A stretch of DNA of 52,088 bases, taken from Bacteroidia bacterium (GTDB lineage Bacteria; Bacteroidota; Bacteroidia; NS11-12g; UBA9320). Made by a program: the position numbers and the translations under genes. Below, one piece after another: positions 1 through 52,088 of the stretch; within the stretch, counting starts at the first letter, position 1; each line of letters opens with the position of its first letter. Below the pieces are notes generated by a model. It was not told where the DNA came from and searched no databases. It saw nothing but the letters and a program-made list of their open reading frames with translations. The stretch covers positions 1-52,088 of the forward strand of contig JADLGN010000013.1 in assembly GCA_020849295.1 (NCBI GenBank). The letters run 5' to 3'.

Positions 1-545
1 AGAGTATCGCCATCATTAATATTATCATTAGCCGGAGTCCACTTAGTGCCATTCCATTTAAGAACCTGATTAGTTAAAGCTCCGTCTTGAGCAATTTGCG
101 AAGGATTGATAAAACTTCCGTTAGCCAAAGCCTCTGCTTGAGAAGAGTACAAAGCATAAGGCACACTCAGCAACTGATGAATACCAGTAATACTGTAACT
201 TATACCACCTGTAGGGTCACTTTCTACTTTAATAAAAATAGGACCATTAGCCCAGTTGATACTGCTGAAAGTACCTACAACAGGAGTGCCGTTACCGATT
301 TCAACAGTAACCAATCCATTTGCATTGGTAAATGGTGGAGGAGAATAAACTTCGCTGTATAAAACAGAACCGGAGGCTGAGCCTTGCAGAAAACTTACTT
401 TCATGCCAACTGCAGAATTAGTTACTAAAGCCCCGCCTGTATTTCTAATAACAGCCTGATAGGTTAATTTTTGAGGAGATTGTGAGTATCCTGTTTTAAT
501 AAGGCACACAATTGCCAATACAATAAGATTGATTTTTGATTTCAT
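1..545 (-). CDS. Secreted protein with a Bacteroidota-type N-terminal module (3' end outside window)
   Basis: The reading frame starts with ATG at 545 and runs off the left edge, so only about 181 N-terminal residues are visible. A signal peptide (MKSKINLIVLAIVCLIKTGYS) is followed by a module that I recognise from many secreted Bacteroidota proteins: LTYQAVIRN near the start, a later ANGLVTVEIG stretch, and QLLSVPYALYS at its end. Such modules usually precede a variable, adhesin-like or tail-fibre-like region and sometimes a sorting domain, which would lie outside the window. It starts 22 nt after the sorting-domain gene upstream, so the two are probably co-transcribed. The molecular function is unknown; the family assignment is from memory of the motif order. 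Confidence 0.7.
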   Translation of the reverse strand, partial: MKSKINLIVLAIVCLIKTGYSQSPQKLTYQAVIRNTGGALVTNSAVGMKVSFLQGSASGSVLYSEVYSPPPFTNANGLVTVEIGNGTPVVGTFSSINWANGPIFIKVESDPTGGISYSITGIHQLLSVPYALYSSQAEALANGSFINPSQIAQDGALTNQVLKWNGTKWTPANDNINDGDT

Positions 546-567
546 AATAAATTTTTATATTTTTGAG

Positions 568-1041
568 TTAAAAGATTATTTTTAAGATTTTAGTAGAAGA
601 AAGCAGTTTATTATCACTGAAAATCTGAAGGAAATAAACTCCGGCTGCCAAGTCAGTAGTATTAACAGTAGTTAGCGCATCATCAATAATATTTTCAGCA
701 ACTTTTTTACCATCAGAAGAAATAAGTTTATAATTCATAAGATTATTATTATTAGCATCTAATTGAATGAAGAAAAAAGAATTAGCCGGATTTGGGTAAA
801 CGCTAATATGTGTCAAATCGGGACTTTTTTTATAACTTATGGTTAAAAATTCTTTGGGTTGCTGTACTCCTTGTAAAATGATAAAACTTGAATTGGTCTG
901 ATTGGTATAAAGCGGTAATCCGACAGTATAAGTAGCAGTACCGCCGGTACCTGTGGCTGTTCCTCCTGTAACAGAAGTTTCATTTTGCCCAAAAAGGTTA
1001 TGGCAAAATAAAGTAAGAATAAAGATGTAAATATTTTTCAT
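568..1041 (-). CDS. Small secreted protein with T9SS C-terminal sorting domain
   Basis: This 157-residue protein begins with a signal peptide ending near LFGQ. It has a short Gly/Thr-rich segment (TGGTATGTGGTATYTVG) and then a typical type IX secretion sorting domain from about residue 78: ISVYPNPANSFFFIQ, a middle strand region, LAAGVYFLQI and a final STKILKI strand. It carries little else, so it is either a small surface protein or a minimal sorting module. Expected fate is export by Sec and then passage through the type IX pore to the surface or medium. A perfect promoter core lies 7 nt before the ATG. The truncated secreted protein downstream probably shares its transcript. Confidence 0.8.
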   Translation of the reverse strand: MKNIYIFILTLFCHNLFGQNETSVTGGTATGTGGTATYTVGLPLYTNQTNSSFIILQGVQQPKEFLTISYKKSPDLTHISVYPNPANSFFFIQLDANNNNLMNYKLISSDGKKVAENIIDDALTTVNTTDLAAGVYFLQIFSDNKLLSSTKILKIIF

Positions 1042-1048
1042 AATGCTG

Positions 1049-1056
1049 CAAACATA
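1049..1056 (-). promoter_or_regulatory. Promoter core TATGTTTG
   Basis: Read on the minus strand this is TATGTTTG, a perfect match to the Bacteroidota -7 consensus TAnnTTTG. The last G is only 7 nt from the ATG of the sorting-domain gene, implying a leader of a few nucleotides at most. Confidence 0.6.
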
Positions 1057-1186
1057 AATTAAAATTTAATATTAAAAAGTAAAAAAGAGTTAATATGCTT
1101 AAATACTTTAAAAAAAATATTTAAAAGCCTAATAATTAATAATAAAAAATTTTTGTAGGGGAGAAAAAAAAGAAATTACTTAAAAA

Positions 1187-2602
1187 CTAAAAATTTTTAT
1201 CAATAAGATAAACAATAGCCCCAATTGCACCGGCTCCAAGTTCGAGCTCTCTTTTATGAACATTTTCAAAAACATCAGTTTCTGCATGATGATAATCAAA
1301 ATATCTATGAGAATCAGGAATAAAACCCATTAAAATCATATTAGGGTTTACGGAAACTGCAGAATCAAGTTTTAATGGGTTAATATCCACACCTCCGCCC
1401 CAAATGCTTTTTTTAAACACATGGCATCCGTAAGGTTCTAAAAGTTTTTTATATCCTGAAATAATATTAAAAATACTATCTGGAGCTGATATAGCAAATC
1501 CTCTCGGAGTATGTCCTCCTGCATCACTTTCAAGAGCCATAAGATGTTTTTCGCCACGCAATTTTACCCATTTTGCATATTCCATAGCGCCACGTGCTCC
1601 ATTTTCTTCATTCATAAACAATACTACTCTAATTGTATGTTTTGGGCGATATCCATTAGCCTTAATTAAGTTTAGTAATTCTATACTATGAACAATCCCT
1701 GCACCATCATCATGAGCCCCTTCGCCCATATCCCAGCTATCAAGATGCCCTCCAACCGTAATTATTGTTTCAGGTTCGGTTTCTCCTCTAATTTCGGCAA
1801 TCACATTAAAACTTTGTACATCAGGCAATGTTTTACAATTCATTTTCATTACTACCCTTAAGTTCGGTTTTTTTCTCATTTCTTCTAATAGTAAGTCAGC
1901 ATGTTCTGTACTAATAGCTGCAGCAGGTATTTTATTGTTTTGGTCAGAATAGCTCATACTTCCTGCGTGAGGGTGATTGTCTTTTTGTAATGTCATACTT
2001 CTTACCAAAACACCCACAGCACCATATTTTGCTGCTTGTGACGCACCTGAATAACGTTGATTAACACATGCTCCGTAAGATTCAAATACATTTATTGTTT
2101 TAGGGTCAAATGGCTTATTGAAAAGCACTATTTTCCCTTTAATATTTTTTTGTCCAACATTTTCTAAATCTTCAATACCGTTTACAACCACTACATTTGC
2201 TTTTATTTTTCTTTTAGTACCAACGGAACCTCCAAGTGCAGTAATATTTAACTTTATGTCATCATGATAAATATATGCACGTTGAATATTGCCACGGTGC
2301 CAACGAGGTACCATTACAGGCATTTTGTAAACAGTGTCAACCCACATTGATTTAAGTAAATTATATCCCCAATTTACTGCCGAATCTGCCTGCTTTGTCC
2401 CAGTAAATCTATTACCAACTTCTTTACATAAAACTCTTAGATTTTTGTAAGCCTGTCCGTTTTCTAAAGCCATATCAAAAATTCGCCTTATTTGAATAGA
2501 ATCTTTTTCAAATTGACTATAAGAATCAATTTTTAAAAAAATCAATAAAAATAAAATTATAATATTTTTATTAGAAAAATTAAGCTGTAACAAGTGTTTC
2601 AT
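1187..2602 (-). CDS. Secreted M28 family zinc peptidase (carboxypeptidase Q-like)
   Basis: This 471-residue exported aminopeptidase or carboxypeptidase-type enzyme has a signal segment (hydrophobic residues about 13-28), a PA-type insert at about 130-245, and an M28 catalytic core. Visible metal-site residues are H286 and D288 in GGHLDSWD, D298 in GAHDDGAG, the acidic pair E332/E333 in MNEENGARG, D360 in ESDAGGH, and a late histidine in DYHHAETD. The order PA domain inside M28 resembles mammalian plasma carboxypeptidase Q. It probably trims peptides in the periplasm or outside the cell. Its ATG overlaps the end of the upstream membrane-protein gene by 23 nt, which suggests coupled translation. 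The exact substrate cannot be read from the sequence. Confidence 0.88.
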   Translation of the reverse strand: MKHLLQLNFSNKNIIILFLLIFLKIDSYSQFEKDSIQIRRIFDMALENGQAYKNLRVLCKEVGNRFTGTKQADSAVNWGYNLLKSMWVDTVYKMPVMVPRWHRGNIQRAYIYHDDIKLNITALGGSVGTKRKIKANVVVVNGIEDLENVGQKNIKGKIVLFNKPFDPKTINVFESYGACVNQRYSGASQAAKYGAVGVLVRSMTLQKDNHPHAGSMSYSDQNNKIPAAAISTEHADLLLEEMRKKPNLRVVMKMNCKTLPDVQSFNVIAEIRGETEPETIITVGGHLDSWDMGEGAHDDGAGIVHSIELLNLIKANGYRPKHTIRVVLFMNEENGARGAMEYAKWVKLRGEKHLMALESDAGGHTPRGFAISAPDSIFNIISGYKKLLEPYGCHVFKKSIWGGGVDINPLKLDSAVSVNPNMILMGFIPDSHRYFDYHHAETDVFENVHKRELELGAGAIGAIVYLIDKNF

Positions 2603-3227
2603 TTTTTGTATTTGAAATTAGGATTCCTTTAAAAATTATTAATAAACCAAAAATTGTAATAAAATGTGCCACATCATTTTCGTTAAACCATACACTTAAA
2701 GCAAATTTTAAAGATTGCAAAATACCAGACAATATAATTAATATAAAACCCAAAGCAATATTTAAATTGCCTTCTTTATTTTGTACTGAATTATAAATAG
2801 AAATAAAAATAACTATAAAAAAAGCTATAGCTGTATTCCATTTATTAATTATAAAATTGTTATTTATACTAATAAAATACAGCGAAGAAACTAATAATGT
2901 TGTAAAAAATAAATTGAGATATTTTCTGAATTGCTCATTTTTTAATGTAGTAACACAAGCAATTGCTGCACAAAATGTTGTAATAATCATCATTATTCGA
3001 GAAAATAACATAATTAAATTATTTTTGTAATTGAATAATGCATGTCCGAAAGCACCGAAAAAAGCAGTAAGAGCTAAAAAAAAATAAAAATATGCCCAAA
3101 GATTAATTTTGTTTTTTTTTAAATTAAGTGAAAAATAAATGCATAAGAAAGATATTAGCAAATCAGTTATTGATGTAACTGGTTCGTTTATTGAGAAGCC
3201 TGAAAATACAATAGAAGGTTGATGCAT
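2580..3227 (-). CDS. Multi-pass membrane protein, DUF6962/CREST-like
   Basis: This 215-residue protein has about seven hydrophobic segments and no signal peptide. Two histidine-containing motifs stand out: FGAFGHALF at the end of the second helix, and NDVAHFI near the last helix. This spacing resembles the CREST superfamily of membrane hydrolases (alkaline ceramidase, PAQR receptors), and I recall similar Bacteroidota proteins grouped as DUF6962. A hydrolytic function is only an inference, since not all metal ligands of the superfamily can be identified. It is the first gene of the transcript with the M28 peptidase and has a perfect promoter core 9 nt before its ATG. Confidence 0.65.
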   Translation of the reverse strand: MHQPSIVFSGFSINEPVTSITDLLISFLCIYFSLNLKKNKINLWAYFYFFLALTAFFGAFGHALFNYKNNLIMLFSRIMMIITTFCAAIACVTTLKNEQFRKYLNLFFTTLLVSSLYFISINNNFIINKWNTAIAFFIVIFISIYNSVQNKEGNLNIALGFILIILSGILQSLKFALSVWFNENDVAHFITIFGLLIIFKGILISNTKNETLVTA

Positions 3228-3236
3228 AAAAGGCTA

Positions 3237-3244
3237 CAAACATA
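3237..3244 (-). promoter_or_regulatory. Promoter core TATGTTTG
   Basis: On the minus strand this reads TATGTTTG, a perfect TAnnTTTG match 9 nt before the ATG of the multi-pass membrane protein gene. Confidence 0.6.
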
Positions 3245-3269
3245 GTGTAAAAAATAAAAGATTTGAAAA

Positions 3270-3713
3270 ATGAAAAATATAAATAATGTAAAAAAAGTAA
3301 CTTTAGTATTAGTTTTATTCATAACATTAGCATTTGTGAATAAAGAAAAAAAAGAATTAGATGGAATAAAGTTTTTTAAAGGTTCATTAAAAGAAGCAAA
3401 AGCAAAAGCAAAAAAAGAAAATAAACTGATATTTATTGATTGTTATGCAACATGGTGCGGACCCTGCAAAAGCATGACAAAAAAAGTTTTTGTTAAAAAA
3501 AGTGTAGGAGAGTACTATAATAAAAATTTTATTTGTCTAAAAATAGATATGGAAACTGCTGAAGGAGAATCGTTAGGTACAAAATATACTGTTGAAGCCT
3601 ATCCTACATATTTGTTTATTGATAATAGTGGTAAACTTGTACATAAAGATTTAGGATATTTAGACCCCGAATCATTCATAGAACTTGGGAAAAATGCATT
3701 AGCCAAAAAATAA
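3270..3713 (+). CDS. Exported thioredoxin-fold protein (WCGPC)
   Basis: This 147-residue protein begins with a signal or anchor segment (residues about 9-23), followed by a thioredoxin fold of the DUF255/thioredoxin_7 kind. The redox motif is WCGPCK with C63 and C66, and the cis-proline loop is EAYPTYLF. It is expected to act in the periplasm as a disulfide reductase or oxidase. The Lys/Ala-rich stretch before the fold (EAKAKAKKE) is probably the first helix. It stands alone between a divergent membrane-protein gene and another small membrane protein. Partner proteins cannot be inferred from the neighbourhood. Confidence 0.85.
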   Translation: MKNINNVKKVTLVLVLFITLAFVNKEKKELDGIKFFKGSLKEAKAKAKKENKLIFIDCYATWCGPCKSMTKKVFVKKSVGEYYNKNFICLKIDMETAEGESLGTKYTVEAYPTYLFIDNSGKLVHKDLGYLDPESFIELGKNALAKK

Positions 3714-3795
3714 TTATATAAAAAAAATCAAAAACTTTTTTTTTAGAAAAAATATGTAAATATTGCATTTTTTTAAAACTCTAAATAATTAGCCT

Positions 3796-4188
3796 ATGGT
3801 TCAAAATTTACCTCAAAACAAAAATGAATCTGACAAACGGGTTCGACCTTTATTTTTAACAGTTCTATGTATTATTTCCTATTTAAGCAGTGCTCTTATC
3901 CTATGGAACAGCATTGGAAATATGGGAGAAAACGCTGATGATGAGTCAAGTCAAAATGCTTTAATTTCTACTATTGGTGCAGTACTTACAATAATTGGTA
4001 CTGTACTTATGTGGAACACTAGAGTATTTGGTTTTTGGCTTTTTTTCGCAGGAACTGCAGCTATTATTGCAGGTGCAATTGTACTTTTCGGGATTGAATA
4101 TCTTAAAAATCCCGAAACAGGTTATTCTGCTTACCTTAGTACGGTATTATTGGTATTGTTTGCCGTACATTACAAGTATATGGATTAG
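3796..4188 (+). CDS. Small hypothetical membrane protein (about 4 TM)
   Basis: This 130-residue protein has a charged, soluble N-terminus (residues 1-19) and about four hydrophobic segments near 20-41, 57-75, 78-98 and 112-127. I do not recognise conserved catalytic residues or a named family. The ATG start gives a natural positive-inside N-terminus (DKRVRP before the first helix). A strong intrinsic terminator follows 37 nt after the stop codon, which separates it from the ribosomal operon downstream. No promoter core of the TAnnTTTG type is evident directly upstream. Confidence 0.7.
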   Translation: MVQNLPQNKNESDKRVRPLFLTVLCIISYLSSALILWNSIGNMGENADDESSQNALISTIGAVLTIIGTVLMWNTRVFGFWLFFAGTAAIIAGAIVLFGIEYLKNPETGYSAYLSTVLLVLFAVHYKYMD

Positions 4189-4224
4189 AATTTTTTTAAG
4201 GTCAGATTCAAAAAAGCAAAACAG

Positions 4225-4253
4225 GGAGGATTATTTTTTAATCCTCCTTTTTT
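4225..4253 (+). terminator. Intrinsic terminator before rpsP
   Basis: An 8-bp perfect stem, GGAGGATT (4225-4232) with AATCCTCC (4240-4247), has a 7-nt loop and is followed by a T-run at 4248-4253. This is the clearest intrinsic terminator in the window and closes the small membrane-protein gene. Confidence 0.85.
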
Positions 4254-4271
4254 ATTTTTAAAAAATAATAT

Positions 4272-4279
4272 TACTTTTG
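4272..4279 (+). promoter_or_regulatory. Promoter core TACTTTTG for rpsP operon
   Basis: TACTTTTG is a perfect TAnnTTTG match, placed just after the terminator and 51 nt before the rpsP ATG. It is one of only two strong cores in the window with a leader longer than about 30 nt. Confidence 0.55.
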
Positions 4280-4286
4280 CACTCCT

Positions 4287-4309
4287 TTTCGGATTTTGGA
4301 GAACCGAAA
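4287..4309 (+). promoter_or_regulatory. Possible leader hairpin upstream of rpsP
   Basis: TTTCGG (4287-4292) can pair with CCGAAA (4304-4309) around an 11-nt loop, within the predicted 5' leader of rpsP. There is no T-run, so it is not a terminator. A role in autoregulation by S16 is speculation. Confidence 0.25.
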
Positions 4310-4330
4310 TTGTAAAAAAGAAAGTAAAAA

Positions 4331-4969
4331 ATGGCAACAAAAATCAGATTACAAAGACATGGACGCAAAGGACGTCCTATTTTCCACGTAGTGGTGGCAG
4401 ACAGTAGAGCTCCTAGGGACGGAAGATACATCGAAAAGCTTGGGATTTATAATCCAAATACAAATCCGGCAACAGTAGATATCAATTTCGACAGAACCCT
4501 TGGATGGCTTCAAAAAGGTGCAGAACTTACAGATACTTCAAGAGCTATTCTGTCTTACAAAGGTATTTTGCACAAAAATCATTTGCTTAATGGAGTTAAA
4601 AAAGGAGCGCTTACAACTGAACAAGTTGAAGAAAAATTCAATCAATGGCTTGAAAGCAAAGAAGCAAAAATTTCAGGTAAAGTAAATTCAATTGCTGATT
4701 CAAAACAATCAAATGCTAAAGCAAACCTTGAGCGTGAAACCAAATTGAAAGAAGCAAAAGCAGCTAAAATTATGCTTAAAAATTCTGAATTGGCAGCAGA
4801 GGTAGATATAAACACAGAAACTACCGAAGAAAATACAAAATCAGAAGATACAATTGAAACATCAGCAGAAACAACAGAAAATGTTGTAGATACTGTTTCA
4901 GAAAATATTTCTGAAAGCACAGAAGTTTCTTCAAACGAAGAAAATTCTGAAAATACACCTTCCGAATAG
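4331..4969 (+). CDS. rpsP: 30S ribosomal protein S16 with long acidic C-terminal extension
   Basis: The first 80 or so residues are a standard S16 (ATKIRLQRHGRKGRPIFHVV, then DSRAPRDGRYIEKLGIYNP). S16 binds 16S rRNA and stabilises the 5' domain of the small subunit. This protein is 212 residues, whereas S16 is usually 80-90. Residues about 95-145 are Lys/Ala-rich, and residues about 150-212 are strongly acidic and rich in Glu, Thr and Ser. Bacteroidota S16 proteins commonly have a C-terminal extension, so extra length is expected, but the composition of this tail is notable. It is first in the rpsP-rimM-trmD operon. Confidence 0.97.
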   Translation: MATKIRLQRHGRKGRPIFHVVVADSRAPRDGRYIEKLGIYNPNTNPATVDINFDRTLGWLQKGAELTDTSRAILSYKGILHKNHLLNGVKKGALTTEQVEEKFNQWLESKEAKISGKVNSIADSKQSNAKANLERETKLKEAKAAKIMLKNSELAAEVDINTETTEENTKSEDTIETSAETTENVVDTVSENISESTEVSSNEENSENTPSE

Positions 4970-4987
4970 TAAATTTATTTTATTGTT

Positions 4988-5491
4988 TTGGAAAATCTGA
5001 TACCCATAGGTACAATTTCAAAAATTCATGGGTACAAAGGTTATGTTAAAGCGATATTAAATCAAAAAGAAATAAAAAAAGGGGAAGCGTTATTTATTGA
5101 AATCAATAAAAAGCCGGTTCCCTTTTTTGTTGATGAAATTAGCACCTCTGCTGAAGAATTTCTTATAAAATTTGATGATATAAATAATTCAGAAGAAGCC
5201 GAAGAATTGATTGGGTTAAATGTTTTGATAAAATCTGAACAAGCAATTTATAACGATGAATCTTATTTTCTACTTGAAAATTATAGTGTAATAGATAAAA
5301 ACACAGGATATGCAGGTAAAGTAATTTCGCATATTCCCAAAGCAGGTCAGGATTTAATACAAATAGAATTTAATGAGAATATTTATTATTTGCCTTGTGT
5401 TCAGCAAATAATTAATAAAATAAATCATAAGGATAAAACTATATTTACAGATATTCCAGAGGGAATAATTTCATTAAATGAGAAATGTTGA
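4988..5491 (+). CDS. rimM: Ribosome maturation factor RimM
   Basis: This 167-residue protein has the RimM N-terminal beta-barrel (LIPIGTISKIHGYKGYVKA) and a C-terminal PRC-barrel domain (YFLLENYSVIDKNTG onward, with DLIQIEF and a YLPCV strand). RimM assists maturation of the 30S head and binds S19. The start is TTG at 4988, 18 nt after rpsP; no in-frame ATG is available near this position, and the family begins exactly here. Its last codons overlap the trmD start by 7 nt, as expected for a coupled operon. Confidence 0.94.
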   Translation: MENLIPIGTISKIHGYKGYVKAILNQKEIKKGEALFIEINKKPVPFFVDEISTSAEEFLIKFDDINNSEEAEELIGLNVLIKSEQAIYNDESYFLLENYSVIDKNTGYAGKVISHIPKAGQDLIQIEFNENIYYLPCVQQIINKINHKDKTIFTDIPEGIISLNEKC

Positions 5492-6162
5492 ATATTGACA
5501 TAATATCTGTATTGCCCGAGTTGCTCAAAAGTCCACTTGAACATTCAATATTAAAAAGGGGAATTGATAAAAAATTATTTTCAATAAATCTGATTGATTT
5601 AAGAATGTACGGCAAAGGCAAACACAAGCAAGTAGATGATTACCAATTTGGTGGAGGTAGCGGAATGGTTATGCAAATTGAGCCAATTTTTAATTGTATA
5701 AGTCATTTAAAAGAAAAGAGAAATTATGATGAAGTAATATTTTTATCACCGGATGGTGAAATTTTTGACCAGAAAACAGCTAATAAAATATCACTTTACA
5801 ATAATATTATTTTGCTTTGCGGACACTATAAAGGAATTGATGAAAGGGTAAGAAAACATCTTATAACAAAAGAAATTTCAATTGGAGATTTTGTGTTAAC
5901 AGGGGGCGAATTGCCTGCATTAATAGTAGCAGACGCAGTTTGCAGATTGATACCCGGAGTATTAGGAAATGAAGAATCTGCACTTACCGACAGTTTTCAG
6001 GATAATCTCGTAGCACCGCCTGTGTATTCACGACCTGCTGAATTTATGGGATGGAAAGTTCCGGATATTTTACTTTCGGGAAATTTGAAAGAAATTGATA
6101 AATGGCGTGAAGAACAATCTATTAAAAGAACAAATCAAAAAAGACCAAATATTGATTATTAG
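5485..6162 (+). CDS. trmD: tRNA (guanine37-N1)-methyltransferase TrmD
   Basis: This is a 225-residue SPOUT methyltransferase that makes m1G37 in tRNAs to prevent frameshifting. The knotted SAM-binding region is visible: FLSPDGEIFDQ, LLCGHYKGIDERV, and IGDFVLTGGELPALI. The catalytic Asp-containing loop follows (ESALTDSFQDN). Length matches the family. It starts inside the final codons of rimM. The gene often found next in this operon, rplS, is not here; an exonuclease gene follows 19 nt later instead. Confidence 0.97.
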   Translation: MLNIDIISVLPELLKSPLEHSILKRGIDKKLFSINLIDLRMYGKGKHKQVDDYQFGGGSGMVMQIEPIFNCISHLKEKRNYDEVIFLSPDGEIFDQKTANKISLYNNIILLCGHYKGIDERVRKHLITKEISIGDFVLTGGELPALIVADAVCRLIPGVLGNEESALTDSFQDNLVAPPVYSRPAEFMGWKVPDILLSGNLKEIDKWREEQSIKRTNQKRPNIDY

Positions 6163-6181
6163 AAAAAATTAATTTTTACAA

Positions 6182-6949
6182 ATGCTTCCTATATTAAAAA
6201 AACCACTTGTATTTTTTGACTTAGAAACAACTGGTATAAGTACTTCAAAAGACAGAATTATAGAATTGTATATTATAAAAATAATGACAGATGAAAGCGA
6301 AATCCATCTTCATAAATTTTTTAATCCGGGAATCCCAATTCCACCTGAAGCTACTGCAATACATGGAATTACAAATGAAGATGTAAAAGACAAACCAATG
6401 TTTGCAGAAAAAGCAGAAGAGATTAATACATTTATTGATAATTGCGATTTTGCAGGATTTAATTCAAATAAGTTTGATGTTCCAATATTAGTAGAAGAAT
6501 TTTATAGAGCAGGAGTTGAATTAAATATTGAAAGTCGCAAATTTATTGATGTTATGAGAATTTTTCACACAATGGAACCACGCAATTTATCGGCAGCTTA
6601 CAGGTTTTATTGCAATAAAGAATTAGAAAGTGCACATTCTGCAAAATTTGATACTATAGCAACTTTTGATATTTTTAAATCTCAGTTAGACAAATACAAT
6701 GAAATTGATAAATCAATAGATGGCTTACACAAACTAAGTGCTTCAAACGGACAGGTTGACTTAGCAGGAAGAATAATTTTAAATCAGAAGAATGAAGAAA
6801 TATTCAACTTTGGTAAGCATAAAGGAAAGCGAGTTATTGATGTATTTAAAGCAGAGCCGAGCTATTATAACTGGATAATGGATAATGATTTTCCTATGAA
6901 CACAAAAAATATTATTACTAAAATAAGACTAAACTTGATTAATGAGTAA
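6182..6949 (+). CDS. DEDDh 3'-5' exonuclease with ExoX-type C-terminal module
   Basis: This 255-residue DnaQ-like exonuclease has the full catalytic set: D13 and E15 in FFDLETTG, D99 in NKFDVPIL, and H152/D157 in HSAKFDT. A HGIT motif near residue 61 is also typical. Residues about 207-245 (FNFGKHKGKRVIDV ... YYNWIMDNDFP) form a small C-terminal module seen in ExoX-like exonucleases and related to DUF3820. It could be an accessory repair or proofreading exonuclease rather than the replicative epsilon subunit, which usually lacks this module. It is the last gene closely linked to rpsP-rimM-trmD. Confidence 0.88.
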   Translation: MLPILKKPLVFFDLETTGISTSKDRIIELYIIKIMTDESEIHLHKFFNPGIPIPPEATAIHGITNEDVKDKPMFAEKAEEINTFIDNCDFAGFNSNKFDVPILVEEFYRAGVELNIESRKFIDVMRIFHTMEPRNLSAAYRFYCNKELESAHSAKFDTIATFDIFKSQLDKYNEIDKSIDGLHKLSASNGQVDLAGRIILNQKNEEIFNFGKHKGKRVIDVFKAEPSYYNWIMDNDFPMNTKNIITKIRLNLINE

Positions 6950-7018
6950 TACTTTAAGTATTAAAAATACAAACTGAATTTCTTAATTAAGCGAATTTTC
7001 TTGATTTTTGCAATTGAT

Positions 7019-8488
7019 ATGACGGAAGAAATAAGTATTTCCAATCAACTAACATTACAATCAGTAAGCGATTTTTTAAGTAAAAAACAAAAAATTGTTA
7101 TTGACCAGGCAGCTAAAAAATCAATTGAAAAGTGCAATAAATTTTTAATAAAAAAAATTAAAGCAGAAAATAGTCTTTATTATGGTATAAATACCGGTTT
7201 TGGCTCACTTTGCAATACAAAAATTTCAAAAGAGGATATTGAACAATTACAGGAAAATCTTTTAAAATCTCATGCTTGTGGTGTTGGCGAAAAAGTACCT
7301 GAAGATGTGGTTCGTCTTATGATTTTGTTTAAAATAAAATCGCTAAGTATGGGCTATAGTGGTGTAAAGATAGATACAGTACAACGGCTTGCAGATTTTA
7401 ATAATTTGAATTTATTACCCGTTGTTTATAAACAGGGTTCTTTAGGAGCATCAGGCGATTTGGCTCCATTGGCACATCTTAGTTTGCCAATAATAGGAAA
7501 AGGTAATATTGGAAAATACAGGTCAGAAAGTGTTTTAAAAAAATATAATCTGAATAATTTAAAACTGGGACCAAAAGAAGGTTTGGCACTAATTAATGGT
7601 ACTCAATTTATGACAGCATATGGGGTATATTCATTATTACTTGCCTACAAATTAATAAAATGGGCTAACGAAATAGCGGCAATGAGTCTTCAAGCTTTTG
7701 ATTGCAGTATAGAGCCTTTTTTGCAGCCATTACATAAAATAAGGAAACACGAGGGGCAGCAAATAATTGCAGATATCATTTATAAAAATCTGAAAAACCA
7801 ATCAAAAAACAAAAAAGATAAAAAATACGTTCAAGACCCATATTCATTCAGATGTGTTCCTCAGGTACATGGTGCTACATTAGATGTAATTTCGCAAGTT
7901 GAAAAGGTTTTTATTAATGAAATAAATTCTGTTACAGATAATCCAAATATTTTTGTAGAGGAAGATTTAATACTTTCAGGCGGAAATTTTCATGGGCAAA
8001 TTCTTGCACTACATGCAGATTTTCTTGCAATGGCAATTGCTGAACTTGGCAATATTTCAGAAAGGCGTACTTATAAACTTATTTCTGGAGAGAGAGAATT
8101 ACCGGCATTTTTAACACCTGAGCCCGGCTTAAATTCAGGATTTATGATTCCTCAATATACTGCCGCTTCTATTGTAAGTTTAAATAAACAACTATGTACT
8201 CCATCATCGGTAGATAGTATTGTGAGCAGCAATGGTCAGGAAGATCATGTTAGTATGGGAGCAAATGCAATGCTCAAATTAATTAAAATAGTCCAAAACA
8301 CTACAAAAGTTTTAGCAATAGAGTTGTTTACTTCTTCTCAAGCATTAGAATTCAGAGATATTAATAAGTGCTCAAAAAATACAATAGAGTTGCATAAGCT
8401 AATCAGACAACACATTCCATTCATTAAGTCAGACTGCGAAATGTACGATTATATAAATATTGCCGAGCAAATTATTTTAAATGGTTAA
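7019..8488 (+). CDS. hutH: Histidine ammonia-lyase (aromatic amino acid lyase)
   Basis: This enzyme deaminates L-histidine to urocanate. The MIO prosthetic group forms from A144-S145-G146 in GSLGASGDLAPLAHL, and the active-site Tyr lies in YYGINTGFG. The SHACGVG segment has a Ser-His pair, as in histidine rather than tyrosine or phenylalanine lyases. I use the ATG at 7019 (489 residues) instead of the TTG at 7001, because a near-consensus promoter core (GATTTTTG, 7003-7010) overlaps the longer version. No hutU, hutI or hutG is nearby, so either the pathway is dispersed or the enzyme has another role. A beta-CASP hydrolase gene follows after 30 nt. Confidence 0.9.
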   Translation: MTEEISISNQLTLQSVSDFLSKKQKIVIDQAAKKSIEKCNKFLIKKIKAENSLYYGINTGFGSLCNTKISKEDIEQLQENLLKSHACGVGEKVPEDVVRLMILFKIKSLSMGYSGVKIDTVQRLADFNNLNLLPVVYKQGSLGASGDLAPLAHLSLPIIGKGNIGKYRSESVLKKYNLNNLKLGPKEGLALINGTQFMTAYGVYSLLLAYKLIKWANEIAAMSLQAFDCSIEPFLQPLHKIRKHEGQQIIADIIYKNLKNQSKNKKDKKYVQDPYSFRCVPQVHGATLDVISQVEKVFINEINSVTDNPNIFVEEDLILSGGNFHGQILALHADFLAMAIAELGNISERRTYKLISGERELPAFLTPEPGLNSGFMIPQYTAASIVSLNKQLCTPSSVDSIVSSNGQEDHVSMGANAMLKLIKIVQNTTKVLAIELFTSSQALEFRDINKCSKNTIELHKLIRQHIPFIKSDCEMYDYINIAEQIILNG

Positions 8489-8518
8489 ACAAAATTTAAA
8501 AAAAAAGCAAAGTAAAAA

Positions 8519-9928
8519 ATGAAATTGAAATTTTGTGGAGCAGCAAGAACGGTAACAGGAAGTTGCCATTTGCTAACTTTAGAGAATAATTTTAAAATAC
8601 TTCTTGATTGTGGACTATATCAGGGACACGAAGATTTAATAGAAGATTTTAACAGCCATTGGAAATTTAACCCTCAGGAAATAAATCTTTTGGTAGTAAG
8701 TCATGCTCATATAGACCACATAGGCAGAATACCAAAGCTGGTAAAGGACGGATTTACTGGCAATATTATTTGTACGCATGCTACACACGATTTGGCTGCA
8801 ATTATGCTACTAGACAGTGCAACAATACAAGAACGCGATGCAGAATGGGCAAATGAAAAAAATATGAGAAAAAAAAACGGTAAAAAAAATGAAGCACTAT
8901 ACACTGTTGAAGATGCCAGAGCATGTATGAGTCAGTTTGTTGGGTATAACTACAACCGCTGGAATAAAATAGCACCGGGAGTAGAGGTCTTTTTTACCGA
9001 TGCCGGTCATATTCTTGGAAGTGCAACAGTTACTTTAAAGATAAGAAAAAACAGTGAAGAGTTTACTTATTTGGGATTTACAGGTGATGTAGGAAGAAAA
9101 GCACGACCTATTCTTAAAGACCCTGTGCAGATGCCTCAAGTTGATTATTTGATTAGTGAAAGCACTTATGGAGGGCAATCGCATGATGAAATGCCGGGAG
9201 ATTTAAATCATTTTTGGGAAGTCGTAAATACAACATGCAACATAAACAGAGGTAAATTAATAATCCCTGCTTTTAGTGTTGGCAGAACTCAAGAAATAGT
9301 ATATATGCTTGATCATTTGCAAAGCAAAGGACAACTTGGGAAAATTAAGGTATATGTTGATAGTCCGCTTGCAGTAAATGCTACTGATATTTTTACAGTC
9401 CATCACGAGTGTTTTGACAATGAAATTCTCGAATACATTACAATAAATGCAAATCCATTTGGTTTTAATGGGCTTAAATACATAAGAAGCGTAGAGGAAT
9501 CAAAAAAATTAAACGACAGTAATGAGCCTTGCATAATAATAAGTGCAAGTGGAATGGCAAATGCAGGAAGAGTAAGACACCATATATATAATAATATAGA
9601 AAACTCTGATAATACAATTTTATTTGTAGGATATTGTGCAGAAGGAACACTTGGTGCAATACTTAGAGAATATCCAGCAACTGTTAAAATTTTTGGAAAA
9701 GAACTGAAAGTAAAAGCAGATATAAAAATTATGGATGGATTGAGTGGTCATGCAGATCATGATGAATTGATTAAATTTATAAGTACTCAAGATAAAAAGG
9801 TATTAAAAAAAATATTTTTAGTTCATGGCGAATACGACCGACAGCAAATATTAAGAGAAGCACTTATTAAAAAAGGTTATAATGAAGTAAATATTCCTCT
9901 ATTTGGTCAGGAATACGAATTGAAATAA
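8519..9928 (+). CDS. Beta-CASP metallo-beta-lactamase fold hydrolase (RNA-processing type)
   Basis: This 469-residue protein is related to CPSF-73/YSH1 and bacterial mRNA 3'-end-like exonucleases. The zinc motif is SHAHIDHIGRIP with H62, H64, D66 and H67. Further ligands are in DAGHILGSA and FTGDVGR. The beta-CASP insert contains ISESTYGGQSH, IPAFSVGRTQEI and IISASGMANAGRVRHH, and the C-terminal RMMBL-type region includes GLSGHADHDELI and FLVHGEYD. It likely processes or degrades RNA, although DNA substrates are known for the superfamily. No KH domain is seen, so it is distinct from archaeal aCPSF1. It is probably co-transcribed with hutH. Confidence 0.93.
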   Translation: MKLKFCGAARTVTGSCHLLTLENNFKILLDCGLYQGHEDLIEDFNSHWKFNPQEINLLVVSHAHIDHIGRIPKLVKDGFTGNIICTHATHDLAAIMLLDSATIQERDAEWANEKNMRKKNGKKNEALYTVEDARACMSQFVGYNYNRWNKIAPGVEVFFTDAGHILGSATVTLKIRKNSEEFTYLGFTGDVGRKARPILKDPVQMPQVDYLISESTYGGQSHDEMPGDLNHFWEVVNTTCNINRGKLIIPAFSVGRTQEIVYMLDHLQSKGQLGKIKVYVDSPLAVNATDIFTVHHECFDNEILEYITINANPFGFNGLKYIRSVEESKKLNDSNEPCIIISASGMANAGRVRHHIYNNIENSDNTILFVGYCAEGTLGAILREYPATVKIFGKELKVKADIKIMDGLSGHADHDELIKFISTQDKKVLKKIFLVHGEYDRQQILREALIKKGYNEVNIPLFGQEYELK

Positions 9929-10008
9929 AGAAAAATGAAAAACACAAATTATTCTTGTTTGTTTATAAACATCAAAAAAAGATAAATATACTCAAATTTT
10001 AAAAATAC

Positions 10009-10016
10009 TATATTTG
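10009..10016 (+). promoter_or_regulatory. Promoter core TATATTTG
   Basis: TATATTTG is a perfect TAnnTTTG match whose last base is 7 nt from the ATG of the PaaN-like dehydrogenase gene, implying a leader of only a few nucleotides. Confidence 0.65.
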
Positions 10017-10023
10017 CCCAAAA

Positions 10024-11670
10024 ATGCAGTTGTTCAATACCCACAAAGAGTTGATTTATGAAGCAGTAGAAGCATTGGCTACACGCAATTTCCACACAGT
10101 TTATATTGAAGATTATAAAGAATATTCAGAAGAAGAAAAAGATAATGGTTTGATTGCCTTTCAAACCAAATTTAATACAGATTTTAATGAATTAAATATA
10201 AAATCGGATGTTTGGGTTGGCGAAGAAGTATCACCATATCTGCAAACTGGATTAGGAATTAGATACCCATATATTGACGCTCAAACCCTAATAAATAACG
10301 CTCAAAAAAGCAGTGAAAGCTGGAAAAAAATTGATATTGAAGAAAGAGCAGGAATATTAACGGAAGTACTTGAAAGGCTTAAAGACAGATTTTTTGAAAT
10401 TGCTTATGCTACTATGCACACAACAGGTCAGGGGTTTGCAATGGCATTTCAATCTTCCGGACCTCATGCTTGCGACAGAGCATTAGAGGCAATTGCAATG
10501 GGTTTTAGTGAAATAAAACGTTTCCCGGAGCAAATAAAATATGAAAAAAAAGTAGGGAACAATTCATTTCAATTAAAAAAAACATGGAAACCAGTTCCCA
10601 GAGGAATTAGTCTTGTAATAGCATGCTCAACTTTTCCTGTGTGGAATAGTATTCCGGCAATTTTTGCAAGTCTAATTACCGGCAATACAGTAATTGTTAA
10701 GCCTCATCCAAAAGCTGTTTTACCTATTGCAATAGTTGTTTCAGAATTAAGAAAAGTTTTAAAAGAATCAGGAATAAAACCTGAAGTAGTACAACTTGCA
10801 ACAGATATTACTGCTAATCCTATTGCTACAAAACTTGCCGAATCACCTGAAGTGAAATTAATTGATTATACAGGCAGTACCAAATTTGGGAACTATATTG
10901 AGTCTCTCGATAAAATTTCATTTACCGAAAAAGGAGCAGTAAATCCAGTAATAATTCATTCTACAAAGGATATTGAAGCAATGATTCAAAATCTTGCATT
11001 CAGTCTTGTTTTGTATTCAAGGCAAATGTGCACAGCACCTCAAAATATATACATTAGTTCTGATGGTGTAAAAATTAAAGACGGATATGTTTCTTACGAT
11101 GACTTTTGTGATAGGTTGCAATTAGCTGTTAATTCAATATATGAAAAAAAATGGGGTCCATCATTAATGGGATGTATTCAAAACGACAATACATTAAAAC
11201 AAGTAAAGGGAATTTCAATGGCATTAGGTAAAAAGATATTAGACAATGGCTCATTTAAAATGCCTGAACATGATAATGCCCGTACACAGTCATTGAAAAT
11301 TTTGGCTCTCGATAGCGGAAAACAGGAAGTATTTCAAAGAGAAATATTTGGGCCAATGGTTTTTATTATTAAAACAGAAAATGTAGATAGAAGTATAGAA
11401 CTTGCATTGCGTGGTGTAGAGCAATTTGGTGCAATTACCTGTTTGGTTTATTGCTCAGACTTTATGAAAAGCAAAGAAATTGAAGAAAAATTTAACAATG
11501 TTTTTGTTCCTGTAACATTTAATCTTACAGGACAAATTTTTGTAAATCAACATTCGGCATTTTCTGATTTGCATGTGAGTGGCGGAAATGTTTCAGGCAA
11601 CGCTTCTATTGTTGACCCATCATACATTACAAAAAGATTTGTATGGATTGGCAATAGGTATATGATTTGA
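10024..11670 (+). CDS. PaaN-like aldehyde dehydrogenase superfamily enzyme
   Basis: This 548-residue NAD(P)-dependent aldehyde dehydrogenase resembles the PaaN group known from phenylacetate degradation annotations. Visible features are CSTFPVWNSIPAIF (substrate and cofactor loop), KPHPKAVLP, the Gly motif DYTGSTKFGN, the general base E302 in TEKGAVNP, and the nucleophile C336 in SRQMCTAPQN. The C-terminal EIFGPMVFII is also typical. It lacks the hydratase domain of E. coli PaaZ. No other paa genes are nearby, so the true substrate is uncertain; a fatty or aryl aldehyde or acyl-CoA semialdehyde is likely. DUF3822 starts 4 nt later. Confidence 0.85.
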   Translation: MQLFNTHKELIYEAVEALATRNFHTVYIEDYKEYSEEEKDNGLIAFQTKFNTDFNELNIKSDVWVGEEVSPYLQTGLGIRYPYIDAQTLINNAQKSSESWKKIDIEERAGILTEVLERLKDRFFEIAYATMHTTGQGFAMAFQSSGPHACDRALEAIAMGFSEIKRFPEQIKYEKKVGNNSFQLKKTWKPVPRGISLVIACSTFPVWNSIPAIFASLITGNTVIVKPHPKAVLPIAIVVSELRKVLKESGIKPEVVQLATDITANPIATKLAESPEVKLIDYTGSTKFGNYIESLDKISFTEKGAVNPVIIHSTKDIEAMIQNLAFSLVLYSRQMCTAPQNIYISSDGVKIKDGYVSYDDFCDRLQLAVNSIYEKKWGPSLMGCIQNDNTLKQVKGISMALGKKILDNGSFKMPEHDNARTQSLKILALDSGKQEVFQREIFGPMVFIIKTENVDRSIELALRGVEQFGAITCLVYCSDFMKSKEIEEKFNNVFVPVTFNLTGQIFVNQHSAFSDLHVSGGNVSGNASIVDPSYITKRFVWIGNRYMI

Positions 11671-11674
11671 TTTT

Positions 11675-12454
11675 TTGAATATTTTGACACATTCTGTAAC
11701 ACATAAATTAGTTTTAGAATTAAGTGGTAATAGTTTGAATATTGTTACTATTAATAAAGAATTACATATAGTATCATTTAGTAGTCATGATATAGTAGAT
11801 AGTGAATCACTTGATAATATTTTAAAGGAATTGCCTGAAATTTACTCAGAAGTAAGTTTACTTATTTCAAATGCTGATTTTATTACAATCCCTGAAAGTT
11901 TTTTGGAAAGTGATATTAATAAAATCTTTGCTTTAAGTTATAATTTGAATTATGACTTTGTGCTAAATACTGATAAAACAGAACTTGGTATTTGTATTGT
12001 TTATCCAATTGATATTTCATTAGTAAATTTAATAAAAAAAAAGTTTACAAGAATAAATATTCAAAACGAATCAAGTATTATTATAAGAAAGATATTTAAA
12101 GAGATTAACCTTAAAAAATCTATTATTTTTATTACAATAAATAGTGAAAAACTCAATCTTTATGTTATAAAAGAAAACATTCTGCAATTGTGTAATTCAT
12201 ATTTTGTAAAATCATTGGATGATGTGTTTTATTTTGTAATGCTCACAATAGAACAACTTCACCTACAACCAGACGAAACCGAATTAGTTATTCTTGGCGA
12301 ACCGCCTGACAGAAAAGCAATTTTCGAACTTTTTAAAAATTATATTAAAGAAATAAATATTTGGCTTGAAGAATATAAATTCATTTCAAATACAGGAACT
12401 AACCAAAAAATTGAAAGCTCATTTGCATTGCAGCAATTGATATGCGGATTGTAG
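11675..12454 (+). CDS. DUF3822 family protein
   Basis: This 259-residue protein belongs to the Bacteroidota DUF3822 family, which typically sits directly before rsmD, as here. It has two halves of alternating strands and helices that suggest an actin/ASKHA-like fold, but no intact nucleotide-binding motif is evident. A late ELVILGEPPDRKAIF segment is a recognisable family feature. No biochemical function is established to my knowledge. The start is TTG at 11675, with a second in-frame TTG at 11684; no ATG is available. Its 3' end overlaps rsmD by 13 nt, which suggests coupled translation and perhaps a role linked to ribosome assembly. Confidence 0.85.
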   Translation: MNILTHSVTHKLVLELSGNSLNIVTINKELHIVSFSSHDIVDSESLDNILKELPEIYSEVSLLISNADFITIPESFLESDINKIFALSYNLNYDFVLNTDKTELGICIVYPIDISLVNLIKKKFTRINIQNESSIIIRKIFKEINLKKSIIFITINSEKLNLYVIKENILQLCNSYFVKSLDDVFYFVMLTIEQLHLQPDETELVILGEPPDRKAIFELFKNYIKEINIWLEEYKFISNTGTNQKIESSFALQQLICGL

Positions 12455-12975
12455 GAGGAAAATATAAGGGATTTAGATTTATGCCATCCCGAAATATAAA
12501 TGCACGCCCAACCACAGATATGGCAAAAGAATCACTTATAAATATCTTAAATTCGGGAATTGGTATAGAAGGTAAAAATTGTCTTGATTTATTTTGTGGA
12601 ACCGGTAATATTTCTTTTGAATTAGCATCGCAGGGTGCAGCAAATATTACATCTGTAGATGTAAGTAACGAATCTGTTTTATTCATAAAAAAAATATTCG
12701 ATACCTTGCGTTATTCAGGTTCTTTTGTAATAAAAAAAAATGTTTTTAACTGGATTAAAGAAAATCATACAATAAAGTATGATATAATTTTTGCTGATCC
12801 ACCTTATGATATTATAGAAATTGAAACATTACCTGATTTAATTTTAAACAGCGATTTAGTTCATGATAAAACAATATTGATAATTGAACATAGGTCAAAT
12901 TTTAATTTTATACATCCCAAACTAATTAAGCAAAGAAAATATGGGCAATCATCATTTTCATTTTTTAACTATTAA
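12442..12975 (+). CDS. rsmD: 16S rRNA (guanine966-N2)-methyltransferase RsmD
   Basis: This 177-residue Rossmann-fold methyltransferase has an N-terminal MRIVGGKYKG start typical of RsmD, the SAM-binding motif LDLFCGTGNISFELASQGA, and the catalytic DPPYD motif. RsmD methylates G966 in the 30S head during assembly. The substrate-loop ARPTTDMAKESLINIL, with its conserved R-x-T, is present. Length matches the family. It overlaps DUF3822 and ends 18 nt before the convergent methyltransferase gene. Confidence 0.95.
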   Translation: MRIVGGKYKGFRFMPSRNINARPTTDMAKESLINILNSGIGIEGKNCLDLFCGTGNISFELASQGAANITSVDVSNESVLFIKKIFDTLRYSGSFVIKKNVFNWIKENHTIKYDIIFADPPYDIIEIETLPDLILNSDLVHDKTILIIEHRSNFNFIHPKLIKQRKYGQSSFSFFNY

Positions 12976-12993
12976 ATTTGATAACTAAAGGAT

Positions 12994-13653
12994 CTAATAT
13001 ACTTCAAAAACTGTGTTTAATTCGAGAACTTCATGAGTTTTTATAGTTTTGAACTGTTTAAAAACAGAAACTTTAAATTCATTAATTAGTAATTTTTGTT
13101 GTTTTGAAAGAGCTATGCTGTTTATTAGCATTACTGCATTATTATTCATTAACTTTTTAATTGAACTTATAAAACCTTTATCAAAAATTTCTGAAGGCAT
13201 TTGCAAATCAAAGAATAAATCAATTATTACAAGATCATAAGTTTTGTGTAGTTTTTTAATTTCATTAAATGCATCTCCACAAATTATTTCAGTATTAGTA
13301 AAGTCAGTATTATCCCAATATTTTATCAATTTAATTATTTCAGGGTCAATTTCAATAGCAGTAAAATGAGGGATTAAATTATATTTTTTTTGAAGAATAT
13401 TTATTACGCTTCCTGTTCCCAGTCCCAAAAGTAAAACATTTTCAATTTTTAAATTTCTAATGTTAGTTCTGTTAAAAACAATCTCAAAAACCTTGTGCAG
13501 ATTGCCATAGCTGTAATTTGCATTTTTGGTATTGAGTAAGAGCTTACCTGCTTCAAGTTGTAAACATAGCCCTTTACTAAATTTTGAAGGTATTTTTTTA
13601 ACAGTTATTACAAAAAAATAAGAAAGCAAATGCTTTAGCCATGAAATTTTCAT
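12994..13653 (-). CDS. Spermidine synthase-like SAM methyltransferase family protein
   Basis: This 219-residue class I Rossmann protein has the nucleotide motif LLLGLGTGSV (GLGTG at 77-81), the acidic E101-D103 after strand 2 (AIEIDPEI), IICGDAF and YDLVIIDLFFDLQMP. This arrangement resembles the spermidine synthase family, but the N-terminal beta-hairpin domain of true SpeE is reduced, so the name should be taken as fold level only. It is 8 nt downstream of dcd and likely in its transcript. The substrate is unknown. Confidence 0.75.
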   Translation of the reverse strand: MKISWLKHLLSYFFVITVKKIPSKFSKGLCLQLEAGKLLLNTKNANYSYGNLHKVFEIVFNRTNIRNLKIENVLLLGLGTGSVINILQKKYNLIPHFTAIEIDPEIIKLIKYWDNTDFTNTEIICGDAFNEIKKLHKTYDLVIIDLFFDLQMPSEIFDKGFISSIKKLMNNNAVMLINSIALSKQQKLLINEFKVSVFKQFKTIKTHEVLELNTVFEVY

Positions 13654-13661
13654 TTATTTTT

Positions 13662-14198
13662 TTAAAATTTATTCTTCCACATCATGCTTTCAACTGGTTT
13701 CATACTTCTCTTATTATATTTTGAATTTTGTTTTTTATTGTATAGTTGCTCTACTTCGCCATCAATACAATGATATATAAGTTGGGCAATTGGCATACTT
13801 CTATAAATTCTTATTGGGTGAATACATGAAATTTCGAGAGTCCATGTATTACAAAAACCCGGACTACCAATTCCTGAAGTCGAATGTATATTTATTCCAA
13901 GACGGCTTACACTTACTTTGCTTTTAAGTAAAGGTATATGTTTATGTGTTTCGGTATATTCTTCAGTTACTCCGAGGTATAAATTCCCTGGAATGATTAC
14001 ATAACCATCTAAAGGAATTTCGAAAAGTTCAAGTTTGTTATTTGACTTTGCATCTAATACCCGGTCCTTGTAGCAGCCTAAAAGCTTGCCTAAATGTAAA
14101 TCGTAGCTATTTGAGTTGAGAGATTCTTTTACAAAAGGTTCAATCAAAATATGCCCTTTTTCTATTTCTTCAAGAATTTTTTTATCACTTAATAACAT
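13662..14198 (-). CDS. dcd: dCTP deaminase
   Basis: This 178-residue trimeric dUTPase-fold enzyme converts dCTP to dUTP for thymidylate synthesis. Supporting motifs are NSYDLHLG, KSKVSVSRLGI (substrate-binding Ser and Arg), the glycine-rich TSGIGSPGF, and TLEIS with the catalytic Glu. The reading frame extends upstream to 14255, but I choose the ATG at 14198: MLLSDKKILEEI matches the family start, and the likely promoter core at 14229-14236 lies inside the longer version. The gene is followed by a SAM methyltransferase. No bifunctional dUTPase fusion is evident. Confidence 0.92.
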   Translation of the reverse strand: MLLSDKKILEEIEKGHILIEPFVKESLNSNSYDLHLGKLLGCYKDRVLDAKSNNKLELFEIPLDGYVIIPGNLYLGVTEEYTETHKHIPLLKSKVSVSRLGINIHSTSGIGSPGFCNTWTLEISCIHPIRIYRSMPIAQLIYHCIDGEVEQLYNKKQNSKYNKRSMKPVESMMWKNKF

Positions 14199-14228
14199 AT
14201 AAGAATCAATTAAATTTTTTAGAGTGTG

Positions 14229-14236
14229 CAAAATAA
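14229..14236 (-). promoter_or_regulatory. Near-consensus promoter core (TTATTTTG) for dcd
   Basis: On the minus strand the sequence is TTATTTTG, one position away from TAnnTTTG. The G is 30 nt before the chosen dcd ATG and inside the longer alternative reading frame, which supports the shorter start. Confidence 0.4.
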
Positions 14237-14292
14237 CGAAACAATTCAATGACAATATTTTTTAATTGTATTTTTTTATTTAATCTTCAAGA

Positions 14293-14300
14293 TATTTTTG
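14293..14300 (+). promoter_or_regulatory. Promoter core TATTTTTG
   Basis: TATTTTTG is a perfect TAnnTTTG match 7 nt before the recX ATG, again implying a leader of a few nucleotides or none. Confidence 0.6.
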
Positions 14301-14307
14301 TAATTCA

Positions 14308-14760
14308 ATGTCTTTTTTACTCCCGGAATTAATATTAAAGATAAAAAAATATTGTGATTATCAGGAAAGATGTCATAAGGAAGTAAGAAATAAACTTTTT
14401 GAAATGGGATGTAATAATGATGAAGTTGATGAAATTTTGGTTCAACTTATTGAAACCGGTTATTTAAATGAGGAAAGATTTGCCATAGCATATTCAGGTG
14501 GAAAATTCAGAACAAAACAATGGGGAAGAAACAAAATAAAGCATGAGCTAAAGTATAGAAATATATCTGACTATTGTATTAATAAGGCTCTTGCAGAAAT
14601 TGACGAAGTGTTATATTTTAAAACTTTGATTGAGCTAATTGAAAAGAAAAAAATCAAGAAAAATGATTATAAAACTAAACAAAAAGTTATAAGCTGGCTA
14701 ATGGGGAGGGGGTATGAGTTAGATTTGATTAAAAAAGCAATTGAGCTAAATCAAAAATAA
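14308..14760 (+). CDS. recX: Regulatory protein RecX
   Basis: This 150-residue helical protein is built of tandem three-helix repeats typical of RecX: IKKYCDYQERCHKEVRNKL, then LIETGYLNEERFAIAYSGGKFRTKQWGRNKIKHEL, then KQKVISWLMGRGYELDLI. RecX binds RecA filaments and limits recombination and SOS activity. recA is not adjacent. The gene has its own promoter core and overlaps the convergent hemW by 15 nt at their 3' ends, so read-through from either side would be antisense to the other. Confidence 0.9.
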   Translation: MSFLLPELILKIKKYCDYQERCHKEVRNKLFEMGCNNDEVDEILVQLIETGYLNEERFAIAYSGGKFRTKQWGRNKIKHELKYRNISDYCINKALAEIDEVLYFKTLIELIEKKKIKKNDYKTKQKVISWLMGRGYELDLIKKAIELNQK

Positions 14761-15888
14761 GTCAGAAGCAATTTTATCGGCAAATAACATACCTTTATTG
14801 CTAAGTTTTATTTTAATATCATCAATTTCCAATAATCCTGATTCGGCGTAATTTTTCAATATTTCATTAAAGTGAATAAAAATATCAAAACCAAACATAA
14901 GCGATACATTTTTAATATCAATACCCCAAACTGTTCGTAACGAGGTAAGTATATAATCGTTGTATTTTTCTTTTTTATTAAGATTTTCACTGGTGTATAA
15001 CGGACAATTTTGGACAATAGATTCTATATATTTATTATTATTTGCTACATTCCATCTTCTTTCTGCAAAATTATATGAATGAGCAGATGGACCTATGCCA
15101 AGATATTTTTCGTTTTTCCAATATGAACAATTATGAACAGAGTAATTATTGCTTTTGCAAAGGTTTGAAATTTCGTAATGTTCCCAATTGTGTTTAATAG
15201 CCCAATCTTGAAGATACCTGAATTGATTTGCCTGTTTATTTTCTTCAATATTTTGGTATCTGCCTGTGTCAATTAATTTTTTTAATGGTGTTTTTTCTTC
15301 TACTGTAAGGCTATAGCATGACAAATGATTGATTCCCATTTTTTCAACATTACTAAGATTATGTTTCCATTGTTCATCTGTCAAGCCTGGGAAACCGTAA
15401 ATCAAATCAATACTGATATTATTAAATCCTACATTTTTTGCATTTGTTATACATTCATTTGTTTGATTAGCATTGTGCGAACGATTCATCCATTTAAGGT
15501 GCTCATCATAGAATGATTGAATTCCTATACTTAATCTGTTAAAACCTAAGCTGAACAAATTTTTACAATAGTCAAAAGATAAATTATCAGGGTTTGTTTC
15601 AATTGTTATTTCTGAGTTTGGTGCAATTGTATAGTTTTCAAAAATGCTGTCAATTATTGTTTTTAATTGCTCTACACTAAGTATTGATGGGGTACCCCCT
15701 CCTAAATATATTGTGTTGCAAATTTCATTTTTCTCAAAAAATGCTTTATTATTATTTCCGTAAAATTCAATTTCTTTTTTTATAGATAATACCATACTGT
15801 CAATATTTTTTTTATTTACTGAGAAATGAAAATCGCAGTAAAAACAAGACTTGTTGCAAAATGGTATATGAATGTAAATTCCTGGCAC
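14746..15888 (-). CDS. hemW: Radical SAM heme chaperone HemW
   Basis: This 380-residue radical SAM protein was long annotated as oxygen-independent coproporphyrinogen III oxidase. Its iron-sulfur cluster motif is C11-x3-C15-x2-C18 in PFCNKSCFYCDF, followed by YLGGGTPS and the HemN-like EITIETNPD. The length and the absence of the longer N-terminal region of HemN favour HemW, which binds heme and delivers it to target enzymes. The C-terminal HemN domain (YNDYILTSLRTVWGID) is present. The start is GTG at 15888. It is the last gene of the tsaD-fluC run. Confidence 0.92.
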   Translation of the reverse strand: MPGIYIHIPFCNKSCFYCDFHFSVNKKNIDSMVLSIKKEIEFYGNNNKAFFEKNEICNTIYLGGGTPSILSVEQLKTIIDSIFENYTIAPNSEITIETNPDNLSFDYCKNLFSLGFNRLSIGIQSFYDEHLKWMNRSHNANQTNECITNAKNVGFNNISIDLIYGFPGLTDEQWKHNLSNVEKMGINHLSCYSLTVEEKTPLKKLIDTGRYQNIEENKQANQFRYLQDWAIKHNWEHYEISNLCKSNNYSVHNCSYWKNEKYLGIGPSAHSYNFAERRWNVANNNKYIESIVQNCPLYTSENLNKKEKYNDYILTSLRTVWGIDIKNVSLMFGFDIFIHFNEILKNYAESGLLEIDDIKIKLSNKGMLFADKIASDLFLI

Positions 15889-15926
15889 TAATTTGAAAGT
15901 AGATTTAAAAACAGAACATATAAAGT

Positions 15927-17189
15927 TTATGTTTTTTGTTTTTTCTTTTTAGCCGAAGGGAAAAGAATATTATTTAATATAAGTCTGTATCCCGGCGAAT
16001 TAGGGTGTAATGAAAGTTCGGTAGGTGGTTCTTCAATAAAATGTTGATAGTCTTCGGGGTCGTGTCCACCAAAAAAAGTCCATGTACCTTTGCCCATTTC
16101 TCCATGAATATAGCGTGCTTCATTCATAGCTTGATTTTGTCCCATAATTAAAACATCACTTTTTATTAATGATTTGCGAAAAGAAGTGGTTTGTCCCATA
16201 AATCCTTTTACAACTTTTTCGTGATTCTGGCAAAGTATAGTAGGAACAATATCAAATTTTGCAGAAAAATCAAACAACACAAAATAGTCATTTTCTTCAG
16301 TCACATTTCTTTCAAAATGTTGCATATCAATATTTGAAATCTCATAAACCCATGGATTTTTTTCTAATTCATAATCCTTGAAAGCAAAAGTATTATCATA
16401 ATTTAGTTTTGATTGTGCATTTGGGTCCATTCCATCGCCATCAAACATACTTTCACAAATGTCAACTCCATCTGCAGACAAAGCTATATCATAACTATCT
16501 GTTGCACTGCACATGGCAAAAAGAAAACCGCCTCCAATGGTATAATCTCTTATTTTTTTTACTACTGCAAGTTTTAGTTGCGATACTTTTTTAAAACCAT
16601 ATTTGGCAGCTACAGCTTCTGCTTCTGCCACCTGGTCTTTGTACCATTGAGCTTGATTGTACGAAGCCCAAAATTTTCCATGTTGCCCTGTAAAATCCTC
16701 ATGATGTAAATGCAACCAATCATACAAAGCAAGTTTTCCGTCCATTACTTCATCATCAAAAATTGTGGTGTATGGAATTTCTGCATAAGTTAGCACAAGA
16801 GTAACAGCATCATCCCAAGGTTGCTTTGATTTTGGGCTATAAACTGCAATTTTAGGTGCTTTTAGTAATTTTACTACTTCCATATTTATTGCCGGATTTG
16901 CAATTTCGGCATATATTTCAGAAGCAGCATTGTCAGTAATTTTTTGATATGAAACCCCTCGTAGCAAACATTCTTTTTCAAATTTTTCGTAATTGTCAAA
17001 CATAAAACTACCTCCTCGATAGTTCAATAACCATTCTACTTCTTTGTCAAAAGTCAAAATCCAATATGCAATACCGTATGCTTTAAGGTGGTTTTTTTGG
17101 GTATTGTCCATAGGTATTAGAATTTTTGACGCAAAAATATTTGCAGAAATTGTTAAAAATAAAATTATTAAAGTGAATTTAATTTTCAA
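15927..17189 (-). CDS. Exported amidotransferase-like protein (often labelled asparagine synthetase B)
   Basis: Bacteroidota homologues are commonly annotated as asparagine synthetase B, but I see no synthetase domain; the fold looks like a class I glutamine amidotransferase or ThuA-like protein. With a TTG start at 17189 it has 420 residues and a clean signal peptide (KIKFTLIILFLTISANIFA). This start lies 4 nt after the fluC stop; the longer ATG at 17225 would overlap fluC by 32 nt. A nucleophile-elbow-like GGGFLFAMCSAT carries C227, and HLHHEDFTGQHGKFW near 160-174 is striking. It is probably periplasmic; its reaction is unknown. Confidence 0.7.
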   Translation of the reverse strand: MKIKFTLIILFLTISANIFASKILIPMDNTQKNHLKAYGIAYWILTFDKEVEWLLNYRGGSFMFDNYEKFEKECLLRGVSYQKITDNAASEIYAEIANPAINMEVVKLLKAPKIAVYSPKSKQPWDDAVTLVLTYAEIPYTTIFDDEVMDGKLALYDWLHLHHEDFTGQHGKFWASYNQAQWYKDQVAEAEAVAAKYGFKKVSQLKLAVVKKIRDYTIGGGFLFAMCSATDSYDIALSADGVDICESMFDGDGMDPNAQSKLNYDNTFAFKDYELEKNPWVYEISNIDMQHFERNVTEENDYFVLFDFSAKFDIVPTILCQNHEKVVKGFMGQTTSFRKSLIKSDVLIMGQNQAMNEARYIHGEMGKGTWTFFGGHDPEDYQHFIEEPPTELSLHPNSPGYRLILNNILFPSAKKKKQKT

Positions 17190-17193
17190 GTTG

Positions 17194-17574
17194 TTAAAAA
17201 ATTGAAGTAAACCTTGCACCGGCATAAACGGACATAAAACAAATAATATTGCTCAAAATTACATAAAAAAATGCAGTAAAAATTTTACCGGAGTTTATTA
17301 ATTGAATAGTTTCAAAAGCAAAAGCAGAAAAAGTTGTAAAACCTCCAAGTAATCCAATTATTAAGAAAGCCTTTAAAGTTGTATTTTCAGGTTTTATTAC
17401 GCTGTAAAATATCCCTATTAGTAAACAGCCAACGATATTAATCAGAAAGGTTGCAAAAGGGAAATTGTTTTGGTTTTGTTTAAATGCTGAAGAAATTAAA
17501 AAACGCAATAATGCTCCAATTCCTCCACCGGCAGTTACGGCAATTATTAAATTAATGTTTTTTAATATATTCAT
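17194..17574 (-). CDS. fluC: Fluoride channel FluC/CrcB
   Basis: This 126-residue four-helix membrane protein forms dimeric, dual-topology fluoride export channels. Diagnostic motifs are GGGIGALLR in helix 1, the conserved Asn in LINIVGCLLIG, and GLLGGFTTFSAFAFE, which lines the pore. No fluoride riboswitch could be identified upstream, where the gene instead overlaps the preceding coding sequence by 23 nt. It therefore seems to be expressed as part of the tsaD transcript rather than induced on its own. Confidence 0.94.
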   Translation of the reverse strand: MNILKNINLIIAVTAGGGIGALLRFLISSAFKQNQNNFPFATFLINIVGCLLIGIFYSVIKPENTTLKAFLIIGLLGGFTTFSAFAFETIQLINSGKIFTAFFYVILSNIICFMSVYAGARFTSIF

Positions 17575-18394
17575 AAAAATAGAGTTTTAATGAGTTGAGT
17601 TTTCCTTGCATGTTGTAGCTCAAAGCTTTATTAAGCAATCCGTTTTCATCGTAAACAAATTCAGTCCAAGTATTATTACTGTAATGTGTTTTTATAAGTT
17701 GAGCTTCTGTGTTATAATAATTCCACCCTTTGCTGAATGATTCTGAAGGAACTTTTTTTTCTGTCGAAAACTCAAGCAATTTTTTACTAATTGGGGTAAA
17801 TTCAAAAGTTTCTTTTTTTATCAATTTCATTTCATTGTTATAAGTCAATACTGATTTTAAATTTTCAAATGAATCGTAAGAATATTTTATGAAAAATATT
17901 GCTGTATCAAGCCCAAATATGTTTATATTTTTTACTTCTTCTACTTTTTTCTGTTTGTTGTACTTAAAAATATTTAAAGAAATACCCGAATCATTATTGT
18001 CTTGATTTTTATAAATTATTTTTTCCTGATCACCATTTGTATTGTAATAATATTTTGTGAAATTAGTTTTACCATAGCTGTTTTGACGAGTAAAAATTAA
18101 TTGATTTTTTGAATTGTAGGTGTTAAAATTTTCATGCGAGCCTTCCCAACCATAGCAGCTTAGCTTATTATTTTCGTAAGTTAATCTATAAAGTGAATCA
18201 TATTCGTATATTTCACTTTTGCAACTGTCATTCATGGTTTTGCGAGGCAATATTGGTAATTTTACATATACCCACATTTTTTTTATTCCTAACTTATTAA
18301 ACAAGGCAGTATCTATACCGTCTTGCCCAAATGTGTCTGTAATTTGTATTGCAAAAATTATTGCAATGAATATTAATTTAACAGTCAATTTCAT
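17552..18394 (-). CDS. Secreted hypothetical protein with RHS-like strand repeats
   Basis: This 280-residue protein has an N-terminal signal peptide (LTVKLIFIAIIFAIQITDTFG). The mature part is a series of short beta-strand units with Tyr, Asn and Lys, such as KYYYNTNGDQEK, FKYNKQKKVEEV, IKYSYDSFENLKSVLTYN and EFVYDENGLLNKAL, which resemble RHS/YD-type repeats. It lacks a toxin domain or membrane anchor. It lies between tsaD (15 nt away) and fluC (overlap of 23 nt), so it is probably co-expressed with them. No function can be assigned. Confidence 0.7.
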   Translation of the reverse strand: MKLTVKLIFIAIIFAIQITDTFGQDGIDTALFNKLGIKKMWVYVKLPILPRKTMNDSCKSEIYEYDSLYRLTYENNKLSCYGWEGSHENFNTYNSKNQLIFTRQNSYGKTNFTKYYYNTNGDQEKIIYKNQDNNDSGISLNIFKYNKQKKVEEVKNINIFGLDTAIFFIKYSYDSFENLKSVLTYNNEMKLIKKETFEFTPISKKLLEFSTEKKVPSESFSKGWNYYNTEAQLIKTHYSNNTWTEFVYDENGLLNKALSYNMQGKLNSLKLYFYEYIKKH

Positions 18395-18409
18395 TTTTAT
18401 ACTAAATAT

Positions 18410-19441
18410 TTACTTTTTATAATAATTGGCAAAAGGTACTTCTTCCAAATCAGAAGTTATACCGTTTAAAAATTTGTTGTATGCTGCAAATGCAATCATT
18501 GCAGCATTATCAGTACAATACTCAAAAGACGGAATGTATATTTCCCAATTTTCAGTTTCGGCTTTTTTTGCAAGTTCTTTTCTTAATAAACTATTTGCAG
18601 CTACTCCTCCAGCTATTGTTACTTTGTTTATCCCTGTTTTATTTACAGACTTTTGCAATTTTGTTATCAAATAATTTACTATTGTATGCTGAATAGATGA
18701 GCAAATATCAGACAAATTTTGCTCTACAAAAGTTGCGTTAAGTTTTGCTTGTTTATTTATAAAATACAGCACCGAAGTTTTAAATCCGCTAAAACTGAAA
18801 TCAAGACCTGGCACATTGCCAATGGCAAACTTGTATGCATTTGCATTGCCATTTTTCGAATATTTATCAATAAGTGGTCCCCCGGGGTAGGGTAATCCTA
18901 AGATTTTTGCAGTCTTATCAAAAGCTTCGCCGGCAGCATCATCAATAGTTTTTCCAATTATTTCAAATTCTGAATATGATTTTACTATTATAATTTGTGT
19001 ATGACCACCTGATACCAAAAGGCATATATAAGGAAATTCAATTTTTTGATTTTCTATTAAAGGAGCAAGCACATGTGCCTCTAAATGATTAACTGATACA
19101 ATAGGTTTTTTTAATGAAACTGATAATCCTTTGGCAAAACTTGAGCCTACAAGTAAGGAACCTAATAAGCCGGGTCCGCTTGTATATCCAATTACATCAA
19201 TATTTGATATATAAGTTTTTGCTTGCTTTAAGGCTAAATCTACTACATGAACAATGTTTTTTTGATGTGCTCTCGAAGCAAGTTCGGGCACTACACCTCC
19301 ATATTTTGTATGTATCAACTGGCTTGAAACTACATTTGACAATACTTTGCCGTTTTTTATTACTGATGCTGATGTATCATCGCATGATGTTTCGATAGCC
19401 AAAAGAGTAATATTATGGACAACTGTTTCGTTTCTTTGCAA
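18410..19441 (-). CDS. tsaD: tRNA N6-adenosine threonylcarbamoyltransferase TsaD
   Basis: This 343-residue ASKHA-fold protein transfers threonylcarbamoyl to A37 of ANN-decoding tRNAs, together with TsaB, TsaE and TsaC. Key motifs are LAIETSCDDTSAS at the N-terminus, the metal ligands in VNHLEAHVLAPL, LVSGGHTQI, and DDAAGEAFDKTAKILGLPYPGG. The usable start is TTG at 19441; the family normally begins only a few residues before LAIETSCDD, so a slightly later start such as the TTG in LLAIE is possible. It is divergent from tamB, an arrangement I recall as common in Bacteroidota. Confidence 0.96.
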   Translation of the reverse strand: MQRNETVVHNITLLAIETSCDDTSASVIKNGKVLSNVVSSQLIHTKYGGVVPELASRAHQKNIVHVVDLALKQAKTYISNIDVIGYTSGPGLLGSLLVGSSFAKGLSVSLKKPIVSVNHLEAHVLAPLIENQKIEFPYICLLVSGGHTQIIIVKSYSEFEIIGKTIDDAAGEAFDKTAKILGLPYPGGPLIDKYSKNGNANAYKFAIGNVPGLDFSFSGFKTSVLYFINKQAKLNATFVEQNLSDICSSIQHTIVNYLITKLQKSVNKTGINKVTIAGGVAANSLLRKELAKKAETENWEIYIPSFEYCTDNAAMIAFAAYNKFLNGITSDLEEVPFANYYKK

Positions 19442-19473
19442 AATGAACTGCTTTAATAAGCTGCAATTTTAGC

Positions 19474-19481
19474 TATTTTTG
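19474..19481 (+). promoter_or_regulatory. Promoter core TATTTTTG for tamB
   Basis: TATTTTTG is a perfect TAnnTTTG match 11 nt before the TTG start of tamB, inside the 51-nt gap between the divergent tsaD and tamB genes. It supports the TTG as the real start. Confidence 0.6.
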
Positions 19482-19492
19482 CAAGCAAAGTA

Positions 19493-22400
19493 TTGAAAAA
19501 CTTCAAAAAAATATACAAGTGGATTTTTATAATCGTTGCATCTTTTGTTTTTCTTATAATTGCTGCAATAGCTCTACTAAGTTTAAAATCTGTTCAAAAT
19601 TATATTGTACAAAAAGCTACAGTTTATTTATCTAATGAACTAAAAACAACAGTTAAGATAAAATCAATTGATTTTAAGATTTTAAACAGAATACAGTTAA
19701 ACGGACTTTATATTGAAGATTTGCATAATGATACTTTGGGCTATTTTGACAAACTGGATATAGGTTTTAATTATAAAATTCTATTTAGTAAAAAACTTAA
19801 TCTTGCCAGTGTAAATAAAGTAAAAATAAAAAATTCAGTAATTAAATTTATAAAATATAACAAACAAAGAGATTTTAATTATCAATTTCTGGTTGATTAT
19901 TTTACAGCGCCTAATACTAATAAAACAGGCGGAAAAGATTTTAGTTTAATAATTAAAAAAGTAAGTTTAGAGAATATAAAATTTATTTTGATTCAGGGCG
20001 ATAAAAGCCCTCCTGACGGAAGAGCCTTTGATGAAAACGATATGGTATTTAATAATATCTATAGCGATATTAATTTATTTAAACTAATAGGTGATTCAAT
20101 AGTTATGAATATTGATAAATTCATTTTTAAAGAGAAATCGGGGCTTACATTTACAGAATTTTCTTCTAAAACTACCATTTCTTCAAGTGTTATGGAATTT
20201 AACGAATTGCACATGAAAACTCCCGAATCTGAAATTAAAAATTATGTAAAACTTTCTTACAATGGCTGGAATTCGTTTTCAGATTTTGAAAAAAATGTTC
20301 AATTGAAATTTGATTTTGATAAAAGTGAAATTTCTACACGTGATATTTCATATTTTAGTAACTATTTAAAAAACTATAATTTTAAAACATCTATTTCGGG
20401 CACTGTTAAAGGCACTTTAGCTTCAATTAATTCTAAAAATATCAAATTAAAAGTTGGAGAACTAAACACGATAGAAGGTAGTTTTGAAATGAAAAATCTT
20501 ACAAATACCGACAATCTTTCATATAACCTTTATATAAGTAAAATGACATTGAACCCTTCAAATATTCAGCAACTGATTAAATACAAATTTCCTGATGAAT
20601 TGTTGAGAATTGGTTCGATAAACTATTTAGGAACAATAAAAGGCACTTTGCAAAATATCAATTCAATAGGACTGTTTGAAACTACAGTTGGAAATATAAG
20701 AACAGATATCGGATTTGTTTTTGAATCTGGTAAAGTACCTGAATATAAAGGAGAAATTGATGTTTTTGCACTAAATACAGGTAAGGTATTAAATACCTCT
20801 AAGACAGGTTTTCTTACTATGTTTAGCAAAATTGAAGGAAAAGGGTTTACAATAAAAGATGTAAACACTAAACTCATAAGTAATATTGATAATTTTGAAT
20901 ATAATGGTTACAAGTATGTCAATGCAACTTTAGATGGCATATTTGAGAAAAAGAAATTTACAGGAAACTTTAAAATTGATGACCCTAATGCAAATTTTAA
21001 TCTTACTGGAAATTTTGATTTTAATGAAAAAGAACCAACCGGCAGTTTTTTAGCTACATCAGATGGAATAAACTTAAAAACTCTAGGTTATAGTGATATA
21101 AACATTAGCAAACTTAGCGATGTGAATATTGAGTTTGAAGGGGATGACATTGATAATATATCAGTTCATGCTATACTAAGTAAGATAGAACTTGAAAAAT
21201 TTGATGAGATTTTTTCTATAGAAAATATAAAATTAGATGCATTTGGAGTATATAGCAATCGCTCAATACAACTAAGCAGTGATTTGGGCAATATTTCGCT
21301 GTCGGGTAATTTTAAGCTTTCTGAAATAAATAAAATAAGTAGTGTTTTTCTGTATAATCTTTTCCCTGAATTTTATACTAAAGAAAAATTCGATAATCTC
21401 CATGTTGATATTCGCTTTGATACTGATATTAATAATTCGAGATTTTTAACACCATTGTTTTTCCCTGATATTAAGTTTTCAGGATTTACTTGTACGGGAG
21501 TTTACAATTCGCAAAATCAAAATCTGGATTTAGTGGCAATGGCAGACAACTTTAGCTATAAAAATTATTCTTTTAATGAAATAAATATTCAAAGCCAAAA
21601 AAAACCTGATAAAAAACTTGCACTTTTAACAAGCGTTGAAAATGTAAATTATAATGATAGTCTATTTACAAGAAACATTGAATTAGATGCTGATATTGGT
21701 TTGGAAGACATTGAGTTTAGCTTGAAAGTATCTGACACAACTGACAATATCAGTTTAAATACTGCCGGTCAAATTTCTCTAATCAAAGATACTGTCGGTG
21801 TGAAATTTATAAATTCATCAATTTACATTTATAAGAATCAATGGAAAATAAGTGATGAAAATTATTTGACATATAATAAAAACTCAATCAGTATAGATAG
21901 TTTTAAAATTACACATGGATTTCAATATTTATTAGCAAATGGAAAAATAATCAATAATGAATTTAATGGACTTGATTTGGATATAAGTAAATTTAGCCTT
22001 GATGAGCTAAATCCTTTATTAAGTAAGAAAAACATAAGTTTAAAAGGAATAGCCAACAGCAAGATTTCATTAAATGGTAATATTTCTAAACCTGTAATCA
22101 AATCAGAAATTTCAATCAAGGATTTATTTTATAATAATGATTCAGTAGGAGACGTTGAACTTACAACACTAAACAGTGAAAGTAAATATAAAATGGATGT
22201 TTTTGGTAAAATTAAAAATGGATTTGTTAATAATCTTACCATTACCGGAAACATAGATGTAACGCCCGAAAAGGAAAGATTAAATCTTTTTGTTTCTTTA
22301 AATAATACGAGCATAAAACCCTTTGAAACATTTACAAAAGGACTATTTTCAAACATCAAAGGAATTATTGATACCGCTGTTTTAAAAATAAACAGTGACT

Positions 22401-23887
22401 TTAAAAAAACAGAAACCTATGGTGAAATTATGGTAAATGATGCAAGCATGTTTATGGATTATCTTGGAGTACCACTTATAGTAAATAAGGCTAAAATAAA
22501 AATCAACAACAATGAAATAAATCTTGGGGAGTTTGAAGTTGCCGATAAATACGGCTCTAAAGCAATTGCCGGTGGTAAAATTTTTCATAAGAATTTTGAA
22601 AAAATGAGATATGCAATTTTTATGAAAGATCTTAAAAACTTCAATTGTATGAATTTAACAGAAGAACAAGGCAAACTTTTTTTTGGAAATGCCTTTGTTG
22701 ACGGAAATATGGTTTTGAGTGGTACAATGAATGACTTATACCTTAATATAAACGCCAAAAGCAGAGCAAAAACTGTAATTTCATTGCCACTTGTAACAAC
22801 AACAGAAACTACCGGACCTGATTTTATTAAAATAGTTGACTTAAGAGGTACAGATAATTACACAAAAACAAAGAGCCTTACAGGTATTACAATGGATTTT
22901 AATTTTAATATTACAGACGATGCAGAAGTGAGATTGATTTTTGATTCGAAATTTGATGATGTAATAAAAGCTACAGGCGAAGGAAGTATTAAAATGGAGC
23001 TAACTACTTATGGCGATTTTTATATATATGGAAGCTATATAATAGACAAAGGAAGTTATAATTTTACAGCTTTAAACAATCTGGTAAATAAAAATTTAAA
23101 AGTAAAAAAAGGTGGAAAAATAATATGGAACGGCAATCCTTACGAAGCCGTTGTAGATTTGATGGCTACAACTACTGTAAGTGCTGACCCTTCTGTAATA
23201 ATTCCAAACATAAATCCTGCTGGTATTAATAATACTGTAGGTATAAATTGCAATATTTCACTAAAAGATAATTTGTTTCATCCGCAAATAAATTTAGGAA
23301 TTGATATATCTGACGAAAACCAATCTACATTATTTTCAAATGCAGATTTAACAAATGCAATAAATTTGATAAAAACAGATCAAGAAGAAATAAATAAACA
23401 ATTTATTAATTTACTTGTTTTTAACTCGTTTGCTCCAACAAACCCGGGCATTTCAACTGCAACCACATCAAATCTATACTCATCAGTACAAAATAGCATT
23501 GGAGCATTTATGACTACACAAGTTAATAATTGGCTTAGACAGATAGACCCTAATTGGGAGTTAGGTATAGACTGGAGCAATAGTGGAAATACCGAAACTC
23601 AAAAACAAATTATGGTATCACTAAAGCGAAAGTTATTTAATGAGAGAATAGAAGTAGGAGGAGTTTACGGACAGGCAGGAATTTCATCTTATGATGTAAA
23701 TTTAAGTTATAAAATTAAACAAGATGGACGTTTAAGATTAAGAGGTTTTAACCGCAGAGCTACTGATCCGCTTAGCGGAAACAATACTTATATAAATTCT
23801 TCAGGTGTAGGTTTGTACTACAGAAAAGAGCTTGATTATCTTTTTCCTAAATTCAGGAAAAAAATTTATGACAAAAAACATAACTAA
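19493..23887 (+). CDS. tamB: TamB/DUF490-type outer-membrane biogenesis protein
   Basis: This 1464-residue protein has one N-terminal transmembrane helix (about 12-31) and a long series of beta-strands. The start resembles AsmA-like proteins (VQNYIVQKATVYLSNELKTTVKIKSIDF), and the final 400 residues form the DUF490/TamB C-terminal domain, ending in a strand-rich region with YDVNLSYKIKQDGRLRLRGF. Such proteins bridge the inner and outer membranes and are thought to carry phospholipids or aid outer-membrane protein insertion. The TTG start is supported by the promoter core 11 nt upstream. A TamA partner is not in the window. Confidence 0.92.
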   Translation: MKNFKKIYKWIFIIVASFVFLIIAAIALLSLKSVQNYIVQKATVYLSNELKTTVKIKSIDFKILNRIQLNGLYIEDLHNDTLGYFDKLDIGFNYKILFSKKLNLASVNKVKIKNSVIKFIKYNKQRDFNYQFLVDYFTAPNTNKTGGKDFSLIIKKVSLENIKFILIQGDKSPPDGRAFDENDMVFNNIYSDINLFKLIGDSIVMNIDKFIFKEKSGLTFTEFSSKTTISSSVMEFNELHMKTPESEIKNYVKLSYNGWNSFSDFEKNVQLKFDFDKSEISTRDISYFSNYLKNYNFKTSISGTVKGTLASINSKNIKLKVGELNTIEGSFEMKNLTNTDNLSYNLYISKMTLNPSNIQQLIKYKFPDELLRIGSINYLGTIKGTLQNINSIGLFETTVGNIRTDIGFVFESGKVPEYKGEIDVFALNTGKVLNTSKTGFLTMFSKIEGKGFTIKDVNTKLISNIDNFEYNGYKYVNATLDGIFEKKKFTGNFKIDDPNANFNLTGNFDFNEKEPTGSFLATSDGINLKTLGYSDINISKLSDVNIEFEGDDIDNISVHAILSKIELEKFDEIFSIENIKLDAFGVYSNRSIQLSSDLGNISLSGNFKLSEINKISSVFLYNLFPEFYTKEKFDNLHVDIRFDTDINNSRFLTPLFFPDIKFSGFTCTGVYNSQNQNLDLVAMADNFSYKNYSFNEINIQSQKKPDKKLALLTSVENVNYNDSLFTRNIELDADIGLEDIEFSLKVSDTTDNISLNTAGQISLIKDTVGVKFINSSIYIYKNQWKISDENYLTYNKNSISIDSFKITHGFQYLLANGKIINNEFNGLDLDISKFSLDELNPLLSKKNISLKGIANSKISLNGNISKPVIKSEISIKDLFYNNDSVGDVELTTLNSESKYKMDVFGKIKNGFVNNLTITGNIDVTPEKERLNLFVSLNNTSIKPFETFTKGLFSNIKGIIDTAVLKINSDFKKTETYGEIMVNDASMFMDYLGVPLIVNKAKIKINNNEINLGEFEVADKYGSKAIAGGKIFHKNFEKMRYAIFMKDLKNFNCMNLTEEQGKLFFGNAFVDGNMVLSGTMNDLYLNINAKSRAKTVISLPLVTTTETTGPDFIKIVDLRGTDNYTKTKSLTGITMDFNFNITDDAEVRLIFDSKFDDVIKATGEGSIKMELTTYGDFYIYGSYIIDKGSYNFTALNNLVNKNLKVKKGGKIIWNGNPYEAVVDLMATTTVSADPSVIIPNINPAGINNTVGINCNISLKDNLFHPQINLGIDISDENQSTLFSNADLTNAINLIKTDQEEINKQFINLLVFNSFAPTNPGISTATTSNLYSSVQNSIGAFMTTQVNNWLRQIDPNWELGIDWSNSGNTETQKQIMVSLKRKLFNERIEVGGVYGQAGISSYDVNLSYKIKQDGRLRLRGFNRRATDPLSGNNTYINSSGVGLYYRKELDYLFPKFRKKIYDKKHN

Positions 23888-23892
23888 ATTTT

Positions 23893-24090
23893 TTAAAACT
23901 CAAACTGTTCAAATATTTCCCAGTTTTCAGGTAAATCCATTGAAATGTATTTTTTACAAAGAGAAATATATAATTCAATTATTCCATCATTAATATTTGT
24001 GTTACTCAATTCTTCAAAAGTTGTTTGAGCTATTTTAAATTTTTTTTTATAAAAACTATTTATTGCAAAATTAATTTTATCAATAATTTT
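23893..24090 (-). pseudogene. Remnant of the C-terminal tail of an adenylate/guanylate cyclase-type gene
   Basis: The open frame ends with a 60-residue segment (NFAINSFYKKKFKIAQTTF, ELYISLCKKY, LPENWEIFEQ) matching the tail I know from Bacteroidota and spirochaete cyclases: an AI-x-YE pattern, a filling helix, DG-x-YI-x-RC-x-Y and P-x-WDG. Upstream of about 24090 the resemblance stops and there is no start codon in frame for this segment alone; the frame continues only as antisense of the small plus-strand gene. No cyclase catalytic domain is present. I interpret it as a decayed 3' end, with moderate confidence, and not as a working gene. Confidence 0.45.
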
Positions 24091-24091
24091 G
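24084..24091 (+). promoter_or_regulatory. Promoter core TAATTTTG
   Basis: TAATTTTG is a perfect TAnnTTTG match 12 nt before the ATG at 24104. It lies exactly where resemblance to the cyclase tail on the other strand ends. Confidence 0.5.
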
Positions 24092-24103
24092 AATTTTATA
24101 AGT

Positions 24104-24298
24104 ATGAGTATCAGAAATATTAAAAAACCACTTAGGTTCGTTTTACTATTAGGAAACACATTGTTTATTTTATGGGTTTTGATAAATGGTGTAAAAGAAA
24201 ATTTCAGAGGCAATGAAATTGAGAAATTATCATATTGTTTACTTCTTATTTTGTTGGTGTTAAACTCATATTTTATTTTAAAGTATTCTGAAAGTTAA
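24104..24298 (+). CDS. Small two-helix membrane protein
   Basis: A 64-residue protein starts with MSIRNIKKPLRF, followed by two hydrophobic helices (about 12-30 and 44-60) separated by a charged hairpin (NGVKENFRGNEIEK). The positive N-terminus and a promoter core 12 nt upstream support expression. A longer frame from 24089 would start inside that core and is rejected. I do not recognise the family. It is the only small gene in the 500-bp interval between tamB and the CCA-transferase gene. Confidence 0.6.
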   Translation: MSIRNIKKPLRFVLLLGNTLFILWVLINGVKENFRGNEIEKLSYCLLLILLVLNSYFILKYSES

Positions 24299-24394
24299 TT
24301 TATAATATTTTTTAAATATTCCGTACATTATTTGTTATCAATATTCTAATTACATATTAATAACAAAAATGGCAGAAAAACAACAAATTAAAAT

Positions 24395-25804
24395 TTATTC
24401 AGTTTTAATCAATCCTATTTCTTCCCCTTTTTTAATAATAAAATTCAAAGCTTCTTCGTAATCATTCTTTATTACACCATCAAGTATAGCATCTTTCAAT
24501 GAAGTTTTAAGAATGCCAATTTCACGCCCTGCACCAATATTAAAAATTTTCATTATTTCATTTCCATCAATCGGTGGCTGCCAGTTTCTAATACGGTCGC
24601 GTTCTTCAAGGTCTTTTATTTTTTCTTCAACAATTTTCAGATTGTTCACATAGCGTTTTTGCTTATTTTCATTTTTAGTTGTAATATCTGCTTTGCAAAG
24701 CAAAAGTAAACTTTCAATGTCTTCTCCTGCATCAAACATTAATCTTCTAACTGCCGAATCGGTTACAATTTCCTGAGAAATTACAATTGGTCTTAAGTGT
24801 AGTTTAACCATTTTTTCAACAAATTTCATTTTTTCATTTAATGGCAAACGTATTTTTTTGAAAAAACTCTTTACCATTCTTGCACCCTTATCTTCATGTC
24901 CATGAAATGTCCAACCTTCGCCTGTAATAAATTTTTTAGTTTGAGGTTTGGCAATATCATGCAGCAATGCAGACCATCGCAACCACAAGTCTTCGGTATC
25001 CTTACAAATATTATCGAGTACTTGAAGTGTATGATAAAAATTGTCTTTATGCGAAATGCCGTTTATTGTTTCTACACCGTATAAATTTTCAATTTCCGGC
25101 ATTACATATTTCATCAACCCGGTTTCAAACATTAGATTTAGCCCAATTGAAGGTTTATTAGTTAACAAAATTTTATTAATCTCATCACTTACTCTTTCCA
25201 TAGATACTATAGCGATTCGTTCGGCACATTTTTTAATACCACTTAATGTATCATTGTGCAACTTAAACCCAAGTTGCGAAGCAAATCTAACAGCACGCAT
25301 CATTCGTAGAGGGTCATCATTAAAAGTAATTACCGCATCAAGAGGAGTTTTTAAAATCCCGTTATCTAAATCAGAAATACCTCCGAATATATCGTATAAT
25401 TCACCGAAATTATCATTATTCATGCTTATTGCCAGAGCATTAATTGTAAAATCTCTACGGCTAAGGTCTTCCTCAAATGTACCTGGTTCTACTTCAGGTT
25501 TTCGGCTGTTTTTTGAATATGATTCTTTTCTTGCTCCTACAAATTCTACATCCCAATCTCCAATTTTTATCATTGCTGTCCCAAAATTTTTAAAAACAAC
25601 TACTTCGGGTTGAGGATTAATTTTTTTTGCAACTTGTGTTGCGAAGTATATTCCATCTCCAAGTACCATAAAATCTACATCTTTTGAAGGTCGTTTCAGA
25701 AATAAATCACGGACAAATCCCCCAACTACATAAGTTTTTACATTTTGTTCGGTTGCTGTTTTTTTTACAGTTTCAAATAAAGTATTGTTAAACTCCTCAA
25801 ACAT
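24395..25804 (-). CDS. cca: CCA tRNA nucleotidyltransferase/poly(A) polymerase-type protein with HD domain
   Basis: This 469-residue class II nucleotidyltransferase has the head motif YVVGGFVRDLFL followed by the metal-binding DVDFMV, then DFTINALAIS and a conserved RMMRAVRFASQLGF neck region. A C-terminal HD domain is visible in WSALLHDIAKPQT and HGHEDKGA. The enzyme adds or repairs the CCA end of tRNAs; the HD part may carry phosphatase or phosphodiesterase activity. The promoter core ends only 5 nt before the ATG, suggesting a leaderless mRNA. It is divergent from the nnrD-type gene. Confidence 0.93.
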   Translation of the reverse strand: MFEEFNNTLFETVKKTATEQNVKTYVVGGFVRDLFLKRPSKDVDFMVLGDGIYFATQVAKKINPQPEVVVFKNFGTAMIKIGDWDVEFVGARKESYSKNSRKPEVEPGTFEEDLSRRDFTINALAISMNNDNFGELYDIFGGISDLDNGILKTPLDAVITFNDDPLRMMRAVRFASQLGFKLHNDTLSGIKKCAERIAIVSMERVSDEINKILLTNKPSIGLNLMFETGLMKYVMPEIENLYGVETINGISHKDNFYHTLQVLDNICKDTEDLWLRWSALLHDIAKPQTKKFITGEGWTFHGHEDKGARMVKSFFKKIRLPLNEKMKFVEKMVKLHLRPIVISQEIVTDSAVRRLMFDAGEDIESLLLLCKADITTKNENKQKRYVNNLKIVEEKIKDLEERDRIRNWQPPIDGNEIMKIFNIGAGREIGILKTSLKDAILDGVIKNDYEEALNFIIKKGEEIGLIKTE

Positions 25805-25809
25805 CGCAG

Positions 25810-25817
25810 CAAAAATA
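25810..25817 (-). promoter_or_regulatory. Promoter core TATTTTTG
   Basis: On the minus strand this is TATTTTTG, a perfect TAnnTTTG match with its G only 5 nt from the ATG of the CCA-transferase gene; transcription would start at or next to the start codon. Confidence 0.65.
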
Positions 25818-25838
25818 GAAATGATAATTGTTAATTCT

Positions 25839-25846
25839 TAATTTTG
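25839..25846 (+). promoter_or_regulatory. Promoter core TAATTTTG
   Basis: TAATTTTG is a perfect TAnnTTTG match with its G 6 nt before the ATG of the NAD(P)HX repair gene. It forms a compact divergent pair with the core at 25810-25817. Confidence 0.65.
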
Positions 25847-25852
25847 TTGTAA

Positions 25853-27334
25853 ATGTTACCAGTTTATACTTCTGAAAAAATAAAAGAATGGGATAAATAT
25901 ACCATAGAAAACGAGCCAATTAGTTCTGTTGACTTAATGGAACGTGCAGCAAACGCTTGTACCGAATGGATAATAAATCACATTAGTCCCGAATACAAGA
26001 TAATAATTATTTGCGGAGACGGCAATAATGGGGGTGATGGACTTGCAATAGGCAGATTGTTGCTTCACTATAAATACATAATTGAAATTTTAATAAGTAA
26101 TTCAGAGAAACGCTCTTCTGATAATTACACTAATTTAAAAAGAATTGAAAACTATAATCCATCATTAATAAAGGTAATTAATGAAGAAAGTTTTTTTAAG
26201 TTTAACCAAAATAGTGTTATCATTGACTGTATATTTGGTGTGGGATTTAAACCTCCTGTTGATAATTTTTGGAAAGGAGTAATAAATTCAATAAATGATA
26301 CAGGTTGTAAAATTATAAGTATTGATTTGCCTTCGGGGCTACCTGCCGAACCTGAAAATGAAAATGAGCAAAACATTGTTAAAGCATGGCATACACTTAC
26401 ATTTCAAGTTCCAAAAATTAGTTTATTAATGCCCGGTTGGGGAGATTTTACTGAAAATTTTACAGTTATTAATATAAACCTCAATAGCGATTTTATTCTT
26501 CAAAATCCAACTAAACTAAATTATTTCACTATTGAAGATGCCAAAAAAATTTTTATTAGAAGAAATAGATTTTCGCATAAAGGCAATTATGGTCATGCAC
26601 TTTTAATAGCAGGAAACGAAGGCAAATGCGGTGCAGCTATTATGAGTTCGAGAGCTTGCATTAAAAGCGGAGCAGGACTTGTGTCGTGTTTTTCAAACAA
26701 CTGTTGTGATGCAAGCATTGTAAATTCAAGTCCTGAGGTAATGACTGAGAAAGAAATTTTTGATTTTGATAAATATTCTGCAATAGGTTTAGGTTGTGGA
26801 ATAGGTACAGATAAAAATGCCGTTGAACTTGTAGAAAAGATAATAAAATCAGCAAAAATTCCTTTGGTAATAGATGCAGATGCAATAAAAATAGTTTTTG
26901 AAAACAACTTTATAAAACATACATCAAATGTAATAATTACACCACATCCTAAAGAGTTTGACAATATAGCAGGACAATTTGAAAATTCTTATGAAAGATT
27001 TAAAAAAGCATCGCAATTGGCAATAGAAATGAAAATAATTATAGTACTAAAAGGAGCTAATACTGCAATATTTCTTCCCGAAGGCTCTGTTTATTTTAAT
27101 AGCACCGGAAATCCAGGAATGGCTACAGCCGGTAGCGGAGATGTACTTACAGGTGTAATAACATCATTTGTTTCGCAAGGGTATTCATTAACAAATGCTG
27201 CCATGTTGGGGGTATTTATTCATGGTATGTCAGGAGATATGGCAGCAGGTTACAATTCTATAACAGGGCTAAGTGCTACAGATATTATAGATTTTCTTAA
27301 CCCTGTTTTTAAAGAATTGGAAAATTATTATTAA
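25853..27334 (+). CDS. nnrD: Bifunctional NAD(P)HX epimerase/ADP-dependent dehydratase
   Basis: This 493-residue metabolite-repair enzyme restores hydrated NADH and NADPH. The N-terminal YjeF/NnrE epimerase half (about 1-210) contains ICGDGNNGGDGLAIGR and SIDLPSGLPAE. The C-terminal ribokinase-like NnrD half (about 230-490) contains HKGNYGHALLIAGNEG, IITPHPKEF, VVLKG-like strands, and the phosphate loop NPGMATAGSGDVLTGVI. Both halves are full length. It has its own promoter core and converges on the YceI gene with only 2 nt between stop codons. Confidence 0.96.
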   Translation: MLPVYTSEKIKEWDKYTIENEPISSVDLMERAANACTEWIINHISPEYKIIIICGDGNNGGDGLAIGRLLLHYKYIIEILISNSEKRSSDNYTNLKRIENYNPSLIKVINEESFFKFNQNSVIIDCIFGVGFKPPVDNFWKGVINSINDTGCKIISIDLPSGLPAEPENENEQNIVKAWHTLTFQVPKISLLMPGWGDFTENFTVININLNSDFILQNPTKLNYFTIEDAKKIFIRRNRFSHKGNYGHALLIAGNEGKCGAAIMSSRACIKSGAGLVSCFSNNCCDASIVNSSPEVMTEKEIFDFDKYSAIGLGCGIGTDKNAVELVEKIIKSAKIPLVIDADAIKIVFENNFIKHTSNVIITPHPKEFDNIAGQFENSYERFKKASQLAIEMKIIIVLKGANTAIFLPEGSVYFNSTGNPGMATAGSGDVLTGVITSFVSQGYSLTNAAMLGVFIHGMSGDMAAGYNSITGLSATDIIDFLNPVFKELENYY

Positions 27335-27336
27335 AA

Positions 27337-27891
27337 TTAATTTTCAGATTTAATCAGTTCTATTTCTGCAAATATTTTTACTTCATCACTTACAAGAACT
27401 CCACCTGCTTCTAAACCGGCATTCCATGTAAGATTCCATTCACTTCGGTTAATTTTTCCGTTTAAGTTAAATCCGGCTCTTTCGTTTCCCCAAGGATCTT
27501 TACCGGTTCCACCAAATTCAACATTCATTATTACCGGTTTGCTTATTTCTTTAATTGTTAAAATACCATGCAAACGATAATTGTTTTCAGCAATATATTC
27601 TAATTTGTTTGACTCAAATTTTAAAAAAGGAAAATTTTCTGAATCAAAAAAATCTGCTGATTTTAAATGTCCGTCTCTTTGATCATTATTACTGTTGATT
27701 GATGCAGTTTCTGCTAAAAACTCTATATTAGCAGTTGTAAAATCTAAACCTTCACTTGCTACTTTAATACTGAATTTTTCAAAGTAACCTGATACGTTAG
27801 AAATCATCATGTGTTTTACTTTAAAACCTATTTCGCTGTGAGTGGTATCAAGATTCCACGTAATTTTTTTTGATTGAGCTGATGTTGTCAT
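27337..27891 (-). CDS. YceI family lipid-binding protein
   Basis: This 184-residue YceI-type lipocalin-like barrel probably binds an isoprenoid or other amphiphile. Typical segments are WNLDTTHSEIGFKVKHMMISNVSGYF, DQRDGHLKSADFFDSENFP, GILTIKEISKPV and NRSEWNLTW. I choose the ATG at 27891; the longer TTG version from 27909 overlaps a near-consensus promoter core. No signal peptide is visible, so unlike many YceI proteins this one may be cytoplasmic. It is preceded by about 100 nt without other genes. Confidence 0.88.
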   Translation of the reverse strand: MTTSAQSKKITWNLDTTHSEIGFKVKHMMISNVSGYFEKFSIKVASEGLDFTTANIEFLAETASINSNNDQRDGHLKSADFFDSENFPFLKFESNKLEYIAENNYRLHGILTIKEISKPVIMNVEFGGTGKDPWGNERAGFNLNGKINRSEWNLTWNAGLEAGGVLVSDEVKIFAEIELIKSEN

Positions 27892-27989
27892 AGTTTTTTT
27901 TAAATACAAAATTGAACTGTTTAGCTCATCAAAGCCTTGATAGAAGTTAAGAAATTGTATTGACTTATGTTAAGGTTAAAAAAAAACTA

Positions 27990-29567
27990 TTAATTAGGTG
28001 TTTTTAAAAATTTCTGATACTCGTCAATAATTGCATTGTAAAGCATTTCGCTTACATATCTTGCACCTTTGGTACTGAAATGTGTAAAATCTTTAGCAGC
28101 AAGATTATTTTCAACCCAACTACTCATACTGTTTTTTCCGCCCATAGCCGCATATAAATCCCAAAATGCACATCCGTTTTCAAAAGCTGCATTTTTCATC
28201 GCATCTCTTATTAGAGTAATATTTGGATACGATTCGTATCCTTCGGCAGTTTTCATACTCATATCAGACGGACCAATAACGAGAATTGAGGCAAATGGTG
28301 CAGCAGATTTTAAAACTGAAAGTTGCTTTGAAAAAGCGTTTTCATACCAGTTATAGTTATTTTTAGGATCAGGTACCAAATTTATTCCGTATTGTAGAAT
28401 TATTAATTTTACATTCATTCGTAAAAATAATTCATTAAGAAGTTTTCTGTTTATATTGTCAAAACCTAAGGCAGAGCTACCTCGCATAGGAAAATTGTCA
28501 ACTGCTACTCCAGAACTGCCATCGAGTGCAACTCCGTAAAAATAAGGACTTTCTCCTGTAAAATTTAATGTTGCACCTTTGTTATTCTCACCTATTTCCC
28601 ATGATTTACATTCAACATAAGATTTTGGCAGTATTTCATTTTTATTAAATCCATTTTTTGATTTCAAATTAAACTTGAATGAATTATCAGCCGAGTATAG
28701 TAAAGTAATTTTATTGTATTGTCTAACTCTCGGAAAACTTGAAATCGCATTAGAAATGTCAAACCAGGCATCAATTTTATCGGAATTTGTACTTCTGATG
28801 GTATCGTATAATACTACAGCTGAATCTGTAATATATTCAAAAGTTCCATCAGGATTTTCTATTTTTTTGCTTGCGTATTTTTTAATTATTTTTAATTCAG
28901 TATTGACTTGAGTGTTTGTTAAAGTTTCTGTTGTATATCTGTATGATGAGGCTCCGATTCCATAAAAACCGTTTTTAATTTTAGCAGTTTTTCCATAAAT
29001 GGCATATTTTACCCAATTTTTACTTTCTGATTGTTTTACTGATATTCTTGAGTTTGAAATATCATAAGGTAAAACAATGCCAGGTCCCCAACCTCCAAAT
29101 CGCAACTGCAAACGATTTCTTAAATAATCGCTAATTCTATCGCCTTCAAGTTGCGAATCGCCATAATGAATTATTCTTATAAGAGAGTTTAAGGATTCAA
29201 GTTCTGCTAAAGATTTAAAGAAAGCAGTTAATGCACTTTTATTGTTTGCCGGATATTGAATTTTCTTTTCTGCAGATACTATTATTTCTTCAAATTTGTT
29301 TTTGCCAAGTTTCTTTGTATCTAATGAAACAAGGCTTGTATCAACAGTTTTAATATCTGCAATTACTTTTTTTGCATCAACTACTACTTTTTCTTCTTTA
29401 TCAAAAATTTTGTTTAATGATACAAATTTTAATGTGTAATTGTTAAGCAGTTTAATATTACCTGTAGGGAAAATAAAAATTATTAATGCAAGTAAAACAT
29501 TAAGCAATATTAATGCTCCGAATATTTTTGCAGGCGATATTTGAGCTTTCCCCTTTTCAATTTTCAT
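27990..29567 (-). CDS. Membrane-anchored SGNH/GDSL-type hydrolase
   Basis: This 525-residue protein has one N-terminal transmembrane anchor (about 14-34) and an extracytoplasmic SGNH hydrolase domain. Visible residues are the nucleophile S138 in IIHYGDSQLEGDR, a glycine-rich FGGWGPGIVLP, an Asn in LILQYGINLVPDP, and the catalytic D493/H496 in KDFTHFSTKGA. SGNH enzymes of this type often remove or add acetyl groups on peptidoglycan or polysaccharides. It is 7 nt downstream of a LysM pseudo-transglycosylase, which makes peptidoglycan the likely substrate. No MBOAT acetyltransferase gene is adjacent. Confidence 0.82.
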   Translation of the reverse strand: MKIEKGKAQISPAKIFGALILLNVLLALIIFIFPTGNIKLLNNYTLKFVSLNKIFDKEEKVVVDAKKVIADIKTVDTSLVSLDTKKLGKNKFEEIIVSAEKKIQYPANNKSALTAFFKSLAELESLNSLIRIIHYGDSQLEGDRISDYLRNRLQLRFGGWGPGIVLPYDISNSRISVKQSESKNWVKYAIYGKTAKIKNGFYGIGASSYRYTTETLTNTQVNTELKIIKKYASKKIENPDGTFEYITDSAVVLYDTIRSTNSDKIDAWFDISNAISSFPRVRQYNKITLLYSADNSFKFNLKSKNGFNKNEILPKSYVECKSWEIGENNKGATLNFTGESPYFYGVALDGSSGVAVDNFPMRGSSALGFDNINRKLLNELFLRMNVKLIILQYGINLVPDPKNNYNWYENAFSKQLSVLKSAAPFASILVIGPSDMSMKTAEGYESYPNITLIRDAMKNAAFENGCAFWDLYAAMGGKNSMSSWVENNLAAKDFTHFSTKGARYVSEMLYNAIIDEYQKFLKTPN

Positions 29568-29574
29568 TTAACAG

Positions 29575-30864
29575 TTACCTTTTCTTTTTTTTCTTTTTTT
29601 TGCTATTTGAAGTTTTGGACTTTATAACATATATTTTTAGCTTTTGCCCGGGAAAAATATTGTTTTTTTTAAGGTTATTCCACTTTTTAATATCGGTTAT
29701 TGTACAGTGATATTTTTTTGCAATTTTTGTTAATCCATCACCTTTTTTTACTTTATAGATAATAAGAGTTTTGCCCTTTGTGTTTTCAGATTCTGTTTTT
29801 GGTTTAGGTTTTTCTATTTCATCGTTTTCTGTTGTTTCATTATTGTTTCCATCTTCTATATTTTGATAATTTGAGCCATCGTCAATTGCTGAAGTGTCAT
29901 TTGCAGTTTTAGGTGTTTTAGGTCTGTTGTCTGGCATTGTTACAATTAGCGGTTCTTTGTCTTTGAAAATATAAAGTGAATCTTCTTTCTCTTTAAATAT
30001 TTTAATTTTTGACGAGGGGATATAAATGAAATATTTTTTAATACTATATGGTACTATTCCTTTTTTATATATCGGATTGTATTCTTTTAAAAAATTTTTA
30101 TCAATTCCTGTAATTTTATTTATTTGGTCAAACGTAGTCCAGTTTTTAATATAAACAGTATCTGTTTTTTCGGGCTTATATGTATGTACTTGTATTTTGT
30201 GATTTCTGAAATGATGAGTAATATAAATTCCAGCAATAAACTTAGGGACTGCTACTTGAGCCAATGGTGAAAGATAATTATGAATTTTCCAATACTCAAG
30301 TTTTCCACCACTTTGCCTAATGGCTTTATTCACTTCTATCTCTGAAGAATAAAATGCTGCAATGGCAAGATTCCAATCTTCATAAATTTTATATAAATCT
30401 TCAAAATAAAGAATAGCTGCTTCGGTTGATTTTTCAATATCTCTTCTTTCGTCAATATATGAATTAATCTTTAAACCATAAGTTTTAGCTACATAATATT
30501 TCATTTGCCAAACTCCCGAACCGCCTTCTTCCGATATTTTTTGATTATTCATACCGCTTAATGCAAATGAAATATACTGTAGTTCAATTGGCAATTTGCT
30601 GTTTCTAAGTTGTTTTTCTATGTCGGGCAAATAATAAAATGCTTTGCTAAGCTGAGTGCTTATCTCTGTATTATTGTAATCAGTATATTCATTTATATAC
30701 AACTGCACATACTGGTTATATTCTATTGGTATTGAACTTTTGATTTTATCAATTCGTTTTGCAATTGTGTCAAAATAACTTTTGCTAACATTTGATTTTG
30801 CTAAAGCCGAATTTGGCAAAAGCAATGAAAAATTGATAGTGATTAATAAAAATAATTTTTTCAA
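29575..30864 (-). CDS. LysM protein with transglycosylase-like domain lacking the catalytic Glu
   Basis: This 429-residue exported protein (signal peptide to about ALA 22) has an MltD-like SLT domain at about 85-200 and a LysM domain at about 368-413 (YKVKKGDGLTKIAKKYH). The SLT fold is recognisable from GGSGVWQMKYYVAKTYGLKIN, IDERRDIEKSTEAA and WNLAIAAFYSS. However, the catalytic glutamate expected in a VAESALNP-type motif is L102 in SFALSGMNN, and the AAYNAG motif is changed to AAFYSS. It is thus probably a peptidoglycan-binding scaffold, not an active enzyme. The start is TTG at 30864; a low-complexity Lys tail ends the protein. Confidence 0.85.
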   Translation of the reverse strand: MKKLFLLITINFSLLLPNSALAKSNVSKSYFDTIAKRIDKIKSSIPIEYNQYVQLYINEYTDYNNTEISTQLSKAFYYLPDIEKQLRNSKLPIELQYISFALSGMNNQKISEEGGSGVWQMKYYVAKTYGLKINSYIDERRDIEKSTEAAILYFEDLYKIYEDWNLAIAAFYSSEIEVNKAIRQSGGKLEYWKIHNYLSPLAQVAVPKFIAGIYITHHFRNHKIQVHTYKPEKTDTVYIKNWTTFDQINKITGIDKNFLKEYNPIYKKGIVPYSIKKYFIYIPSSKIKIFKEKEDSLYIFKDKEPLIVTMPDNRPKTPKTANDTSAIDDGSNYQNIEDGNNNETTENDEIEKPKPKTESENTKGKTLIIYKVKKGDGLTKIAKKYHCTITDIKKWNNLKKNNIFPGQKLKIYVIKSKTSNSKKKKKKKR

Positions 30865-30876
30865 TTTACTGTCTTA

Positions 30877-32307
30877 TTAAATGATTTCTTCGCTGAGGTA
30901 TTTTGCAAAGTTAATAAGATGTTTTTCATTAAATAAGTCTGACATTAACTGAATACCAATAGGCATTCCACTATAATCTACACCTGACGGAATACTAATA
31001 GCCGGATTGCCGGCAAGTGGTGCTTGTACTGTAAATATATCAGCAAGATACATAGCAATTGGGTCGTTTATTTTTCCTCCTATTTCAAATGCTGTTGTAG
31101 GGGTAGTTGGATTAATTACAAAGTCATATTTTTTAAATAGTTCTTTTGTTTTATTCTGAATTATACGCCTTACTTTTTGTGCCTTTGTATAATATGCGTC
31201 ATAATAATCAGAGCTAAGTACAAAAGTTCCAGACATTATTCTTCTTTTTACCTCATCACCAAAACCTTCACTTCTTGATTTTTTAAATGTTGATTCGAGG
31301 TCAATACTGTTTTTACTGCGATATCCATAAAGCAAACCTGAATATCTGCTAAGATTTGAAGATGCCTCGGCAGTAGTTAATACATAATAACATGGTACCA
31401 AATAATCAAGTAAGTCAAAATTTACCGGCTCTACAATATGTCCTGCTTTTTTAAGATTTTCAATAATTTGGTAAGTTTTGTTTTTTATTTCTTCTTGAAC
31501 TCCATCGTTATTAACATAATTTTCAAGATAAGCAATTTTCAACTTTTTATCCTGATTTTGAAATTCAGTATAATTTTCAACAGGTTTTTCTGAGCAAGTA
31601 GCATCATATTCATCGTTGCCAGAAATTATTTCCATTAATAATGCCATATCTTCAATGGTAGAAGTTATTGGTCCTATTTGGTCAAATGAAGAAGCATAAG
31701 ACAAAAGACCATATCTGCTTATTCTGCCATAGGTTGGTTTTATTCCGAAATTTCCAGTAAATGCCGCAGGTTGTCTTACTGACCCTCCGGTATCAGAGCC
31801 AAGAGTTGCTGTACATAAATTTGCTTGTACTGCAACTGCTGCTCCTCCTGAAGAACCCCCTGAAACTTTATTATTATCAAAGGCATTTAACACAGTGCCA
31901 TAAGCAGAATTTTCATTTGATGCTCCCATTGCAAACTCATCACAATTTAGTCTGCCAATAATTATAGCATCTTCTGCTAAAAGTTTTTCTACAACTGTAG
32001 CCGAATACTGCGATACAAATCCTTCAAGAATTTTGCTTGAGGCAGAAACTCTATGATTTTTATAACATATATTGTCTTTTAATCCGACAAACATGCCGGC
32101 AAGTTTCCCTGTTTTTTTGCCAGATTGTATTTTTGTATCGAGTAATTGAGCTTGTTGCTTTATCTCATCACTATAAACTTCAAGAAAAGCATTAAGATGT
32201 TTGTTTTTATCTATGTTTGATAGATAAAATTCTGCCAGAGCAAAACACGTAATCTCGCCTGATTTTACCTTTTGAGAAAAATTGTTAAATCCCTTTTGGT
32301 AATTCAA
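30877..32307 (-). CDS. gatA: Aspartyl/glutamyl-tRNA amidotransferase subunit A
   Basis: This 476-residue amidase-signature enzyme releases ammonia from glutamine for Glu-tRNA(Gln) or Asp-tRNA(Asn) amidation in the GatCAB complex. The Ser-cisSer-Lys triad is visible as K77 in GLKDNI, S153 in SGGSSGGAAV and S176 in SDTGGSVRQPAAF. Length and motif order fit GatA rather than a general amidase. The start is TTG at 32307, directly after the tatA stop. gatB and gatC are not in the window, so the complex is encoded at separate sites. Confidence 0.95.
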   Translation of the reverse strand: MNYQKGFNNFSQKVKSGEITCFALAEFYLSNIDKNKHLNAFLEVYSDEIKQQAQLLDTKIQSGKKTGKLAGMFVGLKDNICYKNHRVSASSKILEGFVSQYSATVVEKLLAEDAIIIGRLNCDEFAMGASNENSAYGTVLNAFDNNKVSGGSSGGAAVAVQANLCTATLGSDTGGSVRQPAAFTGNFGIKPTYGRISRYGLLSYASSFDQIGPITSTIEDMALLMEIISGNDEYDATCSEKPVENYTEFQNQDKKLKIAYLENYVNNDGVQEEIKNKTYQIIENLKKAGHIVEPVNFDLLDYLVPCYYVLTTAEASSNLSRYSGLLYGYRSKNSIDLESTFKKSRSEGFGDEVKRRIMSGTFVLSSDYYDAYYTKAQKVRRIIQNKTKELFKKYDFVINPTTPTTAFEIGGKINDPIAMYLADIFTVQAPLAGNPAISIPSGVDYSGMPIGIQLMSDLFNEKHLINFAKYLSEEII

Positions 32308-32310
32308 TTT

Positions 32311-32529
32311 TTAAGAATTTTCTTCATTATTTTTTTTGGGTTCTTCGTTCATGCCTTCACGAATTTTATCTTTTACATCGTTTTTGGCATTGTTAAACTC
32401 ACGAATTCCCGATCCTAAACCTTTCATTAGTTCAGGAATTTTTTTACCTCCAAAAATTAATAAAACTACAAGCAGTATCAATAGCCACTCAGAACCGCCC
32501 GGCATTCCAAATAATATAATTGAGTTCAT
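32311..32529 (-). CDS. tatA: Sec-independent translocase protein TatA/E
   Basis: This 72-residue protein has one transmembrane helix (about 14-28), the [20 protein letters not shown] amphipathic helix typical of TatA, and a charged tail. It forms the pore component of the twin-arginine translocon with TatC, which is not nearby. It is the first gene of the tatA - gatA - LysM - SGNH run, with a perfect promoter core 11 nt before the ATG. Confidence 0.94.
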
Positions 32530-32540
32530 TTTTTTTTCTA

Positions 32541-32548
32541 CAAAATTA
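32541..32548 (-). promoter_or_regulatory. Promoter core TAATTTTG
   Basis: On the minus strand this reads TAATTTTG, a perfect TAnnTTTG match 11 nt before the tatA ATG. It probably drives the four-gene run down to the SGNH hydrolase. Confidence 0.65.
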
Positions 32549-32586
32549 AATTAATTGAGGTATTTAAAAAATAAGCAAATACAAAT

Positions 32587-32594
32587 TTATTTTG
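32587..32594 (+). promoter_or_regulatory. Near-consensus promoter core (TTATTTTG)
   Basis: TTATTTTG is one position from TAnnTTTG and lies 14 nt before the ATG at 32609 of the RlmI-like gene. It argues against the longer frame that begins at 32555. Confidence 0.4.
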
Positions 32595-32608
32595 CAGTAA
32601 AAAATTAT

Positions 32609-33763
32609 ATGTATAGTAAGATATTTCTTAAATACGGAAAAGAGAAGTCGTTGCTGAGGTATCATTTATGGGTTTTTAGCGGAGCAATTGAAAAAACTGA
32701 AGGCAATCCTGAAAACGGAGATATTGTTGAAATTTTCTCATCAAAAAATGAATTTTTAGCTTTAGGTCATTATCAGAATGGCTCTATTATGGTAAGAATA
32801 TTATCTTTTGAAAAAGAAGTTATAAATGTTGAATTTTGGCTAAAAAAAATAAACAACGCGTGGGATGTTCGAAAAAAATCAAATTTACCAGAATATGGAT
32901 TTACCAACGTTTTCAGACTAATTCATGGCGAAGGTGATAATTGCCCCGGTTTGGTAATTGATGTTTATTATGATTCGGTGGTTGTTCAGGCACACTCTAT
33001 AGGTATGAGTAATTCAGCTAATGATATTTTATCAGCTTTGAATTTATTTGATAAATTAACTTTTAAAAATATAATCTTAAAAGATGAAGTTAAAAATTTT
33101 GTTAAACCATTTTTTGGGAATGAGAGCAAAACAGAAGTTATAGAAAACGGAAATAAATTTTATATTGATTTAATTTCAGGGCAGAAAACAGGCTTTTTTA
33201 TTGACCAAAGAGAAAATCGAAAATTATTGGGAAGTTTTTGCAAGGACAAAAAGGTATTAAATATGTTTGGATATACAGGGGGATTTTCTGTATATGCTGC
33301 ACATGGCGGTGCTTTGTTGGTTCATACTGTTGATTCATCAGAAAGTGCAATACAAACTGCAAACAATAATATGAAACTAAATAATTACAGTAATATTCAT
33401 ACCGGATTTGTAGATGATGCATTTGAATTTTTAAAAAATATGAATGAAGAATATGATATTGTAATACTTGATCCACCTGCTTTTGCTAAACATCTAAAAT
33501 CCCTTTCAAATGCGAGAGAAGCATATATAAGACTGAACAAAGAAGCATTTAAAAAAATTAAAAAAGGGGGAATTATATTTACATTTTCTTGTTCGCAGGT
33601 TGTTTCAAAAGAAATTTTCAGAAGTGCTGTATTTACTGCTGCAATACAGGCAAAAAGAAATCTAAGAATTTTAAGTCAACTTACCCAACCTTCTTGCCAT
33701 CCTATAAATTTATTTCACCCTGAGTCTGAGTATCTCAAAGGACTTGTACTTTATGTTGATTAA
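32609..33763 (+). CDS. rlmI: RlmI-like class I rRNA (cytosine-C5)-methyltransferase
   Basis: This 384-residue protein has an N-terminal PUA-like domain (LRYHLWVFSGAIEKTEGNPENGDIVE), a central region (GLVIDVYYDSVVVQ, FFIDQRENR) and a Rossmann methyltransferase domain with MFGYTGGFSVYAAHGGA, VDSSESA and the catalytic-type ILDPPAFAK. The family methylates C1962 of 23S rRNA in E. coli, so the specific role is by homology. I choose the ATG at 32609, which gives the usual family start; the 18 extra residues from 32555 overlap a likely promoter core. Confidence 0.88.
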   Translation: MYSKIFLKYGKEKSLLRYHLWVFSGAIEKTEGNPENGDIVEIFSSKNEFLALGHYQNGSIMVRILSFEKEVINVEFWLKKINNAWDVRKKSNLPEYGFTNVFRLIHGEGDNCPGLVIDVYYDSVVVQAHSIGMSNSANDILSALNLFDKLTFKNIILKDEVKNFVKPFFGNESKTEVIENGNKFYIDLISGQKTGFFIDQRENRKLLGSFCKDKKVLNMFGYTGGFSVYAAHGGALLVHTVDSSESAIQTANNNMKLNNYSNIHTGFVDDAFEFLKNMNEEYDIVILDPPAFAKHLKSLSNAREAYIRLNKEAFKKIKKGGIIFTFSCSQVVSKEIFRSAVFTAAIQAKRNLRILSQLTQPSCHPINLFHPESEYLKGLVLYVD

Positions 33764-33801
33764 TAATTTACAAATAAATTTATCTTGCTTGCGTTATACT
33801 T

Positions 33802-33809
33802 TAGTTTTG
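33802..33809 (+). promoter_or_regulatory. Promoter core TAGTTTTG
   Basis: TAGTTTTG is a perfect TAnnTTTG match. It lies within the longer open frame and 14 nt before the TTG at 33824, which is therefore the likely start of the lipoprotein. Confidence 0.55.
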
Positions 33810-33823
33810 CAAAAAATATTGAT

Positions 33824-35257
33824 TTGAATAGTAACTTTAAATTATTTTTACTTTTAGCTTCGGTTTATTTTTGGTCATGTAAGCCTGAAACTTTCACTGA
33901 TAATACTAATGACAAATTAGTTTTTAGCCACGATACAATAATTTTTGATACAATAATTTCACAGATATATAAGGGTACCCCCAAATCTGTAAACAGACAG
34001 TTTGTTGTAAAGAATAAACACAGTAAATCAATAAAAACAAGCATTAAACTTGCAAATGGCAGTTTGTCAACTTTTAGGCTAAATGTAGATGGAGAACCTG
34101 GAATTCAATTTGATAATATTGTAATAAAACCTAAGGACAGTATTTTTGTTTTTGTGGAGGCTTATGCAAATCCAAATCACAACCCCTTAGGAAATCCTTT
34201 AATATTACGTGATTCAATTGTATTTCTTACAAACAATAATTTGCAAAATATTCAACTTGTGGCTTGGGGACAAGATGCAAACTTTTTTTTATCTGATTCG
34301 GTTTCAGCAAATACTGTTTGGAGTGATAAAACAAAACCTTACGTAATTTATGATTTTTTTAAAGTAAAAGAAGGAGCTACATTAACCATAAAAGAAGGAG
34401 TAAAAGTGTATTTTTCTCCATATTCTGCAATGTGGGTACAAGGTACACTTAAAGTGGAAGGGATTAATACCGAACCTGTAATTTTTGAAGGCGATCGCAC
34501 ATCAGATAAATATTCTGACAAGCATACCTTTACAAAATATTACAACGTCCCAGGGCAATGGTTTGGCATATATTTACAATACCCCTCAAAAGGCAATACT
34601 ATAAAATATGCAAGAATAAAGAATGCTACAGTTGGAGTTTATATGGATTCCTCATCTTTTGACGGAAATGCAAATGTGAGTATTTATAATACTTTTATAC
34701 AAAATATGACATACAGTGCAGTAAGAGGTACAAGGTCAAAAGTATATATTGAAAACAGTGTACTTGCTAATTGTGGCTCAGCATGTCTTTATACATTTAA
34801 AGGTGGTGATTATAACTTAAAACATATAACCGTTTCAGGTTATTGTGATTTTGGAAGTTCAAATGATCCGGCTTTAGCAGTTACAAACAGATTAAGAAAC
34901 CAGTTTGGGCAGATTTTAGAAACATATTCAATTGCATTTTCAATTATCAATTCAATAGTATGGGGAGAACTTAAAGAAGAAGTAATGCTTGATATTGACG
35001 AAGCAAAACTTATATCATTATCACCACTTAATTCTCTTTTTAAAACAACAAACGGCACATTAAGCCAAACAATAACTGAAAATGTATTAAACAAAGAACC
35101 AAAATTTAAAGATTACACAAAGTATAATTTTGACCTTGATACTCTATCTCATGCAAAAGATATTGGCAAAACTCTTACACCACAAATTAATATTGATTAT
35201 ATGAACAGACTTCGCGATACTAAACCTGATGCAGGAGCTTATGAAAGAACTGAATAG
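33824..35257 (+). CDS. Lipoprotein with parallel beta-helix-like region
   Basis: From the TTG at 33824 the protein has 477 residues and a compact lipoprotein signal, NSNFKLFLLLASVYFWSC, with the lipid-modified Cys at residue 19. The frame is open to 33785, but the longer version puts extra residues before the signal and covers the promoter core. After an N-terminal Ig-like or beta-sandwich part (about 40-150), repeated strand units such as GATLTIKEGVKVYF, GTLKVEGINTEPVIFEG and the inner Asn and Ser ladders resemble right-handed parallel beta-helix proteins. It is likely anchored in the outer membrane. No catalytic residues are evident. Confidence 0.8.
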   Translation: MNSNFKLFLLLASVYFWSCKPETFTDNTNDKLVFSHDTIIFDTIISQIYKGTPKSVNRQFVVKNKHSKSIKTSIKLANGSLSTFRLNVDGEPGIQFDNIVIKPKDSIFVFVEAYANPNHNPLGNPLILRDSIVFLTNNNLQNIQLVAWGQDANFFLSDSVSANTVWSDKTKPYVIYDFFKVKEGATLTIKEGVKVYFSPYSAMWVQGTLKVEGINTEPVIFEGDRTSDKYSDKHTFTKYYNVPGQWFGIYLQYPSKGNTIKYARIKNATVGVYMDSSSFDGNANVSIYNTFIQNMTYSAVRGTRSKVYIENSVLANCGSACLYTFKGGDYNLKHITVSGYCDFGSSNDPALAVTNRLRNQFGQILETYSIAFSIINSIVWGELKEEVMLDIDEAKLISLSPLNSLFKTTNGTLSQTITENVLNKEPKFKDYTKYNFDLDTLSHAKDIGKTLTPQINIDYMNRLRDTKPDAGAYERTE

Positions 35258-35345
35258 ATGATAAATAATACTGCATTAATAATAAAATCATCAAACAAAA
35301 TTTGCAGTGAATATTTAAAAAAATATTTACCTATTAATTTTAAAT

Positions 35346-35831
35346 ATGAATATTGAGTTTTTTAAGCAAAAAGCTAAAATTAAGGCAAAAGAAAATCTTC
35401 GTTTTTTAGAATTTTTGAAAAAGAAAAAACCGGCAAACCTTGATTTGGAATTATTAAACATTCACAATGAAATTTTTAGTAAAACTGATTGTTTGTCGTG
35501 TGCTAATTGCTGTATTACTACAGGACCATTGTTGCTGGAAAAAGATATAGAAATTATTTCAAAACATCTTAAAATAAAACCGCGTGATTTCATAGCAAAA
35601 TATCTTTATAAAGACGAAGATTTTGACTGGGTTTTTAATACTATGCCATGCCCGTTTCTGGCTGCTGATAATTATTGTATGATATATGACTACCGCCCAA
35701 AAGCATGCCGTGAATATCCACATACAGATAGAAGAAAATTTTATCAAATAAATCATCTTACGATTAAAAACATAGAAATTTGTCATGCAACTTTTGAAAT
35801 CATTGAAAAGCTCAAAGAGCGAATAAAGTGA
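35346..35831 (+). CDS. YkgJ family cysteine cluster protein
   Basis: This 161-residue protein has the conserved cysteine pattern of the YkgJ/zinc- or iron-chelating family: C-x2-C-x2-CC in CLSCANCCITTG, then CPFL, YCMIYDYRPKACREYP and a last Cys in EICHATF. The family probably binds an iron-sulfur cluster or zinc, but its role is not known. Residues 12-40 form a charged helix. No promoter core was found directly upstream, so it may be read from the lipoprotein transcript 88 nt away. Confidence 0.88.
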   Translation: MNIEFFKQKAKIKAKENLRFLEFLKKKKPANLDLELLNIHNEIFSKTDCLSCANCCITTGPLLLEKDIEIISKHLKIKPRDFIAKYLYKDEDFDWVFNTMPCPFLAADNYCMIYDYRPKACREYPHTDRRKFYQINHLTIKNIEICHATFEIIEKLKERIK

Positions 35832-35870
35832 TGTTTATAAAACTTCAATCAGTAGTAATTTAATTTTAAC

Positions 35871-35878
35871 TAATTTTG
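35871..35878 (+). promoter_or_regulatory. Promoter core TAATTTTG
   Basis: TAATTTTG is a perfect TAnnTTTG match with only 4 nt between its G and the ATG of mpl, the shortest spacing in the window. Confidence 0.65.
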
Positions 35879-35882
35879 CCCT

Positions 35883-37211
35883 ATGAGGATTCATTTTATT
35901 TCAATCGGTGGTGCAGTAATGCACAATATGGCAATTGCACTGCACGATATGGGAAATATTGTTTCAGGTAGTGATGATGAAATTTTTGAACCAGCACTTT
36001 CAAGATTAAAAATCAAAGGTATTTTACCTGTGAAATTAGGCTGGGAAACGTCAAATATTGATAACACTATTGATTTTGTTATACTCGGTATGCATGCACG
36101 CAATGATAATCCCGAGTTGATTAAAGCAAAAGAACTTGGGATTAAAATTTATTCATTTCCGGAATATGTATATCAGCACAGTATAAATAAAACACGTATA
36201 GTAATTGGAGGGAGTCATGGCAAAACAAGCACAACAGCTATGATTATGCATGTATTAAAGTATTATAATTTAGAATTCGATTATCTGGTTGGGTCACAAT
36301 TAGATGGTTTTGAAACGATGGTAAAACTAAGTGATGCCCCGATTATAGTAATAGAAGGTGATGAATATTTGACTTCGGCAATTGATTCTAAACCAAAATT
36401 TTTGTGGTACAAACCTAATCTTGCTGTAATCACAGGTATTGCATGGGACCATATTAATGTTTTTCCGACTTTTGATATTTATAAAAAACAGTTTGTTGAT
36501 TTTATTAATACAATTGATAAAAAAGACACATTGATATATTGTGAATCCGATGAAGAACTTAAAAATATAGCTGTAAAGGCAAATTGCAATAAAATTCCAT
36601 ATTCATTACCAGATTATGAAATAATAAATGGTGAAACCTATATTAAGCATAAAAAAGAAAAATACAAACTTTCAGTTTTTGGCAAGCATAATTTGATGAA
36701 TCTAAATGCAGCAATGAGAGTATGTGAAAAGTCAGGAATTAATAATATTGAATTTCTTAAAGCTATTTCAAATTTTACTGGGGCAGCCAAAAGACTTGAA
36801 AAAGTTTTTGACAATGGTAAAATTAAAATTTTTAGAGATTTTGCCCATTCCCCTTCAAAACTTAAAGCTACTGTAAAAGCAGCTAAAGAGCAATTTGAAA
36901 AAAGTAATATTATTGGAGCATTCGAACTTCATACATATAGTAGTCTTAATGCAGATTTTCTAAAAGAGTACAAAAACTCCATGGACGGTCTTGATAAAGC
37001 AATTGTTTATTACAATAATCATGTGTTTGAATTAAAAAAAATGACTCCATTAGATTCGGAATATGTAAAAAAAATGTTTGGCAATGTATTAGTTATCTGC
37101 AAAAAAGAAGATTTACTAAATGCTATTAAGCCGATAAAAGAAAATAGCGTAATACTGCTAATGAGCTCAGGTAATTTTGATGGACTTACACCTGATTCGT
37201 TGGTTTCTTAA
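35883..37211 (+). CDS. mpl: Murein tripeptide ligase Mpl
   Basis: This 442-residue Mur ligase family protein recycles the tripeptide L-Ala-gamma-D-Glu-meso-DAP onto UDP-MurNAc. It shows the N-terminal Rossmann part (MRIHFISIGGAVMHNMAIALHDMG), the ATP-binding loop GGSHGKTSTTAM, VIEGDEYLTSAID, the central LAVITGIAWDHINVFPT, and the C-terminal domain with FRDFAHSPSKLKAT. The IGGAVMHNMA start and the EGDEYL motif distinguish Mpl from MurC. The ATG follows a promoter core by 4 nt, so a leaderless mRNA is likely. Confidence 0.92.
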   Translation: MRIHFISIGGAVMHNMAIALHDMGNIVSGSDDEIFEPALSRLKIKGILPVKLGWETSNIDNTIDFVILGMHARNDNPELIKAKELGIKIYSFPEYVYQHSINKTRIVIGGSHGKTSTTAMIMHVLKYYNLEFDYLVGSQLDGFETMVKLSDAPIIVIEGDEYLTSAIDSKPKFLWYKPNLAVITGIAWDHINVFPTFDIYKKQFVDFINTIDKKDTLIYCESDEELKNIAVKANCNKIPYSLPDYEIINGETYIKHKKEKYKLSVFGKHNLMNLNAAMRVCEKSGINNIEFLKAISNFTGAAKRLEKVFDNGKIKIFRDFAHSPSKLKATVKAAKEQFEKSNIIGAFELHTYSSLNADFLKEYKNSMDGLDKAIVYYNNHVFELKKMTPLDSEYVKKMFGNVLVICKKEDLLNAIKPIKENSVILLMSSGNFDGLTPDSLVS

Positions 37212-37235
37212 AAAGTAATTAAATATAATCGGCAA

Positions 37236-38213
37236 TTATTCAGGCATCTTTTCTCCATTACGAAAAACCGTTTTTTCAATTTTGTTTTTTACTGGCTCAA
37301 TTGATTGGAAATATCTGTAAAGTGCTTTAAGGTCAATTTCGTTTAATCTTGAAAATGCACCCCATGGCATAGGCGAAAATTCATAAATAGGTCCCTGTCT
37401 GAATCGTTCAATAAATGCTTTTTGATTCCAATTTGCAATTACACCGGTTTCTTTATCAGGTGTAAGATTTGGTGTAATAAATGAAAATCCTCTTGCTTCT
37501 TCTATCATTCTGAAACCACCGGCAAATGGTTTTCCAACAAATTCTCCAGTTTTTATATTTCTTTCAGTATGGCAACCGTAACAGTTTGCAACTGTGTTTG
37601 CAATATATTTTCCATATTCTACTGTCGAGTCTATCTTTATAGATTTTTGAGGGATTTTTTTTGGATTTTCAGGTTTTAACAATCCAAAAGCACTCAATGC
37701 CTTGCCAAGAAAACTTAACTGAGAAGTTTTAACTTTATTTTTAACAGGAGGCTGAGAGCGTAAAAAGGAAATTATTGCAATCAAGTCTTCGTCTGTCAAA
37801 TCTTGATATGGCATAAATGGAAATAATACAGAATTGTCATGTTTTACAGAGTGTCTTAAAGCTCTTGCAAGTTGTCCGTCTGTATATTTTCCTATACCGG
37901 TTTCAATATCAGGGGTAATATTTGGGGCACGAAAAATTCCGGGCGGAATATCCAATTCCCATCCACCACTCAATGGGATTTGTAATCCTTTTTCTACATC
38001 ATTATATTTATCCATTGGAATATGGCATGTAGCACAATGAGAAGGTCCGTAAACAAGATATTTTCCTCTTTCAATTACAGACGAATCAGTGCTTGCTTTG
38101 AAATCGGGCAGTGCAACATCATACTTTTTATTCCAAGTACTTAAAATAAAAATTACAAGTACAGCAATAATGATGATTATTGCTAATAAAATTCGCAAAA
38201 TAATTTTTTTCAT
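37236..38213 (-). CDS. Membrane-anchored diheme cytochrome c
   Basis: This 325-residue protein has an N-terminal membrane anchor (about 5-25) and two class I cytochrome c domains with heme-binding motifs C60-x-x-C63-H64 (HCATCH) and C211-x-x-C214-H215 (NCYGCH). Candidate axial methionines are in FPFMPYQDL and EFSPMPWGAF. Each domain has the pattern of diheme gluconate or alcohol dehydrogenase-type cytochrome subunits, such as ADH subunit II. It likely passes electrons in the periplasm. No dehydrogenase or oxidase gene is adjacent, and it stands 105 nt after dagK. Confidence 0.85.
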   Translation of the reverse strand: MKKIILRILLAIIIIIAVLVIFILSTWNKKYDVALPDFKASTDSSVIERGKYLVYGPSHCATCHIPMDKYNDVEKGLQIPLSGGWELDIPPGIFRAPNITPDIETGIGKYTDGQLARALRHSVKHDNSVLFPFMPYQDLTDEDLIAIISFLRSQPPVKNKVKTSQLSFLGKALSAFGLLKPENPKKIPQKSIKIDSTVEYGKYIANTVANCYGCHTERNIKTGEFVGKPFAGGFRMIEEARGFSFITPNLTPDKETGVIANWNQKAFIERFRQGPIYEFSPMPWGAFSRLNEIDLKALYRYFQSIEPVKNKIEKTVFRNGEKMPE

Positions 38214-38318
38214 AGTTAATAAAAATTTATGTTATTAGATATTTAATAAAACAACATTAAAAATTTAATATATAAAATCAAAATAGTTAATTAAAAAAAA
38301 CTTTGATTATAACTTGAA

Positions 38319-39176
38319 CTATTTAAGAAATAGTAAATTAAATTTTGAAATTGAAATTTCAAATATTGATGATTCAAAATATTCACCATCTAAATGCGCT
38401 GGCATTTGTAGTTCACATTCAATTTTTAAATTATCAATTTTTCTAAATTCGAAAAATGAATTGTTGAAATTGTGTTTGCCATTTTTAATTATATCAAGGT
38501 AAAATATTCTTTTAATTATAGGTATTGGCTTAATATGCCACAAATCAAAATACCAGTCGGTTGGGTCTGCATTCGGAGCTATTTTAAATCCTCCACCGTA
38601 AGTAGGACCATTAGCTATAGCTATAATCAAAGCTTTCCCAAGATTTGTATCAAAACTTTTGAAAGTGAAAATTCCACTTAAAATAGCGGCGTAGTATTTT
38701 AATATTGGTGGAATATATTTAACCCTTTCATTAGCTTTTTTGGCAACCCAACCATCAAAACCAATTCCAAGTCCGTTAATAAATTTTTTACCATTACAAA
38801 TTCCAATATTAACATGCAATTCTTTTGGAGATTTTAGAATTCTTAAAATCTCATCTATTGTTTTGTCTTCATACAAATAAGTGGCAAAGTCATTTCCAGA
38901 GCCACAAGGTAAGATTATTATGGGTGTTTTATAATCATCAGGCAATGCATTTACCACATCATTTAATGTACCATCGCCACCTGAAATTATCAGCAAATCA
39001 ATATTAGAATTTTTGGATATTGTATTTTGTATTCCTTGATAATCGCATTTTGATTTTGTTAGGTATAGTGTATAATTAAACTCGAAATTTTGTAAGATTT
39101 CAAAAACTTTATTTATTATTTTAAGTGTTTTCCCTTTGCCGGCAACGGGGTTTGATATGATTAAAGCATTTTTCAA
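38319..39176 (-). CDS. Diacylglycerol kinase family lipid kinase (YegS/DagK-type)
   Basis: This 285-residue soluble lipid kinase has the typical motifs ISNPVAGKGKTL, IISGGDGTLNDVVNALP and LPCGSGNDFA, followed by a C-terminal beta-sandwich with NGLGIGFDGWVA and ANGPTYGGGFKIAP. It probably phosphorylates diacylglycerol or a related lipid in phospholipid recycling. It begins 1 nt after the mazG stop, so both are surely in one transcript. There is no membrane segment, which is normal for the DgkB/YegS group and distinguishes it from DgkA. Confidence 0.92.
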   Translation of the reverse strand: MKNALIISNPVAGKGKTLKIINKVFEILQNFEFNYTLYLTKSKCDYQGIQNTISKNSNIDLLIISGGDGTLNDVVNALPDDYKTPIIILPCGSGNDFATYLYEDKTIDEILRILKSPKELHVNIGICNGKKFINGLGIGFDGWVAKKANERVKYIPPILKYYAAILSGIFTFKSFDTNLGKALIIAIANGPTYGGGFKIAPNADPTDWYFDLWHIKPIPIIKRIFYLDIIKNGKHNFNNSFFEFRKIDNLKIECELQMPAHLDGEYFESSIFEISISKFNLLFLK

Positions 39177-39177
39177 A

Positions 39178-39945
39178 TCATTTTATGTTTTTTGCTTTTT
39201 GCCATATTTGTTCCATTTCTTCAAGAGTCATTTTATTTAGAGCAATATTTTTGCTTCTGGCTTCAGTTTCTATCATTTCAAATCGTTTTTTGAATTTTAT
39301 ATTTGTCTTTTCAAGAGCATCGTCAGGATTGATATTTAACCAACGTGCGTAGTTTACAAGTGAAAAAAGTAAATCGCCAAATTCCTCTTCTTTATATTTT
39401 TCATCAGCATCTTTAAACTCATTAAGTTCTTCTTCTACTTTATCCCAAACCTGATTTTTATTTACCCAATCAAAACCAACTTGTGCTGCTTTATCTTGCA
39501 TTCTGCTTGCTTTTACTAAAGATGGGAGTGAAGCAGGCACTCCTCCAAGAACCGATTTATTTCCTTCTTTTAGTTTTATTTGTTCCCAGTTTTGTTTTAC
39601 ATCGTTTTCGTTGTTTACCTTAGTATTTCCATAAATATGAGGGTGTCGAGTAATCAATTTTTCACAAAGACTATTAATAATGTTTGTAATATCAAAAGCA
39701 TTTTTTTCGCTTCCTATCTTGGCATAAAATACAATGTGCAAAATTAGGTCGCCGAGTTCTTTTTTTATTTCATTTAGGTCGTTTTTGATTATTGCATCAC
39801 TTAATTCATAGGTTTCTTCAATAGTTAGATGCCTCAATGTTTCGAAAGTTTGTTTTTGGTCCCAAGGGCATTTTTCGCGGAGTTCATCCATAATATTCAA
39901 AAGCTTTTCAAAAGCAACAAGTCTTTGGTCATTATTATAATTCAC
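39178..39945 (-). CDS. mazG: Nucleoside triphosphate pyrophosphohydrolase MazG
   Basis: This 255-residue all-helical enzyme hydrolyses NTPs and dNTPs to NMPs and pyrophosphate as a house-cleaning function. Two MazG domains are present: the first with CPWDQKQTFETLRHLTIEETYELSDAI and the metal-binding EIKKELGDLILHIVFYA, the second with FDWVNKNQVWDKVEEELNEF and EEFGDLLFSLVNYARWL. The start is GTG at 39945, close to a weak promoter core (TATATTCG on the minus strand). It is co-transcribed with the lipid kinase gene. Confidence 0.95.
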   Translation of the reverse strand: MNYNNDQRLVAFEKLLNIMDELREKCPWDQKQTFETLRHLTIEETYELSDAIIKNDLNEIKKELGDLILHIVFYAKIGSEKNAFDITNIINSLCEKLITRHPHIYGNTKVNNENDVKQNWEQIKLKEGNKSVLGGVPASLPSLVKASRMQDKAAQVGFDWVNKNQVWDKVEEELNEFKDADEKYKEEEFGDLLFSLVNYARWLNINPDDALEKTNIKFKKRFEMIETEARSKNIALNKMTLEEMEQIWQKAKNIK

Positions 39946-39989
39946 AATGCGAATATAGTTTTTGTAAGTAAAATTGAAATTATAATAAT

Positions 39990-39997
39990 TATGTTTG
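39990..39997 (+). promoter_or_regulatory. Promoter core TATGTTTG
   Basis: TATGTTTG is a perfect TAnnTTTG match. The ATG at 39991 lies inside this core, so translation of the PAP2 gene most likely begins at the next in-frame ATG at 40012, 14 nt downstream of the core. Confidence 0.55.
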
Positions 39998-40011
39998 CAA
40001 ATGAAATTTTT

Positions 40012-40593
40012 ATGATAGAGGCATTATATAATTTTGATATAGAACTATTTTATTTTGTAAATCATGTGATTAGAAATGATTTTTTTGATATGATAATGCC
40101 TATATTAAGAGGGAAATTTACATGGATTCCTTTATATATTTTAATAATTTATTTAGTTATTAAAAAGTATAAAAAGTCAGGCTATTTAATAATTCTATTT
40201 GCATTGCTTACTGTGTTTTTTAGTGATTTAATAAGTTCGCAAATATTAAAACCTTTTTTTGAGAGAATAAGACCCTGTAATATTGCTGATTTTGCAGACT
40301 GGATAAATCTACCAATTGGAAAAGGCAGTGGCTGGAGTTTTACATCATCTCATGCTGCAAATCATTTTGCTCTTGCTATATTTTTCTCACAAATTTTCGA
40401 AGGATTTAAAACTAAAAAAAGTATTTTGCTTTTATTTATACTTTGGGCTTCGGCTATTTCATTTGCCCAAGTTTATATTGGGTTCCATTTTCCTGCTGAT
40501 GTATTTGCAGGTGCTGTAATAGGAATTATTGTAGGATTAACAGGAAGCCTTATTTGTATGAGAAAAATTAAGAAAAGAAAAATTGATTATTAG
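40012..40593 (+). CDS. PAP2 family membrane phosphatase with a changed third motif
   Basis: From the ATG at 40012 the protein has 193 residues and about five membrane helices. Motif 1 is K80-x6-R87-P88 (KPFFERIRP), motif 2 is SFTSSHAANH with H114, and motif 3 is FAQVYIGFHFPAD with H159 and D163. Motif 3 normally starts with Ser-Arg; here the Arg position is Q153, and the PSGH of motif 2 is SSHA. The catalytic histidines remain. Likely substrates are undecaprenyl diphosphate or a lipid phosphate. Longer frames from 39829 overlap mazG and are rejected. It overlaps clpC by 4 nt, converging. Confidence 0.85.
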   Translation: MIEALYNFDIELFYFVNHVIRNDFFDMIMPILRGKFTWIPLYILIIYLVIKKYKKSGYLIILFALLTVFFSDLISSQILKPFFERIRPCNIADFADWINLPIGKGSGWSFTSSHAANHFALAIFFSQIFEGFKTKKSILLLFILWASAISFAQVYIGFHFPADVFAGAVIGIIVGLTGSLICMRKIKKRKIDY

Positions 40594-43142
40594 TTTTCCT
40601 TTTTATTTTTCTGAAAATTTTTCTTTTTAGAATTTTTAAATTTTATGGCAGATTCTTTTGGGTCAAAATCAACTTCTACTATATCTCCATCTGCAATATT
40701 TGATTTTAGAAGTTCTTCTGCCAATGGGTCTTCAAGATATTTTTGAATAGCCCTGTTTAATGGTCTTGCTCCAAAATCTTTATCATATCCTTTTTCAACA
40801 AGAAAATCTTTGGCTGCTTGTTTCATTGTTATTGTAAATCCTACGCCTTCAATTCTTTTTACAAGTTTATTTACTTCTAGTTCAAGAATTTTTTCAATAC
40901 TTTCTTTATCGAGTGAATTAAACACAATTACATCATCAATTCTATTTAAGAATTCAGGTGAGAAAAATCTTTTTAGAGCATTTTCAATTACCGATTTTGA
41001 GTGAGATTCGTTTGATTTTGTTTTTGCTGATGTACCAAAACCGACACCGGCACCAAAATCTTTTAATTGACGAGAGCCTATGTTAGAAGTCATAATGATT
41101 ATTGTATTTCTGAAATCTACTTTTCTTCCAAGACTGTCAGTTATATGACCTTCGTCTAATACCTGTAATAAAATATTGAAAACATCAGGATGAGCTTTTT
41201 CAATTTCATCAAAAAGTACAACACTGTATGGTTTGCGCCTTACTTTTTCTGTAAGTACTCCTCCTTCTTCATAACCAATGTATCCGGGAGGTGCTCCCAC
41301 AAGACGGCTAACTGCAAATTTTTCCATGTATTCACTCATGTCAATTCTTATTAGCGATTCTTGTGTATCAAACAAATACCGTGCAAGTGATTTTGCAAGT
41401 TCTGTTTTTCCAACCCCTGTAGGACCTAAAAAAATGAATGAACCTATTGGTCTGTTAGGGTCTTTAAGACCTGCTCTTGTTCTTTGAATTGCTTTTGCAA
41501 GTTTTATAACAGCCTGCTCTTGTCCTATAACTTCATTTTTTAAATCATTAGCCATAGTAAGCAATTTTGTTCCTTCGTTTTGCGAAATTCTTTTGGTTGG
41601 TACACCGGTCATCATTGCTATTACTTCTGCTATATTTTCATCTGTTACGAGATATCTATGTAATTTATTTTCTTCTTCCCATCTCGATTTTGCAATATCG
41701 AGTTGTTCTAAAAGTGATTTTTCTTTATCTCTTAGTTTTGCTGCTTCTTCATATTTCTGACTCTTTACTACCTTATTTTTTTCGTCTTTTATTTCTTCAA
41801 TTTTTCTTTCGAGTTCAAGAATATCATTTGGCACTACTATATTGCTCAAATGAACTCTTGCTCCGGCTTCGTCCATTACATCTATAGCTTTGTCAGGCAA
41901 ATGGCGGTCGCTTATAAAACGAACACTAAGTTTTACGGCAGCTTCTATTGCTTCATTTGAATATGTCACAGAGTGGTGGTCTTCATATTTATCTTTAATA
42001 TTTTTAAGAATCTGAATTGTTTCTTCAGGTGTTGCCGGCTCTACAAGTACTGGTTGAAATCTGCGTTCAAGAGCTCCGTCTTTTTCTATATATTGTCTGT
42101 ATTCGTCTAGTGTGGTTGCCCCAATACATTGTATTTCTCCTCTTGCAAGTGCAGGCTTAAACATATTGGATGCATCAAGAGAACCAGATGCTCCACCTGC
42201 TCCAACAATAGTGTGAATTTCGTCTATAAAAAGTATAACATCTCTTGATTTTTCAAGCTCGTTCATTACCGCTTTCATTCTTTCTTCAAACTGCCCTCTA
42301 TATTTAGTGCCTGCAACAAGTGATGCCAGATCAAGTGTTACAACTCTTTTGTCAAATAATATTCTAGAAACTTTTCTTTGAATAATTTTTAGAGCCAAGC
42401 CTTCAGCAATTGCTGTTTTACCTACTCCAGGTTCGCCTATTAAAACCGGATTGTTTTTTTTTCGTCTTGATAATATTTGCGAAACTCTTTCTATTTCTTT
42501 TTCTCTGCCGATTATCGGGTCTAATTTTCCGTCTTCAGCAAGTTTTGTAAGGTCTCTGCCAAAATTATCAAGAACAGGAGTTTTGCTTTTTGGATTTATT
42601 TTTTTAGGATCGTTTGGTTTGCGTTCACCATAAATATCGTCTGGTGTATCACTCGGAAATTCATCTTTTATCTCATTATGATCATCAGCTTGTGGAGGTG
42701 GTAATTCTGTCAGATTATCTTCTATTGCATGTCTGAATGATTCGTAATTAATTCCAAACTGTAAAAGTATTTGTGAAGCTATATTATCTTCATCTCTCAA
42801 AATAGAAAGCAATAAATGTTCTGTACCTATTAGGTCAGATTTGAATAGTTTTGCTTCGAGATATGTAACTTTTAGTGCTTTTTCTGCCTGTTTAGTAAGT
42901 GGAATATTTCCTAAATTTAATGGTCTTGAAGATGTATCGCGAATATTGTCTTCAATACTTTTCTTTAATCTTAATAAGTCAATTCCCATTGCTTTAAGAT
43001 GTATTAATGCTTTTCCTTCGCCAAGTCTTAAAATACCAAGCAAAATATGTTCGGTTCCGATGTATCCGTGACCAAGTCTAATTGCTTCTTCTCTGCTATA
43101 CTGTATTACTTCTTTTACGTTAGGTGAAAATTTTGCTTCCAT
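40590..43142 (-). CDS. clpC: ATP-dependent Clp protease ATP-binding subunit ClpC
   Basis: This 850-residue AAA+ unfoldase has two N-terminal Clp_N repeats (about 1-145), a variable acidic linker, a first AAA+ domain with GEPGVGKTA and an arginine-rich sensor, a UVR-like coiled middle segment ([18 protein letters not shown]), and a second AAA+ domain with [10 protein letters not shown] and [18 protein letters not shown] in the second domain is the ClpP-binding loop, so it should work with ClpP. The linker is rich in Asp and Pro. A promoter core precedes it, but I could not identify a CtsR-type operator. GAGGAG lies almost directly before the ATG. Confidence 0.96.
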
Positions 43143-43400
43143 GCTCCTCTGTTTATTTATGCCTTTATTTAATATAACAAATATACGACCAATTTATTTT
43201 TGTAAATAATGACAATTTTAATTTTTTACTTATTGCTTAATAAATTAGACAAAAGCATATATGGATTTGTTTAAAGCAAATCTTATATATTTGAATTAAC
43301 AGAGTTTTAGAGTATTTTTTTACTCAATATTTTTTTCTGAAACTTTATCTCTCCTCCTTTTAATAACTTGAAGAATATTTATATTTATTTCTGATATTTC
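43143..43400. other. Intergenic region between clpC and the beta-propeller gene
   Basis: The 258-bp interval carries the clpC promoter core and an imperfect hairpin with GATTTG (43264-43269) pairing CAAATC (43277-43282). There is no T-run on either strand directly after it, so it is not a convincing terminator. I see no coding potential. Confidence 0.5.
43178..43185 (-). promoter_or_regulatory. Promoter core TATATTTG for clpC
   Basis: On the minus strand this reads TATATTTG, a perfect TAnnTTTG match 35 nt before the clpC ATG, giving a leader of about 30 nt. Unlike most genes here, clpC thus has a normal leader. Confidence 0.6.
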
Positions 43401-45092
43401 TTATAGTTTACTAAATTTTCTAATTGGAATTTTAACACTATCGTAAAGTAGGCAAACTTGATATAAACCAGATGGTAAGCCCTCACAAACTACAGTAGCT
43501 TTATTGTTTTCAAATTCTGTAACAGCAACCTGTTTGCCTGAAATATCGTAAACTACCAACTGTGCACCTGTATAATTATCATTAGCTTTAACTGTAAATT
43601 TATCATAAGCGGGATTAGGATATAAAATAAACTGAGTAAACTTATTAATTTTTTTAATTTCTGATGATCCTTGTACTGACAGCTTAGCTACAAAAGAATT
43701 AATATTCATGCCTGAATTTGTTAATGTAGTAGAACCAATTACAAAATTGGCAGCCATATAAGCACCACCTACTATTAACCCATTTGGAGCTATTGCCATA
43801 GCATTAGCAATATCTAAATTACCTAACATACCATCTCCGGCTCTGTGTGTTGATAACACTGTTCCGTTATTTGAATTTAATCTGATAACTGAAACGTCAA
43901 AATAAGACATAGGAGAACCCAAAAAAAGTGTATCAACTCCATAACCTGAAATATAAACATTTCCATTATTATCAGCATCAACTGAAGTAGAATGAGAGTT
44001 TTCAGCATTATTCAATCGCACTGAGTAATGTTCAGTTCCATTTTTGTCTAGTTTTAGAAGGTAGCGACTATTTAACCCACTACCCGACTTTGCATTGTAA
44101 ACTGTACTAGATCCAAAAGCTAAGGCATCGCCTTCAAAATTTCCTGTTACATAAACACCGCCCGAATTATCTAATGCTATACCAACTGCTTCATCTGTTT
44201 TAGTGCCACCATATTCTTTTCTCCATCCTGTTCCACTATTTAATGGGATTTTTTCTACAAATATATCGTTGTAGTTAGGAGGATCTTTATAAACATTGCC
44301 TGCAACATATACATTGTTTCCTTCGGCATCAACTCTCATTGCTCTTGAACCACCATTTTCAGCCCCAATCTCTTTGCTAAACACTCTAATTACTTTTTGA
44401 AAAACACCTGATGAATTATATTTTACTAAAAAACTGTTTTTGTATTGAACACCAATAAGAGTATCAGTTCCGGTTGGGCCAAATTGTATGTAGGTTAATG
44501 AACCAAAACTACCTGCCACATATATATTTCCATTTATATCAATATCAAGTGCACGTCCTTCAACACCATTTGTACCCCCATCTTTAGCTCCATTAATAAC
44601 CATTTTTGCATCTCCGTCAGAGTTGTATTTTACAACAAAATAATTATTGTAACCAGGTCCAAAAGGATTGGTAACAGAATATCCGTTTCCTAAATCTAAT
44701 GTGGCTTCTTGTGTGTTAGCCAATATGTACACCATTCCGTTTGCATCTACTTTTAAATCTATGGCTGTATTATGATTGCTTGCTGTTCCTATTTGTTTTG
44801 CCCATTGCAGTACTCCTGCAGAATTGTATTTTACAAAAAAGATTCTAAAAAGTGTAGAACTGGGCAGAGTTGTAGAACCAAATTGTATCGATCCACTATG
44901 GTAATATCCTATTGCATAAACATCGCCGTTTGACTGATTTGTTGCAACTGCAACTACTTGGGATTGTACCGTACCGTCACCTTGACCTGATTTTGCCCAT
45001 GCCCAGTTTTGAGCTTTGCTATGCATAGAGCTAAGTATAAAAAATAGGATTAAAATAACATTTTTTAAAAAGTAAAGATTTTTTGTTTTCAT
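43401..45092 (-). CDS. Secreted SBBP-type beta-propeller protein with T9SS sorting domain
   Basis: This 563-residue protein has a signal peptide (NVILILFFILSSMHSKA) and about seven repeats of the SBBP/beta-propeller type, seen as repeated segments of the form VKYNSxGxxQW, DxNGNVYxxGY and FGSTTL. Residues about 485-563 form a type IX sorting domain with FILYPNPAYDKFTVKA, VVYDISGKQVA and LPSGLYQVCLL. It is likely exported to the cell surface or released. No enzymatic residues are seen. There is no promoter core of the usual form in front of it, and the next genes upstream are 279 bp away. Confidence 0.88.
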   Translation of the reverse strand: MKTKNLYFLKNVILILFFILSSMHSKAQNWAWAKSGQGDGTVQSQVVAVATNQSNGDVYAIGYYHSGSIQFGSTTLPSSTLFRIFFVKYNSAGVLQWAKQIGTASNHNTAIDLKVDANGMVYILANTQEATLDLGNGYSVTNPFGPGYNNYFVVKYNSDGDAKMVINGAKDGGTNGVEGRALDIDINGNIYVAGSFGSLTYIQFGPTGTDTLIGVQYKNSFLVKYNSSGVFQKVIRVFSKEIGAENGGSRAMRVDAEGNNVYVAGNVYKDPPNYNDIFVEKIPLNSGTGWRKEYGGTKTDEAVGIALDNSGGVYVTGNFEGDALAFGSSTVYNAKSGSGLNSRYLLKLDKNGTEHYSVRLNNAENSHSTSVDADNNGNVYISGYGVDTLFLGSPMSYFDVSVIRLNSNNGTVLSTHRAGDGMLGNLDIANAMAIAPNGLIVGGAYMAANFVIGSTTLTNSGMNINSFVAKLSVQGSSEIKKINKFTQFILYPNPAYDKFTVKANDNYTGAQLVVYDISGKQVAVTEFENNKATVVCEGLPSGLYQVCLLYDSVKIPIRKFSKL

Positions 45093-45371
45093 ATTAATTT
45101 TATTATTGATTTTTTAATTATTATTTTTTTATAAGTGCTAATATTTAATTAAATTAAATATATTCATATTAGAAATTTTAAACAAAACTAAAATAAAATT
45201 TTAAAAAAGATAAAATTATTTAATTTTTTAATTTAACTAATTATTCTATCAATAATTTTAGTTTTATTAGTATTATAAGATAATTATCAGCCCCCACAAA
45301 TCAAATTTGATAACAATTATTTTCAAAAAATACTGTTTTTAAATCATACCGATAATTATCCAAGCTGAATT
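45093..45371. other. AT-rich intergenic region
   Basis: This 279-bp stretch is almost entirely A and T. The 10-base palindrome GATAATTATC occurs twice, at 45279-45288 and 45351-45360, which could be a regulator site but may be chance in such sequence. No gene or terminator is evident. Confidence 0.5.
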
Positions 45372-45524
45372 TTATTTTTTTTTGGTTTTTTTATGCTTTT
45401 TATGAAAAAACTTTTTTTTGGGCGGTTCATCGCCAAGATATGAAGGGCATGTTTTTGCTTTACAACCAGTTTCTATTGTAATAACAGTAATTATTGTTAT
45501 AAAAATAATTATTACTTTCTTCAT
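45372..45524 (-). CDS. 50-residue lysine-rich lipoprotein
   Basis: The ATG at 45524 lies 3 nt after the stop codon of the patatin-like gene, and the 50-residue product starts with KKVIIIFITIITVITIE followed by the lipobox TGC, giving a lipid-modified Cys at residue 21. The mature part is CKAKTCPSYLGDEPPKK and then a Lys- and His-rich tail. I recall short Bacteroidota lipoproteins with a CPxxxG-type motif and basic tail, but no function is known to me. The tight spacing implies co-expression with the patatin-like protein. The strong signal and lipobox make a chance open frame unlikely. Confidence 0.72.
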   Translation of the reverse strand: MKKVIIIFITIITVITIETGCKAKTCPSYLGDEPPKKKFFHKKHKKTKKK

Positions 45525-45527
45525 TTT

Positions 45528-47459
45528 TTATTTTTTTAATTCATATTGTACTACTTTACTTGCACTTTCTGTTATATACTTTGATGCATAAACCGACAGG
45601 CTCCATCCTAATGGAATTATATCACCTTGAAATCTAGGGAGCATTATATTGTATATTTTGTCAGTTTTTCTTAATGAAGTGTGTTTAATCAAATTCATAT
45701 TATAAGTACCGCTTTTATACCATACATTAAGGTAACCTATAATTGGAGACATAAACTCGTACATGCCTCCAAGTGGTTTGGTTAAACTGTAATCTTTATT
45801 GTTTCTTATAAATATTAATTTTATTCTGATATTTTTATTTTTCTTTTGAGACACTATGCTTAAACGGCTGTAAATATCGAGCAAGGTAGATATTCCAAGA
45901 TTTTCATAATACCCCCCGTCTCCGGCATTTCCCCATATTTTATTTTCTTTATCAAAAATAAGTCCTGCAGGTGTTAAATAAGGGAACCTGGCACTTAGTA
46001 ATGCCGATGTACTGAAAGAAACATCTTTACCTGTAATATTTAGCAAATCGGTAGTTTCAAAAAATTGATCTTGAGTAAATTTTACAGGACTAATAAGAAT
46101 CCTTTTCCCTGTTTCAATATGTGTTGAATTTAAAAAAATCATTGCATCAGGATTACTATTCAATGAAATGCTGTAATCTAAGAATCCAGTTCTAAAACTA
46201 TTTAGCGATGAGTTTGATTCGAATGAATTTGTCCAGTCATTTTCCCATGTCTTTTCTAAAATTGAGGCTCTGTCTAATTGTTTTAAGGGAAATGGCAAAA
46301 ATCTTTGCAGTGCATCAGGAAACATTGCAAATGCCATAATTGGAGATAAAAAATCGTTGTTCAAAAATTTTGATGCACTTGTCTGAACTTTTTTATCGTC
46401 AATTTTTTTTTTTGTAAAGTCATAAGCAATAGTCCCCAAACTACCTCCCGATACAGAACTGTATGCAAGAATATTATTTTTAAAATCAGGAATTTTTGTT
46501 GTCAGTTCTTTTAATACTTCATAGGTCCAAAGTGCTGCTCTTGCTCCACCGCCCTCACTTGCAATAAGGTAAACATTTGTGGTGTCATTTGTTTTACATT
46601 TTTTATCAAGCCACAATGAAATATAATCGTCAATGGGCATTCTACTATCATCTACTATGGTTTTTGTAGTTCTTATTGCATGATTATTATTTATAAAACT
46701 AAATGCAAACCAACAAAGAAAACAAAAGAAAATTATTGGAAATTTAAATCTGTATTCTAAAATAGTGAGATGAGTAAAAATAGTCATCCATACTATAGTT
46801 GCAGCTATTACAAGACCTGCAGAACCTATAAACCGTGAAAAACTGATTGGAAATAAAAAAACCAATAAAAAAAACAAAGCTGTAAAAATTAATCTGATGT
46901 AAATCCACCATTTTTGTTTTGAATATAAAAACGAAACAGGATACGATTCGCTTTTTACAGGGATATAATCAATAAGGAAACTTAATAAATAATCTTTTGT
47001 TTTTAGGAAAACAATTAGCTTTCTTCTATATACAAGAAATGTGTAAACAGAAACTGCCAGAATAATATAAATAATAAGCAAATAACTATATCCTTTGCTT
47101 GAATTAATTGTAGCATAAATTATTATAACAAATGGCAAAACCGCCAAAAGGCGCGGAATTATTACTAAAGTTCTTACAGCGTAAGTTCTGTAAAATTCAG
47201 AAAAATCAAATGTTTTTATATGGGTTATTAACCTTGTTGAACGCCAATTGCCCCAACCCCATAAGACAAGGAAAAAAAACAAGAAAACAGTGTGTCTTGT
47301 TCGCTCAGGGTCATTTAAGTCGAAATGAAGTGTTCTTATCACATCTTTGCCCTGCCCGAAAACTGCAAGCATCAAAAACCCAATAAAGTTAAAAAATAAA
47401 ATTACCCAACAAGAAACAAGTATTTTGTGAATATTGAATATAGTATTGGGCAAACGCAT
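45528..47459 (-). CDS. Patatin-like phospholipase with N-terminal membrane domain
   Basis: This 643-residue protein has about seven or eight membrane segments in its first 260 residues, then a patatin-like hydrolase domain. The oxyanion motif is SEGGGARAALW, the nucleophile is S337 in SSVSGGSLG (usual GxSxG is here SVSGG), and the catalytic Asp is in AGDGGYYENLG. It likely hydrolyses membrane lipids; the side of the membrane on which it acts is unclear. A 50-residue lipoprotein follows 3 nt later. It begins 71 nt after the DUF58 gene, with no clear promoter core. Confidence 0.85.
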   Translation of the reverse strand: MRLPNTIFNIHKILVSCWVILFFNFIGFLMLAVFGQGKDVIRTLHFDLNDPERTRHTVFLFFFLVLWGWGNWRSTRLITHIKTFDFSEFYRTYAVRTLVIIPRLLAVLPFVIIIYATINSSKGYSYLLIIYIILAVSVYTFLVYRRKLIVFLKTKDYLLSFLIDYIPVKSESYPVSFLYSKQKWWIYIRLIFTALFFLLVFLFPISFSRFIGSAGLVIAATIVWMTIFTHLTILEYRFKFPIIFFCFLCWFAFSFINNNHAIRTTKTIVDDSRMPIDDYISLWLDKKCKTNDTTNVYLIASEGGGARAALWTYEVLKELTTKIPDFKNNILAYSSVSGGSLGTIAYDFTKKKIDDKKVQTSASKFLNNDFLSPIMAFAMFPDALQRFLPFPLKQLDRASILEKTWENDWTNSFESNSSLNSFRTGFLDYSISLNSNPDAMIFLNSTHIETGKRILISPVKFTQDQFFETTDLLNITGKDVSFSTSALLSARFPYLTPAGLIFDKENKIWGNAGDGGYYENLGISTLLDIYSRLSIVSQKKNKNIRIKLIFIRNNKDYSLTKPLGGMYEFMSPIIGYLNVWYKSGTYNMNLIKHTSLRKTDKIYNIMLPRFQGDIIPLGWSLSVYASKYITESASKVVQYELKK

Positions 47460-47530
47460 TATATATTAAGTTTGAGTTTGCTAAATTAATCAACAGATTT
47501 TAAAATAATGATGATTTTTTTTTATAAAAA

Positions 47531-48436
47531 TCAAACACTCATTTTTTGCCTTTTTACCAAAAATGGAAGTAAAATCTGATCAATCGGCAAAGCTACATCA
47601 GCAGGTATATAGTCTATTTTGTATTGTCGGCATTTATTAGTTAGGTTGTTTATGAATTCTGCGGTTTGCTGTTCGTATGATTCTTTAATTTCAGAGGGAA
47701 ATAATTTTACTTTTTCACCACTTTCTATATCTTCAAAAATGTAAGGTCTGTTTTCAAAATCAAACTCAATTTCAGATTTTTTGTCAAGCGTATGAAAGAG
47801 AATAACTTCGTTTTTGTTGAATTTCAGGTGTTGTAATGCCGAAAAAAGTTCACTTTCATTGCCTGAACTTTCCATCATATCACTAAAAATTATTATAAGG
47901 CTTCTTTTATTTATCTTTTCTGCAATTATATGAAGTGCAGGTATAATATTACTTGTTTTTTTAATCGGATTTTTCTCAAGTAATTTTTCAAGTTCGGTTA
48001 TTAATACCCGCTTATGACTTTCTGTTGATTTAATATTAGAAGTAAATTCTGTTTCATCAGAAAAAAAAGTAAGACCCGAAGCGTCTCTTTGGTTTTTAAG
48101 CAAATATATTATTGATGCTGCCGCAAGAACTGAAAATCTTATTTTGTTAAAACTTTTTTCGGGATAATACATTGATGAAGAAGTATCAATTAAAATCTGA
48201 CATCTCAGGTTGGTTTCTTCTTCAAATTTTTTTGTAAACAATTTGTCACTTCTGGCAAAAAGTTTCCAATCAATATTTTTTACCGATTCACCTGAATTGT
48301 AAATTCTGTGTTCGGCAAATTCTACTGAAAATCCATGAAACGGACTTTTATGAAGACCTGTAATAAATCCTTCAACAACCTGTCTGGCAAGCAACTCAAG
48401 ATTGCCGGACTTTAACAAGTCTTCATTTTGTATCAA
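47531..48436 (-). CDS. DUF58 domain protein (vWA-like)
   Basis: This 301-residue protein has the DUF58 signature near residues 40-62 (FAEHRIYNSGESVKNIDWKLFARSDKL, in shortened form GESVKNIDWK) and a vWA-type metal-binding site D84-x-S86-x-S88 in ILIDTSSSM, with FSDMMES as a later part. DUF58 proteins usually work with a MoxR-type AAA+ ATPase and Bat proteins in envelope stress or aerotolerance; none of these is adjacent here. It is 11 nt downstream of thioredoxin and probably co-transcribed with it. No membrane segment is present. Confidence 0.9.
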   Translation of the reverse strand: MIQNEDLLKSGNLELLARQVVEGFITGLHKSPFHGFSVEFAEHRIYNSGESVKNIDWKLFARSDKLFTKKFEEETNLRCQILIDTSSSMYYPEKSFNKIRFSVLAAASIIYLLKNQRDASGLTFFSDETEFTSNIKSTESHKRVLITELEKLLEKNPIKKTSNIIPALHIIAEKINKRSLIIIFSDMMESSGNESELFSALQHLKFNKNEVILFHTLDKKSEIEFDFENRPYIFEDIESGEKVKLFPSEIKESYEQQTAEFINNLTNKCRQYKIDYIPADVALPIDQILLPFLVKRQKMSV

Positions 48437-48447
48437 AAAAATGTGAT

Positions 48448-48765
48448 TTAAATATGGTCGTCAAGTTTTTTGGTAAGTACCGATTTTGGTACAACCCCTA
48501 CTTGTCTGTCAACAAGTTCGCCATTTTTGAAAAACAGCAAAGTAGGAATACTTCTTACTCCATATTTAGCTGATGTTTCAGGGTTTTCATCAACATTTAA
48601 TTTACCAATTATTGCTTTATCTTTATACTCAGAATGTAATTCTTCAATAATTGGTGTAAGCATGCGACATGGTCCGCACCATTCTGCCCATAGGTCAACC
48701 AATACCGGCTTTTCTGCCTTTAATACATCTGTGTCAAAATTGCTGTCTGTGAATTGTAATGCCAT
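48448..48765 (-). CDS. trxA: Thioredoxin
   Basis: This 105-residue cytoplasmic thioredoxin has the redox motif WCGPC with C30 and C33 in AEWCGPCRML, the buried Asp and LVDLWAEW strand, and the cis-proline loop SIPTLLFF. Length and motifs match thioredoxin 1. It reduces disulfides in ribonucleotide reductase and other proteins, being recharged by thioredoxin reductase, which is not in the window. A perfect promoter core lies 14 nt before the ATG, and DUF58 follows 11 nt after the stop. Confidence 0.95.
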   Translation of the reverse strand: MALQFTDSNFDTDVLKAEKPVLVDLWAEWCGPCRMLTPIIEELHSEYKDKAIIGKLNVDENPETSAKYGVRSIPTLLFFKNGELVDRQVGVVPKSVLTKKLDDHI

Positions 48766-48779
48766 TTTTTTTATTTTTT

Positions 48780-48787
48780 CAAAATTA
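48780..48787 (-). promoter_or_regulatory. Promoter core TAATTTTG for trxA
   Basis: On the minus strand this reads TAATTTTG, a perfect TAnnTTTG match 14 nt before the trxA ATG. A TTTG about 22 nt further upstream could be the -33 element, the only one in the window I would point to. Confidence 0.65.
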
Positions 48788-49222
48788 ATCTAAATATGCT
48801 TAAGGATTTCAAACTTTATTCCATTTTTATTAACGTGTCAAAATTTCATTTATGACTAGAAAAATCATAATTTTATATACAAGTTATTATTCTTGGAAAA
48901 TCCGTATCCGTATTCCTTACACAAAACACACAATTTATGAAATAGACGGTTAATAAACTATTTTATCATCAAAAGAATGTAGTAGGTCAATTAATTATAT
49001 ACCTAAAGAATCTTTATAAAATATTAGATATTCTCCATATTCTCATTAACGTCTGTTTCCCACCAAGTCGGGACCTTTTTTAAATTAAAATTTTATTTAA
49101 AAAATAGTGGTATAAATGAATTTTAAGGGAGTTTTTTGTAAGATGAGTTTTAGGATTTTTTCTTCAAAACAAGCATATCAAACAACAAATTTTCAATTTT
49201 AAGCCACTCTATTTAAGCAAAA
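48788..49222. other. Gene-poor interval upstream of the IS remnant
   Basis: I see no gene in these 435 bp. A small GC-richer island at 49050-49075 (GTCTGTTTCCCACCAAGTCG then GGACC) contains TCCC pairing with GGGA and is followed by a T-run, resembling a weak terminator or the end of a lost mobile element. Frames on both strands are interrupted by stops. Confidence 0.5.
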
Positions 49223-49228
49223 TGACTC

Positions 49229-49311
49229 GTCCTAAAAAAAGTTTACTGTTTTTATTTATTAATCCTGATATAAGTTTACAATTCATTTTTAGTCCTGAAT
49301 TGGGTTTACAA
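49229..49311 (+). repeat. Three tandem copies of the IS end repeat
   Basis: Related 20-mers occur at 49229-49248 (GTCCTAAAAAAAGTTTACTG), 49262-49281 (ATCCTGATATAAGTTTACAA) and 49292-49311 (GTCCTGAATTGGGTTTACAA), starting 33 and 30 nt apart. A fourth, inverted copy is the right end at 49631-49650 (minus: GTCCTAAAATAGGTTTACAC). The first and fourth belong to the element termini; the two inner copies are extra and lie where orfB should be. Confidence 0.75.
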
Positions 49312-49615
49312 TAGTAGTTTGTTTTCGATAATAATTCTTCCACAATCTTTCTGTTTTTATTTTAGTTTTTGAATGATGAATACAGTTTAGAGTAAAGTTA
49401 CCTATGCTCATGTGAAGTCTTCTGGTTTTAATTACGATGTTGTAGCCTAATTGACGCATCCGCCTTAATAATTGACCATGTTCTTCGTCTTGCCCAGTAT
49501 ATTTCTCCCATATTTATTCTTTGGTACAGCCACTTGAAACTAATTCCTGAATGATTGAATGTTTTTCTGTTTCGGTAAAATATTTACCCGCTATTTGAAT
49601 GATTTTTTTGCCCAT
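49289..49615 (-). pseudogene. Broken transposase orfA (IS3-like)
   Basis: From the ATG at 49615 a 108-codon frame reads GKKIIQIAGKYFTETEKHSI, SSGCTKE, then a TAA at codon 34, then IWEKYTGQDEEHGQLLRRMR and QLGYN, ending at 49289. The pattern of a helix-turn-helix start followed by an IWEKYTG segment is one I recognise from IS3-family OrfA proteins, where a Glu codon stands in place of this TAA (GAA to TAA is a single change). The rest of the transposase is missing, so the element cannot move by itself. Confidence 0.72.
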
Positions 49616-49777
49616 TTTTTACATTTTTTTGTGTAAACCTATTTTAGGACCAGACATTTTTCATTTTAATTTATTTTTTAACAAATAACAAATAAAAATA
49701 AAAAATGTAAAAGCATGATAATCAAATTATTTTTTTTTATTTAAAAGATAGATTTAAACTATTTAGTGAACTTTTTT

Positions 49778-49785
49778 AGCTTTGA
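49778..49785 (+). promoter_or_regulatory. Promoter core TAGCTTTG
   Basis: TAGCTTTG is a perfect TAnnTTTG match 21 nt before the ATG of the 666-residue protein gene. Confidence 0.55.
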
Positions 49786-49806
49786 AATATAATAAAAATT
49801 GTAATA

Positions 49807-51807
49807 ATGAAAAAGGGGATACTATGGTTTGTAGCAGTTTTGGGAATTATAGCCGCAGGTTTATATTATTGGGTTTTTCAAACACCCGGTAAAAATATAA
49901 ATGAATTTTATCTTGTGCCTAAAGATGCAATGTATATTATTGAAACAAATAATCCGATTGATAACTGGAAGCGATTTTCAAAAAGTGATGTCTGGAAATT
50001 TTTAAAGAAACAGAAATACTTTGGTGAAATAGGGCGTAATGCCGATTATTTGGATTCGTTGATAAATGACAATTCAACTCTTTTTAAACTTTTCGGAAAT
50101 CGTGATATACTTATTTCAGCACATAAAACTTCAGCCAAAGATTATGATTTTTTATTTTTAGTTAATATTAAAAAAGGTTCAAAAATTGGATTTATCGAAG
50201 AAACCATAGAGCAAGTTTTAAAAGCATCGGGTTTAAGAGTAGAAACTAAGGAATTCAAAAATAAAACTATTATAAGTGCCTATAATAGGGCTACAAAAGA
50301 AACATTGTATTTTTCAATGGTTCAAAATTATATGTTGTGTTCATATTCTAATCAACTTATTGAAAGTTCGATATTAGAGGTAGAAGAACCCCACTTGGGT
50401 AGAGATGAGAATTTTTTAAATATATATAATGAAACTGAAGAAGATGGACTTTGCAAACTTTATGTAAATTATACTTACTTAGATGAATTTATGCAATGTT
50501 ACAGTAACGATCAAAATCCAATGATAAAGGATTTGAGTAATATTTTATTGTATAGCGGACTAAAGGTGGAGGTAGAAGATGAATTTTGTTCACTTGAAGG
50601 AAATACAAATATTAATGATTCAATTGACTCATATCTTAAGGCATTAATGCTATCTGGCAAAGGCGAAATTACATCTCAAAAAATATTACCATCAAGAACA
50701 GCAGTATTTCATTCACTTGGTTTTGTAAACGGACCAAAATTTTATCGAAATTTATTAACGGTATTGCAGTTAGATGAAAGAGGTTATAAAGAATTTGAAA
50801 ATAATAAACGCACTATTGAGAAACTATTGAAAATAAATCTGGAAAGAGATATGATGAGTTGGGTTGATAATGAGGTAGCTTATGCAGAAAATGAACCATC
50901 AAAATATACTGAACACCTTGACGACATAATGGTGGTAATGAAAGCTAATGATATAGATTATGCTAAAGAAAGACTTGATTTTATTGCAGAACAGGTAAAG
51001 AAAAGAACACCGGCTAAATTCAGAAAGGTTGATTATAAGAATTATGTTATTCAATATTTAGATATAAAAGGTGTTTTCAGAATGTTTTTCGGAAAATTGT
51101 TTTCAAAAATAGAAAAGCCATTTTATACAATTATTGGAAATTATGTGATATTTAGTAATAATCCACGCACTATTGTAAGTGTAATAGAAGACTACGAATC
51201 AGGAAATACTTTAGAAAAAAATCAGGAGTTTGATGATTTTATAGATAAATTTAATAAGCAATCTACCATTTTTTCATTCATTTCTTCAAACAAGCAATTT
51301 CCAATAATGGTTAAGAAAATGGATGCTAAAACACGAAAATCAAGTCTTGAAAATGAAATTTATTTTAAGTCGTTTCCTCAAGTTGGTTTTCAGATTACAG
51401 AAAAAGAAAACAAGTTTTATACAAATGTAAGATTGAATTTTTTAGAGTATAAACCTGAAGCTGCCGAAACTATTGATAGTGCAGCATTGCAAGAAGAATC
51501 AGCACAAGATATGCTTGACTCTATGGATGATATTCAAAGATTTATTTCAGAAAAATTTGAGAATAATGTAATTAGGGATTTTTATGCTAATTCTGATAAA
51601 TTAAGGTTTGAAGCAGAAACTAAGAAAGGTGAATTGCATGGAAGATATCGTGAATTTTACGAAACCGGCGAATTGAAACTATATGGAAAATACCGCAGAG
51701 GAGAAAAACGAGGAGTTTGGCGATATTATAATAAAGAAGGTATTCTTGAAAAGAAAGAAAGGTTTGGTTTGATTGGAAGAATGTTTAACAATAATTATGA
51801 AGAATAA
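49807..51807 (+). CDS. Membrane-anchored protein, DUF3352-like, with C-terminal YwqK/MORN-type repeats
   Basis: This 666-residue protein has an N-terminal anchor (residues 3-24) and a large extracytoplasmic part without recognisable catalytic motifs; its layout (FYLVPKDAMYIIETNNP near the start, repeated beta-alpha units, long amphipathic helices) resembles DUF3352-type proteins. The last 60 residues are YwqK-like repeats: GELHGRYREFYETGELKLYG and then KYRRGEKRGVWRYYNKEG. Such repeats occur in many Bacteroidota surface proteins and in antitoxin-like proteins, but no toxin gene is nearby. A promoter core precedes it. It overlaps the convergent glycosyltransferase by 13 nt. Confidence 0.72.
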   Translation: MKKGILWFVAVLGIIAAGLYYWVFQTPGKNINEFYLVPKDAMYIIETNNPIDNWKRFSKSDVWKFLKKQKYFGEIGRNADYLDSLINDNSTLFKLFGNRDILISAHKTSAKDYDFLFLVNIKKGSKIGFIEETIEQVLKASGLRVETKEFKNKTIISAYNRATKETLYFSMVQNYMLCSYSNQLIESSILEVEEPHLGRDENFLNIYNETEEDGLCKLYVNYTYLDEFMQCYSNDQNPMIKDLSNILLYSGLKVEVEDEFCSLEGNTNINDSIDSYLKALMLSGKGEITSQKILPSRTAVFHSLGFVNGPKFYRNLLTVLQLDERGYKEFENNKRTIEKLLKINLERDMMSWVDNEVAYAENEPSKYTEHLDDIMVVMKANDIDYAKERLDFIAEQVKKRTPAKFRKVDYKNYVIQYLDIKGVFRMFFGKLFSKIEKPFYTIIGNYVIFSNNPRTIVSVIEDYESGNTLEKNQEFDDFIDKFNKQSTIFSFISSNKQFPIMVKKMDAKTRKSSLENEIYFKSFPQVGFQITEKENKFYTNVRLNFLEYKPEAAETIDSAALQEESAQDMLDSMDDIQRFISEKFENNVIRDFYANSDKLRFEAETKKGELHGRYREFYETGELKLYGKYRRGEKRGVWRYYNKEGILEKKERFGLIGRMFNNNYEE

Positions 51808-52088
51808 CTAGATAAAACTGCATCATCTAGTATTTTTTGCAGCTTTGGAATATGCAATCTGTAATCAAAATTTTCGGCAGCTACATTTTTACCCATTTGT
51901 CCTATTTCATTAAACTTGTCATAATATTTATATCTGTTTATTATAGCTTCACTTAATTGTTTGGGATTATCCGGAAGAATAAGGTAAGAGTTTACATCAT
52001 GTTCAAGATATTTTTCAATATCGCCTACTTTAGTGCAAATAGTTGGTATTCCTGTTGCAAGATATTCTCCAAGTTTGGTAGGAAATCC
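51795..52088 (-). CDS. Glycosyltransferase, C-terminal part (5' end outside window)
   Basis: Only the last 97 residues are present, with the stop codon at 51795. They match the C-terminal half of GT4/GT-B family glycosyltransferases: GFPTKLGEYLATGIPTICTKVG (shortened: KLGEYLATGIP) contains the Glu that binds the sugar-nucleotide phosphate side, followed by a NSYLILPDNPKQLSEAI-type segment and a terminal helix. The donor and acceptor cannot be judged from this part. It probably acts in cell-surface polysaccharide or glycolipid synthesis. Confidence 0.85.
   Translation of the reverse strand, partial: GFPTKLGEYLATGIPTICTKVGDIEKYLEHDVNSYLILPDNPKQLSEAIINRYKYYDKFNEIGQMGKNVAAENFDYRLHIPKLQKILDDAVLSSYSS

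Follow-up and report, generated by a model that had tools for sequence, protein, structure and literature searches.

Organization of the locus

Within the window, which is the whole analysed stretch of 52,088 nucleotides, the minus strand encodes a MltD-like lytic transglycosylase (LT) without the catalytic Glu, here called pLT, and 3′ of its gene lies SGNH1, the gene of a predicted Ape1-type SGNH hydrolase. A second Ape1-like SGNH gene linked with MBOAT is denominated SGNH2. The 5′ neighbour gatA is a marker of the ancestral LT gene site and has no part in the function. The features are given in window positions:

30877..32307, minus strand: gatA, 5′ neighbour, 12 nt ahead of pLT (TIGR00132, 544 bits, cut-off 481)
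29575..30864, minus strand: pLT, MltD-like LT without catalytic Glu, 429 aa (open reading frame, Pfam, phmmer and structure model)
30301..30606, minus strand: SLT (GH23-like) domain, residues 87-188 (Pfam PF01464, E 1.3e-12)
30559..30561, minus strand: TTA codon of Leu102, which occupies the place of the catalytic Glu (codon read and three alignments)
30526..30531, minus strand: E112 and E113 codons, an acidic pair within the loop preceding GGSG (alignment)
30343..30360, minus strand: AAFYSS, residues 169-174, replacing AAYNxG (alignment)
29632..29757, minus strand: LysM domain, residues 370-411 (Pfam PF01476, E 1.2e-15)
27990..29567, minus strand: SGNH1, predicted Ape1-type SGNH hydrolase, 525 aa (phmmer 4k3u 2.2e-20; model Z 36.5)
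29472..29534, minus strand: hydrophobic N-terminal helix of the SGNH1 protein, residues 12-32, likely membrane anchor (helix in the model; hydrophobicity from sequence)
29151..29162, minus strand: SGNH block I, GDSQ, residues 136-139 with catalytic Ser138 (invariant in 27/27)
28380..28388, minus strand: SGNH block III, G394-I395-N396 (G394 and N396 invariant in 27/27)
28080..28091, minus strand: SGNH block V, D493-F-T-H496 (D493 and H496 invariant in 27/27)

The pLT gene starts with TTG 12 nt past gatA and encodes an N-terminal signal-like segment, the SLT domain, a linker and the C-terminal LysM domain. The ATG of SGNH1 at 29567 follows 7 nt past its stop codon, and so both the LysM domain and the close downstream SGNH gene that an earlier note on this DNA had described are confirmed. 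A scan of positions 27200-32500 gave 35 promoter-like sites where 24.7 were expected, and a single terminator-like stem that lies within gatA. Elsewhere in the window (19493-23887) a 1464-aa open reading frame has no Pfam match at E 0.001.

A MltD fold without its catalytic residues

The SLT domain of pLT scores 47.7 bits with PF01464 (cut-off 21.3), and the closest solved protein is MltD from P. aeruginosa (9.4e-23, phmmer). The nearest NCBIfam model, the MltD equivalog, gives 133 bits, far under its cut-off of 508. The structure predicted by AlphaFold2 (mean pLDDT 83.1, with more than 90 across most of the SLT part) finds its best structural match in P. aeruginosa MltD 8rhe with Z 23.5 and rmsd 4.1 over 250 residues, i.e. 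a MltD fold, and goose-type lysozymes match it at Z 10.6-11.6. The SLT fold and the motifs GGSGVWQM, DERRD and AAFYSS are all found as the earlier note had read them.

The same holds for its central claim, Leu102 at the place of the catalytic Glu. In the phmmer alignment and also in a profile alignment L102 falls on the catalytic Glu of P. aeruginosa MltD (IES motif), and it does so again in a MAFFT alignment with the intact paralogue of the same genome and further relatives. Where MltD enzymes end their active-site helix with Glu, pLT has a leucine, and the AYN motif reads AFY (Phe171, Tyr172). Since these defining Glu and AYN residues were looked for and are missing, pLT would fall outside the GH23/MltD enzyme class.

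The Ape1-like neighbour

The best solved match of the SGNH1 protein by phmmer is 4k3u from N. meningitidis (2.2e-20), followed by 8gkd/8gld from C. jejuni (about 1e-8); Foldseek titles label all of them as peptidoglycan O-acetylesterases. Its AlphaFold2 model (mean pLDDT 83.1) superimposes with residues 101-520 on NmApe1 4k3u at Z 36.5 and rmsd 2.9 for 342 of 350 residues, with 19-20% identity to Ape1 proteins, and on the C. jejuni Ape1 entries at Z 30.5-30.8. After these come general SGNH hydrolases with Z 14.7 and below, and PatB (7tjb, 7trr, 7tlv, 8tlb) lies with Z 13.7-13.9 within their range. The modelled fold includes the inserted carbohydrate-binding region of Ape1, a binding module that is assigned to family 35 in PMC12148441. 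The catalytic residues S138, N396, D493 and H496 are invariant in 27/27 relatives, and none of the NCBIfam models scores above its cut-off on this protein. What had been noted simply as an SGNH hydrolase can, according to its model, be named more closely as Ape1-type.

The patA (MBOAT)/patB cluster, which is the usual context of Ape1 and no strict requirement, is absent from this locus; MBOAT and another SGNH gene are found together on contig C19 of the same genome instead. That SGNH1 encodes an esterase and not a transferase is a probable assignment, deduced from the fold and from the distance between this gene and MBOAT.

Loss of the catalytic glutamate among relatives

For comparison 179 candidate frames were collected. 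After removal of seven too short ones and merging of identical domains 137 were left, and exclusion of L005, an unrelated SLT/LysM protein, resulted in 136 distinct LT domains; they stem from the matches listed, and the total of relatives may be larger. Among them Glu at site 102 is present in 92/136 and absent from 44/136. All 44 rows of the pLT clade are without Glu and none of the 92 canonical rows is, a contrast that chance does not explain. From the sister family of the window's own family 40 stretches were fetched and 39 rows obtained (L246 yielded none), and all 39 are again Glu-less, with Asn in 24, Thr in 7, Ser in 6 and Ile and Ala in one each. One genome of this sister family (G083) possesses two Glu-less LT genes (L245 and L030), the one adjacent to gatA with Ala and the other one with Tyr.

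The earlier note had proposed to look whether Leu is conserved among homologues with the SGNH neighbour. This is true for the window's genus, in which all seven rows have Leu, and does not extend to the whole family, where 20/26 rows have it and the remaining six show V, V, I, W, A and M but never Glu. Its argument that Glu codons are two changes away from TTA and a recent error is unlikely agrees well with the 83 Glu-less sequences now known. Moreover, a recent point error at site 102 can be rejected, since Glu is missing in these 83 sequences from two families and a few others.

The remaining active site is near-uniform in the rows with Glu (Gln120 in 92/92, Tyr171 in 92/92, Asn172 in 91/92). 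Among the 44 Glu-less rows Gln120 is found in 17, Tyr171 in 12 and Asn172 in 5, and in the Glu-less rows of the sister family Gln120 occurs in 0/39 and the Asn of AYN in 1/39. Conversely, an acidic residue at position 112 or 113 is present in 38/44 and, for the sister family, in 35/39 Glu-less rows but in none of the 92 rows with Glu. The loss of Glu102 coincides in this manner with a gain of acid at 112/113 as a family-wide co-change. As the genome of the window also encodes a paralogue with an intact LT domain (L002), it does not lack LT activity.

Descent and selection

A first tree sample comprised 92 of the 136 rows after thinning of near-identical Glu rows. The maximum likelihood tree with trait columns removed was reconstructed from 88 of these 92 (L176, L178, L003 and L065 omitted) and keeps all 42 Glu-less rows together, set apart from the other rows by one branch. 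The support of this branch is a bootstrap of 100, a value not fully settled, with SH-aLRT 94, and the split was recovered in all 200 bootstrap trees examined. Because this single branch separates the Glu-less rows, one ancient loss of Glu would be the simplest account, although mutual attraction of the fast rows could inflate such a branch. Deep placement is unsure with the long branches L069, L049 and L074 (L176 and L178 being omitted from this tree), and a clade of the dead LTs from the window's own family, its sister family and f12 that excludes the MBOAT-linked ones has a support of only 81/76.

The site itself appears old. In other families an intact LT gene follows directly after gatA in 9/20 stretches, and also at L103 and L120, and in the sister family the Glu-less LT adjoins gatA in 31/39 stretches. 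This means that the site is probably the ancestral LT site and that pLT most likely occupies the old place of an intact LT.

Selection was estimated from two comparisons. The pair of lowest dS (G004-G006, dS 0.68-1.05, the one usable pair) gave dN/dS of 0.042 for pLT, 0.067 for gatA and 0.057 for SGNH1. For the window's genome versus G001 the values are 0.068, 0.074 and 0.104, respectively, at high dS. Judged by these ratios, pLT is under purifying selection and is not decaying in the window's genus. At the level of sequence, then, pLT has kept its fold and its LysM domain, has lost the catalytic Glu and the AYN motif, and is preserved by selection.

Gene neighbourhood in the own family and elsewhere

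In 26 of the 38 genomes of the window's own family pLT is followed by SGNH1 on one strand with site 102 readable, and Glu occurs in none of them. Two more (G027, G035) have a LT fragment beside SGNH1 with site 102 outside the stretch. Five (G016, G017, G029, G034, G037) have gatA and SGNH1 without LT between them, and the LTs of the genus to which these belong are strongly diverged. Four (G014, G030, G031, G032) do not allow a reading or break off at contig boundaries, and for G018 the matches listed include no Glu-less LT and no close SGNH1. In G003 (L038, contig C28, 203-568) the partial end of a second SGNH gene, 74% identical, is located 3′ of the complete gene, close to where the contig stops.

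In the sister family SGNH1 is beside the Glu-less LT in 0/39 stretches, and four of its genomes with a Glu-less LT (G056, G074, G077 and G079, completeness 84-94%) have no Ape1-like SGNH match at E 0.001. Other families contribute 19 SGNH1 sites, which are mostly ordered SGNH1-SGNH2-MBOAT. Directly 5′ of SGNH1 a Glu-less LT-like gene is present in five of them (L069, L073, L074, L176, L178, all with LysM, the SLT domain of L176 being under the Pfam cut-off) and a Glu-bearing LT in one (L065); at the other 13 of the 19 no LT was found upstream. Among Glu-bearing LT loci in named genomes 24/64 have SGNH1 directly 3′, and the genomes with this intact LT-SGNH1 arrangement include Thermophagus, Saccharicrinis, Anaerophaga, Carboxylicivirga and Perlabentimonas. 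The common order there is a ParA-like gene, a ParB-like gene, a short gene, LT, SGNH1 and then SGNH2 and/or a MBOAT-like gene (ParA, ParB and MBOAT recognized by eye).

SGNH1 and LT-type genes are thus associated at two differing genomic sites. These sites suggest two origins of the SGNH link, which we do not claim from the tree because the AU test keeps a single clade of all SGNH-linked dead LTs (not rejected, p 0.354).

Some further arrangements were observed around these genes. The row of ParA/ParB, a short gene, intact LT and SGNH1 was seen in named Bacteroidota genomes at L104, L105, L117, L118, L128, L145 and L149, most of which continue with SGNH2 and/or a MBOAT-like gene, and a tie of chromosome partition genes with peptidoglycan O-acetylation genes is possible. 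The genome of the window has SGNH2 together with MBOAT on contig C19, apart from SGNH1; at this place (L167, G000:C19:83500-91500) the Ape1-like SGNH gene overlaps MBOAT, with sugar nucleotidyltransferase-like and KpsF-like genes (named by eye) as neighbours. In G120 a gene 4 nt 5′ of SGNH1 (L170:3899-5188) resembles RodA/SEDS by eye, and this identity, if true, would connect the cluster with the synthesis of peptidoglycan.

Comparison with known systems

MltD (8rhe, 8rhf, 8rhi) is the best match of pLT in sequence and structure, and both share an SLT domain, a middle domain and LysM. In contrast with MltD, pLT lacks the catalytic Glu, has Tyr for the Asn of AYN, has gained the acidic pair 112/113 and contains one LysM by Pfam. 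The SGNH1 protein, a putative esterase, has in its model the fold of Ape1 (4k3u; 8gkd/8gld) and all SGNH catalytic residues. It differs from Ape1 in its greater length, its N-terminal anchor-like helix and its link with a dead LT beside gatA.

The nearest functional parallel is found in Neisseria. LtgA is a Slt70-type LT. It is an active enzyme, unlike pLT, which is of MltD type and naturally without the catalytic residue. Williams et al. 2020 (PMC7083599) showed for N. meningitidis that LtgA and Ape1 associate to a complex of about 100 kDa and that LtgA raises and prolongs the activity of Ape1 on 4-nitrophenyl acetate, which is no substrate of LtgA. This means that a LT can act on Ape1 without cutting. 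According to the same source LtgA with its active-site helix deleted leads to hyper-acetylated peptidoglycan. Two of its observations argue that LtgA is not strictly required: the legend of its Figure 7 states that removal of LtgA leaves the function of Ape1 in the cell unaffected, and the E481A strain is free of a shape defect. An operon partnership of the LtgA gene with ape1 was not noticed in PMC7083599. By analogy, a non-catalytic role of a LT towards Ape1 has a precedent in LtgA (PMC7083599), and pLT looks like a LtgA-type Ape1 partner with the cutting lost.

A second, purely functional analogy is offered by the inactive LytM factors EnvC, NlpD and DipM, in which a dead peptidoglycan hydrolase fold controls another wall enzyme. 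Their M23 fold is unrelated and their partners are mainly amidases, so that homology is not claimed.

Proposed role of pLT and alternative explanations

The earlier note had suggested that pLT may guide the hydrolase to peptidoglycan instead of cutting glycan itself. The part on cutting stands insofar as the Glu-based mechanism is lost, and the lasting SGNH link (26/38 genomes of the family) is in favour of the partnership. Against it are the dead LTs of the sister family without SGNH and the genomes of the own family (5/38) without LT. That pLT guides the hydrolase is something we infer.

Our overall reading is that pLT binds glycan without cutting it and acts as partner of an Ape1-type esterase, and as a whole we regard this reading as evenly poised. 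Its parts are not equally firm. That pLT has no Glu-based LT activity is very probable; that it is functionally paired with SGNH1 is favoured only slightly; and if they are paired, action via targeting or activation is likely. In this mechanism pLT would be exported to the periplasm, where its SLT groove and LysM domain would bind glycan strands of peptidoglycan without cleavage. It would cooperate with the presumably co-transcribed, membrane-anchored SGNH1 protein, and would keep it at the wall and/or activate it. As a result, MurNAc O-acetyl groups would be removed where the intact LT paralogue would act. Activation or stabilisation of SGNH1 by pLT is as likely as targeting. Targeting alone is perhaps redundant since SGNH1 has its own Ape1-like carbohydrate-binding region, and because its match spans the binding module of Ape1 a separate targeting protein would not be plainly needed. 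An exclusive pairing of pLT with SGNH1 is weakened by the dead LTs of the sister family and by the five esterase-only genomes among the 38 of the own family.

These last observations lead to a possible though less probable account, in which pLT is a general peptidoglycan-binding lectin of SLT fold with LysM and a wall-organising role of its own, and SGNH1 joined the unit for expression without any direct cooperation. Glu-less LTs would then predate or outlast the SGNH link, as they are found at gatA without SGNH1 in the sister family and in some genomes without any Ape1-like SGNH, and gatA, being an unrelated housekeeping neighbour, may mark just a convenient transcription unit. However, SGNH1 is beside LT-like genes both at gatA in the own family and at SGNH2-MBOAT in other families, and also beside intact LTs, so gatA alone poorly explains the link. 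A different partnership, with SGNH1 as PatB-like acetyltransferase and pLT helping in acetyl placement, appears unlikely. Relatives of SGNH1 do sit in SGNH1-SGNH2-MBOAT clusters, MBOAT-SGNH pairs are described as acyltransferases in PMC12148441, and SGNH2 too matches Ape1 best, so that sequence leaves it undistinguished which of the two is a transferase. Yet in the window's genome MBOAT accompanies SGNH2 on another contig while SGNH1 stays apart with pLT, and the modelled SGNH1 protein superimposes on 342 residues of Ape1 but on PatB in the catalytic core alone (Z 13.7-13.9).

Whether pLT could still be an enzyme depends on the acidic pair. The catalytic acid may have moved to E112/E113, as the earlier note had considered, with a changed glycosidase or LT reaction, and the acid gained there by most Glu-less rows (38/44 and 35/39) and by no row with Glu (0/92) fits this idea. 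Goose-type lysozymes, which resemble the pLT model at Z 10.6-11.6, carry further acids in this hairpin loop; their essential acid, however, is the helix Glu. As the loss extends to the remainder of the active site (Gln120 retained in 17/44 and 0/39, the Asn of AYN in 5/44 and 1/39) and the gained acid switches between 112 and 113, which is unusual for a catalytic residue, we consider such a relocation unlikely. Decay to a pseudogene or an assembly artefact is of almost negligible probability. In g10, a genus within the window's family, LT is strongly divergent and absent from some genomes, but all 26 genomes read in the family have an open frame with the same architecture, dN/dS is about 0.04-0.07 and the 83 sequences that share the loss of Glu come from many independent genomes. 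Within the genus of the window the pseudogene was rejected by dN/dS and the open frames of the relatives.

Significance

Lytic transglycosylases are blocked where MurNAc is O-acetylated, until Ape1 removes the block; to our knowledge, how cells choose the site of acetyl removal is an open question. The SLT domain, LysM and the folds of MltD and Ape1 are already known. What may be new here is a dead LT serving an Ape1-type esterase, which was not found in open-licence print. Neither this family of dead LTs nor a partnership of its members with Ape1 in Bacteroidota came up in the open-licence literature of PubMed Central. That part of the Bacteroidota possesses a dedicated family of non-cutting LTs, which serve Ape1-type peptidoglycan O-acetylesterases as subunits that activate or place them, is a tentative proposal. 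If true, such proteins would be the glycan-strand counterpart of the dead LytM amidase activators and would represent the LT-Ape1 partnership of Neisseria cut down to its non-catalytic part.

In the combination of a naturally dead LT and an Ape1-type esterase the binding role of a LT stands apart from its cutting role, whereas for Neisseria this distinction had to be derived from an enzyme that still cuts. The combination would offer a clean two-protein system for asking whether LT folds control de-O-acetylation without wall cleavage. It also calls for caution, since annotations as “lytic transglycosylase” in these bacteria may hide proteins without such activity.
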